DNA from: an uncultured Isoptericola sp. | GTDB taxonomy: Bacteria; Actinomycetota; Actinomycetes; Actinomycetales; Cellulomonadaceae | Assembly (NCBI GenBank): GCA_947497265.1 | Contig: CANMFP010000002.1 | Location: 434,001-498,000 of the forward strand | Direction of reading: 5' to 3' | Length of the DNA: 64,000 nucleotides | Shown here: one piece after another, positions 1 to 64,000 of the stretch | Layout of the letters: each line of letters opens with the position of its first letter | Numbering within the stretch: position 1 is the stretch's first letter | The notes under the pieces: generated by a model | Database searches by the model: none | What the model was told of the DNA's origin: nothing | The model's input: only the letters and a program-made list of their open reading frames with translations | Made by a program: the position numbers and the translations under genes

Positions 1-1210
1 CGAAGACGACGTAGTGGAAGTGCGCCACCACGAAGTAGGTGTCCGAGACGTGGAAGTCCAGCGCGGGGCTCGACAGGATGATGCCCGTCAGGCCACCGAA
101 GAGGAACGTGACGAGGAACCCGATCGACCACAGCATGGGTGTCTCGAACGTCAGCTTGCCGCGCCACATCGTGCCGATCCAGTTGAAGAACTTCACACCG
201 GTCGGGACCGCGATGAGCATCGTCATGAAGGCGAAGAACGGCAGCAGCACGGCACCCGTGACGTACATGTGGTGCGCCCAGACCGTCACCGAGAGCGCGG
301 CGATCGCGATGGTCGCGTAGACGAGGCCCTTGTACCCGAAGATCGGCTTGCGGCTGAACACCGGGAAGATCTCGGAGACGATGCCGAAGAACGGCAGCGC
401 GATGATGTAGACCTCAGGGTGCCCGAAGAACCAGAACAGGTGCTGCCACAGCACCGCTCCCCCGTTGTCGGGGTTGAAGATCTGCGCGTTGAACCGCCGG
501 TCCGCGCCGAGGGCGAAGAGCGCCGAGGCGAGGGGCGGGAACGCCATGAGGATCAGCAGGCTGGTGACCAGCGTGTTCCAGGTGAAGATCGGCATCCGGA
601 ACATCGTCATGCCCGGCGCGCGCATGCAGATCACCGTCGTGATGAAGTTGACGGCACCGAGGATCGTACCGAAACCGGCCAATGCCAGGCCGAAGACCCA
701 GAGGTCTCCTCCCAACCCCGGACTGAACGTCGTGTTCGACAACGGCGCGTAGGCGAACCACCCGAACGACGCCGCACCCTGCGGGGTGAAGAAGCCTGCC
801 GCGGCGATGAGCCCGCCGAACAGGAACAGCCAGTAGGCGAACATGTTCAGGCGCGGGAACGCCACGTCGGGCGCGCCGATCTGCAGCGGCATGATGACGT
901 TCGCGAAGCCCGCGAAGAGCGGTGTCGCGAAGAGCAGCAGCATGATCGTGCCGTGCATCGTGAAGAGCTGGTTGTACTGCTCCTTGCTCTGCACGATCTG
1001 GATGCCGGGCAGGAAGAGCTCGGCGCGGATGAGCAGCGCGAGGATCCCTCCCACGGTGAACCAGAAGAACGACGTGATCAGGTACATGTAGCCGATGGTC
1101 TTGTGGTCGGTGGAGGTGATCCACTTCACGACCGTACGGCCCAGGGTCTGCCGCTCGGAACGGAGGCCGGGAACGACCTCGGCTCCGTACGCGGTCTCTG
1201 TGGTGGCCAT
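1..1210 (-). CDS. ctaD: Cytochrome c oxidase subunit I (3' end cut by window)
   Basis: Catalytic subunit of the aa3-type terminal oxidase, which reduces O2 at the heme-copper centre in the cytoplasmic membrane. The visible 403 codons start [13 protein letters not shown] and include the helix I region with [14 protein letters not shown] and the Cu-B/heme stretch [10 protein letters not shown]; the Tyr cross-link region and the HFHYV haem-ligand segment lie near the window edge. The ATG overlaps the ctaC stop by one base (TGATG), so the two are translationally coupled. The C-terminal part lies outside the window. Identification is secure. Confidence 0.97.
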
Positions 1211-2136
1211 CAGCCCTCGACCTCCGGAGTGGTGTCTTGGTCGGTGAACTCGCCGTGCTGCTGGCGGTTGAGCTCCAGGCCGAGCTCACCGGTCTGTCCC
1301 TTGGCCTCGAGCTCGGCCATCTGTGCGTCGTACTCGGCGCGGTCCACGACCTTGACGTTGAAGAGCATGCCGGAGTGGAACTCTCCGCAGAGCTCGGCGC
1401 ACTTGCCGGCGTAGGTCCCCTCACGCTCGGGCACGACCTGGAAGCTGTTCGACCGCCCCGGGATCATGTCCATCTTGAAGAGGAACGCAGGGATCCAGAA
1501 CGAGTGGATGACGTCACGCGACTCCACGGTGAACTCGACGCGCTCGCCGACGGGCAGGTACAGCGTCGGCAGCGCCTGCGACGTGCCGGGCGCACCGTCG
1601 ATCTCGTCCTCCGCGGTCTGCGAGCCCGGGTCCAGCAGCTGCTGGCCCGACTCGTACACGCCGTCGTCGAGGTAGTTGAAGTCCCAGCTCCACTGCTTGC
1701 CGATGACCTCGATGCTGACGTCGGGCTGCTCGGACGTGGTGTCGACGATGGAGGTCATGTCGCGGTTCGTGTAGACGAACAGCACGAGGACCATGAGCGT
1801 GGGCACGATCGTGTACATGATCTCGAGCGGCATGTGGTAGCGGGTCTGCACCGGCAGGCGGTGGTCGTCGCGACGCTTGCGGTAGGCGGCGACGCACCAC
1901 AGCATCAGCCCCCAGGTGATGACACCGACGGCGAGGGCGGCGACCCAGGATCCGACCCAGAGCTCTGTGATCCGTCCGGTCTGGTTGGTCACCTCCCCGT
2001 CGGTGTAGCCGGGAAGGTATCCACGCTGGGCGGCGTCGCTGGCGCAGCCGGAGGCGAGCGTCGCGACCGCGACGGCGAGAGCCGTCGCACGCAACGCCAG
2101 TGCCCGCCGGGTGCGGGTGGGGCTCTTCGAGTGCAA
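1210..2136 (-). CDS. ctaC: Cytochrome c oxidase subunit II
   Basis: Carries the CuA centre that passes electrons from cytochrome c to CtaD. A TTG start at 2136 is chosen: AAAGG lies 6 nt upstream and it gives a lipoprotein-type signal ending LASGCAS, with Cys lipidation expected. Two transmembrane helices follow (about residues 55-80 and 100-120). The periplasmic cupredoxin domain has the CuA ligands in the stretch [12 protein letters not shown]. Length 308 aa, normal for actinobacteria. It precedes ctaD with a TGATG overlap. A minus-strand -10 candidate (TAGGCT) lies at 2217-2222. Confidence 0.95.
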
Positions 2137-2422
2137 GGGAGGCCTTTCACGTCTCGTCCGACCGCCGCGCTCTGGCTCAGAGCGCACGGATAGGACCTTC
2201 GTCCTCGATGAGAACAGCCTAGCGTGACCTTCACGCTTTCGACGCCAGAAGCGCCCGGTTCCTACCTGACGAGCACGCCCCTCGGCGTCGCCATCCGGGC
2301 AGTTCGCGACAACCCCTCCGACGGTGTCAGATCGCGAGCACGTTGGCCGTCCTCCGCAGGCCCACGGCATCATGGTTCGTGCGTACCGCGCACCGTTCCA
2401 CCACCGCTTCGAAGGGTTCCGT

Positions 2423-3580
2423 GTGACACACCCCACCGCAGGCACCGGCCGGACCCACCTGGACAACGGTGGCCGGGCGCCCTGGCACCCGCTGGCCCGG
2501 ACGGCATTTCTCCAGGCGCTCGACGACGGGTGGGCGGACCCGCGCCGGCTGCACACCGAGGGTCGTCGCGCGGCGGCCCTGCTGGCCGGCGCCCGCGAGG
2601 CCGTGGCCGACGTGCTCGGCGCGCGGACCGAGGAGGTCCGGTTCACCCCGTCGCACACCGCTTCGCTGCACGCCGCCGTCGCACAGGTCGCCCAGGCACG
2701 ACGGCGTCACGGCGGCGACGTCGTCGTCGGTGCGGCGGAGCGGGCCGCGGTCCTGCACGCCGCCGACCACGTGCTGGCCCCCGACGGCCGGCGGGTGACC
2801 GTCCCGGTCGACACCTCCGGACGCGTGGACGTGGACGCCTACGCCACGGCGCTCTCCGCCGGCGGCGTCGCTCTCGCGGCGCTGCAGCACGCCAACGGCG
2901 AGGTCGGCACGACCCAGCCGGTCGAGGCCGTGCACGAGGCCGCCCGGACGGCCGGGGTGCCGCTGCTCGTGGACGCCGGTGCCAGCCTGGGCCACGCGGT
3001 CGTCGGTCCGGCCTGGGACGTGCTCGCCGCCGACCCGGCCGACTGGGGCGCGCCCGCAGGGGTGGGGATCGTCGCCGCACGGCAACGGACCCGCACCGTC
3101 GCCACCGGACCGGAGGACCCCGAGCCGTGGGCGCCCGGGGGCGTGAGCGTCCCTGCCGTCTTCGCGGCCGCCGTCGCGCTCCAGGCGGCCGAGGCGGACC
3201 GCGCGCAGGCCGACGCCCGGCGTCGCGCCCTGGTCGACGAGATCCGCGCACGGGTGGCACTCATCCCGGACGTGGAGGTGGTGGGCGACCCGTCGGAGCG
3301 GCTCCCGCACGTGGTGACGTTCTCGTTCCTGTACGTGGACGGCGAGGCGCTGGTGACCGAGCTGGACCGCGCAGGGTTCGCCGTCGGGTCCGGGTCGGCC
3401 TGCACCGCCAGCACGCTCGAGCCCTCCCACGTCCTCGCGGCGATGGGCGTGCTCACGCACGGCAACGTGCGGATCGCCCTCGACCGCTCGACGACGCGCG
3501 CCGAGGTCGACCGGTTCCTCGACGTCCTGCCGGAGGCCGTGGCCACGGTGCGGGAGATGCTGGGGGTCCAGGGGCTGTGA
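2423..3580 (+). CDS. Cysteine desulfurase-like protein without any lysine
   Basis: A class V aminotransferase-fold protein of 385 aa, close in layout to NifS/IscS. GTG at 2423 is chosen because GAAGGG lies 6 nt upstream. The active-site cysteine loop is intact (GSACTAS around Cys327, then EPSHVL and an MG), and Asn158 and Asp184 match PLP-contact residues. The Schiff-base lysine is not there: the usual HK of the SxHK motif reads Ala206-Asp207 in ADWGAPAGVG, and the whole protein contains no lysine. The PLP-stacking histidine (TEHKA in IscS) reads Arg107 and the following Gln is Ala187. It overlaps the TusA-like gene by 4 bp (GTGA). The fold assignment is firm. Cysteine desulfurase activity is doubtful; a sulfur-relay scaffold is possible. 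Confidence 0.85.
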   Translation: MTHPTAGTGRTHLDNGGRAPWHPLARTAFLQALDDGWADPRRLHTEGRRAAALLAGAREAVADVLGARTEEVRFTPSHTASLHAAVAQVAQARRRHGGDVVVGAAERAAVLHAADHVLAPDGRRVTVPVDTSGRVDVDAYATALSAGGVALAALQHANGEVGTTQPVEAVHEAARTAGVPLLVDAGASLGHAVVGPAWDVLAADPADWGAPAGVGIVAARQRTRTVATGPEDPEPWAPGGVSVPAVFAAAVALQAAEADRAQADARRRALVDEIRARVALIPDVEVVGDPSERLPHVVTFSFLYVDGEALVTELDRAGFAVGSGSACTASTLEPSHVLAAMGVLTHGNVRIALDRSTTRAEVDRFLDVLPEAVATVREMLGVQGL

Positions 3581-3834
3581 GCACGGACGAGGCGTACGAC
3601 GGCCACGTGGTGGACGCTCGAGGGCTGCGCTGCCCGCTCCCGGTGATCCGGCTGGCCGAGCGTTCGAAGGAGCTGCCGCCCGGCACCGAGGTGACCGTCC
3701 TGGCCACCGATCCGGCCGCGCAGCACGACGTTCCCGCCTGGGCCCGCCTGCGGGGCCACGCCGTCACGGGGGCACGCACGCACGAGGCGGACGGTGGACC
3801 CTGGTGGGCCCTGACCGTCCGCCTCGGGGACTGA
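3577..3834 (+). CDS. TusA-family sulfurtransferase-like protein
   Basis: An 85 aa protein of the TusA/SirA/YeeD fold. The hallmark CPxP motif is present (RCPLPVI, Cys19), preceded by the usual D-ARGL stretch. Family members receive persulfide sulfur on this cysteine from a cysteine desulfurase and hand it on. The GTG start overlaps the stop of the desulfurase-like gene (GTGA), which implies coupled translation and a shared role. The C-terminal half is less typical, with WARLRGH instead of the usual helix ending. Substrate unknown. Confidence 0.85.
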   Translation: MSTDEAYDGHVVDARGLRCPLPVIRLAERSKELPPGTEVTVLATDPAAQHDVPAWARLRGHAVTGARTHEADGGPWWALTVRLGD

Positions 3835-3845
3835 CTCTGCCTCCG

Positions 3846-3931
3846 GCTCAGACCGAGTCGTCTCAGCTGAGCCTGCGGTTCCGCTCTGGCTCAGACCGAG
3901 TCATTTCGGCTGAGCCGGCGGTTCCGCTCCG
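3846..3931. repeat. Two tandem 43-bp repeats, each a hairpin
   Basis: Copies at 3846-3888 and 3889-3931 match at 38 of 43 positions. Each contains GGCTCAG and, 15 bp further on, CTGAGCC (3846-3852 with 3868-3874; 3889-3895 with 3911-3917), so each can fold as a stem-loop. They lie between the convergent tusA-like and erpA genes, where a bidirectional terminator is expected. There is no T tract. Confidence 0.75.
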
Positions 3932-3978
3932 GGCGAGCGCCTCGTTCCTCGGCCCTCACCCTGCGCTGCACCTCCGGC

Positions 3979-4329
3979 TCAGCCGAAGGAGCCGCCGCAG
4001 GCGCAGGACTCGCCGGCGTTGGGGTTGTCGATCGTGAAGCCCTGCTTCTCGATGGTGTCGGCGAAGTCGATCTTCGCGCCGTCGAGGTACGGGACGCTCA
4101 TGCGGTCCACGACGACCTCGACGCCGTCGTAGTCGCGCAGCGCGTCCCCGTCGAGCAGGCGCTCGTCGAAGTAGAGCTGGTAGATGAGGCCGGAACAGCC
4201 GCCGGGCTGGACAGCGACGCGCAGACGCAGGTCGTCACGGCCCTCCTGCTCGAGGAGGGTGCGGACCTTGTTCGCGGCGACCTCGGAGAGCTCGACGCCG
4301 TGCGTGGCGATCTCGGTGGTGTCGGTCAT
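3979..4329 (-). CDS. erpA: A-type Fe-S cluster carrier (HesB/IscA family)
   Basis: A 116 aa HesB/IscA-type protein that carries Fe-S clusters to apo-enzymes. The three ligand cysteines are visible: one in QPGGCSGLIY and two in the C-terminal SCACGGSF. Length and order are typical for ErpA. The ATG at 4329 follows GGAGGAAG at good spacing. In actinobacteria this gene sits near nadA and ctaC, as here. LipA and NadA in this window are plausible client enzymes (inference). Confidence 0.93.
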   Translation of the reverse strand: MTDTTEIATHGVELSEVAANKVRTLLEQEGRDDLRLRVAVQPGGCSGLIYQLYFDERLLDGDALRDYDGVEVVVDRMSVPYLDGAKIDFADTIEKQGFTIDNPNAGESCACGGSFG

Positions 4330-4403
4330 GCTTCCTCCAACAGGTTGGCCGGGTCGGCTGTTCCCGATCCTACGCCGGAATCTCGTCGGGTCGAGGACTC
4401 ATC

Positions 4404-4931
4404 TCACAGCGTGCCCCAGGACGGCGCCCAGGTGCGAGCCGCGCGTCCCACAGCGGCGACGTCCCACGGCTCGCCCACCTCGTGGACACCCACGACCCCG
4501 GCGGCCGACAGCTCGCGGCGGGACACCTCGGAGCGGCCCGCGAGCACCACGACGGGCACGGCGTACGGTGCCGCCGCACGCGCGGCGTCCGCCGCGGGAC
4601 CCGCGTGCAGCGCCGCGCCGTCGAGCACCCGCACGTGCACCACGACGAGATCCGCCCCGGCCGTGCGCTCCGCGAGCAGCGCGACCTCCGGGGCCACGCG
4701 CGGCGGCCCGACGCTCGACAGCCCGAGCGCCGTCGTCGGCACGAACACCCCGGGCGGCTCGGGCGACTCCCCCGGCCGACCTGGAGGCGGCGGCTCGGCC
4801 GTCGGCAGGACCAAGGGCTCGACGGCGCAGCGGGGCGCGGCGGCGGACCAGGCGGCCGCGAGCGCCGCGGCACCGGCGGCGGGGTCGTCAGGATCAGTGC
4901 CGCCGGACGCGGCGACGATGAGCGCGTGCAC
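4404..4931 (-). CDS. Short glycerate kinase-like protein
   Basis: A 175 aa protein of uncertain function. Its N-terminus (VHALIVAASGG, then a helix ending in AAPRCAVEPLVLPTA) and C-terminus (GADLVVVHVRVLDGAALHAG, then VPVVVLAGR and RRELSAAGV) resemble the first and last parts of GlxK-type glycerate kinases. The full enzyme is about 370 aa, so the middle is missing. The GTG at 4931 is the first start that avoids overlap with nadA; no clear ribosome site is seen. It is divergent from nadA with a 44-bp gap. Possibly a degenerate or repurposed kinase fold. Confidence 0.7.
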   Translation of the reverse strand: MHALIVAASGGTDPDDPAAGAAALAAAWSAAAPRCAVEPLVLPTAEPPPPGRPGESPEPPGVFVPTTALGLSSVGPPRVAPEVALLAERTAGADLVVVHVRVLDGAALHAGPAADAARAAAPYAVPVVVLAGRSEVSRRELSAAGVVGVHEVGEPWDVAAVGRAARTWAPSWGTL

Positions 4932-4975
4932 GGAGCCGATCGTGACACATTCGCGCGTCGTGGGAAGATGGGCGC

Positions 4976-6181
4976 GTGAGCACTCTGCTGAACGAGACGT
5001 CGTCCTTCGTCGAGCCGGCATCGTCCCCGCTGCTCCTGCTCGGGCAGGGGCGCGACCTGGCGTCCGAACGCGGCGTCGAGTGTACCGGCGCCCTCCCGTC
5101 GCCGTCGGACCCGGACCTGGTCGAGCGAGCGCGCGCGGCGCGGGCGGCGCTCGGTGACCGCGCCTTCGTGCTCGGTCACCACTACCAGCGCGACGAGGTC
5201 ATCGACTTCGCGGACGTGACGGGCGACTCGTTCAAGCTCGCACGGTCCGCCGCGGCGCGACCGGAGGCGGAGTTCGTCATCTTCTGCGGCGTGCACTTCA
5301 TGGCGGAGTCCGCGGACATCCTCACGGCGGACACCCAGCAGGTCGTGCTGCCCGACATGGCGGCCGGCTGCTCGATGGCGGACATGGCGGAGATCTCGCA
5401 GGTCGAGGAGGCGTGGGCGGTGCTGGAGGACGCCGGCGTCGCGGCCGACACGATCCCCGTCACCTACATGAACTCCACCGCCGCCATCAAGGCGTTCACG
5501 GGGCGGCACGGGGGCACCGTGTGCACCTCCTCGAACGCCCAGGTGGCGCTGCGCTGGGCCTTCGACAAGGTCGGGGGCGTCGACGGGACCGGCAAGGTCC
5601 TGTTCATGCCCGACCAGCACCTGGGCCGCAACACGGCGGTGCTCCAGCTCGGCATGAGCCTCGACGACTGCGTCGTCTTCGACCCGCGCAAGCCCGGTGG
5701 CGGCCTGACGGCCGCGGAGCTGCGCGACGCCCGGATGATCCTGTGGCGCGGCCACTGCTCGGTGCACGGCCGGTTCTCGGAGCGCAACGTCGCCGACATC
5801 CGGGCCGCGGTGCCGGACGTCAACGTGCTGGTCCACCCGGAGTGCAAGCACGAGGTCGTCAACGCCGCGGACATGGTCGGCTCGACCGAGTTCATCATCA
5901 AGACTCTCGAGAACGCCGAGCCGGGCTCGTCGTGGGCGATCGGCACCGAGCTCAACCTGGTGCGCCGGGTCGCCGCCGCGCACCCGGACAAGCAGGTGCA
6001 CTACCTCGACTCGACGGTCTGCTTCTGCTCGACCATGAACCGCATCGACCTGCCGCACCTCGTCTGGGCGATGGAGTCGCTCGTCGAGGGTCGCGTGGTC
6101 AACCGCATCGTCGTGGACGCCGACGACGCGCACTGGGCCCAGGTGGCCCTCGACCAGATGCTGGCGCTGCCCGGCCTCTGA
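4976..6181 (+). CDS. nadA: Quinolinate synthase
   Basis: Condenses iminoaspartate and dihydroxyacetone phosphate to quinolinate in NAD synthesis; a [4Fe-4S] enzyme. At 401 aa it is a long-type NadA. Visible family blocks are LGHHYQRDEV, FCGVHFMAESADI, GCSMADMA, YMNSTAAIKA, VCTSSNA, HPECKHEV and CFCSTMNRIDL, which supply the cluster cysteines and substrate contacts. Start GTG at 4976, with GAAGAT six bases upstream, suggests a leaderless or near-leaderless transcript. nadB and nadC are not next to it. Confidence 0.96.
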   Translation: MSTLLNETSSFVEPASSPLLLLGQGRDLASERGVECTGALPSPSDPDLVERARAARAALGDRAFVLGHHYQRDEVIDFADVTGDSFKLARSAAARPEAEFVIFCGVHFMAESADILTADTQQVVLPDMAAGCSMADMAEISQVEEAWAVLEDAGVAADTIPVTYMNSTAAIKAFTGRHGGTVCTSSNAQVALRWAFDKVGGVDGTGKVLFMPDQHLGRNTAVLQLGMSLDDCVVFDPRKPGGGLTAAELRDARMILWRGHCSVHGRFSERNVADIRAAVPDVNVLVHPECKHEVVNAADMVGSTEFIIKTLENAEPGSSWAIGTELNLVRRVAAAHPDKQVHYLDSTVCFCSTMNRIDLPHLVWAMESLVEGRVVNRIVVDADDAHWAQVALDQMLALPGL

Positions 6182-6207
6182 GACGGACGGAAGGCGATGA
6201 CCGTGCG

Positions 6208-6807
6208 ATGAGCACCGACGGCGGGCTGAACGTCGGAGTCCTCGTGTTCGACGAGGCGGACGAGCTGGACGTGGTCGGACCGTTCGAGGTCTTCACCTCC
6301 TGGTCCGGGCACTCGGACCTGAAGCCGCACGTCAGCACGTTCTCGTGCAACGGCGACGGGGTGCGGCTCGCGGGTGGGCTGCGGATGCTTCCCAACCGGT
6401 CCGCGGACGACGTGGGTCCTCTGCACGTGCTGGTCCACCCCGGCGGGTGGGGCACCCATCGCCTGCTCGAGGACGGTGCGCACCTGGAGTGGTTGCGCGC
6501 CGTCCGGGCCCAGACCCCCGTCGTCGCCAGCGTCTGCACGGGGGCGCACGTCCTGGCCGCTGCCGGCCTGCTCGCCGGGCGCCCCGCGACCACGCACCGG
6601 GACTACTACGACGAGCTGACGCGGATCGACCCGAGCATCCTCGTCGACACCGAGGCCAGATTCGTGGACGACGGCGACGTGGTCACCTCGGCAGGGGTGT
6701 CCGCCGGTATCGACATGGCGCTGCACCTCGTGGCCCGGCTGGAGTCCGAGGGCGCCGCGGCGGAGGTGCGCCGTGCACTGCAGTACGACCTCCTGCCGCC
6801 GGTGTGA
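6208..6807 (+). CDS. DJ-1/PfpI family protein
   Basis: A 199 aa stand-alone class I glutaminase-like domain of the DJ-1/PfpI type, like the sensor half of GlxA-type AraC regulators but with no DNA-binding domain. The nucleophile elbow is VCTGAHVLAAAGLL with the conserved Cys, followed by ATTHRDY and TSAGVSAGIDMALHLV, all family hallmarks. It lies 26 bp after nadA and may be co-transcribed with it. Members act as isonitrile hydratases, amidases or stress proteins; no substrate can be named here. Confidence 0.85.
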   Translation: MSTDGGLNVGVLVFDEADELDVVGPFEVFTSWSGHSDLKPHVSTFSCNGDGVRLAGGLRMLPNRSADDVGPLHVLVHPGGWGTHRLLEDGAHLEWLRAVRAQTPVVASVCTGAHVLAAAGLLAGRPATTHRDYYDELTRIDPSILVDTEARFVDDGDVVTSAGVSAGIDMALHLVARLESEGAAAEVRRALQYDLLPPV

Positions 6808-6861
6808 CGCCGTCGGGCACGGTCCGCCAGCGCCGATACCTGATACCGCGCGTCGCTGACA

Positions 6862-6867
6862 TATCGT
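6862..6867 (+). promoter_or_regulatory. -10 TATCGT, leaderless start
   Basis: TATCGT sits 7 nt before the ATG at 6875. It supports that ATG over the in-frame GTG at 6866, which would overlap the hexamer. Confidence 0.55.
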
Positions 6868-6874
6868 GGCGCCC

Positions 6875-7417
6875 ATGACGAGGATGATCCAGCTCGCCAG
6901 GGCCTCCCTGCTCCCCCGCCGGCCTGTTCCCGGGCGCGGGCTGCTCGAGGCGTCCACCACCGTGCTGCGCGTGCACCCCGGCGACCTGGACATGTACCTC
7001 CACGTCAACAACGGCTCGTACCTGCAGATGATGGACGTGGCCCGCTCGAACCTCATCGCGGACCTGGGCGGTTTCGCCCCGCTGAATGGCAAGGGCTGGT
7101 ACCCCGTCGTCGCGGCCTCGACGATGACCTACAAGCGTTCGCTGCAGCTCTTCGACCGCGTCGAGATCAGCACGCGCGTCCTCGGCTGGGACGCCCGGGT
7201 GGTGTACATCGAGCAGGTCTTCACCTGCCGCGACACGTTCGCGGCCCGGGGCTGGGTGGCCGGGCGCTTCCTGGGGAAGGACGGGTCGCGCGTCGCGCCG
7301 GCCGACGTCGCCGCCCTGCTCGGCGGGACGCCGGTCGAGAGCCCCGCGCTGCCGCAGGACGTCGCCGCGTGGGCCCGGTCGGTCGATGTGGCGCACCGCG
7401 AGACCGACCGGGCCTGA
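6875..7417 (+). CDS. Hotdog-fold acyl-CoA thioesterase-like protein
   Basis: A 180 aa protein of the 4HBT/THEM6-like thioesterase group. The diagnostic segment is DLDMYLHVNNGSYLQMMDVA, where the Asp and the HVNN turn match the active-site helix of hotdog thioesterases. The family hydrolyses acyl-CoA thioesters; the acyl chain cannot be told from sequence. ATG 6875 is preferred because of the -10 hexamer 7 nt upstream. The gene stands alone between the DJ-1-like gene and the convergent M20 peptidase. Confidence 0.82.
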   Translation: MTRMIQLARASLLPRRPVPGRGLLEASTTVLRVHPGDLDMYLHVNNGSYLQMMDVARSNLIADLGGFAPLNGKGWYPVVAASTMTYKRSLQLFDRVEISTRVLGWDARVVYIEQVFTCRDTFAARGWVAGRFLGKDGSRVAPADVAALLGGTPVESPALPQDVAAWARSVDVAHRETDRA

Positions 7418-7471
7418 CCAGACCGGTTCAGCCTCGGACCGGCGGCCGCGTCGTCGAACCCGGCGAGCCGG

Positions 7472-8857
7472 TCATGCCCGGGCGCCCGCGAGCTGGCGCA
7501 GCAGCAGGGCCTCGGCGAGGACGACGTGGCGCAGCTCGCCGAGGTGCACCGACTCGTTGGCGCCGTGCGCCCGCGAGTCCGGGTCCTCCACACCGGTGAC
7601 CAGCACGGCGGCCTGCGGGAACGCCTCGAGCAGGTCCGCGATGAACGGGATCGAGCCCCCGACGCCGATGTCGACGGGCTCGGTGCCCCACGCCGCCGCG
7701 AACGCGGTGCGCGCGGCCCGCATGGCGGGCGAGTCCGCCGGTGCCCCGAAGGCCTTGCCCTGCTCACCCGGCGTCCAGGTGACCCTGGCGCCGAACGGAG
7801 CGTGCGCCTCGAGGTGCGCGCGCAGCGCCTCCTCGGCCACCTTCGGCTCGAGGCCCGGCGGGATCCGCACCGAGATCTTCGCCGCGGAGCGCGGAGCGAG
7901 GGTGTTCGAGGCGTGCGCCACCGAGGTGGCGTCGATGCCGATGACCGCGATCGCCGGCTTGGTCCACAGACGTCCCGCGATGGTTCCCGTGCCCGCCAGC
8001 CGGACGCCGTCGAGCACCGAGGCGTCGCCGCGGAAGTCCGCCTCGGCGTAGTCGACCTCCGGTTCGCCGGCGCTGGTGAGCCCGGCGACCGCCACGTTCC
8101 CCGCATCGTCGTGCAGCGTGGCGACGAGCCGCGCGAGCAGGACGTTCGCGTCCAGCACCGGTCCGCCGAACATCCCGGAGTGCACGGCGTGCTCCAGCAC
8201 CTCGACGGAGACGACGCCGTCGACCAGGCCGCGCAGCGACGTCGTCAGGGCCGGGACGCCGACCTTCCAGTTCGTCGAGTCCGCCACGACGATCACGTCG
8301 GCGGCGAGCAGCTCGTGGTGGTCGGCGAGGAACTGCGCGAAGCTCGGCGAGCCGGCCTCCTCCTCGCCCTCCACGAACACGGTCACGCCCACACCGAGCT
8401 CGTCGCCGGCCGCGGCCAGCGTCCGCAACGCTCCCACGTGAGCCATGAGGCCGGCCTTGTCGTCGGCCGCGCCACGACCGAACAGACGCTCACCGACCTG
8501 CGTCGGCTCGAACGGGTCGGTCTCCCAGGCCAGTGCGTCGCCCGGCGGCTGGACGTCGTGGTGCGCGTACAGCAGGACGGTCGGTTCGCCCTCGCGGGCC
8601 GGGCGGCGGGCCACGACGGCGGGGGCACCGGCCGTGCCGTCGGGCCGCGCCGACCGCAGCACGCGCACGTCGGGCAGGCCGACCCCGCGCAGCAGGTCAG
8701 CCACGGTGCCGGCGCTCGTCTCGACGTGCGCCTGGTCGAAGGCGGCCGCGGAGACGCTCGGGATCCGGACCAGGGTCTCCAGGTCCGCCTGGAGGGCAGG
8801 GAACAGCTCGTCGACGCGGGCGCGCAGGGCGGCCACGTCCCTCTCGGTGTGGTTCAC
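7472..8857 (-). CDS. M20 family dipeptidase
   Basis: A 461 aa cytosolic metallopeptidase of the M20/ArgE/CNDP type. Metal and catalytic residues are visible in LLYAHHDVQPPG (His, Asp), GRGAADDKAG (bridging Asp), EGEEEAGS (Glu-Glu), VVADSTN and near the C-terminus GANESVHL. The dimerization (lid) domain lies in the middle. GTG 8857 follows TAGCGT by 6 nt, so the transcript is probably leaderless. It is back-to-back with the DUF3043 gene. Substrate probably dipeptides, by family. Confidence 0.93.
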   Translation of the reverse strand: MNHTERDVAALRARVDELFPALQADLETLVRIPSVSAAAFDQAHVETSAGTVADLLRGVGLPDVRVLRSARPDGTAGAPAVVARRPAREGEPTVLLYAHHDVQPPGDALAWETDPFEPTQVGERLFGRGAADDKAGLMAHVGALRTLAAAGDELGVGVTVFVEGEEEAGSPSFAQFLADHHELLAADVIVVADSTNWKVGVPALTTSLRGLVDGVVSVEVLEHAVHSGMFGGPVLDANVLLARLVATLHDDAGNVAVAGLTSAGEPEVDYAEADFRGDASVLDGVRLAGTGTIAGRLWTKPAIAVIGIDATSVAHASNTLAPRSAAKISVRIPPGLEPKVAEEALRAHLEAHAPFGARVTWTPGEQGKAFGAPADSPAMRAARTAFAAAWGTEPVDIGVGGSIPFIADLLEAFPQAAVLVTGVEDPDSRAHGANESVHLGELRHVVLAEALLLRQLAGARA

Positions 8858-8863
8858 GGCTCC

Positions 8864-8907
8864 ACGCTACCGGGGCGTCTCGGCAGGGCCTCCCGCTCGA
8901 CTACCCT
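8864..8907. promoter_or_regulatory. Divergent leaderless promoter pair
   Basis: The minus-strand -10 TAGCGT (8864-8869) is 6 nt from the peptidase GTG at 8857. The plus-strand -10 TACCCT (8902-8907) is 6 nt from the DUF3043 GTG at 8914. Neither gene has a ribosome binding site. Confidence 0.65.
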
Positions 8908-8913
8908 GGACCC

Positions 8914-9549
8914 GTGATCTTCCGCAAGCCTGACACCGCCGACTCCGCTGCCACCGGCTCGGCCGACAGCCCGTCCACCGAGGACCCCGCGATCACACGA
9001 GTGGGCAAGGGCCGACCGACCCCCAAGCGCCGCGAGGCTGCGGCGAAGAACCAGCGCCCCCTGGTCCCGAACGACCGCAAGGCCGCGCGCAAGGTGAACA
9101 AGGACAAGATGCGCGAGGAGCGCAACCGCGAGTACAAGGCGATGCAGACCGGCGACGAGCGGTACATGCCGGTCCGGGACAAGGGCCCCGTCCGCCGCTA
9201 CATCCGCGACCACGTCGACGCGCGGTGGAACCTCGGCGAGTTCTTCCTGCCCGTCGCGTTCCTCCTCATCTTCCTCAACCTGCTGGTGATGCAGAGCCCG
9301 ACGCTCGGCGCACTCGTCCTCCTCGGCCTGTACGCGGTCGTGTTCATCACCCTGATCGACGCCGTCATCATGTGGCAGCGCCTCAAGCGCAGGCTGCGGG
9401 ACAAGTTCGGCACGGTGGGCGCGGACGGCACGAAGACGTACGACGTGCCGCGCGGAACAATGATGTACGCGGTGATGCGCGCCTTCCAGCTCCGACGGTC
9501 CCGTCTGCCCAAGCCGATGCACAAGAAGCACGGCGTCTGGCCGGAGTAG
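8914..9549 (+). CDS. DUF3043 membrane protein
   Basis: A 211 aa actinobacterial protein. The first 110 residues are a charged, Lys/Arg-rich cytoplasmic segment (PTPKRREAAAKNQRP and DKMREERNREY), followed by two transmembrane helices (about 110-130 and 135-155) and a basic tail ending KPMHKKHGVWPE. This is the standard DUF3043 layout. Function unknown. Start GTG 8914 is set by the TACCCT hexamer 6 nt upstream. Confidence 0.9.
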   Translation: MIFRKPDTADSAATGSADSPSTEDPAITRVGKGRPTPKRREAAAKNQRPLVPNDRKAARKVNKDKMREERNREYKAMQTGDERYMPVRDKGPVRRYIRDHVDARWNLGEFFLPVAFLLIFLNLLVMQSPTLGALVLLGLYAVVFITLIDAVIMWQRLKRRLRDKFGTVGADGTKTYDVPRGTMMYAVMRAFQLRRSRLPKPMHKKHGVWPE

Positions 9550-9612
9550 GACCTCCGGGTGTCGTGCCGAACGGGTCCGACACCAGGGTCGAATCGATCC
9601 GATCCTCCGGCG

Positions 9613-9618
9613 TAGGCT
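9613..9618 (+). promoter_or_regulatory. -10 TAGGCT, leaderless start
   Basis: TAGGCT is 6 nt before the aldo-keto reductase ATG at 9625, with no ribosome binding site between. Confidence 0.6.
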
Positions 9619-9624
9619 GACGGC

Positions 9625-10638
9625 ATGGTCAACTATCGGTACCTCGGACACAGCGGTCTCAAGATCACCGAGATCACCTACGGCAACTGGCTCACCCACG
9701 GCTCCCAGGTGGAGAACGACGTCGCCACGCAGTGCGTGCACGCCGCTCTCGACGCCGGGATCACCTCGTTCGACACCGCGGACGTCTACGCGAACACCAA
9801 GGCGGAGTCCGTCCTCGGGGAGGCGCTGAAGGGCCAGCGTCGCGAGTCGCTCGAGATCTTCACCAAGGTCTACTGGCCCACGGGCCCCGGCGGCCCCAAC
9901 GACACCGGGCTGTCGCGCAAGCACGTCATGGAGTCCATCGACGGCTCGCTGCGACGGCTCGGCACCGACTACGTCGACCTGTACCAGGCGCACCGGTACG
10001 ACGTCGAGACGCCGCTCGAGGAGACGATGCAGGCATTCGCCGACATCGTCCGCCAGGGCAAGGCGCTCTACATCGGCGTCTCCGAGTGGACGGCCGACCA
10101 GATCCGCGCGGGCGCCGAGCTCGCGAAGGACCTCGGCTTCCAGCTGATCTCCTCCCAGCCGCAGTACTCGATGCTGTGGCGGGTGATCGAGGACGAGGTC
10201 GTCCCCGCCTCCCAGGAGAAGGGCCTGTCCCAGATCGTGTGGTCGCCGATGGCCCAGGGCGTCCTCTCCGGCAAGTACGTGCCGGGCCAGGAGCTGCCCG
10301 CCGGGTCTCGCGCCACCGACGAGAAGGGCGGCGCGAAGATGATCCAGCGGTTCATGCGTGACGACGTCCTCGAGCGCGTCCAGGGCCTGAGGTCCGTGGC
10401 CGACGAGCTCGACCTGTCGATGGCACAGCTCGCCGTCGCCTGGGTGCTGCAGAACGACAACGTCGCCGCGGCACTCGTGGGCGCCTCGCGTCCCGAGCAG
10501 GTCGCGGAGAACGTCAAGGCCTCCGGCGTCGAGATCCCGGCCGAGCTCATGGCGAAGATCGACGACGTCCTGGGCGACGTCGTCGAGCGCGACCCGGCCA
10601 AGACCCTCGAGGGGATGCCGAAGGCGCGCGTCGCCTGA
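9625..10638 (+). CDS. Aldo-keto reductase (KCNAB-like)
   Basis: A 337 aa NADPH-dependent reductase with a TIM-barrel fold, closest in style to the bacterial members of the voltage-gated K-channel beta family (YajO/YghZ type). The tetrad is visible: Asp and Tyr in FDTADVYANTKAE, Lys in EIFTKVYWPT and His in YQAHRYD. Cofactor contacts appear near the C-terminus in ALVGASRPEQVAEN. No channel gene is adjacent, so a reductase role on aldehydes or ketones is more likely than channel regulation. Single-gene unit with its own terminator. Confidence 0.93.
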   Translation: MVNYRYLGHSGLKITEITYGNWLTHGSQVENDVATQCVHAALDAGITSFDTADVYANTKAESVLGEALKGQRRESLEIFTKVYWPTGPGGPNDTGLSRKHVMESIDGSLRRLGTDYVDLYQAHRYDVETPLEETMQAFADIVRQGKALYIGVSEWTADQIRAGAELAKDLGFQLISSQPQYSMLWRVIEDEVVPASQEKGLSQIVWSPMAQGVLSGKYVPGQELPAGSRATDEKGGAKMIQRFMRDDVLERVQGLRSVADELDLSMAQLAVAWVLQNDNVAAALVGASRPEQVAENVKASGVEIPAELMAKIDDVLGDVVERDPAKTLEGMPKARVA

Positions 10639-10660
10639 CGCGCGTCACCTCCTCGTTCCG

Positions 10661-10717
10661 CGAGCGTCTCCGTGCGTCCCGTATCAGCGGCTGATACGGG
10701 ACGGACAGGGACGCTCG
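10661..10717. terminator. Compound hairpin between convergent genes
   Basis: The inner stem GTCCCGTATCAG (10676-10687) pairs perfectly with 10691-10702 across a 3-nt loop. An outer stem CGAGCGTC (10661-10668) pairs with 10710-10717. Placed between a plus and a minus gene, it can stop transcription from both sides. No T tract. Confidence 0.75.
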
Positions 10718-10735
10718 CGGCGTCGGGAGGCCGCG

Positions 10736-11557
10736 TCAGGACGTGCGCGCGCCCTCGCCGAGCGTGTCCAGCGCACGGCCTATCTGGTCGGCCCGACGGC
10801 GCAGACGCACCGCAGGGTCCGACGGCGGCACGGACGGCACCCGCCGAGCCGTCGGGCGGACCGGACGCGACCGCGCCGCGAGACCGTCGGGGACGAGCCA
10901 CCGCCATCGCGCCGCGGCCTGCACCACGAGACCGACCCCCAGCGCGAACCCGACCGTGGCCCAGCCGACCGTGCCACCGAGCAGCCAGCCGACCGCGACG
11001 ACCGCCACCTCGATGCCGGTCTTGATCGACCGGACGGACCACCCGGTGCGCTCGACCAGCCCGGTCATCAGGCCGTCACGCGGACCCGGGCCCAGGCGGA
11101 CGCCGACGTAGGCGGCGGTCGCGACACCGTTGAGGACGATCCCCCCGAGCGCGAGGACCACCTGCCCGAACATCTCGGGCTGCGGCCAGACGGCCTCGAG
11201 CAGGAACAGGCTGGGCTCGATCGCCACGGCGATGATGACGATGTTCGCGACGGTCCCGACACCGGGACGCTGACGCAGCGGCACCCACGCTGCCAGGACG
11301 AGCACCGACGTCAGCGCGACCACGGCACCGAACGACCACCCCGTGGTGCGGACGACGCCCTGGTGCAGCACGTCCCACGGCATGCCGCCCTGCCCGGCGT
11401 GCAGGAGCATCGCCATCGAGAAGGCGAAGGCGACCAGCCCCAGCACCAGCTGCGCACCTCGGCGGAGCGGCCCGAGCGCACGAGCCGGTGCGGACGCCGC
11501 GATCGAGGGCACGGCGGGCGCAGCGGTGGTGCTCGAGGTGTCGATCATGACGTTCAT
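10736..11557 (-). CDS. yczE: YczE/YitT-like membrane protein
   Basis: A 273 aa protein with about five or six hydrophobic helices, of the YczE/YyaS/YitT group. The stretches LHAGQGGMPWDVLHQG, RQRPGVGTVANI and GVRLGPGPRDGLM are typical of YczE-type proteins. Function unsettled; a role in transport or secretion has been suggested for relatives. The C-terminus is a basic tail. The start may be ATG 11557 or 11548. It is divergent from a MocR regulator, the conserved yczE-yczR pairing. Confidence 0.85.
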   Translation of the reverse strand: MNVMIDTSSTTAAPAVPSIAASAPARALGPLRRGAQLVLGLVAFAFSMAMLLHAGQGGMPWDVLHQGVVRTTGWSFGAVVALTSVLVLAAWVPLRQRPGVGTVANIVIIAVAIEPSLFLLEAVWPQPEMFGQVVLALGGIVLNGVATAAYVGVRLGPGPRDGLMTGLVERTGWSVRSIKTGIEVAVVAVGWLLGGTVGWATVGFALGVGLVVQAAARWRWLVPDGLAARSRPVRPTARRVPSVPPSDPAVRLRRRADQIGRALDTLGEGARTS

Positions 11558-11592
11558 GATCGCCGCCATTGGCCTTGCATTCCATAGCCAAT
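11543..11592. promoter_or_regulatory. Two inverted repeats between yczE and the MocR gene
   Basis: GATCATGA (11543-11550) and TCATGATC (11554-11561) form a perfect 8-3-8 repeat over the yczE start. ATTGGC (11568-11573) and GCCAAT (11587-11592) form a second repeat with a 13-bp gap. Both are candidate sites for the adjacent regulator. Confidence 0.5.
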
Positions 11593-11609
11593 CGGAGAAG
11601 AGTGGCCGT

Positions 11610-13046
11610 ATGAGCCTGGCCACACCGACCACCACGGCCGTCCGGAGCCTCTCCGCCCAGGCCGCGTCGAGGCTGCTGGGCGCGTGGCACACCACCGGTC
11701 CGGTCTACCTCGCCCTCGCCGACGCCCTGCGCTCCGCCGTCCTGGCAGGATCGCTCGCGCCCCTGACCCGGCTGCCCAGCGAGCGGGAGCTGGCCCGGGC
11801 GCTGAAGGTGTCGCGCACCACGACGTCCGCCGCGTACGGCCGGCTGCGTGAGCTCGGGTTCGCCACCAGCCAGGTCGGGTCCGGCACCGTGGCGATCCTC
11901 CCCCGTTCCGCCGGCCTGCCGATCAGACCCCAGACGCCGGCCGGGGACGGCCCGCTGCCCCCGCTCGTCGACGGCACCGGGCCGATCGAGATGTCCCAGG
12001 CGACGCCGTCGGCCCCCGACACCCTGCACGGCGCGTACCAGCGCGCCCTGGAGATGCTGCCCGCCTACCTGAGCACGGGCGGCTACGCCCACCTCGGCCT
12101 CGACGTGCTGCGCGAGGCCATCGCGGCCCGGTACAGGGCTCGCGGTGTGCCGACCACGCTGGACCAGATCCTCGTGACCACCGGTGCCCAGCAAGCCATC
12201 GCCTTGCTGGCCACGACGCTCGTCGGCCGCACCGAGCCGGTGGTGGTCGAGTCCCCCACCTACTACCACGCCATCGAGGCCCTGCAGCGGGCCGGCGCAC
12301 GCGTCATCGGCGTGCCCGCCGGCGACGTCGAGACCCTGGCCTCGGCGGTGCACCGCACGCGAGCGCGGCTCGCCTATCTCGTGCCCGACTTCCACAACCC
12401 CACCGGCAGGACGCTCACGGCTGCGGAGCGCGACGCCGTCGTGCACCTGACCCACCGCTACGGCGTGACCGTGGTGGGCGACGAGACGCTCACCGACCTC
12501 GACCTCGAGGGCGGCACCGTGCCCGGCCCGTTCTGCGACGATGGCACGAACTCCCGTCTGGTGTCCGTGGGGTCGGCGTCCAAGTCGTTCTGGGGCGGGA
12601 TACGGATCGGCTGGGTGCGCGCGACCCCGCAGCTCGTGCAGCGCCTGGCCCGGACCCGTCAGGCCTTCGACATCGCCGCACCCGTGCTCGAACAGCTCAC
12701 CGTCGTCGAGCTCCTGGCACGCCGTGACGAGATCCTGCCGGCCCGGGTGGCCGAGCTGCGTCGACGCCGCGACCTGCTCGTGGGGCTGGTGCGCGACCGG
12801 TTCCCGCAGTGGGACGTCCCCGTACCTCCGGGCGGGCTCTGCCTCTGGACGGGGATCGGGCGGCCCGCCGCCCAGGCGCTCACGGCCGCGGCGGTCGCCG
12901 AGGGTCTACGGATCGGCGCCGGGCCGCAGTTCACGCCGGACAGCACCGCCCAGGACCGGATCCGGCTCATCTACGCCGGATCCCCCGAGACGCTCGTCGA
13001 AGCGGTCGAGCGGCTCGCGCGGGCCTGGCGGCGCGTCACGAGCTGA
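11610..13046 (+). CDS. MocR-type transcriptional regulator (YczR-like)
   Basis: A 478 aa GntR/MocR regulator. The N-terminal winged helix is about residues 25-95 (LPSERELARALKVSRTTTSAAYGRLRELG), followed by an aminotransferase-like domain from residue 130. PLP-fold residues are kept: TTGAQQAI, SPTYYHAIEAL, PDFHNPTGRTL and the Schiff-base lysine in GSASKSFWGGIRIGW. MocR proteins use a PLP-bound ligand sensor to control neighbours; the divergent yczE is the obvious target. ATG 11610 has GGAGAAG 9 nt upstream. Confidence 0.92.
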   Translation: MSLATPTTTAVRSLSAQAASRLLGAWHTTGPVYLALADALRSAVLAGSLAPLTRLPSERELARALKVSRTTTSAAYGRLRELGFATSQVGSGTVAILPRSAGLPIRPQTPAGDGPLPPLVDGTGPIEMSQATPSAPDTLHGAYQRALEMLPAYLSTGGYAHLGLDVLREAIAARYRARGVPTTLDQILVTTGAQQAIALLATTLVGRTEPVVVESPTYYHAIEALQRAGARVIGVPAGDVETLASAVHRTRARLAYLVPDFHNPTGRTLTAAERDAVVHLTHRYGVTVVGDETLTDLDLEGGTVPGPFCDDGTNSRLVSVGSASKSFWGGIRIGWVRATPQLVQRLARTRQAFDIAAPVLEQLTVVELLARRDEILPARVAELRRRRDLLVGLVRDRFPQWDVPVPPGGLCLWTGIGRPAAQALTAAAVAEGLRIGAGPQFTPDSTAQDRIRLIYAGSPETLVEAVERLARAWRRVTS

Positions 13047-13068
13047 AGCGGCGCGCGGCGGGGACGCG

Positions 13069-13278
13069 TCAGGGGACGCGGAGCTCGATCGTCGGCGTCG
13101 CCTGCGTGCCGTCGTGCAGCAACGTCGCCGCCTCGGCCCCCGAGCCCGCGAGCTGGCGCCAGTGCTCTCCCAGCCACTGCTCGGCGTCGTACTGGGCGGT
13201 GAACACGGGGCTCAGGGACGGGTCGAGCCGGTGGCCGTCGTGGTCGGTCAGGGACCACTCCCACCGTGGTCGGATCAC
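13069..13278 (-). CDS. Small conserved-looking protein after pyrD
   Basis: A 69 aa protein, rich in Trp and acidic residues (MIRPRWEWSLTDHDG at the start, YDAEQWLGEHW in the middle, TPTIELRVP at the end). Its GTG overlaps the pyrD stop by 4 bp (GTGA), so it is translated with pyrD. The alternating polar pattern and lack of a signal suggest a small cytosolic beta-rich protein. I do not recognise a named family; actinobacteria often carry a short gene at this place. Confidence 0.72.
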   Translation of the reverse strand: MIRPRWEWSLTDHDGHRLDPSLSPVFTAQYDAEQWLGEHWRQLAGSGAEAATLLHDGTQATPTIELRVP

Positions 13279-14354
13279 GCCACACGTCCAGCGCTCGCCG
13301 AGCCCGCCGACCGGGTCAACGCCCGGTTGAGCCGAGACGGCCACAGCGGGCCCTCGTACACGAACGACGTGTACCCCTGCACCAGGTCGGCCCCCGCGCG
13401 CAGGTAGGCACGCACGTCGTCCGTGCAGGTGACGCCGCCGACGCCGATCACCACGGGTTCCGGGCCGAGCCTCTCCCGCAGCCGCGCCACGACCTCCAGA
13501 CCACGGGGCAGCAGCACCGGGCCGGACAGCCCACCGGGGCCGCGGTCGTGGCCGATGGTCGTGTTGACCGCCACGACGCCGTCCAGCCCGAGCTCGGCGG
13601 CGAGGTCGGCGACGGCGTCCACGTCGGCGTCCGCCAGGTCGGGAGCGATCTTCACCAGCAACGGCGTCCTGCGGACCCCGGCCGCCGACGTCGCCTCGTC
13701 GGCGGCGCCCCGTGCCGTCGCGAGGATCGGGCGCAGCTCCGCCGTCGTCTGCAGGTCCCGCAGGCCCGGCGTGTTGGGCGAGGAGACGTTCACCACGAGG
13801 TAGTCGGCGTGCGGCGCGAGCAGCCGCGCACATGCCGCGTAGTCCTGCGCGGCGTCCTCGGCGGGCGTGGTCTTGTTCTTGCCGATGTTGACGCCGACGA
13901 CGGCGGCACGCCCTGCCGCGGTCGAGCGCAGCCGCCGCAGCCGCTCCGCCATCTCGAGCGCACCGTCGTTGTTGAAGCCCATGCGGTTGCGCACGCCGCG
14001 CACGTCGAGCTCGCGCCACATGCGCGGCCTGTCGTTGCCCGGCTGCGGGCGCGGCGTCACAGTGCCGACCTCGACGAACCCGAAACCGAGCATCGTCAGC
14101 CCACGCACGGCGCGCGCGTTCTTGTCGAACCCGCCCGCCAGCCCGAAGGGCGCCGGGATCGTGCGGCCGAGCACCTCGACGCTGCCCGGCCCGCCGGCGC
14201 CGCTGCCGAGGTACGGCGCGAGCGCGCCCTGCACCACGTCACGCAGCACCGGCACGCGCCCGGCCGTCTCGATCGCCCGGAACGCGAGCTCGTGCGCCCG
14301 TTCCGGGTCGAGGCGGCGCAGGACGCCGTGGAAGAGCAAGGTGTACGGGGTCAT
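13275..14354 (-). CDS. pyrD: Dihydroorotate dehydrogenase (quinone), class 2
   Basis: Oxidizes dihydroorotate to orotate in pyrimidine synthesis, passing electrons to quinone. 359 aa, the usual class 2 length, with the N-terminal amphipathic membrane-binding helix (YTLLFHGVLRRLDPERAHELA). FMN and substrate segments include GLAGGFDKNARA, VGTVTPRPQPGN, RMGFNNDG, VNVSSPNTPGLR with the catalytic Ser, VNTTIGHDR and GVGGV. ATG 14354 overlaps the upstream membrane gene (ATGA), and its stop overlaps the 69 aa gene. Confidence 0.96.
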   Translation of the reverse strand: MTPYTLLFHGVLRRLDPERAHELAFRAIETAGRVPVLRDVVQGALAPYLGSGAGGPGSVEVLGRTIPAPFGLAGGFDKNARAVRGLTMLGFGFVEVGTVTPRPQPGNDRPRMWRELDVRGVRNRMGFNNDGALEMAERLRRLRSTAAGRAAVVGVNIGKNKTTPAEDAAQDYAACARLLAPHADYLVVNVSSPNTPGLRDLQTTAELRPILATARGAADEATSAAGVRRTPLLVKIAPDLADADVDAVADLAAELGLDGVVAVNTTIGHDRGPGGLSGPVLLPRGLEVVARLRERLGPEPVVIGVGGVTCTDDVRAYLRAGADLVQGYTSFVYEGPLWPSRLNRALTRSAGSASAGRVA

Positions 14355-14797
14355 CGAGCCTCCGTCGGTTCGTCCGGGGCGGTCGCGGGTGCGTGCTGTC
14401 CTGGGCGAGTGTGCCAGAGCCACCAGAGACCGATGAAGGGCAGCACGAGCGGGACGTAGCCGTAGCCCTGGCCGAAGCCGGACCAGACGGTGGCCTCGAC
14501 GAAGAGCTCCGGGACGACGGCGGACAACGCTCCGACCAGGACCACCCCCGCCGCCTCGACGAGGACAGCACACCAGGCCACCGTGCGCCACCGGCCGCGG
14601 CCGCCACGGGCGAGCGCGACGGTCGCCACGACGTAGAGGGCCGCGGCGAGCAGCGACAGGAGGTAGGCCGCCGGTGCCTCGTCGAGCTTGGTCGCGACCT
14701 GGTACGCCGAGCGCCCCGTCGCCGCGAACGCCAGGATTCCGTAGACCGTCACGAGCAGCCGGCCGAACCCGCGCCCGGTCGCGGGCGCGGTGCCCAT
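14351..14797 (-). CDS. Four-helix membrane protein
   Basis: A 148 aa protein with four predicted membrane helices, among them LLVTVYGILAFAATGRSAYQ, a central helix and VPLVLPFIGLWWLWHTRP. The segment GRSAYQ and the G-Y-G-Y motif before the last helix recur in actinobacterial small membrane proteins next to pyrD. Function unknown. It overlaps the upstream 118 aa gene (TGATG) and downstream pyrD (ATGA), so it is part of a tight operon. Confidence 0.82.
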   Translation of the reverse strand: MGTAPATGRGFGRLLVTVYGILAFAATGRSAYQVATKLDEAPAAYLLSLLAAALYVVATVALARGGRGRWRTVAWCAVLVEAAGVVLVGALSAVVPELFVEATVWSGFGQGYGYVPLVLPFIGLWWLWHTRPGQHAPATAPDEPTEAR

Positions 14798-15153
14798 CAG
14801 GCTCCTCCCCAGATCAACCAGAGCCGCCACTGCAGGAACGCGACGGTCGACGCGGCGACGCAGAGCACCACCGACGACCACCGGGTGCGCTCGGCGAACG
14901 CCCACACGGCTGCGAGCGGCAGCAGCAGGGCGGCAGTGAGCAGGTAGCCCCAGAAGAGCACGCCGTCGACCTCGTGGCCGCGCGCCTGGAGGACGCCCGC
15001 GACGACCGCCTGGACGACCAGGACGGCCTCGACCGCGGCGGCACCGAAGAGCTGGCGCAGGATCACGGCGCGGTCGCGGATCACGAACCACGCCGCCCAG
15101 CCCGCGAGCGCCACGCACAGCGCGACAGCGAGGACGTACAGGGGAAGAACCAC
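14797..15153 (-). CDS. Small membrane protein, first gene of pyrD operon
   Basis: A 118 aa protein with four hydrophobic helices (VLAVALCVALAGWAAWFVIR at the start; LWLIWGGA at the end). No named family is recognised. GTG 15153 follows the minus-strand -10 TAGTCT by 6 nt, which makes this the probable leaderless first gene of the operon that ends in pyrD and the 69 aa gene. Confidence 0.8.
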   Translation of the reverse strand: MVLPLYVLAVALCVALAGWAAWFVIRDRAVILRQLFGAAAVEAVLVVQAVVAGVLQARGHEVDGVLFWGYLLTAALLLPLAAVWAFAERTRWSSVVLCVAASTVAFLQWRLWLIWGGA

Positions 15154-15159
15154 GCCCGC

Positions 15160-15209
15160 AGACTACCGGCACCCACCCGGCGCACGGACGCTCGCGGCCG
15201 CGTTAACCT
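15160..15209. promoter_or_regulatory. Divergent leaderless promoters, pyrD operon and pepA
   Basis: The minus -10 TAGTCT (15160-15165) is 6 nt from GTG 15153. The plus -10 TAACCT (15204-15209) is 7 nt from the pepA GTG at 15217. Confidence 0.62.
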
Positions 15210-15216
15210 GGTCCGC

Positions 15217-16722
15217 GTGGCTGACCTCACCCTGACAGGCAAGAAACCCTCCACCATCACTGCCGACGCGCTCGTCGTCGGGAGCTGCTCCACCTCCGAC
15301 GGCGTGGCCGTCGTGGCGGACCAGCTCCCCGCCGGAGTCGTCGAGCAGATCGAGTCGCTGGCCCCCCGCCTGGGTCTGACCGGGGCGCTCGAAGAGGTGC
15401 GCACGGTCCCCGCGGGCGACGGCGTCGCTGCCGACGTGCTCGTCCTGACGGGACTCGGCGAGCGCCGGGCCGACGGCACCTTCGACCGCGAGACCCTGCG
15501 GATCGCTGCCGGCTCCGCCGTCCGGAGCCTCGCCGGCTCCGCCGACGCCGTGGTGGCGCTCCCTGCGGTCGACGAGGCCGAGCTCGGCGCCGTCGTCGAG
15601 GGCGCGCTCCTGGGCGCCTACGCCTACACCGCCTACCGGGACGAGAAGGCCGCCACCAGGCTGACGCCCGTCACCCGGCTGCAGGTGGCGACGAACCTGT
15701 CGCGCTCGGGCCGGGCCAAGACGGCCGTCCAGCGGGCCGAGGTGCTCGCCGCGGCGGTGCACGGCACGCGTGACCTCGTGAACGCTCCGCCGAACGACCT
15801 CTTCCCGGCGGCGTTCGCCGACGCGGCCAAGACCGCCGTCAAGGAGCTCGGCGCCAAGGGCGTCAAGGTCACCGTGCTCGACGACAAGCAGCTCGTCGCC
15901 GGAGGCTACGGCGGCATCGCCGGCGTCGGGCAGGGCTCGTCTCGCGGCCCTCGTCTGGTCAAGCTGACCTACACCCCGCCGAAGGCGACCGGCAAGGTCG
16001 CGATCGTCGGCAAGGGCATCACGTTCGACACCGGGGGCATCTCGCTCAAGCCGCCGGCCGGGATGCTCACCATGAAGTCGGACATGGCCGGTGCCGCTGC
16101 GGTGCTGCACACGGTCGTGGCCGCCGCCCGGCTCGGGCTCCCCGTCGCGGTGACCGGCTACCTGTGCCTCGCCGAGAACATGCCCAGCGCCACCGCTCAG
16201 CGCCCGTCCGACGTCGTCACGATGCGAGGCGGCAAGACGGTCGAGATCACGAACACCGACGCCGAGGGCCGCCTCGTCATGGCCGACGGCCTCGTCGCGG
16301 CCGTGGAGGACGGGCACGACGCCGTCCTGGACATCGCGACGCTGACGGGTGCGCAGATGGTGGCGCTCGGCAACCGGACCTCTGCCGTGATGGGCTCGGA
16401 CGACGTGCGCGACGAGGTCAAGGTGGCGGCGGACGCCTCCGGCGAGTCGTTCTGGCCGATGCCGCTGCCGGCCGAGCTGAAGGCCGGCCTGAAGTCGAAC
16501 ACCGCCGACCTGGTCAACGCGGCGTCCGACCGTGCGGGCGGGATGCTGTTCGCCGGCCACTTCCTCGCCGAGTTCGTCGGGGACACCCCGTGGGCGCACC
16601 TCGACATCGCCGGCCCGTCGTACAACGAGAAGGCGCCGTTCGGCTACACGCCCGTCGGCGGCACGGGCGTCGGCGTGCGGACGCTGCTCGGCTTCCTGGA
16701 GGGTCGCGCCGGCACCGCCTGA
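15217..16722 (+). CDS. pepA: Leucyl aminopeptidase (M17)
   Basis: A 501 aa cytosolic aminopeptidase with two bound metal ions. The metal and catalytic residues lie in KGITFDTGGISLK, MKSDMAGAAAV and the signature NTDAEGRLVMADGL, and the C-terminal lobe ends in DIAGPSYNEKAPFGYTP. Length and order are standard. A reading frame extends far upstream, but the N-terminal fold begins at GTG 15217, which also has a -10 at the leaderless distance. A 14-bp hairpin follows the stop. Confidence 0.96.
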   Translation: MADLTLTGKKPSTITADALVVGSCSTSDGVAVVADQLPAGVVEQIESLAPRLGLTGALEEVRTVPAGDGVAADVLVLTGLGERRADGTFDRETLRIAAGSAVRSLAGSADAVVALPAVDEAELGAVVEGALLGAYAYTAYRDEKAATRLTPVTRLQVATNLSRSGRAKTAVQRAEVLAAAVHGTRDLVNAPPNDLFPAAFADAAKTAVKELGAKGVKVTVLDDKQLVAGGYGGIAGVGQGSSRGPRLVKLTYTPPKATGKVAIVGKGITFDTGGISLKPPAGMLTMKSDMAGAAAVLHTVVAAARLGLPVAVTGYLCLAENMPSATAQRPSDVVTMRGGKTVEITNTDAEGRLVMADGLVAAVEDGHDAVLDIATLTGAQMVALGNRTSAVMGSDDVRDEVKVAADASGESFWPMPLPAELKAGLKSNTADLVNAASDRAGGMLFAGHFLAEFVGDTPWAHLDIAGPSYNEKAPFGYTPVGGTGVGVRTLLGFLEGRAGTA

Positions 16723-16731
16723 TCAACCACG

Positions 16732-16765
16732 GCCGCCCGGCACGGCAGCGACCGTGCCGGGCGGC
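16732..16765. terminator. 14-bp perfect hairpin after pepA
   Basis: GCCGCCCGGCACGG (16732-16745) pairs perfectly with 16752-16765 across a 6-nt loop. It lies between convergent pepA and the 121 aa gene, so it is probably bidirectional. Confidence 0.82.
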
Positions 16766-16784
16766 TGCTCGCTCGCCTCCGCCG

Positions 16785-17150
16785 TCAGGACGCGGCGGGG
16801 CCTCGTCGGCGGTCGGCGCGCTGCGCCGAGTTCCAGTCCCGCATCCGCTGTGGGTATCCCGTGAAGCGCACGTTGTAGACGGGCACACCGAGCGACCGGG
16901 CGACGTCGAAGCCCGTGCGCTCGTCAGGCACGCGGCGACGGGTCCACTCCCCCGTGGTCGCCACGAGCAGCACCGTGGCCGGGGTCTGCGCGTTCGGCGG
17001 TTCGACATAGGCCTCGACGCCCACCCGGGAACGCACGAACTCCTGCAGGTGCCCGACAGCAGCAGCACGTCCGCCACCGGACGGCGCGGCACTGGACGAC
17101 GACGTGGCGGACCGCCCGAGCAGGCGGTCCATCGCGGACCTCAACGACAT
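16785..17150 (-). CDS. Conserved actinobacterial protein of unknown function
   Basis: A 121 aa protein with a Ser/Ala-rich N-terminal linker (residues 1-30) and a compact domain holding VGVEAYVEPP, ATVLLVATTGEWTRRRVPDE, then a GVPVYNVRFTGYPQRMRDWN end. This pattern occurs in actinobacteria near pepA and sucB, with no known activity. ATG 17150 follows TAGTCT by 6 nt. It occupies the interval where many relatives have lpd between pepA and sucB. Confidence 0.75.
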   Translation of the reverse strand: MSLRSAMDRLLGRSATSSSSAAPSGGGRAAAVGHLQEFVRSRVGVEAYVEPPNAQTPATVLLVATTGEWTRRRVPDERTGFDVARSLGVPVYNVRFTGYPQRMRDWNSAQRADRRRGPAAS

Positions 17151-17156
17151 GTCGCG

Positions 17157-17162
17157 AGACTA
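17157..17162 (-). promoter_or_regulatory. -10 TAGTCT, leaderless start
   Basis: TAGTCT on the minus strand, 6 nt from the ATG at 17150 of the 121 aa gene. Confidence 0.58.
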
Positions 17163-17424
17163 CCTCTGCTGACTGAGGGTGAGCACCGTCACCTCCGAGA
17201 CGACGGCGAGGGTGCCGGATGACACGAAAGCGGCCGGTCCGCCGCAGATGTACCGAGCGTCACAGTTCCCGGAGGGCGGCCACGATTGGGGCCGGACCCC
17301 AGGAAGTGACAAGATGAGTCGCAGTGACCCAGGAACGCGGCAACCGGAGAGGTTTCGACCGGACACCGGTCGACCGGCCTCGGCACGTCGCCTGACCCAC
17401 TGATCGAAGGAGACTCCACAGGTC
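17163..17424. other. sucB upstream region
   Basis: A non-coding leader of about 260 bp. It holds a CGACCGG/CCGGTCG hairpin at 17356-17372 and a GAAGGAG about 13 nt before the sucB ATG. No attenuator or riboswitch fold was recognised. Confidence 0.5.
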
Positions 17425-19209
17425 ATGTCTGAGAACGTGCAGCTGCCGGCACTCGGCGAGTCCGTCACCGAGGGCACCGTCACCCGCTGGCTCAAGGCGG
17501 TCGGCGACACCGTGGAGGTCGACGAGCCCTTGCTCGAGGTCTCCACCGACAAGGTCGACACCGAGATCCCCTCCCCCGTCGCAGGCGTGCTGGAGCAGAT
17601 CCTCGCGGAGGAGGACGAGACCGTCGAGGTCGGCGCCACGCTGGCCGTCGTCGGTGACGGATCGGGCGGCGGCGACGCCGCGGCACCGGCCGAGTCCGCC
17701 CCGGAGCCCGCGGCCGAGGAGCCCGCCGAGCCCGAGGCCTCTCCCGAGAAGCCCGCCGAGCCCGAGCGTGAGCCCGCTGCCTCCGCCGAGGAGTCCGCGC
17801 AGGACTCCCCGCAGTCCGGTGGCGGTGAGGGCACCGAGGTGACCCTCCCGGCGCTGGGCGAGTCCGTCACCGAGGGCACGGTCACCCGCTGGCTCAAGGC
17901 CGTCGGCGACTCGGTCGAGGTGGACGAGGCCCTGCTCGAGGTCTCCACCGACAAGGTCGACACCGAGATCCCCTCCCCGGTGGCCGGCACGCTCCAGAAG
18001 ATCGTGGTGGACGAGGACGAGACCGTCGAGGTGGGCGCGGTGCTCGCCCTCGTCGGTTCCGGCGCCGCCCCGGCGAAGCAGGCAGAGCCCGAGCCGGCGA
18101 AGGCCCCCGAGCCCGTCGGCGCACCCGAGCCCGCCCCGACGGAGAAGGCCGAGCCGGCCGCCGAGAAGCCCGCCCCCGCGGAGTCCCCGGCACCTGCCCC
18201 GGCCGCGTCGTCGCCTGCTCCGGCCCCCGCCGCCGAGAAGCCCGCACCGACGCCAGAGGCGCCGGCGGGCGGCAAGAGCTCCTACCTGACACCGCTCGTG
18301 CGCAAGCTCGCCGCGGAGAAGGGCGTGGACGTCTCCTCCGTCCAGGGCACCGGCGTCGGTGGTCGCGTCCGCAAGGAGGACGTCCTCGCCGCTGCGGAGA
18401 AGGCGGCCGCGCCCGCGGCGGCCCCGGCCGCGTCGGAGGCTCCGGCTCCCGCCCCGAAGAAGCCGTCGGTCCCCGAGGTCTCGCCGCTGCGCGGCACCAC
18501 CGAGAAGATGTCGCGGCTGCGCAAGGTCGTCGCCGAGCGCATGCTCGAGGCGACGCAGACGCAGGCCCAGCTCACCACGGTGGTCGAGGTCGACGTCACC
18601 AAGGTGGCCAGGCTCCGGGCGCAGGCGAAGGCCGGCTTCAAGGCACGCGAGGGCGCCAACCTCACGTTCCTGCCGTTCTACACGCTCGCTGCGGTCGAGG
18701 CGCTCAAGGCGTTCCCGAAGATCAACGCCTCGATCGACACCGAGAAGGGCGAGATCACCTACCACAGCTCGGAGAACGTCGGCCTGGCCGTCGACACCGA
18801 GCGGGGCCTCATCGTCCCGGTGATCAAGAACGCGGGTGACCTGAACCTCGCGGGCATCGCCCGTCAGATCGGTGACCTCGCCGCTCGCACGCGGGCCAAC
18901 AAGGTAGGCCCGGACGATCTGAGCGGTGCCACGTTCACGATCACGAACACCGGCTCCGGCGGGGCGCTCATCGACACGCCGATCGTGCCTGTCGGCCAGG
19001 TCGCCATCCTGGGCACCGGCACGATCACCAAGCGACCCGCCGTGGTGACCGGCCCCGACGGCGAGGAGAGCATCGCGATCCGCCAGTTCGCGCACATCTT
19101 CCTCTCCTACGACCACCGCCTGGTCGACGGCGCTGACGCCGCCCGCTTCCTCACCGCGATCAAGAACCGCATCGAGGAGGCCGCGTTCGAGTCGGAGGTC
19201 GGGCTCTGA
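17425..19209 (+). CDS. sucB: Dihydrolipoamide acyltransferase (E2), 2-oxoacid dehydrogenase
   Basis: The E2 core of the pyruvate/2-oxoglutarate dehydrogenase complexes, 594 aa. Two lipoyl domains (about residues 1-78 and 136-212) each carry the [10 protein letters not shown] lipoylation motif. Long Ala/Pro/Glu-rich linkers separate them, an E1/E3-binding domain follows ([17 protein letters not shown] to GRVRKEDVL, about 285-330), then the catalytic core with [14 protein letters not shown] holding the His and Asp. Actinobacteria use such a protein in both complexes. lipB and lipA further downstream supply its cofactor. A strong hairpin follows. Confidence 0.95.
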
Positions 19210-19228
19210 CCGACTGATCGATCACGCT

Positions 19229-19261
19229 GTGGGCGAGGACCTCTCGGAGGTCCTCGCCCAC
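19229..19261 (+). terminator. 15-bp perfect hairpin after sucB
   Basis: GTGGGCGAGGACCTC (19229-19243) pairs perfectly with 19247-19261 across a 3-nt TCG loop, 20 bp after the sucB stop. Confidence 0.85.
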
Positions 19262-19272
19262 CGTGCTTCCCG

Positions 19273-19803
19273 GTGGGCCGCCGGCCGGTGCTGGTGCTCC
19301 ACGGCGCCGGCGTCGACCATCGTGAGACCGAGGCCTGCTTCGAGCCGGCGCTCGAGGGGATCAGCGGGCTGCGCCGCGTCTATCCCGACCTCCCCGGGAT
19401 GGGTCGCACGCCGGCTCCCGCCTCGCTGCGCGGGGCCGACGACGTCGTCGACACCCTGCTGGACCTCGCCGACGAGGTCTCCGGCGAGCAGGCATACCTT
19501 CTCGTCGGCCACTCGGCCGGCGCCTATCTGGCGCTGGGGATGGCGACCCGTCGCCCCGAGCGGGTCGCGGGCCTGGCGCTCGTCTGCCCGTTGCTGCCCG
19601 GCGTGCGCGACGTCCCTGAGCGTCGCCCGGTCGTGGCGGCCGGCGACCTCGGGGACGCGTCGGCGCCGCCCTGCCCCGGACCGACCGCTGTAGTGGCGGG
19701 ACGTCGCGACTCGACCGTCGGGCACGCCCTGCCCCACGAGAAGCCGGACCTCCTGCGCGCGCTCCTCACCGACTGGGTGCAGCGCGTCGAGCGGGCCGGC
19801 TGA
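19273..19803 (+). CDS. Shortened alpha/beta hydrolase
   Basis: A 176 aa protein where family members have about 250. The start (VLVLHGAGVDHR), the nucleophile elbow VGHSAGAYLALG (Ser81) and the end (HALPHEKPDLLRALLTDW) fit the family well. The lid domain expected between about residues 125 and 133 is absent, and the acid Asp146 in AGRRDSTVG is followed after only five residues by His151. Two in-frame deletions explain this. No promoter or ribosome site is clear at GTG 19273. It may be a decaying gene or a minimal enzyme. Confidence 0.7.
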   Translation: MGRRPVLVLHGAGVDHRETEACFEPALEGISGLRRVYPDLPGMGRTPAPASLRGADDVVDTLLDLADEVSGEQAYLLVGHSAGAYLALGMATRRPERVAGLALVCPLLPGVRDVPERRPVVAAGDLGDASAPPCPGPTAVVAGRRDSTVGHALPHEKPDLLRALLTDWVQRVERAG

Positions 19804-19825
19804 TCGCATTGCGGGCGGCCACCGC

Positions 19826-21169
19826 TCAGAGGACGTCGGTCGCGCGCCAGCCGTCGGGCGTCCAGGCCAGCACGAGGGTCGCGGTCTGCGGGTCCCCCGC
19901 CGCCACCTGCACCGAGCTCCCGTCCTGCGCCACCTGCTCGTACGGCCCGACCACGTACTCCACCACCACCTCCGCGGTGCCCTCGGCAGTCCTTCGCTCC
20001 TCCCGCGTCGACGTGACGGTGAGCTCGGCACCGGTCACCGTCGTCCCCGACCGCTCCGCCCGCTCCACGAACTCCGTGTCGGCCTCGTAGGCGGCCGACC
20101 CGGGCAGGGAGACCTCCTCCACGGAGCGCTCCCCCGACACGAGCGCGGCACGCCGACGCGTCAGCTCCGCCGCCGCACCCTCCGGATCCGTTCGGTCGAG
20201 CGTCAGGTCCTCGTCCGCGGCCCTCGCGTCGGCCTCGGTACGCGCCACCGGCGACTCCGGGCCGCCGCTCTCCAGGCCGCCCGACGCCTGGGCCGGAGGC
20301 CCGTCCGGTCCGGCGACCTGCAGCCCGACACCGACCAGCGCCCCCACGACCACGATCACCCCGACGGCGCCGAGCCCGGCCCGCCACACCCATGGCGCAC
20401 CGGGCCGGTGCACGTCAGCACCGGACCTCCGCCGGGACCGCAGGTCCGACCGGCGGCGGGTCGTGGGCACGGCGCCGGTCCGTGGTCGGCGTGCCCGTCG
20501 GTGCCGGGCGCCGCGGTCCGGCTCGCCCGTCCGCTCGGGACCGCGCCCCCGTCCCAGCGCGGCGGCCGCGAGCACCGCGGGCTCCGGCAGGCGCACGGGC
20601 CCCACGACCACGGCGTCGTCGACACCCGCCGCCAGGGTGCCCGCCTCCGGCCGGACGCGCGGGTCGCCCGCGAGCGCCGGAGCCAGGGCGGCACGGAGCG
20701 CCACGGTCGCGTCGGTGGGGATCGGGTCCACCAACGAGTCGACGAGGAGCGCGAGGCCGTGGACGTCGTCGGCCTCGGTGACCGTCCCGTCGAGGCCCGC
20801 GAGCCGGGGGCGGAGGCGGGGCAGACCGTCGAGGGCGACGACGACGTCGGCCGCGACCGGTGGCCCGTGCACGACTCCCGCGCTGTGCAGCGCCGCCAGT
20901 CCCTGCGCGACGGCGACGGCGATGCCGGCTGCCTCGGACGCGTCGCACCGACCGCGCACGGCGAGCACGGTCGGCAGGTCGGTCGCGGTCCCGGCGCCGC
21001 GCGGGACCCGGAGCGTCCCGTCAGGGCTCGTCGCAGCGGCACCGACCGGCTCGACGCAGGGATGGTCGACGGTGGCGAGGAGCCGGAGCCGCTCCAGGAG
21101 CGCGGTCCGGGCGGCGGCGTCGGCGGGGACGGTCAGGACGTCGTCGGTCTGCACACCCCCATGGAACAC
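19826..21169 (-). CDS. Kinase-like membrane protein lacking catalytic residues
   Basis: 447 aa. Residues 20-200 resemble the C-lobe of a bacterial Ser/Thr kinase: VAQGLAALHSAGVVHGPPVAADVVV aligns with the catalytic loop, but HRD is HGP (101-103), no DFG is seen, and the N-lobe with its ATP-binding Lys is missing. An Arg-rich juxtamembrane stretch (205-250) leads to one helix (261-287) and an external domain of about 160 residues ending in a beta-rich NTF2-like pattern. Probably a pseudokinase receptor. Stand-alone gene. GTG 21169 or GTG 21154 could be the start. Confidence 0.7.
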   Translation of the reverse strand: MFHGGVQTDDVLTVPADAAARTALLERLRLLATVDHPCVEPVGAAATSPDGTLRVPRGAGTATDLPTVLAVRGRCDASEAAGIAVAVAQGLAALHSAGVVHGPPVAADVVVALDGLPRLRPRLAGLDGTVTEADDVHGLALLVDSLVDPIPTDATVALRAALAPALAGDPRVRPEAGTLAAGVDDAVVVGPVRLPEPAVLAAAALGRGRGPERTGEPDRGARHRRARRPRTGAVPTTRRRSDLRSRRRSGADVHRPGAPWVWRAGLGAVGVIVVVGALVGVGLQVAGPDGPPAQASGGLESGGPESPVARTEADARAADEDLTLDRTDPEGAAAELTRRRAALVSGERSVEEVSLPGSAAYEADTEFVERAERSGTTVTGAELTVTSTREERRTAEGTAEVVVEYVVGPYEQVAQDGSSVQVAAGDPQTATLVLAWTPDGWRATDVL

Positions 21170-21210
21170 CGTCCCGGCACCGATCCGCTCCGGTCGTCCA
21201 CAGGCACGGC

Positions 21211-22326
21211 TCAGAGCGCGATCTGGCGACCTTCCCGTGCGGACGTGCGTGCCGCGTCGAGCACCTCGGTGGTCCGGACCGCGTCGGCCGGGTCGACGGG
21301 TGCGGGCGCGTCACCCGCGAGCCACGGGGCCAGCGCCCGGTAGAAGTCGGCGTGCGTCCCCGGGCCGACCGGCACGGGCTCGCGGTCGCGTCCGCGGGTG
21401 AGCCAGCCGTGCGTGCCGCCCGGGGCGTCGTCGTCGAACCGCTCGAGCGGCGAGGCATCCTGCTCGAACGTCGTGACGAGGTAGGCACCGCCGGTCCCGA
21501 GGACCCGCGTGCGCGGACCCGGCGCTCCGACGACCGAGCCCGCCCACAGCCGGGAGACGACGGCGTGCGGGCTCGCGGCGAGCCCGCCTCGCGGCTCGTG
21601 CGCCAGGACCAGGAAGACGTCGTCCTCCGTCGGGGTGGTCAGCGCCCGGGTCTGCGCCCACACGCTGGTGACGCGGCCGAAGAGCTGGGTGGCGGAGTCC
21701 ACGAGGTGTGGGCCCAGGTCGAGCAGCAGCCCTCCGCCGGCGGTGTCGTTCTCCTTCCACCGCTTGCGCGGCACGGGGCGCCAGCGTTCCCAGCGGCGCT
21801 CGAACGTGTGCACGTCGCCGAGCTCGCCGCGACCGACCAGGGCGGCCAGCGTGCGCTGCTCCGGGTCCCACCGGCGGTTGTGGAACACGGTGAAGGGCGT
21901 CCCGGTCGCGTCGGCCTCCGTGACGACGGCGCGGGCCTCGTGCACGTCGACGCCGATCGGCTTGTCGAGCACGAACGGGATGCCCGCGCGGGCGAGCGCG
22001 GCCGCGTGCTCGGCGTGCAGCGCCGTCGGGCTCGCCACGACGACGAGGTCGTAGCGTGCACGCAGCTCGATCAGCTCGGCCAGGTCGCCGAGCAGGCGCG
22101 CCCCGGGCCAGTCTCCGGCCGCCTGGTTGCGGCGGCCGGAGTCCCGGGTCAGCACGGCCGTGACGGTGTGGCCCGCCTCGGCCGCGAGCCGGCCGTGGAT
22201 CTCCCGCCCGGCTCCCCCGTACCCGATGATCGCCAGCCGCAGCGGCGGGTAGTCGGCGGGCGAGACGCCGTCGCCGTCCGCGTCCGCCGTCACCGTCGTG
22301 TCCTCGTGATCCACCATGGGGTCCAT
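21211..22326 (-). CDS. Gfo/Idh/MocA family oxidoreductase
   Basis: A 371 aa NAD(P)-dependent oxidoreductase. A Rossmann motif GYGGAGREIHGRLA follows about 30 leader residues. The family EKP motif reads FVLDKPIGVDVHEA, and the C-terminal domain begins FHNRRWDPEQRTL with GGGLLLDLGPHLVD holding the catalytic Asp-His. Members act on sugars, inositols or related alcohols. ATG 22326 or the in-frame ATG four codons later may start it. It follows the MMPL gene on the same strand with 28 bp between. Confidence 0.9.
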   Translation of the reverse strand: MDPMVDHEDTTVTADADGDGVSPADYPPLRLAIIGYGGAGREIHGRLAAEAGHTVTAVLTRDSGRRNQAAGDWPGARLLGDLAELIELRARYDLVVVASPTALHAEHAAALARAGIPFVLDKPIGVDVHEARAVVTEADATGTPFTVFHNRRWDPEQRTLAALVGRGELGDVHTFERRWERWRPVPRKRWKENDTAGGGLLLDLGPHLVDSATQLFGRVTSVWAQTRALTTPTEDDVFLVLAHEPRGGLAASPHAVVSRLWAGSVVGAPGPRTRVLGTGGAYLVTTFEQDASPLERFDDDAPGGTHGWLTRGRDREPVPVGPGTHADFYRALAPWLAGDAPAPVDPADAVRTTEVLDAARTSAREGRQIAL

Positions 22327-22354
22327 GGTGCCCGACGGCGACGCATCCAGCCGG

Positions 22355-24640
22355 TCAGCGCGCCGTGTGCCGGGCCAGCCGCGCCGGCCACCACGCCCGG
22401 TCGCCGATGTCGTGCACCAGGGCGGGCACGAGCAGGCTGCGCACCACGAGCGTGTCCACGAGCACGCCGAACGCCACGATGAAGGCGAGCTGCGCCAGGA
22501 ACAGCAGGGGGATCACGCCGAGCGCCGCGAAGGTGGCCGCGAGGACCACACCGGCGGAGGTGATCACCGACCCGGTGACGGCCAGCCCACGCAGCACGCC
22601 CTGCCGTGTCCCGACACGCAGACTTTCCTCACGGACCCGGGTCATGAGGAAGATCGAGTAGTCGACACCCAGCGCCACGAGGAAGCAGAAGGCGTAGAGC
22701 GGCACCGACGGGTCCGCGCCCGGGAAGTCGAAGACGTGGTTGAACAGCACCGCCGCGACCCCGAGCGCCGCGCCGAACGACAGCACGTTGGCGGCCATCA
22801 GCAGCACGGCCGCCAGGACGGAGCGGAGCAGGAGCATGAGGATGACCAGGACCACCACGAGCACGACCGGCACGATGACCCGCAGGTCCCGCTGGCCCGC
22901 CGCCTGCGTGTCGAGACGCTCCGCCGCGGCCCCGCCCACGAGCGCTTCGGGAGAGACGTCGTGGACGGTGTCGCGCAGGGCGGAGACGGTCTCCACGGCG
23001 TCCTGACTGTCGGACGGCGCCGACGTCGTCACGTCGACGCGGACCCGGCCGTCGACGACGGCCGGGTCGCCCTGGGGCGGGGCGCCGGGTGCGGGAGCGG
23101 GATCGTCGGTGACGGGAACCGCCGCGGCGACGCCGTCGGTGCCCTCGGCCGCCTCGACCACGGCGTCCAGGTCGTCGGCCGGCGCGACGACGATGGTCGG
23201 CTGGGCGGACACGTCGTCGAAGTGCCGGGTCAGCGCCTCCTCGCCGTCGACCGAGTCGACCTGTGTCAGGAACACCTCGGACTCCCCGGTGCCCTCCGCG
23301 TCGAGCGTCGGCACGAACGCCGCACCGGCGGCGAGCACCAGGGCGGTGACGATCCACACGCGCCGGTCGTGCCGCCCGACGAAGCGGGCGACGCGCGACC
23401 ACACGCCGTGGCCGGCGACGGCGACCTGCGTGTCGTCGTCGACCGCCTCGGCCGCTGCCACGGTGGCGGGTCGCTCGTCGGTGGCGTCCTGGTCGCCCGT
23501 CGTGCTCCCGGTGGCGTGCGGCACGCGCGGCCAGAAGACCCAGCGGGCGCGACGTCCGCCCACGAGGAGCAGCGCCGGCAGGAGCGTGAACGCCGAGAGG
23601 AACGCCGCGACGATGCCGATCGCGGCGACGGGGCCGAGGCTCCGGTTGGAGGACAGGTCGGACAGCAGCAGGCAGAGCAGGCCGGCGACGACGGTTCCCG
23701 CGCTGGCGGCGATCGGCTCGACCGAGGCGCGCACGGCACGACGCAGTGCGGTGTACGGCGAGGGGGTGCCGAGCAGCTCCTCGCGGTATCGCGCGACCAC
23801 GAGCAGCGCGTAGTCGACCGAGGCCCCGACGACGAGGATCGACAAGATCCCCTGGGACTGGCCGTTCAGGGTCAGGATGTCGTCCGCCGCCAGGTGGTAG
23901 ACGACCAGGCCGGCGAGGGACAGGGCCAGGACGGCGTTGAAGATCACCACGAACGGCAGCACCGGCGAGCGATACACGAGGGCGAGGATCACCAGGACGG
24001 CGCCCAGGGCGACGAGCAGCAGCACGGTGTCGATCGCGCCGAAGGCGGCGACGAGGTCGGCGACGAACCCCGCGGGTCCGGTCACCCACGACTCCAGCCC
24101 GGAGCCGGCGAGCCCGCCGTCGGCGACGTCGGCGGCCGACAGGTCGCGCAGCGCGTCGATCGCCAGCTCGGACACGCTGGACTCCTCGCTCCCCACGTCC
24201 TCCTGGGCGAGGGCGGCGTCCAGCGAGACGACCACCAGGGCAGCCTCGCCGTCCTCGGACGGGACGACGACGGGATCGGCGATGCTGGCGTCGCCGACCG
24301 TGGCCGGCTCGTCGCCGCTGGTGCCCTCCAGCGCCGCGTCGGGTGCGGCGTCCGCGAACGCCTGGACCTCGGCGAGCTGTTCCTCGGTGATCTGCGCACC
24401 GTCGGCCGTCTCAGCGACGACCAGGGCCGGCAGGGACTCGTCGTCGGTGAACTGGGACGCGAGCTCGGCGGCCTCGGTGGACTCCGCGTTCGCCGGCAGG
24501 AACGCTCCGGCGTCGTTGGTCTGGACGCTGCTGAGCTGTCCCTGCGCCTGGCCGCCGAACGCGCCGACGGCCAGCCACACACCGATGGCTGCCAGAATGA
24601 CCAGACCTCGGACGACGCCCGTCCACCTATTGCTCAGCAT
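22355..24640 (-). CDS. MMPL family RND-type exporter
   Basis: A 761 aa membrane protein of the MMPL/RND superfamily: two halves, each with one helix, an external domain of about 140 residues and a five-helix bundle. The typical 'ASVDYALLVVARYREEL' and 'GVDYSIFLMTRVREE' segments each hold the GxDY proton-relay motif. Relatives export lipids or drugs. ATG 24640 is chosen because the coding pattern begins there and the divergent MarR gene starts 37 bp away. The intergenic palindrome overlaps this start codon, so MarR repression is likely. Confidence 0.92.
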   Translation of the reverse strand: MLSNRWTGVVRGLVILAAIGVWLAVGAFGGQAQGQLSSVQTNDAGAFLPANAESTEAAELASQFTDDESLPALVVAETADGAQITEEQLAEVQAFADAAPDAALEGTSGDEPATVGDASIADPVVVPSEDGEAALVVVSLDAALAQEDVGSEESSVSELAIDALRDLSAADVADGGLAGSGLESWVTGPAGFVADLVAAFGAIDTVLLLVALGAVLVILALVYRSPVLPFVVIFNAVLALSLAGLVVYHLAADDILTLNGQSQGILSILVVGASVDYALLVVARYREELLGTPSPYTALRRAVRASVEPIAASAGTVVAGLLCLLLSDLSSNRSLGPVAAIGIVAAFLSAFTLLPALLLVGGRRARWVFWPRVPHATGSTTGDQDATDERPATVAAAEAVDDDTQVAVAGHGVWSRVARFVGRHDRRVWIVTALVLAAGAAFVPTLDAEGTGESEVFLTQVDSVDGEEALTRHFDDVSAQPTIVVAPADDLDAVVEAAEGTDGVAAAVPVTDDPAPAPGAPPQGDPAVVDGRVRVDVTTSAPSDSQDAVETVSALRDTVHDVSPEALVGGAAAERLDTQAAGQRDLRVIVPVVLVVVLVILMLLLRSVLAAVLLMAANVLSFGAALGVAAVLFNHVFDFPGADPSVPLYAFCFLVALGVDYSIFLMTRVREESLRVGTRQGVLRGLAVTGSVITSAGVVLAATFAALGVIPLLFLAQLAFIVAFGVLVDTLVVRSLLVPALVHDIGDRAWWPARLARHTAR

Positions 24641-24650
24641 GTTGAGTATT
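24629..24650. promoter_or_regulatory. MarR-type operator palindrome
   Basis: A 22-bp imperfect palindrome (16 of 22 positions symmetric) built on TGCTCAGCAT and its counterpart, in an AT-rich pocket unlike its surroundings. It covers the MMPL start codon and probably the divergent promoter region. Confidence 0.6.
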
Positions 24651-24676
24651 ATTGGCCCGGAGGAGGCACCAGGCAA

Positions 24677-25135
24677 GTGAGGGACCCGACGAGCACCGAA
24701 CCGGCCGACTGGCCCACCGGTCGGCTGCTGTTCACCGTCGTGCGCCGCATCGAGCACGAGTGGAACGAGCACCTCGCCCGGTGGGAGCTGAACCACGCCG
24801 GGTTCCCCGTCCTGCTGCACCTCGCCGGCGGGTCGCGCACCCAGCGCGAGCTGGCCCGCGTCTCCGGCGTCACCGAGCAGACCATGAGCAAGGTCGTGGC
24901 CCGGCTCGAGCGGTCCGGCTACGTCACCCGCACGACGGACCCGCACGACCGCCGTCGTCGGATGGTCACGGTGACCGACGCCGGCCTGACGGCGGCACGC
25001 GAGGCCGCCCGCGTGCAGCCGGCGGAGGACATCGCGCTGCAGGGCCTCGACGAGCACCAGGCACGCGCGCTGCGCGACCTGCTCGTGACGATGGTGCGGG
25101 CGCAGCGCGCGGGTGAGCCGGACCCCGAGGAGTAA
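24677..25135 (+). CDS. MarR family regulator
   Basis: A 152 aa winged-helix regulator. The recognition region is [20 protein letters not shown], followed by the wing with the MarR signature [17 protein letters not shown]. Family members repress efflux genes until a small phenolic or lipid ligand binds. GTG 24677 has GGAGGAGG 10 nt upstream. It is divergent from the MMPL exporter, the obvious target, and the operator lies between them. The lipB -10 overlaps its stop codon. Confidence 0.92.
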
Positions 25136-25138
25136 CCT
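25133..25138 (+). promoter_or_regulatory. -10 TAACCT for lipB
   Basis: TAACCT is 6 nt before the lipB ATG at 25145 and includes the stop codon TAA of the MarR gene, so lipB can be transcribed on its own as a leaderless mRNA. Confidence 0.6.
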
Positions 25139-25144
25139 GCCCGC

Positions 25145-25837
25145 ATGGACGTCGTCACGCTTCCCGGCCGCACGGACTACCGCGAGGCCTGGGACCTGCA
25201 GCGCCGCACGCACGAGGCCGTGCAGGCCGGTGCGCCCGGAGTGACGTTCCTGCTCGAGCACGAGGACGTCTACACCGCCGGGCGCCGCACCCGCCGCGAC
25301 GAGTACCCCACCGACGGCACCGACGTGGTGGACGTCGACCGAGGCGGCAAGATCACCTGGCACGGCCCCGGGCAGATCGTCGCGTACCCGATCGTCGCCC
25401 TCCGCTCCCCCGTCGACGTCGTGCAGTACATCCGGACCCTCGAGTCCGCCGTGATGGACGTCTGCGCCACGCTCGGGCTGGAGACCGCCCGCGTCGAGGG
25501 GCGCTCGGGCGTCTGGTTCCCGGCCGACGGCGCGACGTCGCGACGCGAGCGCAAGGTGAGCGCCGTCGGGGCCCGCGTCGCCAGAGGAGTGACGATGCAC
25601 GGCCTGTCCCTGAACTGCGACCCGGACCTGTCGGCCTTCGACACGATCGTGCCGTGCGGGATCGACGACGCCGACGTCACCTCCCTGTCCGCCGAGGTCG
25701 GCCGACGCGTGACGGTCGACGAGATCCGCCCGGTCCTGGCATCGTCGCTGGTCGAGCGCCTGGCACCTCTGGTGACGGAACTCACGACCACCGAGCAAGA
25801 CATCCGACCCGCCTCCACGAGAGCCGCCGTAGGCTGA
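25145..25837 (+). CDS. lipB: Octanoyl-[ACP]:protein octanoyltransferase
   Basis: Moves octanoyl from ACP to the lipoyl domains of E2 and GcvH, the first step of lipoate synthesis. 230 aa. Family segments: [31 protein letters not shown], then [19 protein letters not shown] with the catalytic lysine, and IVPCGI with the catalytic cysteine. It is followed by lipA after 26 bp. SucB in this window is a direct substrate. Confidence 0.96.
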
Positions 25838-25863
25838 GTGCCGTCTACGAAGGGACCGACGTC

Positions 25864-26874
25864 GTGACCATCGCACCTGAGGGCCGCCGCATGCTGCGGG
25901 TCGAGGCCCGCAACGCCTCCACACCCATCGAGAAGAAGCCCGAGTGGATCAAGACCCGCGCGGTCATGGGTCCCGAGTACAAAGAGCTCAAGGGGCTCGT
26001 CAAGGGCGGTGGTCTGCACACCGTCTGCGAGGAGGCGGGCTGTCCCAACATCTTCGAGTGCTGGGAGGACCGGGAGGCCACGTTCCTCATCGGTGGCGAC
26101 CAGTGCACCCGGCGGTGCGACTTCTGCCAGATCGACACCGGCAAGCCGGCCGACTTCGACGCGGACGAGCCGCGACGCGTCGCCGAGTCGGTCCGCGAGA
26201 TGGGCCTGAAGTACTCGACGATCACGGGTGTCGCCCGCGACGACCTGGCCGACGGCGGGGCATGGCTCTACGCCGAGACCGTCCGGCAGATCCACGCACT
26301 CAATCCGGGCACCGGCGTCGAGCTCCTCATCCCGGACTTCAACGCGATCCCGGAGCTCCTCGACGAGGTGAACGACTCCCGCCCCGAGGTGCTCGCGCAC
26401 AACGTGGAGACCGTGCCGCGCATCTTCAAGCAGATCCGGCCCGCGTTCCGTTACGAGCGGTCGTTGTCCGTGCTGACCCGCGCCCGCGAGGCCGGTCTCG
26501 TGACCAAGTCCAACCTGATCCTCGGCATGGGCGAGACGATCGACGAGGTCAAGCAGGCGCTGGAAGACCTGCACGCCGCCGGCTGCGACCTCATCACGAT
26601 CACCCAGTACCTGCGCCCCTCGCTGCGGCACCACCCCGTCGACCGCTGGGTCCGTCCCGAGGAGTTCGTCGAGCTGAGCGAGCACGCCGAGGCGGTCGGG
26701 TTCCTCGGCGTCATGGCCGGGCCGCTGGTCCGCTCCTCCTACCGGGCCGGGCGCCTGTGGGGTCAGGCCATGACCAAGCGGGGTCGGGCCGTGCCGGAGG
26801 CCCTCGCCCACCTCACCGAGCCGACGACCGCCCGCCAGGAGGCCGCGAGCCTCGTGGCCGCCCGGGCCCAGTAG
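25864..26874 (+). CDS. lipA: Lipoyl synthase
   Basis: A radical SAM enzyme that inserts two sulfurs into the octanoyl chain. 336 aa. The radical SAM cluster motif is [11 protein letters not shown]; the auxiliary cluster is [12 protein letters not shown] with the C-terminal RSSYRAG serine ligand. GTG 25864 is chosen for GAAGGGA 8 nt upstream and the usual N-terminal [24 protein letters not shown] -10 at 25830-25835 overlaps the lipB stop, so it may also have its own promoter. Confidence 0.97.
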
Positions 26875-26877
26875 ACT
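26872..26877 (+). promoter_or_regulatory. -10 TAGACT for DUF4191 gene
   Basis: TAGACT includes the lipA stop TAG and is 8 nt from the next ATG at 26886. Confidence 0.5.
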
Positions 26878-26885
26878 CAGCGACC

Positions 26886-27620
26886 ATGGCCCGCACCAAG
26901 TCCGGCGCCGGCGACTCCGTCGACGCGCCCACGAAGAAGCAGAAGAAGCCCAAGAAGCAGCGGTGGTACCACCAGGTATGGGCCGCCTACAAGATGACGA
27001 GGCGGCAGGACCCGCTCGTCACCTGGATCATGCTCGCGGTCTTCTGCGGCATCCTCGCGCTCGCGCTGCTGATCGGGTTCCTCACCGGCCACCCGGTCTA
27101 CGCGACCGTGATCGGTCTCCCGTTCTCCCTCCTGGGAGCCATGTTCGTCCTCACCCGCAAGGCTGAGCGCGCGGCGTACACCCAGATCGAGGGGCAGCCG
27201 GGCGCCGTGCGCGCCGCGCTCGGCACGGTGCGCGGCGGCTGGAGCTTCGAGGACGAGCCGGTGGCGGTCAACCGCCACCAGGACCTCGTGTTCCGCGGCA
27301 TCGGCCGGCCGGGCGTCGTCCTGGTCTCCGAGGGCCCGTCGCACCGCGTCCGACGCATGCTCGACGACGAGCGCAAGCGCACGGCCCGCGTCCTGCCGAA
27401 CGTCCCGATCACCACACTGCAGGTCGGCACCGAGGACGAGCAGATCCGCCTGCCCAAGGTGGCCCGCAAGGTGCAGCGGATGAAGAAGACGCTCACGCGC
27501 GCCGAGGCGGCCGAGGTCGGCAAGCGCCTCAAGGCGCTCGGTGGTGTCCGCCTCCCGGTCCCCAAGGGTGTCGACCCGATGAAGGCCCGTCCGGACCGCA
27601 AGGGCATGCGCGGACGCTGA
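26886..27620 (+). CDS. DUF4191 membrane protein
   Basis: A 244 aa actinobacterial protein that normally follows lipA. A Lys-rich N-terminus (KKQKKPKKQRWYHQVW) leads to two helices (about 45-70 and 75-95), and a soluble C-terminal domain holds RKAERAAYTQIEGQPGA and the repeated RHQDLVFRGIGRPGVVLVSEG pattern. Function unknown. It is 11 bp after lipA, with its own -10 as well. Confidence 0.92.
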   Translation: MARTKSGAGDSVDAPTKKQKKPKKQRWYHQVWAAYKMTRRQDPLVTWIMLAVFCGILALALLIGFLTGHPVYATVIGLPFSLLGAMFVLTRKAERAAYTQIEGQPGAVRAALGTVRGGWSFEDEPVAVNRHQDLVFRGIGRPGVVLVSEGPSHRVRRMLDDERKRTARVLPNVPITTLQVGTEDEQIRLPKVARKVQRMKKTLTRAEAAEVGKRLKALGGVRLPVPKGVDPMKARPDRKGMRGR

Positions 27621-27651
27621 GCTCCGGGGCAGGGCCCGACGGGCTCACGAA

Positions 27652-27694
27652 GCGGCCGGCACGGTCATCGACGCACGATGACGGTGCCGGCCGC
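27652..27694. terminator. Hairpin over the RDD gene 3' end
   Basis: Two 17-bp arms (27652-27668 and 27678-27694) pair with one mismatch across a 9-nt loop, between convergent DUF4191 and RDD genes. The RDD stop codon lies in the first arm. Confidence 0.65.
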
Positions 27695-28111
27695 TCTGTC
27701 GTGCAGGCCACGGCCGTCGGCGTCCCACACGACGGCGGGGATCACCAGGCAGATCAGCAGCGTGCGGACGGCGGCCCGACCGAAACCCACGAGGTGAGGC
27801 CCGGCGACACCGAGGCGCCGCACGCGCAGGCCCAGCAGACGGTGCCCGATCGTCGATCCGACGGACCCGACCAGCACGAGGTTCATGACGGCGAAGACGG
27901 CCAGCGTGGCGCCGGCGTCGTAGGCGAAGAAGCCGTAGCTGATGCCGCTGGCGACCGCCCAGTCGACGCACAGCGCGACCACCCGGCGGCCCAGGGGGGC
28001 TCGGGAACCGGAGCCGGAGGCCGGCAGACCCAGCCGGTCAGAGCCCCGCGTCTCATCAGTCGGGACGCTTCCGCCGCTCAACCAGGAACCAAGATCGCCT
28101 CGTGACGCCAT
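27665..28111 (-). CDS. RDD family membrane protein
   Basis: A 148 aa protein with an N-terminal polar stretch and three helices. The RDD family hallmark is here: RRVVALCVDWAVASG with the Arg-Asp pair at the first helix, then GSTIGHRLLGLRV and RTLLICLVIP. Function of the family is unclear; some are proposed to be Na+/H+ antiporters. It is divergent from glnA. ATG 28111 follows TACGCT by 6 nt. Confidence 0.9.
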   Translation of the reverse strand: MASRGDLGSWLSGGSVPTDETRGSDRLGLPASGSGSRAPLGRRVVALCVDWAVASGISYGFFAYDAGATLAVFAVMNLVLVGSVGSTIGHRLLGLRVRRLGVAGPHLVGFGRAAVRTLLICLVIPAVVWDADGRGLHDRAAGTVIVRR

Positions 28112-28117
28112 GTGATC

Positions 28118-28123
28118 AGCGTA
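28118..28123 (-). promoter_or_regulatory. -10 TACGCT for RDD gene
   Basis: Minus-strand TACGCT, 6 nt from the RDD ATG at 28111. Confidence 0.58.
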
Positions 28124-28145
28124 CGCGGGGCAACGGGAAGGTTAC

Positions 28146-28199
28146 GTAACACCACCGAAACACTCGCGCTATGCAAGGGTAACTCTGCGGCCCTAGCGT
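28146..28199 (+). promoter_or_regulatory. GlnR-type site and glnA promoter
   Basis: GTAAC (28146-28150), six bases, GAAAC (28157-28161) match the a1/b1 halves of the actinobacterial GlnR box. Another GTAAC at 28179-28183 keeps the 11-bp phase, with a degenerate box between. A -10 TAGCGT lies at 28194-28199, which puts the box in an activator position. Confidence 0.62.
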
Positions 28200-28245
28200 C
28201 AAGGGCGCCGAGCGACCTGGCACCGTCTCACCAAGGAGAGCCTGC

Positions 28246-29670
28246 ATGTTCACCAATGCCGAGGAGGCAATCGCCTTCACCCGCAACGAGGGGGTGGAGT
28301 TCATCGACGTCCGGTTCATCGACCTGCCGGGCGTGATGCAGCACTTCAACATCCCCGTCGGGCAGTTCGACGAGGACTCCTTCAGCGAGGGCCTGATGTT
28401 CGACGGCTCCTCGATCCGAGGCTTCCAGGCGATCCACGAGTCGGACATGAAGCTGGTCCCGGACGTCACCACGGCGTACCTCGACCCGTTCCGTAAGCGC
28501 AAGACCCTCATCATGAACTTCTCGATCGTGGACCCGTTCACGGACGAGCCCTACGGTCGCGACCCCCGCACGATCGCCGCCAAGGCCGAGGCGTACCTGC
28601 GCTCGACCGGCATCGCGGACACCGCGTTCTTCGCCCCCGAGGCCGAGTTCTACATCTTCGACGACGTCCGCTTCGCGACGTCGGCGAACTCCAGCTTCTA
28701 CCAGATCGACTCCGTCGAGGCCGCGTGGAACACCGGTCGTGAGGAGGAGGGTGGCAACCTCGGGTACAAGACCCGCTACAAGGGTGGCTACTTCCCCGTC
28801 CCGCCGAACGACCAGTTCGCGGACCTGCGTGACGAGATCTGCGCCGCGCTGGCCCAGGTCGGTCTCGACGTCGAGCGCGCGCACCACGAGGTGGGCACCG
28901 CAGGCCAGCAGGAGATCAACTACAAGTTCAACACCCTGCTGCACTCCGCCGACGACCTGATGAAGTTCAAGTACGTCGTCAAGAACGTCGCCTGGCAGGC
29001 CGGCAAGTCCGTGACCTTCATGCCGAAGCCCATCTTCGGCGACAACGGCTCGGGCATGCACTCCCACCAGTCGCTGTGGCTGAACGGCGAGCCGCTGTTC
29101 TACGACGAGAAGGGCTACGGCGGACTGTCCGACACGGCCCGCTGGTACATCGGCGGCCTGCTCAAGCACGCGCCGTCGCTGCTGGCGTTCACCAACCCGT
29201 CGGCCAACTCGTACCACCGTCTGGTGCCCGGCTACGAGGCCCCGGTCAACCTGGTGTACTCGGCCCGCAACCGCTCCGCGTGCATCCGCATCCCGGTCAC
29301 CGGCAACTCGCCGAAGGCCAAGCGCGTCGAGTTCCGCGTGCCGGACCCGTCGGCCAACCCGTACCTGGCGTTCGCCGCGCAGCTCCTCGCGGGCCTCGAC
29401 GGCATCAAGAACCGCATCGAGCCGCCGGCACCCGTCGACAAGGACCTCTACGAGCTCCCGCCCGAGGAGCACGCGGAGATCGCCCAGGTCCCCGCCTCCC
29501 TCGGCGAAGCTCTCGACAACCTCGAGGCCGACCACGACTTCCTCACCGAGGGCGACGTCTTCTCCGAGGACCTCATCGCCGCATGGATCGACTACAAGCG
29601 GACCCACGAGATCGACCCGATCCGTCTGCGCCCGCACCCGCACGAGTTCGAGCTCTACTACGACATCTGA
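28246..29670 (+). CDS. glnA: Glutamine synthetase type I
   Basis: Makes glutamine from glutamate and ammonia; a dodecameric cytosolic enzyme. 474 aa. Key segments: [66 protein letters not shown] and NRSACIRIP. The adenylylation tyrosine is present at Tyr402 in [10 protein letters not shown], which GlnE of this window would modify. ATG 28246 follows AAGGAG at 7 nt. A strong terminator follows. Expected regulation is by GlnR and GlnE. Confidence 0.98.
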
Positions 29671-29709
29671 TCGGTCGTAGGAGCAGCACTCGACGCTTCG
29701 GCGTCACCC

Positions 29710-29739
29710 CGAAGGCCCCGGCACCCGCCGGGGCCTTCG
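29710..29739 (+). terminator. glnA terminator
   Basis: CGAAGGCCCCGG (29710-29721) pairs perfectly with 29728-29739 across a 6-nt loop, followed by TCGTT. It lies 40 bp after the glnA stop. Confidence 0.88.
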
Positions 29740-29826
29740 TCGTTCCGCGATGATCGAACTGGTCCGGAATGATCGGGCGCGGACGCCTCCCGTTCCCGGA
29801 GGCTGGTACGCGGAAGGAGGCCCGCG

Positions 29827-30696
29827 ATGTTCGCAGCACTGAACCGCCTGATGGACGCCGTCGAGGAGGCGGCGGCCGAGCAGGTCGACGTCGCCCGGGT
29901 GGCGGCGGAGCACGGGACGACGGAGCACCACCTGCGACGGATGTTCTCGTCGCTGGCGGGCATGCCCGTCTCCGAGTACGTCCGCCGCCGCCGGATGACG
30001 GTCGCCGCCGCCGACGTGGCGGAGTCGTCCGACGACCTGCTGACGCTCGCTGTCCGGTACGGCTACGGCTCGACCGAGGCGTTCGGACGCGCGTTCCGCG
30101 CTGTCCACGGCGTCGGGCTCAGCGACGCACGCCGCACCGGGGGTCCCTTCCGCAGCCAACAACAGCTCAGGTTCCGCCTGACCGTCGAAGGGAACAGACC
30201 CATGCACGTCCGCCTCACCGAACGGCCCGACCTCCGCCTCGTCGGCCACGCCACCCGGGTGCCGCTCGTCCACGAGGGCGTCAACCCGCACATCCAGGAG
30301 CACGTCGCCGCGATCCCGATGGCGGAGCACCTGCGGCTCAAGGAGATGAGCAACACCTCCCCCGCCGGCCTGCTGCAGGTCAGCGACGAGCTGGCCCAGG
30401 ACAGCCCGGAGGGCACCGAGCTGACCTACCTGCACGGGGTGGCGGTCAGCGACGGCACCCCCGTCCCCGACGACCTGGACAGCATCGCCGTCCCCGCCGG
30501 GACCTGGGCGGTCTTCACGACCGAGGGACCGCACCCGCAGGCCCTGCAGGAGGCCTACGCGGCCACGGCGTCGGAGTGGTTCCCGTCGAACCCGTGGCGA
30601 CTGCGACCCGGACCGTCGATCGTGGCGGTCCTCGAGCATGACGAGGACTTCACGACGGCCACGTGCGAGATCTGGCTGCCGGTCGAGCGCGCCTGA
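29827..30696 (+). CDS. AraC family regulator with GyrI-like domain
   Basis: 289 aa. The N-terminal AraC DNA-binding domain is about residues 1-105 (VARVAAEHGTTEHHLRRMFS, then LTLAVRYGYGSTEAFGRAFR). The C-terminal GyrI-like ligand domain (about 125-289) holds LRLVGHATRVPLVH and AGTWAVFTTEGPHP, and ends CEIWLPV. This is the Rob/SbmC-type layout, which binds amphipathic drugs or peptides. AAGGAGG lies 6 nt before ATG 29827. The downstream ABC operon starts about 100 bp later with its own promoter. Confidence 0.92.
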   Translation: MFAALNRLMDAVEEAAAEQVDVARVAAEHGTTEHHLRRMFSSLAGMPVSEYVRRRRMTVAAADVAESSDDLLTLAVRYGYGSTEAFGRAFRAVHGVGLSDARRTGGPFRSQQQLRFRLTVEGNRPMHVRLTERPDLRLVGHATRVPLVHEGVNPHIQEHVAAIPMAEHLRLKEMSNTSPAGLLQVSDELAQDSPEGTELTYLHGVAVSDGTPVPDDLDSIAVPAGTWAVFTTEGPHPQALQEAYAATASEWFPSNPWRLRPGPSIVAVLEHDEDFTTATCEIWLPVERA

Positions 30697-30781
30697 GCGA
30701 TCGGCACCCGGGCCATGGGTGAATCCCCTGAGCCTGCCCTGATCTCCGACGCCAGGCCTATCGGCCGCTGACCTGCACCGC

Positions 30782-30787
30782 TAGCGT
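30782..30787 (+). promoter_or_regulatory. -10 TAGCGT for ABC operon
   Basis: TAGCGT is 7 nt before GTG 30795. It overlaps an earlier in-frame GTG at 30786, which argues against that start. Confidence 0.58.
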
Positions 30788-30794
30788 GAGGCGC

Positions 30795-31709
30795 GTGCCA
30801 GTCATCTCCACGGAACGCCTCACCAAGCGATATCCGGGTGTCACCGCCCTCGAGTCGCTGTCCATCGACGTCGGCGACGGCGTCACGGGACTTGTCGGTG
30901 CCAACGGCGCCGGCAAGTCGACGCTCATCAAGATCCTCCTGGGGCTGACCGGTGCGACGTCGGGCGAAGCCCGGGTCCTCGGCCACGACATCGAGGCCAA
31001 CGGCCTGGCCCTGCGCAGCCGGGTCGGCTACATGCCGGAGCACGACTGCCTGCCGGGCGACGTCTCCGCCACCGAGCTGGTGGTGCACCTCGCACGCATG
31101 TCGGGACTGCCGACGTCGGCTGCCCGGGAGCGCGCCGCCGACACGCTGCGGCACGTCGGGCTCTACGAGGAGCGCTACCGGCCGATCGGCGGGTACTCCA
31201 CCGGCATGAAGCAGCGCGTCAAGCTCGCCCAGGCGCTGGTGCACGACCCGGACGTCGTGTTCCTCGACGAGCCCACCAACGGCCTGGACCCCGCCGGCCG
31301 TGACGAGATGCTGGCGTTGGTACGGCGCATCCACACCGACTTCGGGATCTCCGTGCTGGTCACGTCGCACCTGCTGGGCGAGCTGGAACGGATCTGCGAC
31401 AACGTGGTGATCATCGACGGTGGCACGCTCCTGCGGTCGTCGTCGGTGGCCGACTTCACCCGGTCCAGCGCCCAGCTCGCCCTCGAGGTCGTCGCGGAGC
31501 CTGCCGCGGCGCTCGCAGCGCTGCGGAGCGCGGGCCTGGAGGTCACCCAGGACGGGGCGCTCCTGCTGGTCGAGCTGCGGGGCGACGAGACGTACGACCT
31601 GGTGCGCGACGTCGTCGCGGACCGTGGGCTCGGGCTCGTCCGGCTGGAACCGCGGCGTCATCACATCGCCGAGGTGTTCGACGAGGAGGCCACCCATGTC
31701 GCACGCTGA
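30795..31709 (+). CDS. ABC transporter ATP-binding protein
   Basis: A 304 aa ATPase of the ABC-2 exporter type. Walker A is GANGAGKST, the signature YSTGMKQRVKLAQAL, Walker B VVFLDEPTNGLDP, and the switch His is in VTSHLLGE. The C-terminal 90 residues form the small regulatory extension common in NatA/CcmA-like subunits. First gene of four; the next gene overlaps its end by 14 bp. Cargo unknown. Confidence 0.93.
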   Translation: MPVISTERLTKRYPGVTALESLSIDVGDGVTGLVGANGAGKSTLIKILLGLTGATSGEARVLGHDIEANGLALRSRVGYMPEHDCLPGDVSATELVVHLARMSGLPTSAARERAADTLRHVGLYEERYRPIGGYSTGMKQRVKLAQALVHDPDVVFLDEPTNGLDPAGRDEMLALVRRIHTDFGISVLVTSHLLGELERICDNVVIIDGGTLLRSSSVADFTRSSAQLALEVVAEPAAALAALRSAGLEVTQDGALLLVELRGDETYDLVRDVVADRGLGLVRLEPRRHHIAEVFDEEATHVAR

Positions 31710-32601
31710 CAGCTCGCCGACGGGCGTCATCCACAACATCGGCTACCGCGGCTACGACGGCGAGCGCCTCGCCCGCCGCGCGATCACGCTCAGCCTCTAC
31801 ACGCACAGTCTGCGCGGCGCCTTCGGCCTCGGCCGGGCAGCGCGGTCGAAGGTCGTCCCGATCGGCATGTTCGTCGTCCTGCTGCTGCCGGCCGTCGTCC
31901 TTGCCGTGGTCGCCGTCGTCGGCGCCGGGATGGGCCAGATCACGGGCCCGGTGGTGCCGTACACCCGGTACGCGATGATCATGCAGGCGGCGCTGGCGAT
32001 CTTCGTCGCGGTGGCGGCACCGCAGGCGGTGTCGCTCGACCTGCGCTTCCACTCGCTGCCGCTCTACCTCGCCCGGCCGCTGGAGCGCGTCGACTACGTG
32101 CGGGCCAAGCTCGCCGCGACGACGACGGCGGTGCTCATCCTGCTGGCGGTGCCGCTGGTCGTGCTGTACCTCGGGTCCTTGGCCGCCGGGTTCGACGCCG
32201 GGCGCGAGTCCGTCGACCTCGCCCAAGCCCTGCTGGGCGCGGTGCTGTTCTCCGCCGTGCTGGCCAGTCTCTCGGTGCTCATCGCCTCCTTCACCGCGCG
32301 CCGCGGGTTCGGGATCGCAGCGATCGTCACGGTGCTGGCGCTGAGCTACTCGATCGTCTCGAGCCTGCAGGGCGTGGTCGCGTTCGACGCCGACGACCCC
32401 GACACGGCCGGATGGATCGGCCTCTTCTCCCCCATGACCCTGGTCGACGGCGTGCAGGTCTGGGCGTTCGGCGTCTCGTCCTCGACGCCCGCGGGTCCGC
32501 CGAGCGATCTCGCCGGACTCGTGTTCCTCGTCGTGGCGCTGGGGGTCGTCGCCCTCGCCTACTGGGCCCTGACCCGGCGCTACCGGAAGGTGAAGGTCTG
32601 A
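31696..32601 (+). CDS. ABC-2 type permease
   Basis: A 301 aa membrane subunit with six helices and a short cytoplasmic N-terminus (VIHNIGYRGYDGERLARR). The segment AVSLDLRFHSLPLYLARPLERVDYVRAKL is the amphipathic gating region of ABC-2 exporters. It overlaps the upstream ATPase by 14 bp and the next ATPase by 1 bp (TGATG). It probably pairs with the first ATPase. Confidence 0.9.
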   Translation: MSHADSSPTGVIHNIGYRGYDGERLARRAITLSLYTHSLRGAFGLGRAARSKVVPIGMFVVLLLPAVVLAVVAVVGAGMGQITGPVVPYTRYAMIMQAALAIFVAVAAPQAVSLDLRFHSLPLYLARPLERVDYVRAKLAATTTAVLILLAVPLVVLYLGSLAAGFDAGRESVDLAQALLGAVLFSAVLASLSVLIASFTARRGFGIAAIVTVLALSYSIVSSLQGVVAFDADDPDTAGWIGLFSPMTLVDGVQVWAFGVSSSTPAGPPSDLAGLVFLVVALGVVALAYWALTRRYRKVKV

Positions 32602-33512
32602 TGGCCACGCTCACGATCGACACCTGCTCGCGCTGGTTCGGCAACGTCGTCGCGGTCAACGACGTGACGATGTCCATCGGCCCAGGGATCACCGGGCTGC
32701 TCGGACCGAACGGCGCCGGCAAGTCCACCCTCATCAACATGCTCGCCGGGTTCCTGCCGCCGTCGGCCGGTTCCGTGACGCTCGACGGCGCCGAGACCTG
32801 GAAGAACCCAGAGGCCTACCGGGTGCTCGGCATCGTCACCGAGCGGGAGGCCACCTACGACTTCCTCACGGGGCGCCAGCTCGTCGTCGCCAGTGCGGAG
32901 CTGCACGGCCTGGCCGACCCGGGTGCCGCCGCCCAGCGAGCGCTGGAGACGGTTGCGATGCAGGAGGCGCAGGACCGCAAGATCGGCGAGTACTCCAAGG
33001 GGATGAGGCAGCGGGTCAAGATGGCCTCCGCGCTGGTGCACGACCCGACGGTGCTGCTTCTCGACGAGCCGTTCAACGGGATGGATCCGCGCCAGCGTCT
33101 GCACCTGATCGAGCTGCTGCGCCGCATGGGCGCCGAGGGGCGCACGGTGCTGTTCAGCTCCCACATCCTCGAGGAGGTCGAGCAGCTCGCGCACCAGATC
33201 GAGGTGGTGGTCGCCGGCCGGTACGCCGCGTCGGGCGACTATCGCGAGATCCGGCGCCTGATGACCGACCGCCCGCACCAGTACACCATCACCTCCAGCG
33301 ACGACCGCGCGCTGGCCTCGGCTCTCGTGGCCGACGCGTCGACGGCCGGCGTCAGCCTGGAGGACGGGGTGCTGCGGGTCCAGGCCCGGGAGTTCCTCCG
33401 CTTCGCCGAGCTGCTCCCCCGCGTCGCCCGCGACGCGGACGTCCGCCTGTTCGAGGTCTCGCCCGCGGACGAGTCGTTGGAGAGCGTGTTCTCCTACCTC
33501 GTCGAGAACTAG
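32601..33512 (+). CDS. ABC transporter ATP-binding protein (second)
   Basis: 303 aa. Walker A GPNGAGKST, signature YSKGMRQRVKMASAL, Walker B LLLDEPFNGMDP, switch His in FSSHILEE. It is about as long as the first ATPase but clearly a separate paralogue. The start overlaps the upstream permease stop (TGATG). Two ATPases and two permeases in one operon suggest either a heteromeric exporter or two linked exporters. Confidence 0.93.
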   Translation: MATLTIDTCSRWFGNVVAVNDVTMSIGPGITGLLGPNGAGKSTLINMLAGFLPPSAGSVTLDGAETWKNPEAYRVLGIVTEREATYDFLTGRQLVVASAELHGLADPGAAAQRALETVAMQEAQDRKIGEYSKGMRQRVKMASALVHDPTVLLLDEPFNGMDPRQRLHLIELLRRMGAEGRTVLFSSHILEEVEQLAHQIEVVVAGRYAASGDYREIRRLMTDRPHQYTITSSDDRALASALVADASTAGVSLEDGVLRVQAREFLRFAELLPRVARDADVRLFEVSPADESLESVFSYLVEN

Positions 33513-33520
33513 GAGCCATC

Positions 33521-34234
33521 GTGAACCGCACCATCGTCCGTCTGACCGCCCAGGGCATGCTGGGCGGCCGACGCCTGTGGCTGCTCGGCGCCCTGGCGCT
33601 GCTGCTCGTCGTCATCGCTGTGGCCACCCGGCTGCTCGCCTCGGTCTCGGAGGCCGACGCCGCCGGACTGCTGCGCGCGATCGCCTTCTCGACGTTCCTG
33701 CCGCTGTTCGGTCTCATCGTGGGCACCGGGGCGATCGCCCCGGAGATCGACGACGGCTCGATCGTCCACCTGCTGGCCAAGCCCGTCTCCCGGCACACGA
33801 TCGTGCAGAGCAAGCTGCTGGTGGCCGTGGGGACCGTCGTCGCGCTCGCCGTCGTGCCGACGATGCTGGCCGCCGTCGTGCTCGGCGCAGGGCCGCGTAC
33901 CGTGCTCGCGTTCGGTGCCGGGGCGCTGGCCGCCGGGGCGGTGTACAGCGTGCTCTTCCTGCTGCTCACCATCGTCACCCGGCACGCGGTCATCATCGGC
34001 CTGGTCTACGCGCTGATCTGGGAGAGCCTGGTCGGCAGCTTCGTGCCGGGCGCGCGCAACCTCAGCGTGCAGCAGTGGGCGCTGTCGGTGACCGAATCCC
34101 TCGCGCCCTCCGGCCTGCTCACGGCAGACGTCGGCCTGGGGCTCGCGTACGCGCTGATCATCGGCGGCTTCGTCGCGGCGACCTGGTTCGCGGGCAGCCG
34201 GCTCAACGCCCTCACCCTCAGCACGGAGGACTGA
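33521..34234 (+). CDS. ABC-2 type permease (second)
   Basis: A 237 aa, six-helix protein of the ABC-2 permease type. The segment GTGAIAPEIDDGSIVHLLAKPVSRHTIVQSKL is the family's conserved cytoplasmic loop. GTG 33521 lies 8 bp after the second ATPase. The last codons and the stop lie in the first copy of a 59-bp direct repeat. Last gene of the operon. Confidence 0.9.
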   Translation: MNRTIVRLTAQGMLGGRRLWLLGALALLLVVIAVATRLLASVSEADAAGLLRAIAFSTFLPLFGLIVGTGAIAPEIDDGSIVHLLAKPVSRHTIVQSKLLVAVGTVVALAVVPTMLAAVVLGAGPRTVLAFGAGALAAGAVYSVLFLLLTIVTRHAVIIGLVYALIWESLVGSFVPGARNLSVQQWALSVTESLAPSGLLTADVGLGLAYALIIGGFVAATWFAGSRLNALTLSTED

Positions 34235-34368
34235 CGCGGAGCGCAGCGCAGGGTGGGACCGACGAGGTCCACCCCGCAGCGGAGCGCAGCGGCAGTCCGA
34301 CCAAGGGATCGGAGGACTGACGCGGAGCGCAGCGCAGGGTGGGACCGACGAGGTCCACCCCGCAGCGG
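34224..34368. repeat. Identical 59-bp direct repeats with hairpins
   Basis: Copies at 34224-34282 and 34310-34368 are identical. Each holds a GGTGG-ACC / GGT-CCACC stem with one bulged G around GACGA, a terminator-like fold. Copy one includes the last codons and stop of the permease; copy two ends one base before the glnE stop. The pair fills the gap between convergent genes. Confidence 0.85.
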
Positions 34369-34369
34369 C

Positions 34370-37300
34370 TCAGTCCTCGCCGTACACCACGCGTTCCATG
34401 ACGGTCCTCGCCCGTCGCGACGTCCGCAGGTAGAGCTCCTCGAGCTCGACGCCGCTCCCGACGTCGCCCATGAGGTCGGCGAGCCCGGACAGCGCCCAGG
34501 AGTCGGCGGGCAGCACGTCACCGCGCGGCCCGCCGACCTTCCCGGACCAGAGCACGAGCGCGGACCGCAGGCGCGAGGCGAGCATCCAGGCCTCGCGCAG
34601 CCATTCGGCGTCGAGGTCGTCGAGGAGCCCGGCCGATTCCGCGGCGTCGAGCGCTGCGACGGTCTCCGTGACCCGCAGCGCCGGTACCTCGTGAGCGTGC
34701 TGGAGCTGCAGGAGCTGGACGGCCCACTCGACGTCGGAGACGCCGCCGCGACCGAGCTTGAGGTGCCGCGTCGGGTCGGTGCCGCGCGGCAGCCGCTCCG
34801 CCTCGACGCGTGCCTTGATGCGGCGGATCTCGCGCGACGCCGGTTCGGGCAGACCGCCCGCCGGGTAGCGATGCCGGGCGATCATCTCGGTGAAGCGCCG
34901 CGCGAGGTCGGCATCGCCGCTGAGCGTCCCCGTGAGGGGGCGGGCCCGGAGCAGGGCCTGCTGCTCCCAGACGTCGATCCAGCGTTCGTAGTACTCCGCG
35001 TAGGAGCCGAAGGTGCGGACCAGCGGCCCTTGGCGACCCTCGGGACGCAGGTCCGCGTCGACGGGCAGGTTCGGCTCGGGGCCGACGGCGGAGAGCATCT
35101 TCTGCAGCATCCGCGCCGTCCGCAGGGCGAAGTCCTGAGCCTGCTGGGTGTCCGCTCCGGGCACCGGTTCGTGCACGAACATGACGTCGGCGTCCGACCC
35201 GTACCCCATCTCGCGGCCACCGATGCGGCCCATGGCCACGACGAGGGTGCGGGTGGGGTTCGCCGCGGCGGCCGGGCCGAGCCCCATCTCCGCGCGCACC
35301 GCGTACTCGGCCACACGCATCCCACCCAGCAGCACCATGTCCGCGGCATCGGAGATCGCGGCCTGGGTGCGGACCGGGTCGAGGACGCCCAGCACCTCGC
35401 CGGCGCCGGTACGGGCGAGCTCACGCCGCCGCAGCGCCCGCAGCTTGCTGGCTGCGGTGCCGGGGTCGTCGGAGCGGGTGAGGACGGCGTCGGCCTCGGC
35501 GGCGAGCCGCTCGGGTCCGCGCGGCTCCAGCCGCGTGGTGTCGGCCAGCCACTGCACCGACTCGGGCGACCGGGCCAGCGCGTCGGCCAGGTAGCGCGAC
35601 GAGGCCAGCAGGTGCGCCAGGTGATACGCGGCGTTCCCGGAGTCGCGCAGCAGCCGCAGGTACCAGGGCGTCGCGCCGAGGGTCTCGGAGAGCTTGCGGA
35701 AGGCCAGCAGCCCGGCGTCGGGGTCGGCCCCCTCGGCGAACCAGCCGAGCATGACGGGCAAGAGCTGGCGCTGCAGCGACGCGCGCCGCGACGTCCCCTC
35801 GGTGAGCGCCACGACGTGCCGCATCGCACCGTCGGGGTCGCGGTAGCCGACGGCGGCGAACCGCGCCCTCGCTGCATCCGGCGCGAGCGACAGCTCGTCG
35901 TCGGACAGCTGGGCCCACGCCGGTAGCAGCGGCCGGTAGAAGACGGCCTCGTGCAGCGCCCGGACCTCCCGGCGGGTGTCGCGCCAACGGCGCATCAGGT
36001 CGTCCGCGCCCTGGCCCCGCATGCCCAGCGACCGGGCGAGCCGGCGCAGGTCCTCCTCGGATGTCGGCAGCAGGTGCGTCCGGCGGAGCCGGAAGAGCTG
36101 TACCCGGTGCTCCAGCGAACGCAGGAACCGGTAGCACTCGCCCATGCGTGCCGCGTGCTCGCGCCCGACGAACCCTGCGCTCGCGAGCGCGTCCAGGGCG
36201 GAGAAGGTGTTGGCGCCACGGATGCTCTCAGCCGTCCGGCCGTGGACGAGCTGGAGGAGCTGGACGGTGAACTCGACGTCGCGCAGCCCGCCCTTGCCGA
36301 GCTTGATCTGCCGGTCCGCCTCCGCGGCGGGCACGTTCTGCTCGACGCGACGGCGCATCGCCTGCGCGTCCTCGACGAAGTGGTCACGGTGCACCGCTGC
36401 CCACACGAAGGGGTCGACGGCGGCACGGTAGGCGGCGCCGAGCTCGGCGTCGCCCGCGACTGGCCGCGCCTTGAGCAGGGCCTGGAACTCCCACGTCTCG
36501 GCCCAGCGTTCGTAGTAGGCCAGGTGGCTCTCGAGCGAGCGCACCAGCGGGCCCTGCTTGCCCTCGGGCCGCAGCGCGGCATCGACCTCCCACAACGACG
36601 GCTCGGTCGACGTCCCGGCGCACACCTTCTGCAGGCGGGACGCGAGCTGCGTGCCCACCCGCATGGCGGCGGACTCGTCCATGGCCGGCGTGCCGTCGCT
36701 CGCCCGCACGGGCTCGCACACGTACACGACGTCGACGTCGGAGACGTAGTTGAGCTCGCGTCCTCCGGTCTTGCCCATGCCGATGACGGCGAGGCGCACG
36801 CCCGCCCCGTGGTCCGGCAGCTGCGAGCGGGCGACGGCGAGCGCCGCGTCCAGGGCGGCGACAGCGAGGTCTGACAGTGCCGCGGCCACGCCGGGCAGCA
36901 CGGTGAGCGGGTCGGTGGTCGTCAGGTCGGTCGCGGCGATCCGCAGCAGCCGTGCCCGGTAGGCACGCCGGAGGGCGTCGGTGGCGGTCCGGGCGTCGGC
37001 GTCCGGCCACGACGGCGGCTCTTCCGTGCCGGCCGCCGGGTCCGCGGCGGCCACGGGCACCTCGGCGGCGGGGTCGGCCCCTACCGCGCGCAGCATCCCG
37101 GCTCGGACGGCTGCGGGGTCCGCGCCGGTGCCCGGCTCCTCGTCGGCGAGCACGTCGAGGAGCTCTGGGCGGCGCGCGATCTCGTCCCCGAGTGCCGACG
37201 ACGCACCCAGCACCGCGAGGAGCCGCGTGCGGGCGGCTCCCTGCGGCGTGGCGGCGTCGGCGGTCAGGAGATGGTCCACGCGGTCACCGGCACCCGGCGC

Positions 37301-37516
37301 GCCCGCGAGCCGGACGAGCTGGAGCAGGGCGAGGTCGGGGTCCGCCGTCGTCCCCAGCGCCCGCAGGAGGGACTCGCCGTCGTCCTGTCCGAGCCGGCGC
37401 TGGAGGTCGTCGTCGGTCCACAGGGAGGCGGATCGGGTCAGGTCCGCGAATCCTGTCCGCAGGAGCCTGCGGGTCAGGGTCTCGCGTCTACCGGTGCCGG
37501 ACGTCGTCGAGCTCAC
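34370..37516 (-). CDS. glnE: Bifunctional glutamine synthetase adenylyltransferase/deadenylase
   Basis: Adds and removes AMP on GlnA in answer to nitrogen status. 1048 aa, with two nucleotidyltransferase domains: the first holds GMGKTGGRELNYVSDVDVVY, the second GRIGGREMGYGSDADVMFV, each with the DxD metal pair. Helical linkers lie between. GTG 37516 follows a -10 TAGGGT by 6 nt. It is followed by the convergent ABC operon and shares the strand with glnA2 upstream. Confidence 0.97.
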   Translation of the reverse strand: MSSTTSGTGRRETLTRRLLRTGFADLTRSASLWTDDDLQRRLGQDDGESLLRALGTTADPDLALLQLVRLAGAPGAGDRVDHLLTADAATPQGAARTRLLAVLGASSALGDEIARRPELLDVLADEEPGTGADPAAVRAGMLRAVGADPAAEVPVAAADPAAGTEEPPSWPDADARTATDALRRAYRARLLRIAATDLTTTDPLTVLPGVAAALSDLAVAALDAALAVARSQLPDHGAGVRLAVIGMGKTGGRELNYVSDVDVVYVCEPVRASDGTPAMDESAAMRVGTQLASRLQKVCAGTSTEPSLWEVDAALRPEGKQGPLVRSLESHLAYYERWAETWEFQALLKARPVAGDAELGAAYRAAVDPFVWAAVHRDHFVEDAQAMRRRVEQNVPAAEADRQIKLGKGGLRDVEFTVQLLQLVHGRTAESIRGANTFSALDALASAGFVGREHAARMGECYRFLRSLEHRVQLFRLRRTHLLPTSEEDLRRLARSLGMRGQGADDLMRRWRDTRREVRALHEAVFYRPLLPAWAQLSDDELSLAPDAARARFAAVGYRDPDGAMRHVVALTEGTSRRASLQRQLLPVMLGWFAEGADPDAGLLAFRKLSETLGATPWYLRLLRDSGNAAYHLAHLLASSRYLADALARSPESVQWLADTTRLEPRGPERLAAEADAVLTRSDDPGTAASKLRALRRRELARTGAGEVLGVLDPVRTQAAISDAADMVLLGGMRVAEYAVRAEMGLGPAAAANPTRTLVVAMGRIGGREMGYGSDADVMFVHEPVPGADTQQAQDFALRTARMLQKMLSAVGPEPNLPVDADLRPEGRQGPLVRTFGSYAEYYERWIDVWEQQALLRARPLTGTLSGDADLARRFTEMIARHRYPAGGLPEPASREIRRIKARVEAERLPRGTDPTRHLKLGRGGVSDVEWAVQLLQLQHAHEVPALRVTETVAALDAAESAGLLDDLDAEWLREAWMLASRLRSALVLWSGKVGGPRGDVLPADSWALSGLADLMGDVGSGVELEELYLRTSRRARTVMERVVYGED

Positions 37517-37522
37517 GTGTCG

Positions 37523-37528
37523 ACCCTA
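37523..37528 (-). promoter_or_regulatory. -10 TAGGGT for glnE
   Basis: Minus-strand TAGGGT, 6 nt from the glnE GTG at 37516, in the 35-bp gap after glnA2. Confidence 0.58.
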
Positions 37529-37551
37529 GCGGCACCGTTCCCGACCAGGGC

Positions 37552-38889
37552 TCAGAGGAACTGCAGCGACGTCTGCAGCTCGTACGGCGTCACCTGGGCG
37601 CGGTACGCGTCCCACTCGTTGCGCTTGTTCCGCAGCACGTAGTCGAACACGTGCTCGCCGAGAGTCTCGGCGACGAGCTCCGACGACTCCATGAGCTCTA
37701 TCGCCTCGTCGAGCGAGTCGGGCAGCGGCGCGATGCCGAGCGCCCGCCGCTCGGCTCCCGTGAGCTCCCACACGTCGTCCTCGGTCGCCTCGGGGAGGTC
37801 GTAGCCCTCCTCGATGCCCTTGAGACCGGCGGCCAGCAGCACCGCGAAGGCGAGATAAGGGTTGGCGGCGGAGTCGAGCGCGCGGTACTCGACCCGCGAC
37901 GAGTTCCCCTTGCCCGGCTTGTACATCGGCACCCGCACCAGCGCGGAACGGTTGTTGTGGCCCCAGCAGATGTAGCTCGGCGCCTCGGCACCGCCCCAGA
38001 GCCGCTTGTACGAGTTCACGTGCTGGTTGGTCACGGCGGTGATCTCACCGGCGTGCACGAGCAGGCCGGCGATGAACTGCCGGCCGGTCTTCGACAGCTC
38101 GAACTGCGCACCCGGCTCGTGGAAGGCGTTGTGGTCCTCCTCGAACAGCGACATGTGGGTGTGCATGCCCGAGCCGGGCTTGTCGGCCAGCGGCTTCGGC
38201 ATGAAGGACGCGAAGACGCCCTGCTCGAGCGCCACCTCCTTGACCACGGTGCGGAAGGTCATGAGGTTGTCCGCCGTGGTGAGCGCGTCGGCGTAGCGCA
38301 GGTCGATCTCGTTCTGGCCGGGGCCCGCCTCGTGGTGGGAGAACTCCACCGAGATGCCCATCGACTCGAGCATGGTGATCGCGGCGCGGCGGAAGTCGTG
38401 CGTGCTGCCGCGGGCCAGGTGGTCGAAGTAGCCGCCGTGGTCGACCGGCACCAACGGCTGGTCGGCCGCGGACATCTGGTTGAACAGGTAGAACTCGACC
38501 TCGGGGTGCGTGTAGAACGTGAACCCCTTGTCGCTCGCCTTGGCGAGCTGGCGCTTGAGGACGTTGCGCGAGTCCGCCAGGGACGGCTCGCCCTCGGGGG
38601 TCAGGATGTCGCAGAACATCCGGCCGGTCCCGTGCCGTTCCCCGCGCCAGGGCAGCACCTGGAACGTCGTCGGGTCGGGCTTGGCGATCATGTCCGCCTC
38701 GTAGACCCGTGTCAGCCCTTCGATCGAGCTGCCGTCGAACCCGATGCCTTCGATGAAGGCCTGCTCGAGCTCCGCCGGGGCGACCGCGACGGACTTGAGC
38801 ACCCCCAGCACGTCGGTGAACCAGAGACGGATGAAGCGGATGTCGCGCTCCTCGACCGTGCGGAGAACGAACTCCTGCTGCCTGTCCAT
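37552..38889 (-). CDS. glnA2: Glutamine synthetase paralogue, GlnA2 type
   Basis: 445 aa, a second type I glutamine synthetase that in actinobacteria stands next to glnE. Active-site segments are kept: FDGSSIEGLTRV, HPEVEFYLFNQ, HHEAGPGQNEIDLRY, GSGMHTHMSLF and NNRSALVRVP. At the adenylylation site it has DVWELTGAE, so the tyrosine is Trp and GlnE cannot modify it there. In relatives GlnA2 can act on gamma-glutamyl substrates such as polyamines. A weak -10 (CAGGAT) lies 6 nt before ATG 38889. Confidence 0.93.
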   Translation of the reverse strand: MDRQQEFVLRTVEERDIRFIRLWFTDVLGVLKSVAVAPAELEQAFIEGIGFDGSSIEGLTRVYEADMIAKPDPTTFQVLPWRGERHGTGRMFCDILTPEGEPSLADSRNVLKRQLAKASDKGFTFYTHPEVEFYLFNQMSAADQPLVPVDHGGYFDHLARGSTHDFRRAAITMLESMGISVEFSHHEAGPGQNEIDLRYADALTTADNLMTFRTVVKEVALEQGVFASFMPKPLADKPGSGMHTHMSLFEEDHNAFHEPGAQFELSKTGRQFIAGLLVHAGEITAVTNQHVNSYKRLWGGAEAPSYICWGHNNRSALVRVPMYKPGKGNSSRVEYRALDSAANPYLAFAVLLAAGLKGIEEGYDLPEATEDDVWELTGAERRALGIAPLPDSLDEAIELMESSELVAETLGEHVFDYVLRNKRNEWDAYRAQVTPYELQTSLQFL

Positions 38890-38982
38890 GACCCCATCCT
38901 GCCCGATACCTGTTAACCGTGGGTGACGTACCGCTCCGGCACCGCCGACCGGAGCGAGACAGGGTCCCGACCGGCTGTCGCC

Positions 38983-38988
38983 TACGCT
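38983..38988 (+). promoter_or_regulatory. -10 TACGCT for panB
   Basis: TACGCT is 7 nt before the panB ATG at 38996. Confidence 0.56.
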
Positions 38989-38995
38989 ATCGACC

Positions 38996-39898
38996 ATGGC
39001 AACCACGAGCCAGAACTCTCCTGCCCCGAGCGACCCCACGTCCGGTGTGAGGTCCGTCACCTCAAGCGGCGGAGCACCTGCCGGGATCGCCGCGGGCGCC
39101 CGGCGCGTGCGGGTCCACCACCTGCGGCAGGCCAAGGAGCGCGGCGAGAAGATCACCATGCTGACCGCCTACGACGCCCCCACCGCGGCCGTCATCGACG
39201 CGGCCGGCATCGACACGATCCTCGTCGGCGACTCCATCGGCAACACGATGCTGGGGCACGCGACCACCCTGCCGGTCACGCTGGACGACATGGTCCGGGC
39301 CGGTCGCGCCGTCGCGTCGGTGACGCAGCGCGCGTTCGTCGTCGTCGACCTGCCGTTCGGGACCTACGAGGCAGGACCGGAGCAGGCGCTCGCCTCCGCG
39401 GTACGGGTCATGAAGGAGACCGGTGCCTCCGCGGTCAAGCTCGAGGGCGGACGGCGCTCCGCCGCCCAGATCCAGGCCATCAGCGCTGCCGGCATCCCCG
39501 TCGTCGGGCACCTCGGCTACACGCCCCAGGCGGAGAACTCCCTCGGCGGGCCGCGAGTCCAGGGCCGCGGGGACGACGCCGCGGAGGAGCTGAGCCAGGA
39601 CGCCCTCGCCGTGCAGGAGGCCGGTGCGGTCGCCGTCGTGCTGGAGATGCTGCCGGTGGAGGTCGCCGCGCGCATCACCGAGTTCCTGCAGATCCCGACG
39701 ATCGGGATCGGCGCCGGGCCGGACGTCGACGGTCAGGTGCTCGTGTGGACCGACATGGCGGGGATGACGGACTGGTCGCCGCGCTTCGCCCGGCGCTACG
39801 CCGAGCTGGGCCGCGTGCTCGGCCAGGCGGTGGCCGACTTCGCGGCAGAGGTGCGCACCGGTGCGTTCCCCGCCGCGGAGCACTCGTTCCAGCAGTAG
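38996..39898 (+). CDS. panB: 3-methyl-2-oxobutanoate hydroxymethyltransferase
   Basis: Transfers a one-carbon unit to ketoisovalerate, first step of pantothenate synthesis. 300 aa, with a Ser/Gly-rich extension of about 35 residues before the TIM barrel. Family blocks: MLTAYDAPTAAVIDAAGID, LVGDSIGNTMLGH, FVVVDLPFGTYEAG, VKLEGG, GHLGYTPQ and PTIGIGAGPDVDGQVLVWTD, with metal-binding Asp and catalytic Glu in the expected places. panC and panD are not adjacent. Confidence 0.97.
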   Translation: MATTSQNSPAPSDPTSGVRSVTSSGGAPAGIAAGARRVRVHHLRQAKERGEKITMLTAYDAPTAAVIDAAGIDTILVGDSIGNTMLGHATTLPVTLDDMVRAGRAVASVTQRAFVVVDLPFGTYEAGPEQALASAVRVMKETGASAVKLEGGRRSAAQIQAISAAGIPVVGHLGYTPQAENSLGGPRVQGRGDDAAEELSQDALAVQEAGAVAVVLEMLPVEVAARITEFLQIPTIGIGAGPDVDGQVLVWTDMAGMTDWSPRFARRYAELGRVLGQAVADFAAEVRTGAFPAAEHSFQQ

Positions 39899-39922
39899 CG
39901 GGCGGTCGACCTCGGGCCGGCG

Positions 39923-40126
39923 TCAGGACGGGTCTCGCCAGTCGGCGTCCTCGTCCTCCCATGCCTCGTTGCGCCGCGAGGCGGTGTCCAGCGCCTGCTG
40001 GGCCGCCTCGCGCGTAGGGTAGGGCCCCATGAGGTGCTTCCACGACGACTTCTGCGCCGCCTCCTCCACCTCACCGGTCTCGGTGTTGTACCAGTACTGC
40101 GCCTGACGTGGACTGTTCTCGCTCAT
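39923..40126 (-). CDS. Small SPOR-like protein
   Basis: A 67 aa protein whose centre ([15 protein letters not shown], then [16 protein letters not shown]) matches the short SPOR-like proteins common in actinobacteria. It has no signal or helix in the membrane. Function unknown. ATG 40126 has CAGGAT 6 nt upstream on its strand. It is divergent from ppgK with 28 bp between. Confidence 0.82.
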
Positions 40127-40154
40127 GGCACGATCCTGCACCAAGATGGTCCCC

Positions 40155-40919
40155 ATGGCTGAGCAACGAGAGCACCAGGTGGCCTTCGGCATCGACATCG
40201 GCGGCTCCGGGATCAAGGGCGCACCCGTGGACCTGACCACCGGAGAGTTCACCGCGGACCGGCAACGGGTCCGCACTCCCGACAGGTCGACACCCGAGGC
40301 CGTGGGCGAGATCCTCGCGGAGCTCGTCGGGGGCTTCGACCTGGCCGACGACGCCCCGATCGGGGTGGCCTTCCCTGCGCCGCTGGACCACGGCGTCGTC
40401 CGCTTCATCGCGAACCTGCACAAGTCCTGGAAGGGTGTCGACCTGCCGGCCCTCGTCCGTGAGGCGACCGGGCACGACGCCGTCGCCGTCAACGACGCCG
40501 ACGCAGCCGGCGTCGGCGAGCAGCGGTACGGCGCCGCGAAGGGACGCGACGGCGTGGTCCTCCTCGCGACGCTCGGCACGGGCATCGGCTCGGCGCTGCT
40601 GGTGGACGGTGCGCTCGTACCGAACACCGAGCTCGGACACCTGGAGATCGACGGGCACGACGCCGAGTCCCGCGCCGCGGAATCGGCCCGCGACCGCGAG
40701 GACCTGTCCTGGGAGAAGTGGGCCAAGCGGCTGCAGCGCTACTTCGAGACGGTAGAGATGCTCCTCTCACCCGACCTCATCGTCGTGGGCGGGGGCATCA
40801 GCAAGCAGCACGAGAAGTTCCTGCCCCTGCTCGACCTGCGGGCCGAGATCATCCCGGCGACCCTGCGCAACCGTGCGGGGATCGTCGGTGCCGCCTCGCT
40901 GGCAGCACGCCCCCACTGA
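40155..40919 (+). CDS. ppgK: Polyphosphate glucokinase
   Basis: A ROK-family kinase that phosphorylates glucose with polyphosphate or ATP. 254 aa. Segments: [17 protein letters not shown] (phosphate binding), [26 protein letters not shown] with the catalytic Asp, [16 protein letters not shown] and NTELGHLEI. The [14 protein letters not shown] segment is characteristic of PpgK. ATG 40155 fits all relatives. Confidence 0.94.
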
Positions 40920-40929
40920 GCCCGGGACG

Positions 40930-40968
40930 CACCGGTGCCGGTCACCCGAGGAGTGACCGGCACCGGTG
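40930..40968. terminator. 16-bp perfect hairpin after ppgK
   Basis: CACCGGTGCCGGTCAC (40930-40945) pairs perfectly with 40953-40968 across a 7-nt loop, between convergent ppgK and the STAS gene. Confidence 0.87.
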
Positions 40969-40975
40969 GATCGGC

Positions 40976-41299
40976 TCAGCGTACGACGAGCGAGTCGAGC
41001 TCGAGCGTGCGCAGCGCGTCGCGGATGGTGGCCGGCGGATCGTGCAACGTGACCTGAAGCCCCTCGTCCTGCCCGATGCGGCAGAGCTGGACGAGGAAGG
41101 CGATACCCGCAGAGTCGATGAACGTCACCCTGGAGGCGTCCACGACCACGGGCAGGTCACGCTGGAAGGCCCCGGAGAGTGCTGCCGAGGCTTCGTTGCG
41201 CAGGGCGATGTCAACTTCGCCCCACATCGTCACCACACACACCGACGAGCGCTCGGTCAGAGCGATCCCGCCGGTCTGAACCTCACTGGTGAGGGTCAC
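40976..41299 (-). CDS. STAS-domain anti-sigma factor antagonist
   Basis: A 107 aa SpoIIAA-like protein. The phosphorylated serine is in VTFIDSAGIAFLV (Ser63), as in RsbV/SpoIIAA, and the N-terminal GEVDIALRNEA fits. Such proteins free a sigma factor when dephosphorylated. No kinase or sigma gene is nearby, so the partner is elsewhere. GTG 41299 has GAAGGTG upstream. Confidence 0.88.
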   Translation of the reverse strand: MTLTSEVQTGGIALTERSSVCVVTMWGEVDIALRNEASAALSGAFQRDLPVVVDASRVTFIDSAGIAFLVQLCRIGQDEGLQVTLHDPPATIRDALRTLELDSLVVR

Positions 41300-41442
41300 T
41301 TGTCACACCTTCGTCCCTGGAGTCCACGCCCCCTGCGTGCCACGGCGTGGCAACCGGCGATCAGGACACGCGACCACGTTGTCGCGATGGCGCAAACGTA
41401 CACCAGCCGACGCCCGAAGTGAACCCCGTCACAGGAGACTTC
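41300..41442. other. Region before crcB pair
   Basis: 143 bp with no gene. I looked for a fluoride riboswitch and saw no convincing core. AGGAGA at 41433-41438 is the ribosome site for the next gene. Confidence 0.45.
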
Positions 41443-41922
41443 TTGACCAAACGCTCACGTTCAGCCAATGTTCTTCACATGTTTCACCCGGGCGCCCAGC
41501 GCGCAGCAACGATCACCACCGTCGTGGTCGGCGGCACGTTCGGTGCCGCGTGCCGCGAGGGAGTCACCTGGGCGGTCCCGGACCTCGACCAGCTGCCCGT
41601 CGCGACCCCGGCCGTCAACGTCGTGGGCGCCTTTCTCCTCGGCTACCTCTATGTCGCTGTGACCCACCGGCTGCCCGGCGACCCTCGCGGCGCACGGCTC
41701 AGGCTGCTCCTCGGCACAGGCTTCTGCGGCGGCTTCACCACGTACAGCTCGCTGGCCACCGACACGGTGGTGCTGCTCGACGGCTCGCACACCGACCTGG
41801 CGACGATCTACGTACTGACGACCTTGCTCCTCGGTGCTGTCGCGACCTTCGCGGGGATCGTGGTGGCGTCCCGGGCGCATGCCCGGATCCAGCCCGGTCA
41901 GGAGGAGACGCAGCAGCGATGA
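41443..41922 (+). CDS. crcB: Fluoride exporter CrcB/Fluc, subunit 1
   Basis: A small four-helix protein that forms a fluoride channel as a dimer of antiparallel subunits. 159 aa from TTG 41443, which has AGGAGA 4 nt upstream; ATG 41479 is the other choice (147 aa). Hallmarks: GGTFGAACREG, NVVGAFLLGYL with the pore Asn, and GTGFCGGFTTYSSLATDT with the Phe/Thr fluoride track. Its stop overlaps the second crcB (ATGA). Confidence 0.92.
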   Translation: MTKRSRSANVLHMFHPGAQRAATITTVVVGGTFGAACREGVTWAVPDLDQLPVATPAVNVVGAFLLGYLYVAVTHRLPGDPRGARLRLLLGTGFCGGFTTYSSLATDTVVLLDGSHTDLATIYVLTTLLLGAVATFAGIVVASRAHARIQPGQEETQQR

Positions 41923-42296
41923 CCCTCGGCATCTTCCTCCTCCTCGCAGTCGCAGGCGGCCTGGGCGCAGGTACCCGATTCGTCGTCGACGGCCTCATCA
42001 GCTCGAAGCTGACGAGTGCGCTCCCGTGGTCCACCGTCATCATCAACACGTCCGGGTCCCTGGTTCTCGGGGCCATCACCGGGCTGGTCGCCAGCAGCAT
42101 CGCGGCCACCGACCTCGGTCCGGTCGTCGGCGCAGGATTCCTGGGCGGGTACACCACGTTCAGCACCGCCAGCCACGAGACCGTGCTGCTGATACAGGAC
42201 AGGCGCTACGGCATCGCGTTCGCCTACTCCGTCGGAACCCTGGTGGCATGCGTGGCCCTCGCCTATGCCGGCTACCGGTGGGGCGCCTCCATGTGA
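41919..42296 (+). CDS. crcB: Fluoride exporter CrcB/Fluc, subunit 2
   Basis: 125 aa, four helices. Hallmarks: GGLGAGTRFVVDG, NTSGSLVLGAITG with the pore Asn, and GAGFLGGYTTFSTASHE. Paired crcB genes encode subunits of opposite orientation that make a heterodimer, which fits the overlap with the first gene. Confidence 0.93.
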   Translation: MTLGIFLLLAVAGGLGAGTRFVVDGLISSKLTSALPWSTVIINTSGSLVLGAITGLVASSIAATDLGPVVGAGFLGGYTTFSTASHETVLLIQDRRYGIAFAYSVGTLVACVALAYAGYRWGASM

Positions 42297-42354
42297 GCCG
42301 CCGTGCGCACGCCGGACGGCGGAGGGCCACGGTGCGCCACCGACGGGCGACCGC

Positions 42355-42360
42355 TAGCGT
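42355..42360 (+). promoter_or_regulatory. -10 TAGCGT for FUSC gene
   Basis: TAGCGT is 8 nt before ATG 42369. Confidence 0.5.
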
Positions 42361-42368
42361 CACCAGAC

Positions 42369-43391
42369 ATGACGGCTGAAGCGCACGAGCCGCCCGCCCG
42401 GCACGCACCGTCGACCGGTGTGGTCGTCGTTCTGGCGCTGCTGCTGCTGGCGCCCATGATCGGGTTGAGCGTCTCCGCCTGGCACACGAACGGCTCGCTC
42501 TGGTACCTCGGCATGCTCCCCGTCGTCATCGGGCTGTTCGCCGGGACGCGGGTGGGGTTCGCGGCGGCCTTCGTCACCCCCGCGCTCATCGGGACGTCTC
42601 TCCTTCTGCACGACCTGCCGATCGTCGGCGCGCTGTACATGGCGGCGATCGGCGTCGCGACAGGACTCACCGCACTGCGCGGCTGGCACATGATGCTCTC
42701 GTTCGCCGGCCCGCTCGCCGCCCTCGCCCTGATCGGCGACCTCGACGTCCGGGTCCCCTCCGGCACGGTGGCCGCAGAATCGTCGCTGACCTCCGGCCTC
42801 GTCACCGTCGGCGTCGTCCTCCTGGGAGGCCTCTGGACCGCGGCACTCGGTCAGATCCTCGTCCGAGCGTTCCCCGTGCAGCCGCCGAAGACATTTCCCC
42901 TGCACACGGCCGGCTACTTCGCCGCAGCGCTCGGACTTCTCGTCGGGACCGCGACCCACGTCGCCATGACCGGGCTCGGTGCGGACTCGTGGTGGTTGAT
43001 CCTGACCTTCTTCGTCGTCGTCCAGCCGTACTACGTCGACACCGCCAGCCGCGTGGCGGCACGGGTGGCCGGGACCCTCGCCGGTGCGTTGGTCGCGGTC
43101 GCGATCGTCGCGGCGTTCAAGGACCTGCCGGCGGTGATCACCGCGCTGGCTCTCGTGCTGACGGTCGCAGCCGCGTGGGCGAACATGAAGCTCCCGTACT
43201 GGGCGTTCGTCACCGTCCTCACACCGGCAGTCGTGCTGCAGACCGCCGGCGGCTCGGACGCCATCGTCGACAGCATCGTCGACCGGGCCCTCTACACCCT
43301 CGTCGGAGCCGTCATCGCGATCGTCGTCATCGCCGTGGGCCACACGGTCATCACGAGGAGGCCGGTGCACGAGAGCGACCGGACACCCTGA
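42369..43391 (+). CDS. FUSC-family membrane protein
   Basis: 340 aa with two blocks of about five helices each. The second block holds the FUSC-type segment WWLILTFFVVVQPYYVDTAS followed by RVAGTLAGALVAV, as in aromatic-acid exporter-like proteins. It lacks the long cytoplasmic domain of AaeB. Substrate unknown. It follows crcB by 72 bp with its own -10. Confidence 0.82.
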   Translation: MTAEAHEPPARHAPSTGVVVVLALLLLAPMIGLSVSAWHTNGSLWYLGMLPVVIGLFAGTRVGFAAAFVTPALIGTSLLLHDLPIVGALYMAAIGVATGLTALRGWHMMLSFAGPLAALALIGDLDVRVPSGTVAAESSLTSGLVTVGVVLLGGLWTAALGQILVRAFPVQPPKTFPLHTAGYFAAALGLLVGTATHVAMTGLGADSWWLILTFFVVVQPYYVDTASRVAARVAGTLAGALVAVAIVAAFKDLPAVITALALVLTVAAAWANMKLPYWAFVTVLTPAVVLQTAGGSDAIVDSIVDRALYTLVGAVIAIVVIAVGHTVITRRPVHESDRTP

Positions 43392-43420
43392 CAAGACGGG
43401 CCGACCGGCCGCATCAGCGG

Positions 43421-43426
43421 TAGCGT
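43421..43426 (+). promoter_or_regulatory. -10 TAGCGT for antiporter gene
   Basis: TAGCGT is 7 nt before ATG 43434. Confidence 0.55.
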
Positions 43427-43433
43427 CCCGGCC

Positions 43434-44645
43434 ATGACGGAAGGGCAGCTGATCGTCGACAACCTGGCTTCGGTGTGGTGGATCGCGCTGGTCGCCTTCC
43501 TCGCGCCGGTCCTGGCCCTGGTGACGCGCCGCAGAGTTCCCGACGTCGTCTGGCTGCTGGTCTTCGGGACTGTCATCGGCCCGCACGCGCTCGGGCTGGC
43601 CTCCGCCACGGCCCCCGTCGAGTTCCTGCGCGAGCTCGGTCTGGGCTTCCTGTTTCTGCTGGCCGGGCTCGAGGTCGACATCGCCGACATGCGCGGTCGC
43701 CAAGGACGCCAGGCGGCGATCACCTGGTTGGTGTGCGCCCTGCTCGGGCTGGGTGCGGGCCTGCTCCTGGTCGACGGGCAGGTACACGTCGCCGTCGTCC
43801 TGGCCATCGCCTCGACCTCCACCGCGTTGGGCACGCTCCTGCCGATCCTGAAGGACTCCGGGACCACGGGCACACCGCTCGGACGCGCGGTCATGGTCCA
43901 TGGCGCCTACGGTGAGCTGCTCCCGATCGTCGCGATGTCGTTGCTGCTCTCCACGCGAGGCACCTGGCAGGCCGCCGCCATCCTCGTCGCCTTCGCCGCG
44001 GCGGCCGCCCTCGTCATCGCAGTCCCCCGTCGGGTCTTCCGGGCCGCACCTCTGCTGAGCGAGGCGTTCGCACGGGCGTCGAACACCACGATGCAGACGA
44101 CGCTGCGCCTCACCGTGCTCATCCTGATCACGCTCATGCTGCTCACCGCCGTCCTCTCGCTCGACGTCGCCCTGGGCGCCTTCACCGCCGGCGTCCTCCT
44201 CAACGCCGTGCTCAAGGGTGCGGCTCCGGACCATGCGCGCGAGATCACGCACAAGGTCGAGGTCGTCGGATTCAGCCTGCTGATCCCCGTGTTCTTCGTG
44301 ACGAGCGGTATGAACATCAACCTGTCCGCCGTCGCGGCCGGGTGGCCCCTGCTGCTGGGGTTCGTCACCATGATCCTGCTGGTGCGCGGGCTCCCCGTCG
44401 TCGCCCGCGAGCAGTGGACCACCACCCACTCCGGCCTGACGACCGTCCGAGAACGGGCCGCCCTCGGCCTGTACGCGTCCACCGGACTGCCGATCATCGT
44501 GGCCGTGACCCAGATCGCCGCGTCCTCGGACGTCATCAGCATCGACCTGGCGTCGATCATGGTGACGGCGGGGGCCGTCACGGTGCTCGTCTTCCCGTTC
44601 TCCGCCGCCCGGCTTAGCGCCGCTTCCCAGAACTCGCCTCAGTAG
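43434..44645 (+). CDS. CPA2-type cation:proton antiporter
   Basis: A 403 aa protein with 11-13 helices of the Na+/H+ exchanger fold. Diagnostic parts: GLGFLFLLAGLEVDIADMR, VLAIASTSTALGTLLPILKD (discontinuous helix), LDVALGAFTAGVLLNAV and SGMNINLSAVAAG. No C-terminal TrkA domain. Probably Na+ or K+/H+ exchange. Its last 7 bp overlap the convergent GNAT pseudogene. Confidence 0.9.
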   Translation: MTEGQLIVDNLASVWWIALVAFLAPVLALVTRRRVPDVVWLLVFGTVIGPHALGLASATAPVEFLRELGLGFLFLLAGLEVDIADMRGRQGRQAAITWLVCALLGLGAGLLLVDGQVHVAVVLAIASTSTALGTLLPILKDSGTTGTPLGRAVMVHGAYGELLPIVAMSLLLSTRGTWQAAAILVAFAAAAALVIAVPRRVFRAAPLLSEAFARASNTTMQTTLRLTVLILITLMLLTAVLSLDVALGAFTAGVLLNAVLKGAAPDHAREITHKVEVVGFSLLIPVFFVTSGMNINLSAVAAGWPLLLGFVTMILLVRGLPVVAREQWTTTHSGLTTVRERAALGLYASTGLPIIVAVTQIAASSDVISIDLASIMVTAGAVTVLVFPFSAARLSAASQNSPQ

Positions 44646-45080
44646 TCGATCCGCATCACGCGACGACGCGTCGTCGGGGCTGAGACCTGCTGCATGCCGG
44701 CGGCCGCGAAGATCTGCGGGGTGCCCACGCTCGCCTCGTCCCAGACGACCTCACCGCCGCCGCGGGCGACGATCGGGTAGCCCTCGAGCGCCGTCGCACC
44801 CTGGCTCCGTGCGAAGTCGACGGCCGCCTGGGCGAGCTCGTACGTCAGTCCTTGCCCGCGAGCGCCGGCGCGGACGACGAAGCACGCGACGGCCCACACC
44901 GACGGGTCCTCACGGTCCTCGTGCCGGCCGGTCCAGACGACGGGGCTGCGTCCGTAGTAGCGGCGATAGGTCGGGCGCGGCGCGACGGCGACCCACCCGA
45001 TCGGCCCCTCGGTCGAACGGCACGTCGTCGAACGGCACGTCGTCGGCCGGACGGAAGGTGAGCACGCCGGTGTCGCTCAT
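44639..45080 (-). pseudogene. Frameshifted GNAT acetyltransferase remnant
   Basis: The start is intact: ATG 45080 with -10 TACGCT 6 nt upstream, then MSDTGVLTFRPADDVPFDDV. Near 45010 the frame must change to read EGPIGWVAVAPRPTYRRYYG, then VRAGARGQGLTYELAQAAVD, the acetyl-CoA loop of GNAT enzymes, to the stop at 44639. A 15-bp tandem duplication (45012-45026, 45027-45041) abuts the break, and about 50 residues expected between the start and the GWVAV strand are missing. The gene has therefore lost an internal piece and its frame. A sequencing error alone would not explain the missing piece. Confidence 0.8.
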
Positions 45081-45086
45081 GCCACG

Positions 45087-45092
45087 AGCGTA
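45087..45092 (-). promoter_or_regulatory. -10 TACGCT of the GNAT pseudogene
   Basis: Minus-strand TACGCT, 6 nt from ATG 45080; still intact beside the rnpB 3' end. Confidence 0.52.
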
Positions 45093-45102
45093 CGACCTGC
45101 GG

Positions 45103-45515
45103 GGCGGACGAGCCGGTCTGTACGCCGGGTTCTGTCTCCACGCCGGGTCGCCCCGACGCGGGTGACGGTCATCCATCTAGGACCTGCGTTGCCACAGGCC
45201 TCCAGCGGTCTACCCGACTGCGCTTCTCGTCAGAGAATCGGGCGGGCCGCCCTCCAACACAGTCTGTCTGACCTTGCTCCAGGTGGGGTTTACCGAGCCG
45301 CACCCGTCACCGGGCACGCTGGTGGTCTCTTACACCACCGTTTCACCCTGACCTGCACGCCGAGGCGTGCAGGCGGTCTGCTTTCTGTGGCACTTTCCCG
45401 CGGGTCACCCCGGGTGGCTGTTAGCCACCACCTTGCCCTTCGGAGCCCGGACGTTCCTCGGCACCGCCGCTCCGAGGAGCAGCGGCGACGCGACCGTCCG
45501 ACCGACTCGTCCGCC
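45103..45515 (-). ncRNA. rnpB: RNase P RNA, type A
   Basis: The catalytic RNA of RNase P, which trims tRNA 5' ends. The 5' end (CGGACGAGTCGGTCGGACG) pairs with the 3' end (CCGGCTCGTCCGCC) as helix P1. Conserved blocks are GAGGAACGTCCGGGCTCC (CR-I/P4 5' strand) and ACAGAACCCGGCGTACAG (3' conserved end). About 413 nt, the actinobacterial size. Ends are accurate to a few bases. Confidence 0.95.
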
Positions 45516-45533
45516 CGGCAAGGATACCCGCCC

Positions 45534-45917
45534 TCAGACGTCCACCCGGTAGTCCAGCTCCAGCTCGTCCGCGCTGCGGCCGCGGATGCCCCAGTTCTCG
45601 CGGGGGCTCTCCACGACGACGACCTCCAGGTCGTCCTCCGCGAGCCCCAGCGCCGGGGCGACGTCGTCGTACATCGCTCGGACCAAAGCCCTCTTCGCCG
45701 CCGCCGTGCGACCGGTGAAGCACAGGATCTCGATCACGAGGTAGGCCTCGGAGCGCGGCGCGACCAAATCGCCGTCGTCCAGCAGCAGGAAGCGGTGGAA
45801 CCGCTTGCCCTCGGGGAGCTGCCACGCGCCGACCAGGGCCGCATGGACGGCGTCGGACACCTGCGCCCGTCGCTCGCCCCACACCGACCGGTTCCCGTAG
45901 ATCTTCACCTGAGCCAT
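45534..45917 (-). CDS. Tautomerase-like family protein
   Basis: A 127 aa protein resembling the tautomerase superfamily (MAQVKIYGNRSVW, then LPEGKRFHRFLLLDDGD and RTAAAKRALVRAMYDD, ending ESPRENWGIRGRSADE). The family's catalytic Pro after Met is Ala here, so classic tautomerase chemistry is doubtful. ATG 45917 follows TAGGAT by 6 nt. Confidence 0.78.
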   Translation of the reverse strand: MAQVKIYGNRSVWGERRAQVSDAVHAALVGAWQLPEGKRFHRFLLLDDGDLVAPRSEAYLVIEILCFTGRTAAAKRALVRAMYDDVAPALGLAEDDLEVVVVESPRENWGIRGRSADELELDYRVDV

Positions 45918-45923
45918 GGCGCG

Positions 45924-45929
45924 ATCCTA
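45924..45929 (-). promoter_or_regulatory. -10 TAGGAT, leaderless start
   Basis: Minus-strand TAGGAT, 6 nt from ATG 45917. Confidence 0.58.
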
Positions 45930-45943
45930 CGGACGTCACGGCC

Positions 45944-46411
45944 TCAGTAGGGAGACTTGCCGTCGAACGCGGTCCAGGCCTCGAACGGCGCCAGCGCACG
46001 GTCCACGGACCGGCGCTCCACGGGCACGGGGGCGGGTGCGCGGCCCGCGAGCACGTCGTGGAACATCCGGTCGTCGAAGCCGGCTGCCGCGGCGTCGTGG
46101 CGATCAGCGGCGAACACCACCCGGTCGACGCGCGCCCACAGCGCGGTCGCCAGGCACATGGGGCACGGCTCGCACGAGCTGTACAGCACGGCGCCGGGCA
46201 GCCAGTACGCGGCGACCTCCTGGCAGGCCGCCCGGATCGCCACCACCTCGGCGTGCGCGCTCGGGTCGAGGTCGACCGTCACACGGTTCGTCCCCTCCCC
46301 CACGGCCTGGCCGTCGCGCACCACGACCGCTCCGAACGGGCCCTGTCCTGACGGCACGCCGGTCACCGCCAGCTCGACCGCTCGGGTGAGCCACTGCTCG
46401 TCGGACGTCAT
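45944..46411 (-). CDS. guaD: Guanine deaminase-like cytidine deaminase-fold protein
   Basis: 155 aa with the zinc site HAEVVAIRAA and SCEPCPMCLATALWA. The pattern GQGPFGAVVVRDGQAVGEGTNRVT and GFDDRMFHDVL matches B. subtilis GuaD-type guanine deaminases better than TadA. It converts guanine to xanthine (inference). ATG 46411 is preferred over a longer in-frame start because relatives begin there. Confidence 0.85.
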   Translation of the reverse strand: MTSDEQWLTRAVELAVTGVPSGQGPFGAVVVRDGQAVGEGTNRVTVDLDPSAHAEVVAIRAACQEVAAYWLPGAVLYSSCEPCPMCLATALWARVDRVVFAADRHDAAAAGFDDRMFHDVLAGRAPAPVPVERRSVDRALAPFEAWTAFDGKSPY

Positions 46412-46475
46412 GCTCCCGATGCTCCCACAACGAGGCGGACCACCGGCCAACGACCAGGAGCCGCCCGCCAGGCTC

Positions 46476-46481
46476 TAGGGT
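46476..46481 (+). promoter_or_regulatory. -10 TAGGGT for yaaA
   Basis: TAGGGT is 6 nt before GTG 46488. Confidence 0.6.
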
Positions 46482-46487
46482 GTCGGG

Positions 46488-47327
46488 GTGCTGATCTGCC
46501 TCCCGCCCTCCGAGGGCAAGACGCCCGCGCCCGACGGCGGCGCCCCGGTCGACCTGCGGGCGCTCGCCGCGCCGCAGCTCGCCCCCCAGCGGGAAGCCGT
46601 CCTGGACGCCCTCGCGACGGTGAGCGCCCGACCCGACGCCACGAAGGTCCTGAAGGTCGGCGCGACGCTGGCCAAGGAGGTCACCCGGAACACCGCGTTG
46701 CGCACGGCGCCGGCGGCACCGGCCACGGACGTCTACACCGGCGTGCTCTACGCGGCGGCGGGCCTCGGCGACCTGACAGGTCCGGCGGCGGCGCTCTGCG
46801 CGGACTCCGTCCGCATCTTCTCCGGGTTGTGGGGGGTCGTCGCGCCGCAGGACCGTATCCCGGCCTACCGGCTCTCCATGGGCGTCGACCTGCCGGGCGT
46901 CGGCAGGCTCGCCACGGCCTGGCGTCCGCACCTGGCGGACGCACTGACGGGGCGCGCGGCGGGCGACGTCGTCGTCGACTGCCGCTCCGCCGCGTACCTG
47001 GCGGCGTGGAAGCCCACGACCACCGGTCCCGACGCCGCCGACTGGGTCACCGTCCGGGTCGTGCGCGACGTCGACGGTCAGCGCACCGTCGTCTCGCACA
47101 ACGCCAAGCACACCCGCGGCGTGCTCACGGGTCACCTGCTGCGCCGCGCGGGCGCCCCGCCGTCGTCGGCAGAGGCGCTGCTCGACGCGGCCCGCGAGCT
47201 CGACGGGCAGGTCATCGGCACCGAGATCGGCACCGGCCTGAGCTATCGCATGGTCGAGGCGACGCTGGGCGACGCGGCGGGCCGGGCGCGCAGCGGTCCG
47301 CGCACGCTCGAGCTCGTCATCGCCTAG
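46488..47327 (+). CDS. yaaA: YaaA (DUF328) peroxide stress protein-like
   Basis: 279 aa. The YaaA family start LICLPPSEGKTPAPDG is clear, with VYTGVLYAAAGL, RIFSGLWGVVAPQDRIPAYRLSMG and the later VSHNAKHTRGVLTGHLL helix. YaaA lowers free iron under peroxide stress in E. coli and binds DNA. Actinobacterial members are longer but keep these parts. Confidence 0.93.
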   Translation: MLICLPPSEGKTPAPDGGAPVDLRALAAPQLAPQREAVLDALATVSARPDATKVLKVGATLAKEVTRNTALRTAPAAPATDVYTGVLYAAAGLGDLTGPAAALCADSVRIFSGLWGVVAPQDRIPAYRLSMGVDLPGVGRLATAWRPHLADALTGRAAGDVVVDCRSAAYLAAWKPTTTGPDAADWVTVRVVRDVDGQRTVVSHNAKHTRGVLTGHLLRRAGAPPSSAEALLDAARELDGQVIGTEIGTGLSYRMVEATLGDAAGRARSGPRTLELVIA

Positions 47328-47346
47328 AGAGCCGGTGCCGGCTGCG

Positions 47347-48030
47347 TCAGTGCGCGGCCGGGAACCCGACGACGCTGACCTCGCGGGCGCCGTCGGGCCA
47401 GAGCCTCAGCAGGGACAGCGAGCCCGGCGGGACACGCACCCGGCCCCAGGCGTTCGGCGGGGCGTCGAGCGCCAGGCCCACCAGCGTCCGGATCACCGCG
47501 GCGTGCGCCACGACGACCGACGTCGAGCTCTCGGCTCGCGCGACGACGTCGTCCAGGGCAGGCTGCACGCGCGTGGCGAGGTCGGCGTACGACTCGCCAC
47601 CGGGCGGTGCGAACGTGCCCTCGGTGACCCACCGCACCAGGTCGCCGGGCCAGCCGGCGTGCACCTGCTCCGGGACCATGGCCTCCCACTCGCCGAAGCG
47701 GATCTCCGCGAAGCGCTCGTCGGTCCGCACGTCGGCCCCGATCCGCCGGCTCACGGCCGCGGCGGTCTCCTGGGTGCGCACGGTGGGCGAGGCGAACAGC
47801 GCGTCCGGGCGCGGCACGTCCGGCCACAGGTCCTTGCCGATCCGGAACACCGCGTCGGCTGCCTGCGCCGCCTGCCGCTGGCCCGCCGTCGTCAGCGAGG
47901 GTCCAGGCACGTCACCGCCGGACAGCGCACCGACCTCCGTCAACGGGGTGACCCCGTGGCGCACGAGGACCACGGTGGCCGGGACCACGCCGTCGTACCG
48001 GGCGAGCGCGCCGGACGGAGGGCGCCGCAT
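47347..48030 (-). CDS. Histidine phosphatase family protein
   Basis: A 227 aa phosphoglycerate mutase-like phosphatase. The catalytic motif is LVRHGVTPLTE with the phosphorylated His; other parts are SPTVRTQETA, FGEWEAM with the acid Glu and VVAHAAVIRTL with the second His. In many actinobacteria this domain is fused to an N-terminal RNase H, which is absent here. ATG 48030 overlaps the zinc-ribbon gene stop (TGATG). Confidence 0.9.
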   Translation of the reverse strand: MRRPPSGALARYDGVVPATVVLVRHGVTPLTEVGALSGGDVPGPSLTTAGQRQAAQAADAVFRIGKDLWPDVPRPDALFASPTVRTQETAAAVSRRIGADVRTDERFAEIRFGEWEAMVPEQVHAGWPGDLVRWVTEGTFAPPGGESYADLATRVQPALDDVVARAESSTSVVVAHAAVIRTLVGLALDAPPNAWGRVRVPPGSLSLLRLWPDGAREVSVVGFPAAH

Positions 48031-48767
48031 CAGCCCTGGGCGGCTCGGACGAGGATCCGGCCGCACTCCTCGCACCGGACGACCTGCTCCGGCGCGGCGT
48101 TCTTGGCGGCGGCCAGGTCACCGGCGTTCAGCTCGAGCCGGCAGCCCTCGCAGCGGTTGCCGTTCAGCGCGGCCGCGCCCGACCCGCCGAGCTGGGCACG
48201 CAGCCGGTCGTAGAGGGTGACGAGCCCTGCGTCCAGGCCCTCGGCGGCCTTGGACCGCTCGGCCGTCACTCCCGCGGCCGTGCCGTCGATCTCCGCGAAG
48301 GCCGCGTCGCGCTCGGCGATCGCCTTCTCCTGGGCGGAGACGAGCTCGCCGTGCGCGGCCTCGACCTTGGCCAGCGCCTCCTGGTGCGCCTCGAGCCGTT
48401 CCATGAGCTCGAGCTCGGCCTCTTCGAGGACGTTCTGGCGGCGCGCGAGCGACTCGAGCTCGCTCATGACGGCCGTCGCGTCCTTCGCCCCGAGCGCGCC
48501 GGCGTCCAGGCGCTGCTGGTCGCGCGTCGCGCGGTTGCGGACCTGCTCGACGTCGCGCTCGGCCTTGGTGACCTCCCGCTCCAGGTCGGCGACGGCGGTC
48601 CGCGAGTCGACCAGGGAGCCGTGCAGGTCGCGCATGCGGGCGTCCAGATCGGCGATCGTGGCGAGCGCCGGGTGGTTCCGGCGCTGGTGCGCGAGCTGCT
48701 GGAGCCTGGTGTCGAGGGCCTGGACCTCGAGCAGGCGACGCTGGTCCTCGACGGGTGCGGTAGCCAT
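48030..48767 (-). CDS. C4-type zinc ribbon coiled-coil protein
   Basis: 245 aa: a long coiled-coil hairpin (residues 10-180, heptad-rich, with E-A-E-L-E-L-M-E patterns) and a C-terminal zinc ribbon with CEGC and CEECG. This is the DUF164/CT398-like family that precedes Nif3 or the phosphatase in actinobacteria. Function unknown, perhaps an adaptor for nucleic acid or secretion systems. It is coupled to the phosphatase gene. Confidence 0.92.
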   Translation of the reverse strand: MATAPVEDQRRLLEVQALDTRLQQLAHQRRNHPALATIADLDARMRDLHGSLVDSRTAVADLEREVTKAERDVEQVRNRATRDQQRLDAGALGAKDATAVMSELESLARRQNVLEEAELELMERLEAHQEALAKVEAAHGELVSAQEKAIAERDAAFAEIDGTAAGVTAERSKAAEGLDAGLVTLYDRLRAQLGGSGAAALNGNRCEGCRLELNAGDLAAAKNAAPEQVVRCEECGRILVRAAQG

Positions 48768-48802
48768 GGGTGGGTCCTCTCGTGCAGCTCTTCAGATGAC
48801 GG

Positions 48803-49675
48803 TCAGCGACCCGTGCTCGCGACCCGGGTCGTCCACGGGTCCGTCACCAGGGTGCTCACTCTGGTGGTCACCGTACCGTCTCCCAGTCGGTCGACGAGAT
48901 CGGTCGCGGCGTAGGCCAACCAGGGCCACTCGGAGGCGAAGTGGGCGACGTCCACGAGGAAGGGACGCCCCGACCCGGCCGGCGTGTCGCGCCCCGTCTC
49001 GAAGGCCGCCCGCTCCCGCAGCTCGGACGCCGGGTGGTGCCGCAGGTCAGCGGTGACGTAGACGTCGACGGCGGCGGCCCGGACCGCGTCGAACAACGAG
49101 TCCCCGGAGCCTCCGACGACGGCGGCAGTGGTCACCTCGGCGTCCAGGTCTCCGGACACGCGCACACCCTGGGCGGTGTCGGGCAGGACGTCGGCCACCC
49201 GCCGGGCGAGCTCGCCCAGCGTCGTCGGCCGCTCGAACGTCCCGACGCGACCGATGCCTCGCGTGGTGTCGTCGACGTGCGCCACCAACGGGCGCCGGTC
49301 CGCGATCCCGACGAGGTCCGCGAGCGCATCGGCGACCCCGCGCGGCGCGGAGTCGGCGTTGGTGTGCGCCACGTGCAGACCGCAACCGGCGGCGAGCAGC
49401 CGGTGGACCACGCTGCCCTTGAACGTGGTGGCGGCCACGGACGTCACCGGCTTGAGGAACAGCGGGTGGTGGGTGACGAGCAGGTCGGCGCCCCACGCGA
49501 TCGCCTCGTCCACGACCGCGTCCACCGGGTCGACGGCGAACATCACCTGGCGCACCTCGCGGTGCGGGTCGCCGGCCACCAGGCCGACCGCGTCCCAGCC
49601 CTCCGCCGTCGACGGCGGGTACAGGTCGTCCAGGGCGGCGACGACGTCGGCGAGGGTGCGGGGCGCGGAGCTCAT
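48803..49675 (-). CDS. Nif3-like dinuclear metal-centre protein
   Basis: A 290 aa protein of the Nif3/YbgI family, with two metal-binding clusters: LLVTHHPLFLKPV near the front and VDVAHFASEWPWL near the end; AHTNADSAPRGVADAL also fits. The family is linked to a metal-dependent hydrolase fold, with GTP cyclohydrolase I type 2 annotation common but unproven. ATG 49675 follows TAGGGT by 6 nt. First gene of the run Nif3 - zinc ribbon - phosphatase. Confidence 0.93.
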   Translation of the reverse strand: MSSAPRTLADVVAALDDLYPPSTAEGWDAVGLVAGDPHREVRQVMFAVDPVDAVVDEAIAWGADLLVTHHPLFLKPVTSVAATTFKGSVVHRLLAAGCGLHVAHTNADSAPRGVADALADLVGIADRRPLVAHVDDTTRGIGRVGTFERPTTLGELARRVADVLPDTAQGVRVSGDLDAEVTTAAVVGGSGDSLFDAVRAAAVDVYVTADLRHHPASELRERAAFETGRDTPAGSGRPFLVDVAHFASEWPWLAYAATDLVDRLGDGTVTTRVSTLVTDPWTTRVASTGR

Positions 49676-49681
49676 GGGCCG

Positions 49682-49742
49682 ACCCTAACCATCGGCTCCC
49701 CCCGGCACTGGATTTAGCGATCCCTAAATCCATTGGTACGAT
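49682..49742. promoter_or_regulatory. Divergent Nif3/ArsR promoters and operator
   Basis: The minus -10 TAGGGT (49682-49687) is 6 nt from the Nif3 ATG. The plus -10 TACGAT (49737-49742) is 6 nt from the ArsR GTG at 49749. Between them GGATTTAG (49710-49717) and CTAAATCC (49724-49731) form a perfect 8-6-8 inverted repeat over the expected -35 of the arsR promoter, in an AT-rich pocket. Confidence 0.72.
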
Positions 49743-49748
49743 CTCACC

Positions 49749-50189
49749 GTGGACACCCAGCCCCTGTACACCGTCAAGGCGGACCTCTTCCGCGCTCTCG
49801 CCCACCCGGCCCGTATCCAGGTGCTCGAGGTCCTGGCGGTGGAGCCCGACCGCACGGTCCTCGTCCCCCGCCTGCTCGAGGCCACCGGAGCCGAGCCGTC
49901 CGCGCTCTCCCAGCACCTCGCGGTGCTCAAGCGGGCCGGTGTCGTCGAGTCCCAGCGGTCCGGCAACGCCGTGCGCTACCGGCTCACCGAACCACTGGTC
50001 GCCGAGCTCCTGGTCGTCGCCCGCGCGTTCCTGCTCCGGCGCCTCGCCGCCCACGACGACGCGAGTCGCCTCGACGTGGTCCGCAGGCTCCCCACCCTGC
50101 CCGGCGCGACGGCACGCGGCGTCCTCGACGCCGCCGAGGCCGACCTGCCTGACAAGGTCCGCACGACCGTCACGGAGGAGTCCCGGTGA
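49749..50189 (+). CDS. ArsR/SmtB family regulator without cysteine
   Basis: A 146 aa winged-helix repressor. LFRALAHPARIQVLEVL, then the recognition helix SALSQHLAVLKRAGVVESQR and the wing RSGNAVRYRLTE are typical. It contains no cysteine, so it cannot be a classic thiol-type arsenic or cadmium sensor. GTG 49749 is leaderless. Its stop overlaps the SulP gene (GTGA), so it probably controls that transporter and itself. Confidence 0.9.
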   Translation: MDTQPLYTVKADLFRALAHPARIQVLEVLAVEPDRTVLVPRLLEATGAEPSALSQHLAVLKRAGVVESQRSGNAVRYRLTEPLVAELLVVARAFLLRRLAAHDDASRLDVVRRLPTLPGATARGVLDAAEADLPDKVRTTVTEESR

Positions 50190-51859
50190 CGATCCGCGAC
50201 GCCATCGCCCGGCTCGACGTCCGCGACCTGCTCCCCGGGCGGTCCGACTACGACCTGCGGCCGCGCACGCTCGGCGCCGACCTGGTCGCCGGCATCACCG
50301 TCGGCGTCGTCGCGCTGCCGCTGGCGCTCGCTTTCGGCGTGAGCTCCGGGGTCGGGCCCGCCGCGGGTCTCGTCACCGCCGTCATCGCCGGGATCGTCGC
50401 CGCGGTGTTCGGCGGCTCCAGGTTCCAGGTCTCCGGGCCGACCGGTGCGATGGCGGTGGTGCTCGCACCGGTCGTCGCGGCGCACGGCGTCGGGTCCGTC
50501 GCACTCGTGACCGTGCTCGCAGGAGTCCTGGTCCTGACGCTCGGCCTGCTCCGGCTCGGCCGGGCGGTGACCTACATCCCGTGGCCCGTGGTGGAGGGGT
50601 TCACGCTCGGCATCGCCGCCATCATCTTCCTGCAGCAGGTGCCCGCTGCGCTCGGCACGGACGCGGCCGTCGGCGAGAACTCCCTGGCCACCGCCGTGAG
50701 CTCCGTCGCGACGACGGCCACCGACCCGGGCACCGAGACGGCGTGGACCCTCGGCGCCGTGGCCGTGGTCGTGCTGCTCATGGTGCTCCTCCCACGCCTG
50801 CACCACGCCGTCCCCGCCTCGCTCGTGGCCGTCGTCGTGGTCACGGCGCTCGCCGAGATCACCTCCGCGCCCGTCGCGCGCATCGGCGCCCTGCCCGACA
50901 CGCTGCCCTCCCCCGTCCTGCCGAGCCTCGACGCGGGTGCCCTGCGGGAGGTGGTGGGCGCCGCCGTCGCGGTCGCCGCCCTCGCGGCGATCGAGTCCCT
51001 GCTGTCCGCGCGCGTCGCCGCTTCCATGGCACCGGGCGGCTCCGTCTACGCTCCAGACCGCGAGCTCCTCGGTCAGGGCCTCGCGTCGGTCGCGTCGGGA
51101 CTCTTCGGGGGGATGCCAGCGACCGGCGCGATCGCTCGCACCGCCGTCAACGTGCGCTCAGGAGCGCGCACCCGGCTCGCCGCCCTCGTCCACGCGATCG
51201 TGATCCTCGGCGTGATCTACCTCGCCACCGGACCGGTCTCCCAGATCCCGCTCGCCGCCCTGTCCGGCGTGCTCATGGTCACCGCCACGCGCATGATCGG
51301 CCCTCGCACCGTGCGGGCGATCCTGCGCTCGACGCGGTCCGACGCCAGCACGTTCGCCATCACGGCGTTCATCACCGTCGCGTTCGACCTGATCGAGGCC
51401 GTGCAGATCGGGCTCGTCGTCGCCGCGTTCTTCGCGCTGCGCCACGTCGCCCGGGCATCCGCCGTGCACCGCGAACCGCTGCCCGGTCCGGCGCACGAGG
51501 GCGACGACCGCATCGCCCTGTTCCGGCTCGACGGCGCGATGTTCTTCGGCGCGGCGGACCGCATCCTCACCGAGCTCACCGAGGCCTCCACCCGCGGCGA
51601 CGTCGAGGTGGTGATCCTGCGCCTGTCCCAGCTGCAGATGGTCGACGCCACCGGAGCCAAGGCTCTGGCCGACCTCATCACCGAGCTCGAACGCCGTGGC
51701 GTCACCGTCCTCGTGAAGGGAGTCCAGGACCGACACCGCTCCCTCATCGTCCGGGTCGGGGTGCTCGACGAGCTCCGGCACGAGAAGCACGCCTTCGACA
51801 CCCTCGCCGACGCCGTCGAGCACGCACGCTCGCACGTCCGCCGGGCAGCCATCGGTTGA
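50186..51859 (+). CDS. SulP family anion transporter
   Basis: 557 aa: a 10-14 helix transport domain (residues 25-425) and a C-terminal STAS domain (about 445-550, VVILRLSQLQMVDATGAKAL). The family segments LALAFGVSSGVGPAAGLVTAVIAG, FQVSGPTGAMAVVL and ARTAVNVRSGARTRLAALVH are present. SulP proteins carry sulfate, bicarbonate or other anions; the anion here is unknown. Coupled to the cysteine-free ArsR. Confidence 0.93.
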   Translation: MTIRDAIARLDVRDLLPGRSDYDLRPRTLGADLVAGITVGVVALPLALAFGVSSGVGPAAGLVTAVIAGIVAAVFGGSRFQVSGPTGAMAVVLAPVVAAHGVGSVALVTVLAGVLVLTLGLLRLGRAVTYIPWPVVEGFTLGIAAIIFLQQVPAALGTDAAVGENSLATAVSSVATTATDPGTETAWTLGAVAVVVLLMVLLPRLHHAVPASLVAVVVVTALAEITSAPVARIGALPDTLPSPVLPSLDAGALREVVGAAVAVAALAAIESLLSARVAASMAPGGSVYAPDRELLGQGLASVASGLFGGMPATGAIARTAVNVRSGARTRLAALVHAIVILGVIYLATGPVSQIPLAALSGVLMVTATRMIGPRTVRAILRSTRSDASTFAITAFITVAFDLIEAVQIGLVVAAFFALRHVARASAVHREPLPGPAHEGDDRIALFRLDGAMFFGAADRILTELTEASTRGDVEVVILRLSQLQMVDATGAKALADLITELERRGVTVLVKGVQDRHRSLIVRVGVLDELRHEKHAFDTLADAVEHARSHVRRAAIG

Positions 51860-51892
51860 GCCGGGCGCTGCGTGCGGGCTGGGCGGCCGGGC

Positions 51893-53680
51893 TCACTTCG
51901 CGTCGGCGTACGAGTCGACGGTCGCGACCGTGAGCGGGAACGAGACCGGGAAGTCGCCGAACAGCAGGCGCCCGGCCTCGACCGCCGCCTCGCGCAGCTC
52001 CCGTGCGACGTCGGCGGCGAGCGCCGCCGGGGCGTGCACCACGACCTCGTCGTGCAGGAAGAACACCAGGTGCGCACGGTTGGCGAACGGTGCGGGCCCC
52101 TCGTTCGAGCGGGTGGCGACGGGCAGGTTCCACAGCCGTCGCCGGATGGACGCGATCCAGCACAGCGCCCACTCGGCGGCAGTGCCCTGCACCACGAAGT
52201 TGCGGGTGAACCGTCCCCAGGACCGCGCCGAGGAGCGCGCCAGGGTGGCGGCGTCGGCCGGCGCCCCATCCCCGAGCGCCCCGGACTGCGCCGCGTCCCA
52301 CGCCTCTCCCGGCGGTGGCGAGGTGCGCCCGAGCCAGGTGCTGACGACGCCGCCCCGCTCGCCGGTGCGCGCGGCATCCTCGACGAGCCCCATCGCGCGG
52401 GGGAACGCGCGCGACAGCCGCGGCAGCACCTGGCCGCTCGCGCCCGTCGTCCCGCCGTACATCGCGCCGAGCATCCCGACCTTGGCGAGCTCACGGGTCG
52501 GCACCGCGCCCGTGGCGACGATGCCGGCGTACAGGTCGCCACCCGCGCCCGCGGCGGCCATCGTCTCGTCCGCCGCGAGGCCCGCGAGCACTCGGGGCTC
52601 GAGCTGTGCCGCGTCGGCGACGACGAGCACCCACCCGGGGTCGGCCTGGACGGACCGGCGCACCGACCTCGGCAGCTGCAGCGCCCCTCCGCCGGTGGAC
52701 GACCAGCGCCCGGTCACGACCCCACCGACCACGTAGTCCGTGCGGAAGCGACCGTCGCGCACCCAGTGGTCGAGCCACGACCACCCGTTCGCGGTGTAGA
52801 GCCGGTACAGGTTCTTGTACTCCAGCAGCGGCGCGACGACGGGGTGGTCGATCTTCTCCAGCTCCCACTTGCGCAGGCTCCGCGCGCCCACGCCCGCGTA
52901 CTCCATGGCTCGCAGCAGGTCCGGGTGGGAGTCCGGGTTGAGCGAGGCCGGCGCGTCGAGGGCAGCACGGATCTGCCCCGCGAGCGCCTCCAGCTTCTCG
53001 GGCCGCCGGCCCTCGGCAGGCCGGGGACCGAGCACCGCGGTGAGGATCTCGTCGTGGACGTCCGCCCGCCAGGGCAGCCCGGCGTGGTGCATCTCGGCCG
53101 CGGCGAGCGCTCCCGCGGACTCGGCGGCGAGGAGCAGCCGCAGCCGGCCCGCCCCGGTCGACCCGGCGACCGCGGCGTGCTGCGCCGCCAGCTCGGCGAG
53201 GAGGTCGGGCGCCCGGCCCGTCGACGGCCCCGCGGGTCCGTCGACGCCGCGCGCCGGTGCGGTCGCGACGAGGTCGAACAACGACTCCTCCTGCGGACGG
53301 CGCAGCGCGCCGACGGCGACCTCGCCGCCGGGCGGGGTGAGGCCCATCGCGTCCCAGTCGCCGGGCGGCGCCGTGGCGAGGGCGGAGCCGGCGGACAGGC
53401 TCGAGCCGCGCAGGATCCGGTGCGCGAGGCGCAGGTCGTGCCCGCGCTCGATGCGCACGCCCGCCGTGAGCAACGCCGGGTACCACCGGTTGGTGTCCTG
53501 CCCCGTCCACCGCGGCGGGACGGCGGCGGACGCCTCGACGTCCCGCACGACGGCGGGGAGGTCGTCGGGGGCGACCACCAGCGAGTCCGCAACGCCCTCG
53601 TCCCCCGGTGTGCCGCCGTCGTCGGCGACGCGGACCAGGCGGACGGAGCCCGCGGGCTCCGGGGCGAGGACGACGTGCAC
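51893..53680 (-). CDS. Family A DNA polymerase with degenerate exonuclease domain
   Basis: 595 aa. The C-terminal half is a PolI-type polymerase: motif A VADAAQLEPRVLAGLA, motif B RELAKVGMLGAMYGGTTGAS and motif C LVFFLHDEVVVHAP. The first 220 residues show only a weak 3'-5' exonuclease pattern, and there is no 5' nuclease. Actinobacteria carry such a second PolA-like protein, annotated as bifunctional 3'-5' exonuclease/DNA polymerase. GTG 53680 begins the conserved VHVVLAPEPAG. Role perhaps in repair. Confidence 0.88.
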   Translation of the reverse strand: MHVVLAPEPAGSVRLVRVADDGGTPGDEGVADSLVVAPDDLPAVVRDVEASAAVPPRWTGQDTNRWYPALLTAGVRIERGHDLRLAHRILRGSSLSAGSALATAPPGDWDAMGLTPPGGEVAVGALRRPQEESLFDLVATAPARGVDGPAGPSTGRAPDLLAELAAQHAAVAGSTGAGRLRLLLAAESAGALAAAEMHHAGLPWRADVHDEILTAVLGPRPAEGRRPEKLEALAGQIRAALDAPASLNPDSHPDLLRAMEYAGVGARSLRKWELEKIDHPVVAPLLEYKNLYRLYTANGWSWLDHWVRDGRFRTDYVVGGVVTGRWSSTGGGALQLPRSVRRSVQADPGWVLVVADAAQLEPRVLAGLAADETMAAAGAGGDLYAGIVATGAVPTRELAKVGMLGAMYGGTTGASGQVLPRLSRAFPRAMGLVEDAARTGERGGVVSTWLGRTSPPPGEAWDAAQSGALGDGAPADAATLARSSARSWGRFTRNFVVQGTAAEWALCWIASIRRRLWNLPVATRSNEGPAPFANRAHLVFFLHDEVVVHAPAALAADVARELREAAVEAGRLLFGDFPVSFPLTVATVDSYADAK

Positions 53681-53896
53681 AGGCCCATCGTGCCCGGTGC
53701 TACCGACACTCTGCCTCGACCGCCCCCGGTGGGAGGGCGTCGAGGACGGCGTCGTGGCGGCGCAGCGTTGCCGGACCCGGGGCACGCAGTGACGGCACGC
53801 GCTCAGCGATGACACCCTGGTCCACGAGGCTCCCGCCATCATCGGCCGCCTCTCCCCCAGCCCGCTCACTCACCCCCAGCGGCCCGAAGGAGCACG
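53681..53896. other. Gap between polymerase and DUF418 genes
   Basis: 216 bp. It holds a weak minus-strand reading frame (53700-53873, 57 codons from GTG) with coding-like bias but no promoter or family match, and the DUF418 ribosome site. Confidence 0.4.
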
Positions 53897-55120
53897 ATGA
53901 CCATGTCCGACGGCGGCACGCCCCACGTCCGGGCCGTCGCACCCGACCTCGCCCGCGGACTGATGCTCCTGCTCATCGCATTGGCGAACGTCCCCTGGTT
54001 CCTCTACGGGTCCGAGGTCGCCCAGACCAGCGCGCACCGCCCCGGTGCCACCGGTCTTGACGCGGCCTGGCAGGTCGTCGCGATCGTCGCCGTCGACGGG
54101 CGCAGCTATCCGCTCTTCGCCTTCCTCTTCGGTTACGGCATCTGGCAGTCCTTCACGCGCCAGCGCGCCGCGGGGCTCGACGAACGGACCGCGCGGCGGG
54201 TGCTGCAGCGTCGCCACCTCTGGCTGCTCGCCTTCGGTGCCGTCCACGCGGCACTGCTCTGGTACGGCGACGTCCTCGGCGCCTACGGACTGGCCGGGCT
54301 CCTCGTCGTCTGGCTCTTCCGGCACCGCCGCACCAGGACCCTGCTGGTGTGGGCCGGGGCTCTGACGGGCCTGCTGGCGATCGGAGCGGTCATCACCATG
54401 GCGGCGGGAGCGCTCCTCCCTCCCGAGATCACCGCCATGTCCGGCGACATGACGCCCGAGCTCGCCGGCATCAGCCCGTACCTCGCCTCGATCCTGCCGC
54501 GGCTCGCCTTCTGGCTGCCCATGACGGTCACGCAGGGAATCCTCGGCCTCGTGGTGCCCGCCGCGATCCTCCTCGGCATCGCCTGCGCACGCGCCCGGGT
54601 GCTGGAGGAGCCTCGCGCCCACCGCCGGCTGCTCGTGCGCACCGCCGCCCTCGGCATCACGCTCGGCTGGGCCGGAGCGATCCCCTCGGTGATGATGCAC
54701 CACGGGGAGTGGGCGCTGCCCGAGTGGGCGCCGACCCTGCTGCACCTGGTGACGGGCCTCTTCGGCGCGCTCGGCTACGCCGCGGCCTTCGCGCTGGTCG
54801 CGGCACGCTTCACGGACGAGCGCCGGCCAGGACGTGTCGTGGAGGCGCTGACGGCCGTCGGCAAACGGTCCCTGACCAGCTACCTGCTGCAGTCGGTGAT
54901 CTTCGCCCCGCTGCTGTGCGCCTGGGGACTGGGGCTCGGCGGTGTCCTGGACCAGTGGCAGGCCGCGCTCGTGGCGGTGGCTGCGTGGCTGGTCACGGTC
55001 GCCGTCGCGGTGACGCTCGACCGCCGAGGTCTGCGCGGGCCTGCGGAGCGGGCGTTGCGCGCCCTGTCCTCGCGTGGCACGGCGACGTCTCCGACGCCCG
55101 TCGGCCGCAGCTCCACGTGA
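53897..55120 (+). CDS. DUF418 membrane protein
   Basis: 407 aa with about ten helices. The start DLARGLMLLLIALANVPWFLYG and the C-terminal block GKRSLTSYLLQSVIFAPLL are typical of DUF418 (acyltransferase-3-like fold), with YPLFAFLFGYGIWQS between. Function unknown; related to membrane acyltransferases or transport. GAAGGAG precedes ATG 53897; ATG 53903 has better spacing and is possible. Confidence 0.9.
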   Translation: MTMSDGGTPHVRAVAPDLARGLMLLLIALANVPWFLYGSEVAQTSAHRPGATGLDAAWQVVAIVAVDGRSYPLFAFLFGYGIWQSFTRQRAAGLDERTARRVLQRRHLWLLAFGAVHAALLWYGDVLGAYGLAGLLVVWLFRHRRTRTLLVWAGALTGLLAIGAVITMAAGALLPPEITAMSGDMTPELAGISPYLASILPRLAFWLPMTVTQGILGLVVPAAILLGIACARARVLEEPRAHRRLLVRTAALGITLGWAGAIPSVMMHHGEWALPEWAPTLLHLVTGLFGALGYAAAFALVAARFTDERRPGRVVEALTAVGKRSLTSYLLQSVIFAPLLCAWGLGLGGVLDQWQAALVAVAAWLVTVAVAVTLDRRGLRGPAERALRALSSRGTATSPTPVGRSST

Positions 55121-55189
55121 GCGCGCCGGGTCACCGGCGCACCAGGAACGCGCACGTCACGCCCCCTAGCGCCTATCCTGTGGGGGCTG

Positions 55190-55282
55190 ATGACTGAGAT
55201 GACCACGACCTCCCGCCCACTCGTGCCGCGGTGCACGGCAGCCTTCGTCGACGCCCCGTCCGGGCAGAGGTGCACGGCATGA
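55190..55282 (+). CDS. Possible short leader ORF before the kinase gene
   Basis: 30 codons (MTEMTTTSRPLVPRCTAAFV start, ending GQRCTA) with two cysteines. Its stop TGA overlaps the kinase ATG (ATGA). A TATCCT hexamer lies 10 nt upstream. It could couple or tune kinase translation, or be chance. Confidence 0.4.
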   Translation: MTEMTTTSRPLVPRCTAAFVDAPSGQRCTA

Positions 55283-56970
55283 CGCCCACCGGGCCGACCG
55301 AGGAGCCGAGCGACGGGCAGGTGGTCCTTGGCGGGAAGTACGTCCTGGGCGACATCCTGGGCACGGGCGGTACCTACACCGTCTACGAGGCCGCCCGCCT
55401 GCGGGTCACGGACGCCGAGGAGACCGCCACCGAGCCCGAGGCCGCGCTCCTGGTCAAGGTCCTGCACCCGCACCTGGTCGACGACGAGACGGCCCGCGCC
55501 GCCATGACCCGCGAGATCGTGGCGTCGGCCCTGGTGAACCACCGCGGCGTGGTGAAGGTGCTGGACACCGGAGAGGACGAGGTCGCGGGGGCCGACGTGC
55601 CCTGGCTCCTGACCCGCCGCCTTCCTGGTGCACCGGTCTCCGAGGTGGCCGGCGGAGACGGCCTGCCGTGGCGAGAGGCACTCGCCCTGATCGACGGGCT
55701 GCTCGACGCCCTGGCGGCGGTCCATGCCGCCGGGCTGGTGCACCGCGACGTCGGTCCGCGCAACGTCGTGGTGGACCGGCGCGAGGACGGCGGGCTGACG
55801 GTCGGTCTGCTCGACCTCGGGCTCGCCGGCCCCGCCGGCGGGGACGGCGACGGCAAGACGGTCGCCGGGTCCGTGGTGGGCATGTCGCCCGAGCAGGCCC
55901 AGGGCCGGCCGCTCGACGCCCGTAGCGACCTGTACGGGGTCGGGGCGCTGACCTACTACGCCCTCACCGGACATGCGCCGTACGAGCGCGCCCGGCCGGA
56001 GGACGTCCTGCGGGCCCATGTCGGAGCACCGGTCCCCGCGCCGTCGGCACGGCGAGCCGCAGTCCCGGTCTCCGTCGACCGCTTCGTGGCACAGGCGATG
56101 GCCAAGGACCCGGCACAGCGGTTCGCCTCCGCCGACGCGATGCGCGCGGCGGCCGCGGCCCTGCTGGGAACCGGCGCCGCCGACACCCAGGCAGACGCGG
56201 CCAGCTCGGACGCGACGATGACGCTGGGTCAGATCGCTGCGAACGATCCGCACCGGACGGCCGTCGTCGGGGCGGCAGGCGCAGCGGCGGCTGCGGCCGC
56301 AGCCGCGGCGGGCGAGGAGGCCGAGCTCCAGCGCACCCGTCAGGTCGGTGCCGTGGGCGCCTCTGCCACCCCGCCCGAGGGTGTCCCCGCCACGACGGCG
56401 GCGGACGACGCCGCACCGCCGGCGCCAGAGGGGCCGGAGAGGCCGGAGGGGCCGGAAGGGCCGGAAGGGCCGGAGCAGGACAAGCGCTCCCGGCGGAGGA
56501 TACTCGCCGTCGTCCTCGCGCTCGTCCTGGTCGGCGCCGTCGGAGCGTTCGCGTTCTGGGCCCTGCGCGACACCGACGACGGTGGACCGGTCTCGCCGGC
56601 CACGCACAGCCCGTCACCGACGCCCAGCCCGTCGCAGTCCCAGGCGACGACGGCGCCGCCACCGCCGGCCGACCCGACCACCCGGTCGACGCCGACCGCG
56701 GACCCGACGCCGACGCCGTCCGAGACGCCTACGGACGACTCGACGCCCACGCCGTCACCCACGGACGAACCGACCGACGAACCGACCTCGACCCCGACGG
56801 CCGACCCGGAACCGACCGACGAACCGGAGCCGACCTCGACGCCCGACCCGGATCCCACCGGTGACGCGACACCGCCCACGGAGCCGAGCGCACCAGCGGA
56901 TCCGAGCCCCGGCGACGACTCGGCAGACGGCGGCGACCCGGTGGGCGATGACGCCCCCGCGGGGTCCTGA
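55279..56970 (+). CDS. Membrane Ser/Thr protein kinase
   Basis: 563 aa. Kinase domain about 20-297: glycine loop GTGGTYTVYEA, ATP lysine Lys60 in LLVKVL, catalytic loop HRDVGPRN (Asp157, Asn162), DLG in place of DFG (179-181), GSVVGMSPEQAQG and DARSDLYGVGALTYYALTG. An Ala/Pro/Glu linker with PEGPERPEGPEGPEGP (383-400) leads to one helix (408-429), then an external tail of about 130 residues made of Pro/Thr/Asp/Glu repeats and no folded sensor. ATG 55279 has GAGG upstream. Confidence 0.9.
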   Translation: MTPTGPTEEPSDGQVVLGGKYVLGDILGTGGTYTVYEAARLRVTDAEETATEPEAALLVKVLHPHLVDDETARAAMTREIVASALVNHRGVVKVLDTGEDEVAGADVPWLLTRRLPGAPVSEVAGGDGLPWREALALIDGLLDALAAVHAAGLVHRDVGPRNVVVDRREDGGLTVGLLDLGLAGPAGGDGDGKTVAGSVVGMSPEQAQGRPLDARSDLYGVGALTYYALTGHAPYERARPEDVLRAHVGAPVPAPSARRAAVPVSVDRFVAQAMAKDPAQRFASADAMRAAAAALLGTGAADTQADAASSDATMTLGQIAANDPHRTAVVGAAGAAAAAAAAAAGEEAELQRTRQVGAVGASATPPEGVPATTAADDAAPPAPEGPERPEGPEGPEGPEQDKRSRRRILAVVLALVLVGAVGAFAFWALRDTDDGGPVSPATHSPSPTPSPSQSQATTAPPPPADPTTRSTPTADPTPTPSETPTDDSTPTPSPTDEPTDEPTSTPTADPEPTDEPEPTSTPDPDPTGDATPPTEPSAPADPSPGDDSADGGDPVGDDAPAGS

Positions 56971-56997
56971 CGGCACCACGTCCTCCAGCGGGGTCGG

Positions 56998-57603
56998 TCA
57001 GCGGCGGATCGCGGCCACCGCGTCGTCGTAGAGGCGCTCGAGCGGGATCGCCCCGTCCCGGCGCACCCACCAGGCACCCGCCACGTCCAGGCACGCGAGA
57101 GCGCCCACCACGACGGCTGCGGCCGCGAGCTCCGGGTCGACGCCGGCGTCAGGGTCCGCGGCCCGGATGCGCTCGGCGAGGATCGGCACCAGCAGGTCCT
57201 GCCAGGCGAGCTGCTTCTCGAGGTGCCGTGCGCGCAGCGTCTGGTTGCCGTAGAGCATCCGGCCGATCTCGAGCTCGTCCGCCTCGTCGGTCGTGACGGC
57301 GTCACGCAGCGCCAGCAACGCCGCCCTGACCGCCGCCCACGGCGGCTCGTCCGCCGGCCGCCCGGCGAGCGCCGAGGCGACGATCCGGCCGCGTTCGACG
57401 AGCTCGCCCAGCACCACGTCCTCCTTGGTGGCGAAGTACCGGAAGAACGATCGGCGGCTGATGCCCGCCTGTGCGGCGACTTCGTCGATGGTCGTCTCCT
57501 CGAAGCCTCGCTCGGCGAACAGCCGCATCGCCGTGCGGGCGATCTCCTGGTGGACCGCGCGGCGGGTGCGTTCGCGAAGACTTTCTGGAGCGTTGCCGGT
57601 CAT
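56998..57603 (-). CDS. TetR family regulator
   Basis: 201 aa. The DNA-binding part is IARTAMRLFAERGFEETTIDEVAAQAGISRRSFFRYFATKED, the rest a helical ligand domain. ATG 57603 follows a minus-strand TACCTT by 6 nt. It is divergent from the SDR gene with a palindrome between, the usual TetR/target arrangement. Confidence 0.92.
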   Translation of the reverse strand: MTGNAPESLRERTRRAVHQEIARTAMRLFAERGFEETTIDEVAAQAGISRRSFFRYFATKEDVVLGELVERGRIVASALAGRPADEPPWAAVRAALLALRDAVTTDEADELEIGRMLYGNQTLRARHLEKQLAWQDLLVPILAERIRAADPDAGVDPELAAAAVVVGALACLDVAGAWWVRRDGAIPLERLYDDAVAAIRR

Positions 57604-57609
57604 CCGGCC

Positions 57610-57672
57610 AAGGTAGCCATCTTCGGCAGCTAGCGCCACGTCTGGCACTCAGTGCCATCTATGTCCTACAGT
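57610..57672. promoter_or_regulatory. Divergent TetR/SDR promoters and operator
   Basis: The minus -10 TACCTT (57610-57615) is 6 nt from the TetR start. The plus -10 TACAGT (57667-57672) is 6 nt from the SDR ATG. TGGCACT-C-AGTGCCA (57643-57657) is a perfect 7-1-7 palindrome over the expected -35 of the SDR promoter. Confidence 0.68.
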
Positions 57673-57678
57673 GTCATC

Positions 57679-58485
57679 ATGAGCTCACTCGACTTCTCCT
57701 CGCAGACCACCCTCGTCACCGGCGCCAGCTCGGGGATCGGCCGCGCGCTCGCCCGCACGCTCGCCGCCCGCGGCTCCGACCTCGTCCTCGTGGCGCGCCG
57801 GATCGACCGGCTGGACGCGCTCGCCGCCGAGCTCCGCGCGGCGCACGGCACGCGCGTCGAGACCGTGCCGGCCGACCTCGCCGTCGCACGCCCCGGAGCC
57901 GCGGTCCGCGCGGAGCTGCAGCGTCGCGGCGTGCAGGTCACCAGCCTCGTCAACAACGCCGGCTTCGGCACGGACGGCCGGTTCGACGACGAAGACCCGG
58001 ACCGGCTCGCCGACGAGATCGCGGTCAACATCGGCGCCGTCGTCGATCTCTGCCACACCTTCCTGCCCGATCTGCGCGCGGCGGGCCACGGTTTTCTCGT
58101 CAACATCACGAGCGACGCCGCGTACGCGCCCATCCCCGGGATGGCCGTGTACGCCGCGACCAAGGCGTTCGTCCTCGGCTTCACCGAGGCGCTCTGGTGG
58201 GAGCTGCGCGACAGCAGCATCCGCACGCTCGCCTTCGCGCCCGGCCTGACCGCGACCGAGTTCTTCGACGAGATCGGGACCGAGCAGTACGGCGGCAGCT
58301 ACCAGTCGCCCGAGCAGGTGGCCGACGCGGCGCTTCGTGTGCTCGAGCGCCGGTCACCCGGGCCGAGCGCCAGTGCCAGGCCGGGAAGCAGCATCATGTC
58401 GTCCATGGTCGGGCTCCTGCCCCGGGCTGCCCGGGTCCGGGCGGTCGCACGAGTTGCCGGTTCCGCGCGGCTCGTGCGCAGTTGA
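57679..58485 (+). CDS. Short-chain dehydrogenase/reductase
   Basis: A 268 aa NAD(P)-dependent oxidoreductase. TGASSGIGRALA is the cofactor motif, NNAGFG follows, ITSDAAYAPIPGMAVYAATKAF gives the Ser and Tyr-x-x-x-Lys. The C-terminal tail is basic. Substrate unknown. Probably repressed by the divergent TetR. Confidence 0.93.
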   Translation: MSSLDFSSQTTLVTGASSGIGRALARTLAARGSDLVLVARRIDRLDALAAELRAAHGTRVETVPADLAVARPGAAVRAELQRRGVQVTSLVNNAGFGTDGRFDDEDPDRLADEIAVNIGAVVDLCHTFLPDLRAAGHGFLVNITSDAAYAPIPGMAVYAATKAFVLGFTEALWWELRDSSIRTLAFAPGLTATEFFDEIGTEQYGGSYQSPEQVADAALRVLERRSPGPSASARPGSSIMSSMVGLLPRAARVRAVARVAGSARLVRS

Positions 58486-58622
58486 TCGCTCATACAGACC
58501 TGTGAGTTCACCCGTGCCCGGCGAACGGCTCCGTTGCGGCGCCTCGTGCTCGTTCCCTGGCTCCCAGAAGTCTCACAGAACCACTGAGAGACCTCTCGGT
58601 CCGGTTGGCGATGATCCGGAGC

Positions 58623-59537
58623 ATGACAACTATCGACGTCCGCGGCCTGACCAAGCGGTACGGGCCTGACACCGTGGTGGATGACGTGTCGTTCACCGTC
58701 GAACCGGGACAGGTGACCGGCTTCCTCGGGCCGAACGGAGCCGGCAAGTCCACGATCCTGAAGATGATCACCGGCCTGGCCGCTCCGACGCGAGGCTCGG
58801 TGACCATCGGCCGCCGCCGCTACCGCGACCTTCCCGTCCCACTCACCGAGGTGGGTGCGCTGCTCGATGCCGGCGCGGTGCACGGCAGCCGGACGGCGTA
58901 CCAACACCTGCTGGCGCTCGCTGCGAGCAACGGTCTCGCGCGACACCGGGTCGACGACGTACTGACCCGGGCGGGCATGGAATCCGTCGCCGGGAAGCGG
59001 ATCGGTGGGTTCTCCCTCGGGATGCGGCAACGACTCGGTATCGCGGCAGCTCTGCTCGGCGAACCGAAGGTGCTGGTCTTCGACGAGCCTGTCAACGGGC
59101 TGGATCCCGAGGGCATCCGCTGGGTTCGACGGCTCATGCGCTCACTCGCCGGGGAAGGCCGTGCGGTCCTGTTCTCCAGCCACCTCATGAGCGAGATGGC
59201 ACAGACCGCCGACCACCTGGTCGTGATCGGACGAGGCCGGCTCATCGCCGATACGACTGTCGACGAGTTCGTGCGGTCCGGTGGCGAGGAAACCGTGCTC
59301 GTGCGCACCTCCGACCCGCACTTCTTCGCACCGCGTCTGGTCGAGGCCGGGGGCGCCGTGCGGGACCGGTACGCAACCTCGATGGTCGTCTCCGGCATGA
59401 CGCCCGACGAGATCGGCGCGCTCGCAGCTCACCACGACATCGTGCTCAGCGAGCTCACGCCGCAACACGCTTCGCTGGAGGACGTCTTCATGGAGATGAC
59501 CCGCGAGAACATCGACTACCACGGGACAGTGGCGTGA
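58623..59537 (+). CDS. ABC transporter ATP-binding protein (BcrA-like)
   Basis: 304 aa. Walker A GPNGAGKST, signature FSLGMRQRLGIAAALL, Walker B VLVFDEPVNGLDP, switch His in FSSHLMSE. The SLGMRQRLGIA type is common in bacitracin/lantibiotic immunity exporters. First gene of a six-gene operon that includes a two-component system. The permease overlaps its end by 4 bp. Confidence 0.92.
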   Translation: MTTIDVRGLTKRYGPDTVVDDVSFTVEPGQVTGFLGPNGAGKSTILKMITGLAAPTRGSVTIGRRRYRDLPVPLTEVGALLDAGAVHGSRTAYQHLLALAASNGLARHRVDDVLTRAGMESVAGKRIGGFSLGMRQRLGIAAALLGEPKVLVFDEPVNGLDPEGIRWVRRLMRSLAGEGRAVLFSSHLMSEMAQTADHLVVIGRGRLIADTTVDEFVRSGGEETVLVRTSDPHFFAPRLVEAGGAVRDRYATSMVVSGMTPDEIGALAAHHDIVLSELTPQHASLEDVFMEMTRENIDYHGTVA

Positions 59538-60334
59538 GCGCCGTCGGTGCGCCGAGCAGCGTGAAGTTCACGCATGCGCTTCGTGCGGAATGGATCAAGC
59601 TGCGCAGCCTGCGCTCCACATGGCTCACCCTGGTGTGCCTGTTCGTGGTCGGGATCGGGATCAGCCTCTTGGCGACGAGCGCCGCGGGAGCGCAATATTC
59701 GGACGCGACCGCGGCGGAGCGGGCGGCGTGGGATCCGACCGGGAGCAGCCTGACGTCATACATCGTCGCCCAACTGATCGTCGGCGTGATCGGCATCCTC
59801 GTGGTCACCTCGGAGTACGCCACCGGCGAGATGCAGACGTCCGTGATGACCAGCCCGCGCCGCTACCGTCTGCTGGCGGCCAAGGTGGTGACGGTCACCG
59901 CCGTCGCGGCGATCGCCGGCCAGTCGCTGATGTTCGCCGCGTTCGGCGGGGGGCAGGCCGTCCTCGCCGCACACGGCGCACCCCGCGCGACGCTGGGTGA
60001 TCCCGGCGTGCTCTCCGCCGTCGTGGGCGGAGGGGTCTATCTCACCGCGGTCGCGCTGCTCGCGGTGACGCTCGGCGTGATCACACGAGCGACGGCTGGT
60101 GCCCTCGCCATCCTCGTGGGAATCATCTTCGTCATCCCGGGTTTCGCGGGGCTGTTTCCCTCGTGGGTCCAGTTCCTGCTGGACTACTGGCCGACCCAGG
60201 GTGCGGCCACGGTCATGACCACGATGCCCGACGCCGACTTTCCGTACCCCTGGCTGAACCTCGGCGGGATGTGCCTCGGAGTCGGCACCCTGCTGGTCGC
60301 CGCGTTCGTCCTCTTCCGGCGCCGTGACGTGTGA
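59534..60334 (+). CDS. ABC-2 permease (BcrB-like)
   Basis: 266 aa, six helices. The start LRAEWIKLRSLRSTWLTL and the segment SEYATGEMQTSVMTSPRR are typical of lantibiotic-immunity-type permeases. It overlaps the ATPase (GTGA) and the next gene (TGATG). Confidence 0.9.
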   Translation: MSAVGAPSSVKFTHALRAEWIKLRSLRSTWLTLVCLFVVGIGISLLATSAAGAQYSDATAAERAAWDPTGSSLTSYIVAQLIVGVIGILVVTSEYATGEMQTSVMTSPRRYRLLAAKVVTVTAVAAIAGQSLMFAAFGGGQAVLAAHGAPRATLGDPGVLSAVVGGGVYLTAVALLAVTLGVITRATAGALAILVGIIFVIPGFAGLFPSWVQFLLDYWPTQGAATVMTTMPDADFPYPWLNLGGMCLGVGTLLVAAFVLFRRRDV

Positions 60335-60564
60335 TGCGTGGTCAGGTGACGTTGCGCGACATGAGCCGGGGCGCCGGTGCGTCGGTCGCGGCGTTGGCCG
60401 CGATGGCGGCTGTCGCCGCGGCCGGTCTCCTGCTTCTCGACGCAGACCGGCTCGGTGGGCTCGCGACGCAGACGGTGGCCGTGCTCGTGCTGGCCGCGGG
60501 AGGCTCCGTCGAGATCGAGGCAATCCTGTCCGGGCTTCCGGTCTGCGAGGGTTCGTCGAGGTGA
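60334..60564 (+). CDS. Streptophobe-like protein, N-terminal part
   Basis: 76 aa with one or two helices (GASVAALAAMAAVAAAGLLLL, then VAVLVLAAGGSVEIEAIL). It matches the first part of streptophobe family proteins. It stops at TGA 60562-60564, which overlaps the ATG of the next gene. Either a true small gene or the front of a split one. Confidence 0.65.
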   Translation: MRGQVTLRDMSRGAGASVAALAAMAAVAAAGLLLLDADRLGGLATQTVAVLVLAAGGSVEIEAILSGLPVCEGSSR

Positions 60565-61568
60565 TGCCGCTGGGGGTCTCGCTCGTGGGGGCTCTGGTGC
60601 TGGGCGCGCTGCTGGTGCGCGGCGGCAGGGTCGGGCTGCTCGTCCGCGGCGCGACGGCCGTCGCCGTCCTGCTGGCGGGTATCGCTGTGGTGCCGCTGTC
60701 CGTGCGCGGAACGATCACCCTGCGACTGCCCCAGATCGCGCCCACGGCAGCCAGCGGCTCCACCGCTCGCAGCTGCCCGGAAGGGGCGGCCCTGGGTGGC
60801 CTGAGCGGCCTGGGCGGCCTGGGCGGCCTGGGCGACGCGGTCGGTGCGTTCGACGTCGGGCTCTCCGTGGCCATCGGACCGACGATGGTGGCGGCGACAT
60901 GCTGGACAGTCGCTGTCGTCGCGGCGTGCTGGGTGGTGACGCGAGTGCGGTCCGTCGCGCGAGCAGCACGCGCCGCAGCATCGTCCATCGGCGCGCTCAC
61001 GGTGCTCCTTGTCGCCGGTGCCTGGGTGCTCTGGGGGTCCTCGGCGGGCGGCGGCGTCTTGCTCGGCTCGCCGCTGGCGCTGTCGGCGGCCCTGCTGACC
61101 GGGCTCGGCGTGCCCTGGACGCTGCACAGGGAAGAGATCCTCGCCTGTCTGCTCGACGGCACCGGCTCCCTCCTCGGCTCCGGGCTGATCGCCCCGGGCG
61201 GTCCGCTGACCTGGGTGGCGCTCGCACTGCTCCTGGGCATCGGGATCGTCGGCGCGCGACCCGTTCCCCCCACGGGCGGTCCGATGCGCCGGGCACTCGG
61301 CGCTGCCGCCGCGCTGGCTCCGGTGATGAGCCTCGTGCTGACCATCCTCGCACTGGCCACCCGGATCTCGGTCGACCTCGGCGTCGCTGTGCGCGGCTTC
61401 GTCCAGCCCGTGCTGGACGTGAGTCTTCACACCGACCTGTGGACCGCAGCCGGAACCGGGCTGGTGGCGGGCGCGGTCGCAGGCTTCACCGGCAGCCTTC
61501 TCGTCACCGGGACGAGAAGCATGGCGTCGGTAGGGTGGCGGGCATGGACCGACCGGGTCAGGCGATGA
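60564..61568 (+). CDS. Streptophobe-like membrane protein, main part
   Basis: 334 aa, about eight helices. It begins MPLGVSLVGALVLGALLVRGG, which in streptophobe proteins continues the previous gene in one chain. A GLSGLGGLGGLGGLGD repeat lies around residues 75-90. Its stop overlaps the response regulator (ATGA). Function unknown; streptophobe proteins are hydrophobic actinobacterial proteins often beside signalling genes. Confidence 0.68.
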   Translation: MPLGVSLVGALVLGALLVRGGRVGLLVRGATAVAVLLAGIAVVPLSVRGTITLRLPQIAPTAASGSTARSCPEGAALGGLSGLGGLGGLGDAVGAFDVGLSVAIGPTMVAATCWTVAVVAACWVVTRVRSVARAARAAASSIGALTVLLVAGAWVLWGSSAGGGVLLGSPLALSAALLTGLGVPWTLHREEILACLLDGTGSLLGSGLIAPGGPLTWVALALLLGIGIVGARPVPPTGGPMRRALGAAAALAPVMSLVLTILALATRISVDLGVAVRGFVQPVLDVSLHTDLWTAAGTGLVAGAVAGFTGSLLVTGTRSMASVGWRAWTDRVRR

Positions 61569-62272
61569 CCAAGGGCAGCACCAGCGAGCGCCTGCTGGTG
61601 GTCGACGACGAAGACACGGTTCGCAACCTGCTCTCGGCCGCGCTCCGGTTCGCCAGCTTCCAGGTGGGCTCTGCCGCCACCGCTGCGGAAGCGGTGGCCG
61701 CCGCAGCCGAGAATCCTCCCGATCTCGTGCTGCTCGACGTCATGCTTCCGGACCTGGACGGCTTCGAGGTGGTGCGTCAGCTGCGCGAACAGCGTCAGGA
61801 GAGCCATGGCGGCCCCGTCCCGGTCCTCTTCCTCACCGCACGGGACCAGCAGATCGACAAGGTCACCGGGCTCTCGCTGGGCGACGACTACGTGACCAAG
61901 CCGTTCGACCTGGAGGAGCTCATCGCCCGGATCCGCGCGATCCTCCGCCGCACCACGGGCCGGCAGACCGACCTGCTGACGCTCGGCACACTGACGCTCG
62001 ACGTGGCGGGCCACCAGCTCACCCGGCAGGGGCAGCCGGTGCGCCTCTCCCCGACCGAGCTCCGGCTGCTGCACTACCTGATGGAGAACGCGGGGCAGGT
62101 CGTCTCGAAGGCACAGATCCTCGACCGGGTATGGCGATACGACTTCGGCGGCGACGCCAGCATCGTCGACACCTACATCTCGTACCTGCGGCGCAAGGTC
62201 GACGGGGCCGGGCCGAAGCTCATCCACACCGTCCACGGCGTCGGCTACGTGATGCGGGAACCCCGGCCGTGA
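61565..62272 (+). CDS. OmpR/PhoB-type response regulator
   Basis: 235 aa. The receiver holds the acidic pair in VVDDEDTV, the phosphorylated Asp58 in LLDVMLPDLDGF and the Lys in DDYVTKPFD. The winged helix (about 140-235) ends VDTYISYLRRKVDG then HTVHGVGYVM. It overlaps the histidine kinase (GTGA). Confidence 0.95.
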   Translation: MTKGSTSERLLVVDDEDTVRNLLSAALRFASFQVGSAATAAEAVAAAAENPPDLVLLDVMLPDLDGFEVVRQLREQRQESHGGPVPVLFLTARDQQIDKVTGLSLGDDYVTKPFDLEELIARIRAILRRTTGRQTDLLTLGTLTLDVAGHQLTRQGQPVRLSPTELRLLHYLMENAGQVVSKAQILDRVWRYDFGGDASIVDTYISYLRRKVDGAGPKLIHTVHGVGYVMREPRP

Positions 62273-63741
62273 GGGGCCCTGTCCACCGGTTCTCGCTTCG
62301 GACGAGGCTCCTGCTGATCACGGCGGGCCTCCTGCTGACCGGACTGGGCATCATCGGCACGGTCCTGACTGGTCACCTGGAGCGGTACCAGCTCGGTCGG
62401 TTGGATGATCAGCTGGGCATGATGGCTTCGATCATCGCGACCGGGCCCGGTACGAGGGCGCCGGACCTCGAGCGCACCGCCGACGCCGCACTCCTCGAAC
62501 CCGCCCTCGACGTCTTCGGCGATCCCTACCTGGTCCGCCTCGATCGCGACGGCACTCCGCACGGCACGATCCGCTCACCGCAGCTGGACCCGGCGAGCCT
62601 GCCGAGCCTCGACGACCTTCGGGCGGTGCCCACGGACGGGTCGGCCACCGACCTGCCCGCCGCTGACCGGTCGGCACGGTGGCGAGTGGTCGCCCAGTCG
62701 GCCTCCGGTGGGGACGGGACGGTGATCGCGGCCGCACCGCGCACCGACATCGATGCCACCGTCGCTCAGATCCGCGCGAGCAGTCTGATCAGCGGTCTGG
62801 TCCTGCTGGTCACGCTGACGGCCGTCGGCTGGTTCGCGCTCGGACGAGGGCTGCGGCCGCTGCGCCGCGTCGAAACCACTGCGTCGGCCATAGCCGACGG
62901 AGACCTCACCCAGCGTGTGCCCGACCTGGCCGTGGCGGGAACGGAGATCGGGCGGCTTGCGCGTTCGCTCAACGCCATGCTCGGTCAGCTGGAGCGAGCG
63001 TTCGCCGACCGGGCTGCCTCCGAGGCACGGATGCGAACCTTCGTGGCGGATGTCAGCCACGAGCTTCGCACCCCGCTGTTCGGCATCACGGGCACCGCCG
63101 ATCTCTACCGGATGGGTGCGCTTCCCGAACGGGCCGATGTCGACGAAGCGATCAGCAGCATCCACCGGGAGGCAGCTCGGCTGACGGCGCTGACCGAGGA
63201 CCTGCTGCTGCTCGCGCAGCTCGACGAGGCACCCGACGGACAGCTCGACCGGGCGCCGATGGATCTGCGCACCCTCGCAGGTGACGCGCGGAGCATCCTG
63301 CGCGCTCTCGACCCCACCCGCCCGGTCGAGCTCACCGGCCCGGGCGGCAACGGTCCACCAGGGCCGGCTCCCGCCCACGCCGATGAGGCCCGACTGCGCC
63401 AGGTCGCTACCAACCTCGTCGGCAACGCCACCGTCCACACCCCGCCAGGAACGCCCGTCCGCCTCGGCGTGGGGACCTTCGACGGCGGAGCGATACTCGA
63501 GGTGGCCGACCACGGGCCGGGGATGACCGCCGCACAGGCGGATCGCGTCTTCGAGCGCTTCTACCGCGCCGACCGCTCGCGCAGCCGGTCCGGTGGCGCC
63601 AGTGCCGGGCTGGGCCTGGCGATCGCGCGCTCGCTCGCGCGAGCGCACGGCGGAGACATCGAGCTCACCACAGCACTCGGCGAAGGCGCGCGCTTTCGCC
63701 TCGTGCTCCCCACGCCGGACCAAGGTCGGCACCCGGGATGA
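62269..63741 (+). CDS. Sensor histidine kinase
   Basis: 490 aa: two helices (11-34 and 172-192) flank an external sensor of about 135 residues, then HAMP (193-245). The H-box is VSHELRTPLFGI (His264), N-box NLVGNATVHTPPG, G1 VADHGPGM, F-box VFERFYRADRS and G2 GLGLAIA. It pairs with the coupled regulator. Likely signal: an antibiotic or envelope stress sensed with the ABC genes (inference). Confidence 0.95.
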   Translation: MRGPVHRFSLRTRLLLITAGLLLTGLGIIGTVLTGHLERYQLGRLDDQLGMMASIIATGPGTRAPDLERTADAALLEPALDVFGDPYLVRLDRDGTPHGTIRSPQLDPASLPSLDDLRAVPTDGSATDLPAADRSARWRVVAQSASGGDGTVIAAAPRTDIDATVAQIRASSLISGLVLLVTLTAVGWFALGRGLRPLRRVETTASAIADGDLTQRVPDLAVAGTEIGRLARSLNAMLGQLERAFADRAASEARMRTFVADVSHELRTPLFGITGTADLYRMGALPERADVDEAISSIHREAARLTALTEDLLLLAQLDEAPDGQLDRAPMDLRTLAGDARSILRALDPTRPVELTGPGGNGPPGPAPAHADEARLRQVATNLVGNATVHTPPGTPVRLGVGTFDGGAILEVADHGPGMTAAQADRVFERFYRADRSRSRSGGASAGLGLAIARSLARAHGGDIELTTALGEGARFRLVLPTPDQGRHPG

Positions 63742-63769
63742 GGACAACGCCGAACTGAGGCGACCAGAG

Positions 63770-63843
63770 TGGGCCCGGAGGGACTCGAACCCCCGACATC
63801 CACGGTGTAAGCGTGGCGCTCTGACCAACTGAGCTACAGGCCC
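63770..63843 (-). tRNA. tRNA-Val (anticodon TAC)
   Basis: 74 nt. The acceptor GGGCCTG pairs with CGGGCCC with one G-T; the anticodon stem CCACG/CGTGG encloses the loop CTTACAC with anticodon TAC; the T-arm loop is TTCGAGT. The CCA end is not encoded. Confidence 0.95.
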
Positions 63844-63922
63844 TGGCAGCGCAGGCAAGGATACCGGCCCCGCGACCCGGTTCGGGACGACTCGGGCGGG
63901 CGCGCCGTCGACGGGCTCCGGA

Positions 63923-64000
63923 TCAGATCTCTGCGAGCGCCGCCCGGTACGCCTCGAGCTCGCGGCGCTCGCCGCGCGGGTGCACGACCGTCCAGCGGAC
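63923..64000 (-). CDS. C-terminus of an unidentified protein (cut by window)
   Basis: Only the last 25 codons are visible, ending RGERRELEAYRAALAEI and a TGA. The acidic helical end and codon bias look coding. I do not recognise the family. Confidence 0.5.
   Translation of the reverse strand, partial: VRWTVVHPRGERRELEAYRAALAEI

Follow-up and report, generated by a model that had tools for sequence, protein, structure and literature searches.

What can a protein with the fold of a cysteine desulfurase do once the lysine that should bind its PLP is gone? The question is raised by a gene at 2423–3580 of the window, by which we mean the whole 64,000-nucleotide stretch of DNA from an uncultured Isoptericola sp. 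that was analysed. A sequence-only reading had proposed that its product has lost desulfurase chemistry but may still carry persulfide on Cys327 and pass it to a TusA-like protein encoded by the overlapping gene.

A NifS/IscS-fold protein without the PLP lysine

The two genes, and the codons that matter most in the first, are as follows:

2423..3580, + strand: NifS/IscS-fold protein without the PLP lysine, 385 aa, GTG start
2741..2743, + strand: codon of Arg107, at the position of the PLP ring-stacking His (H104)
3041..3043, + strand: codon of Asp207 (GAC), at the Schiff-base position (K206 of E. coli IscS)
3401..3403, + strand: codon of Cys327, at the persulfide-cysteine position (C328)
3470..3472, + strand: codon of Arg350, aligned with R354, the presumed substrate-carboxylate Arg
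3577..3834, + strand: TusA-like protein, 85 aa, CPLP motif with Cys19, Asp45 and Asp51; 4-bp overlap with 2423..3580

The true start of the first gene is unsure, and residues 1–7 of the product are modelled at low confidence. The protein matches Aminotran_5 in Pfam (E 7.8e-38) and falls below the NCBIfam cut-offs for IscS, NifS, SufS and DndA, the best being TIGR03402 with 216 bits against 530.75. Its AlphaFold2 model (pLDDT 89.2, pTM 0.89) is a confident IscS fold, and Foldseek searches with this model return IscS structures at E about 1e-34 and TM about 0.88, with M. tuberculosis IscS (4isy) as the top match and the E. coli IscS-TusA complex (3lvj) also matched. A promoter and terminator scan found nothing.

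Translation and alignment to E. coli IscS bear out the three replacements noted at first sight, K206 corresponding to Asp207, H104 to Arg107 and Q183 to Ala187. S203 is further replaced by Asp204, H205 by Ala206, N155 by Gly159, A75 by His78, and T243, contributed by the other subunit, by Gly240; D180 (Asp184), C328 (Cys327), R354 (Arg350) and T76 (Thr79) are unchanged. The E. coli numbers of the contacts other than K206 and C328, and the role of T243, are those we presume to apply. Cys327, Asp184 and Asn158 had all been listed as kept, which is correct for the first two; Asn158 precedes the substrate contact, N155 itself aligning with the changed Gly159. The roles of the PLP-site residues follow passages in papers on DndA, SspA and IscS (PMC3343029, PMC7188994, PMC2854127), and the substrate-carboxylate role of Arg350 is that of its DndA and SspA counterparts in passages of the first two.

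Measured against what is expected of a cysteine desulfurase, the window protein has the loop cysteine and the substrate Arg (Cys327, Arg350), has Asp207 for the Schiff-base lysine, and, D180 (Asp184) and Thr79 of the phosphate loop apart, lacks the other PLP contacts (H104, Q183, S203, H205, the phosphate loop and T243 of the other subunit). Judged from the residues that have gone, PLP binding has very probably been lost, and with it, therefore, cysteine desulfurase chemistry. The window protein should not be classed as a cysteine desulfurase enzyme.

The protein contains no lysine in its 385 residues, as first reported, and Cys327 is its single cysteine. We rejected the lysine-free composition as a signal in itself, since it is largely a matter of composition: the aligned desulfurase part has no lysine in 73 of the 115 lysine-less loci, and in 20 of the 88 lysine-bearing orthologous loci it has exactly one, which must be that of the site. 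What stands out is that one site lysine was lost, not the lysine-free composition.

Distribution of the lysine-less orthologues

At E <= 1e-48, 74 of the 297 genomes of the window's order match, at 75 places, and 223 do not, so the gene looks dispensable in the order at the threshold used. None of the 75 orthologous places has the lysine, which shows that its loss is conserved in the order and excludes a sequencing error. In the main set, the members labelled by handle as belonging to the order comprise 93 distinct lysine-less proteins and no lysine-bearing one. Over all order members so labelled, identical proteins included, the site is occupied by Asp in 67, by Ser in 18, by Thr in 5, by Ala in 4, and by Glu and Gly in 1 each. 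Loci not so labelled, among them a few from named organisms of the window's order, have the lysine in 88 of 107 cases.

With identical sequences counted once there are 197 distinct proteins, 85 with the lysine and 112 without; this is a convenience set, to which the order search contributes every one of its 75 places. The loci L106, L159 and L181, all short, were left out of the counts, and a motif rule served to separate off 47 canonical IscS-like loci, L097 being reassigned by hand. The class search matched 144 of 197 genomes, canonical proteins included, and 29 new loci and 40 chosen places were read from it; of the 586 stretches confirmed in the scan of named genomes, the best 80 were kept. 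All 96 matches of a search in genus g82 were read and are counted apart from the main set.

In the rest of the class this gene, next to ctaC and in most cases also to erpA, generally retains the lysine; these versions mostly read SAHKWGGP at the site, and in Streptomyces they are fused to TusA. That a different gene occupies the locus is rejected by the common neighbourhood and the tree. Lysine-bearing homologues in the same neighbourhood had been named as a finding that would count against the reading, and they do occur outside the order, as 85 of the 197 distinct proteins; they point to descent from a lysine-bearing protein and not to activity of the window protein. One scan of viral contigs, made with a phage origin in mind, gave no relative, and a plasmid search returned mainly ctaD among the matches listed.

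Apparently repeated loss of the lysine

Trees were built by a quick method with SH-aLRT support only. With the site columns removed, a tree of 92 rows places the 38 lysine-less rows of the order in a single clade (SH-aLRT 96) nested in lysine-bearing relatives. This tree has at least seven changes of state, the archaeal L183 accounting for one, and starred branches alone force three, which should include the archaeal one. The lysine has thus apparently been lost several separate times in actinobacteria.

Genus g82 offers a closer view, with matches in 96 of 98 genomes and 7 of the 96 orthologues without the lysine (L267, L287, L290, L293, L338, L344 and L350, the first a 100% match to a gene of the named Nocardioides sp. 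GY 10113). The replacements are Thr, Gln, two Leu and three Ser, with codons ACC, CAG, CTG, CTG and three times TCG where the lysine codon is AAG or AAA; CAG is one base from AAG, and the single Gln case could therefore be an error. The genus tree has at least four changes of state, and its starred branches force two. In the Thr, Gln and two Leu proteins the other contacts checked are as in lysine-bearing kin; the three Ser proteins have changes at the equivalents of the phosphate-loop Gly, Ser203, His205 and T243 as well and retain His104. In all seven the loop cysteine and the counterpart of Arg350 are kept, and TusA is adjacent. The order of events looks like loss of the lysine first and decay of the pocket afterwards.

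Conservation and selection

The Cys327 and Arg350 equivalents are each present in all 111 readable distinct lysine-less proteins, and Asp184 in 111 of 112. When 366 alignment columns were ranked by divergence between lysine-bearing proteins and lysine-less order members (33 clustered rows of the former, 38 of the latter), K206 came first, followed among the PLP-site columns by S203 (3), H205 (4), T243 (6), A75 (9), H104 (14), Q183 (18), N155 (22) and T76 (43). The C328, R354 and D180 equivalents rank 352–361, D180 being the unchanged cofactor contact. The divergence of the cofactor contacts gives p 2e-6 in a test that ignores phylogeny, and columns unrelated to PLP are also strongly diverged, for example Gly17 at rank 2. 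To this extent the original interpretation fared well: the loss at the PLP site is conserved and the cofactor columns have diverged, whereas Cys327, Arg350 and Asp184 have not.

Median NG86 dN/dS is 0.179 for 62 lysine-less pairs (range 0.06–0.29) and 0.194 for 297 lysine-bearing pairs (0.12–0.30), the pairs not being independent. Computation supports the lysine-less protein as folded and under purifying selection.

Arg and Asp occur together at positions 107 and 207 in 68 of the 115 lysine-less loci, and His and Ser in 17; that an Arg107-Asp207 salt bridge might fill the PLP site is an idea only, as the pairing follows clades. In family f9 (L225-L235, L237) the lysine-less protein is strongly constrained, no TusA was found adjacent, and 8 of 12 loops read GSGSACGK.

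The TusA partner

That a TusA-like gene with a CPxP motif overlaps by 4 bp proved accurate. Its product, a one-cysteine protein, matches PF01206 with E 5e-19 (68.3 bits against a cut-off of 28.6), and the window genome has no other PF01206 match at E <= 0.001. Within the order, 67 of 74 genomes with the desulfurase-like gene have some TusA match, against 46 of 223 without it. An adjacent TusA accompanies 81 of 112 distinct lysine-less proteins compared with 80 of 85 lysine-bearing ones; CPxP is retained in 80 of those 81 lysine-less loci, and CPxP together with the Asp45/Asp51 spacing in 82 of 83 loci in each set. At locus L212 the lysine-less protein and TusA form a natural fusion. The one lysine-less exception is L252 (genome G369), a second paralogue: its loop is altered to GCGCTC, and the CPxP cysteine is missing from its TusA.

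A role wholly dependent on TusA is weakened by the remaining 31 of 112 distinct lysine-less proteins, for which no adjacent TusA was found (no match at E <= 0.01 to the family's own TusA profile within the stretch at hand, one, L034, being cut by a contig end) and in which the cysteine is still kept. Among 15 whole genomes of this kind that were searched, 12 have a TusA-family match elsewhere, and three (G303, G329, G480) have none in the whole genome. The cysteine is kept in these three as well, which argues that it serves something besides TusA there; their lineage is among those with the lowest dN/dS values.

The E. coli IscS-TusA complex (3lvj), in which a passage of PMC2854127 puts about 4 A between the two sulfurs, resembles the window pair in fold, in the loop cysteine and in Cys19, Asp45 and Asp51 of TusA. 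It differs in that the window protein lacks the PLP lysine and most cofactor contacts, and in the reported salt bridges to TusA: Glu49, Asp52 and Arg220 of E. coli IscS correspond to Ala52, Ala55 and Gln221, so docking may differ. At the Asp52 position 90 of the 115 lysine-less loci have Asp.

Neighbouring genes

The genes around the pair are largely the same with and without the lysine:

1210..2130, - strand: divergent gene for CtaC, subunit II of the aa3-type cytochrome oxidase; 5′ end limited by the scanned piece
3979..4329, - strand: ErpA/IscA-type Fe-S carrier
4976..6181, + strand: NadA quinolinate synthase

Among the 40 loci of at least 8 kb, CtaC is present in all (27 of 27 with the lysine, 13 of 13 without), ErpA lies near the gene in 35 (22 of 27 and 13 of 13), and NadA lies within the stretch in 17 (9 of 27 and 8 of 13), the stretch often ending before the NadA position. 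Eight neighbours scanned with Pfam include no IscU or SufU.

At 3841-3987, between the convergent genes tusA and erpA, lie a pair of direct repeats of 43 bp (88% alike) and an inverted repeat of 37 bp (81% complementary), which may act as a terminator in both directions or belong to an intergenic repeat element. Between erpA and nadA, 4404-5021 on the minus strand encodes a 205-aa protein without lysine that matches Glycerate kinase weakly (18.8 bits, under the cut-off) and recurs in L036 and L117.

Relation to known systems

Fold, cysteine and arginine are common to the window protein and canonical NifS, IscS, DndA and SspA, from which it differs by loss of the Lys, His, Ser, Gln and Asn contacts. 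The closest counterparts with an intact site are the same-locus actinobacterial orthologues (L047, and L123 in Streptomyces), which are 54–55% identical, have TusA fused or adjacent and, unlike the window protein, retain SAHKWGGP and the PLP pocket.

By sequence, the top PDB matches are to Archaeoglobus fulgidus IscS (4eb5, 4eb7, 4hvk and the D199K variant 4r5f), in which, by the title of the 4r5f entry, the Asp in place of lysine is residue 199. A passage of PMC7585200, which cites Marinoni 2012, Yamanaka 2013 and Pagnier 2014, reports this protein as inactive as a desulfurase and as lending a cysteine ligand to the IscU cluster; Methanosarcina acetivorans IscS1 is said there likewise to be without the lysine. 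A. fulgidus IscS and the window protein are alike in the IscS fold, in Asp for Lys and in the kept cysteine. They differ at the R354 equivalent, which is Leu in A. fulgidus and the retained Arg350 in the window family, and in partner, IscU being the known one there and TusA, as known from the genes, the one here.

Two metagenome-assembled genomes, of an unplaced bacterium (L182) and an ANME-2 archaeon (L183), encode IscS-like proteins that resemble A. fulgidus IscS; the PLP lysine is replaced by Gln or Asp, and the substrate Arg by Val in L182 and by Leu in L183. The archaeal L183 retains the ring-stacking His that the window protein has lost.

Among the matches listed in a search of titles and abstract starts of the open-licence literature, no paper is evidently on the actinobacterial lysine-less family. 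The window family is a lysine-less variant of a known fold with archaeal precedent; it is real, conserved and apparently recurrent.

Role of the lysine-less protein

A sulfur relay appears the likeliest role of the window protein. On the evidence taken together, we judge it somewhat more probable than not that a desulfurase has turned into a PLP-free pseudoenzyme whose Cys327 handles persulfide as a relay or scaffold, mostly for TusA. The ancestor would have been a NifS/IscS-type cysteine desulfurase paired with TusA, and Cys327 would have been retained because it holds persulfide sulfur or hands it on. The operon, the natural fusion and the retained motif suggest that, where TusA is still present, transfer would be mainly to its Cys19. 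The sulfur might come, at a guess, from the genome's lysine-bearing desulfurase-like proteins, for which the window genome has separate genes (IscS-like L031 and SufS-like L254), or from a low-molecular-weight persulfide.

Asp184, a cofactor contact, and Arg350 are conserved, so a cofactor or substrate could still bind. The emptied pocket might act as a PLP-free persulfide transferase, with Arg350 and Asp184 binding a carboxylate-bearing small persulfide, cysteine persulfide being a candidate, and sulfur moving to Cys327 and on to TusA. This is suggested by the Arg350 kept here and absent in A. fulgidus IscS, L182 and L183, and we regard it as unlikely. The arginine could equally activate the cysteine, as a passage of PMC3343029 suggests for Arg353 of DndA.

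Of similarly low probability is a part in Fe-S assembly with no sulfur transfer, Cys327 serving as a cluster ligand for a U-type scaffold or the protein helping ErpA or NadA. A. fulgidus IscS, with its lysine replaced by Asp and its inactivity as described in a passage of PMC7585200 (structures 4eb5, 4hvk, 4r5f), is a precedent, ErpA is a regular neighbour, and the cysteine is kept where no TusA was found. Against this, the overlapping gene encodes a one-cysteine TusA, even fused at L212, and the archaeal and archaeal-like lysine-less proteins compared (A. fulgidus IscS, L182 and L183) are without the R354-equivalent Arg that is retained here.

That PLP is still bound non-covalently, in a slow or altered PLP enzyme, we consider improbable. 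The conserved Asp184 (the pyridine N1 partner) and Arg350, and the four g82 proteins in which the lysine is gone with the other contacts as in lysine-bearing kin, are consistent with such binding, but the equivalents of the phosphate-loop Gly, ring-stacking His, Ser203 and His205 are replaced in most order members. It is quite improbable that the protein regulates, or forms a heterodimer with, a lysine-bearing desulfurase of its own cell, or that it serves as a decoy holding TusA: the genome does encode L031 and L254, but identity to L031 is only about 35% and both lie on other contigs. A decaying relic en route to loss would fit the 223 of 297 order genomes without a match and the altered L252 and its TusA, and is nevertheless scarcely credible given that dN/dS among lysine-less pairs is not above that of lysine-bearing pairs and that the cysteine and arginine are fixed in 111 of 111 readable proteins.

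Cysteine desulfurases are defined by lysine-bound PLP, and all orthologues found in one order are without that lysine. Several other lineages are apparently lysine-less too, under similar selection and with the sulfur-carrying cysteine and usually TusA intact, so automatic annotation as cysteine desulfurase is unsafe for this family. Genus g82 provides natural stages, with the lysine alone lost from an intact pocket and with pocket decay, and the matched orthologues make the function of an IscS fold without its cofactor testable. If the PLP-free transferase proved true, PLP chemistry would be dispensable in an IscS-fold protein, and the step would have arisen repeatedly in actinobacteria, from the loss of one lysine.
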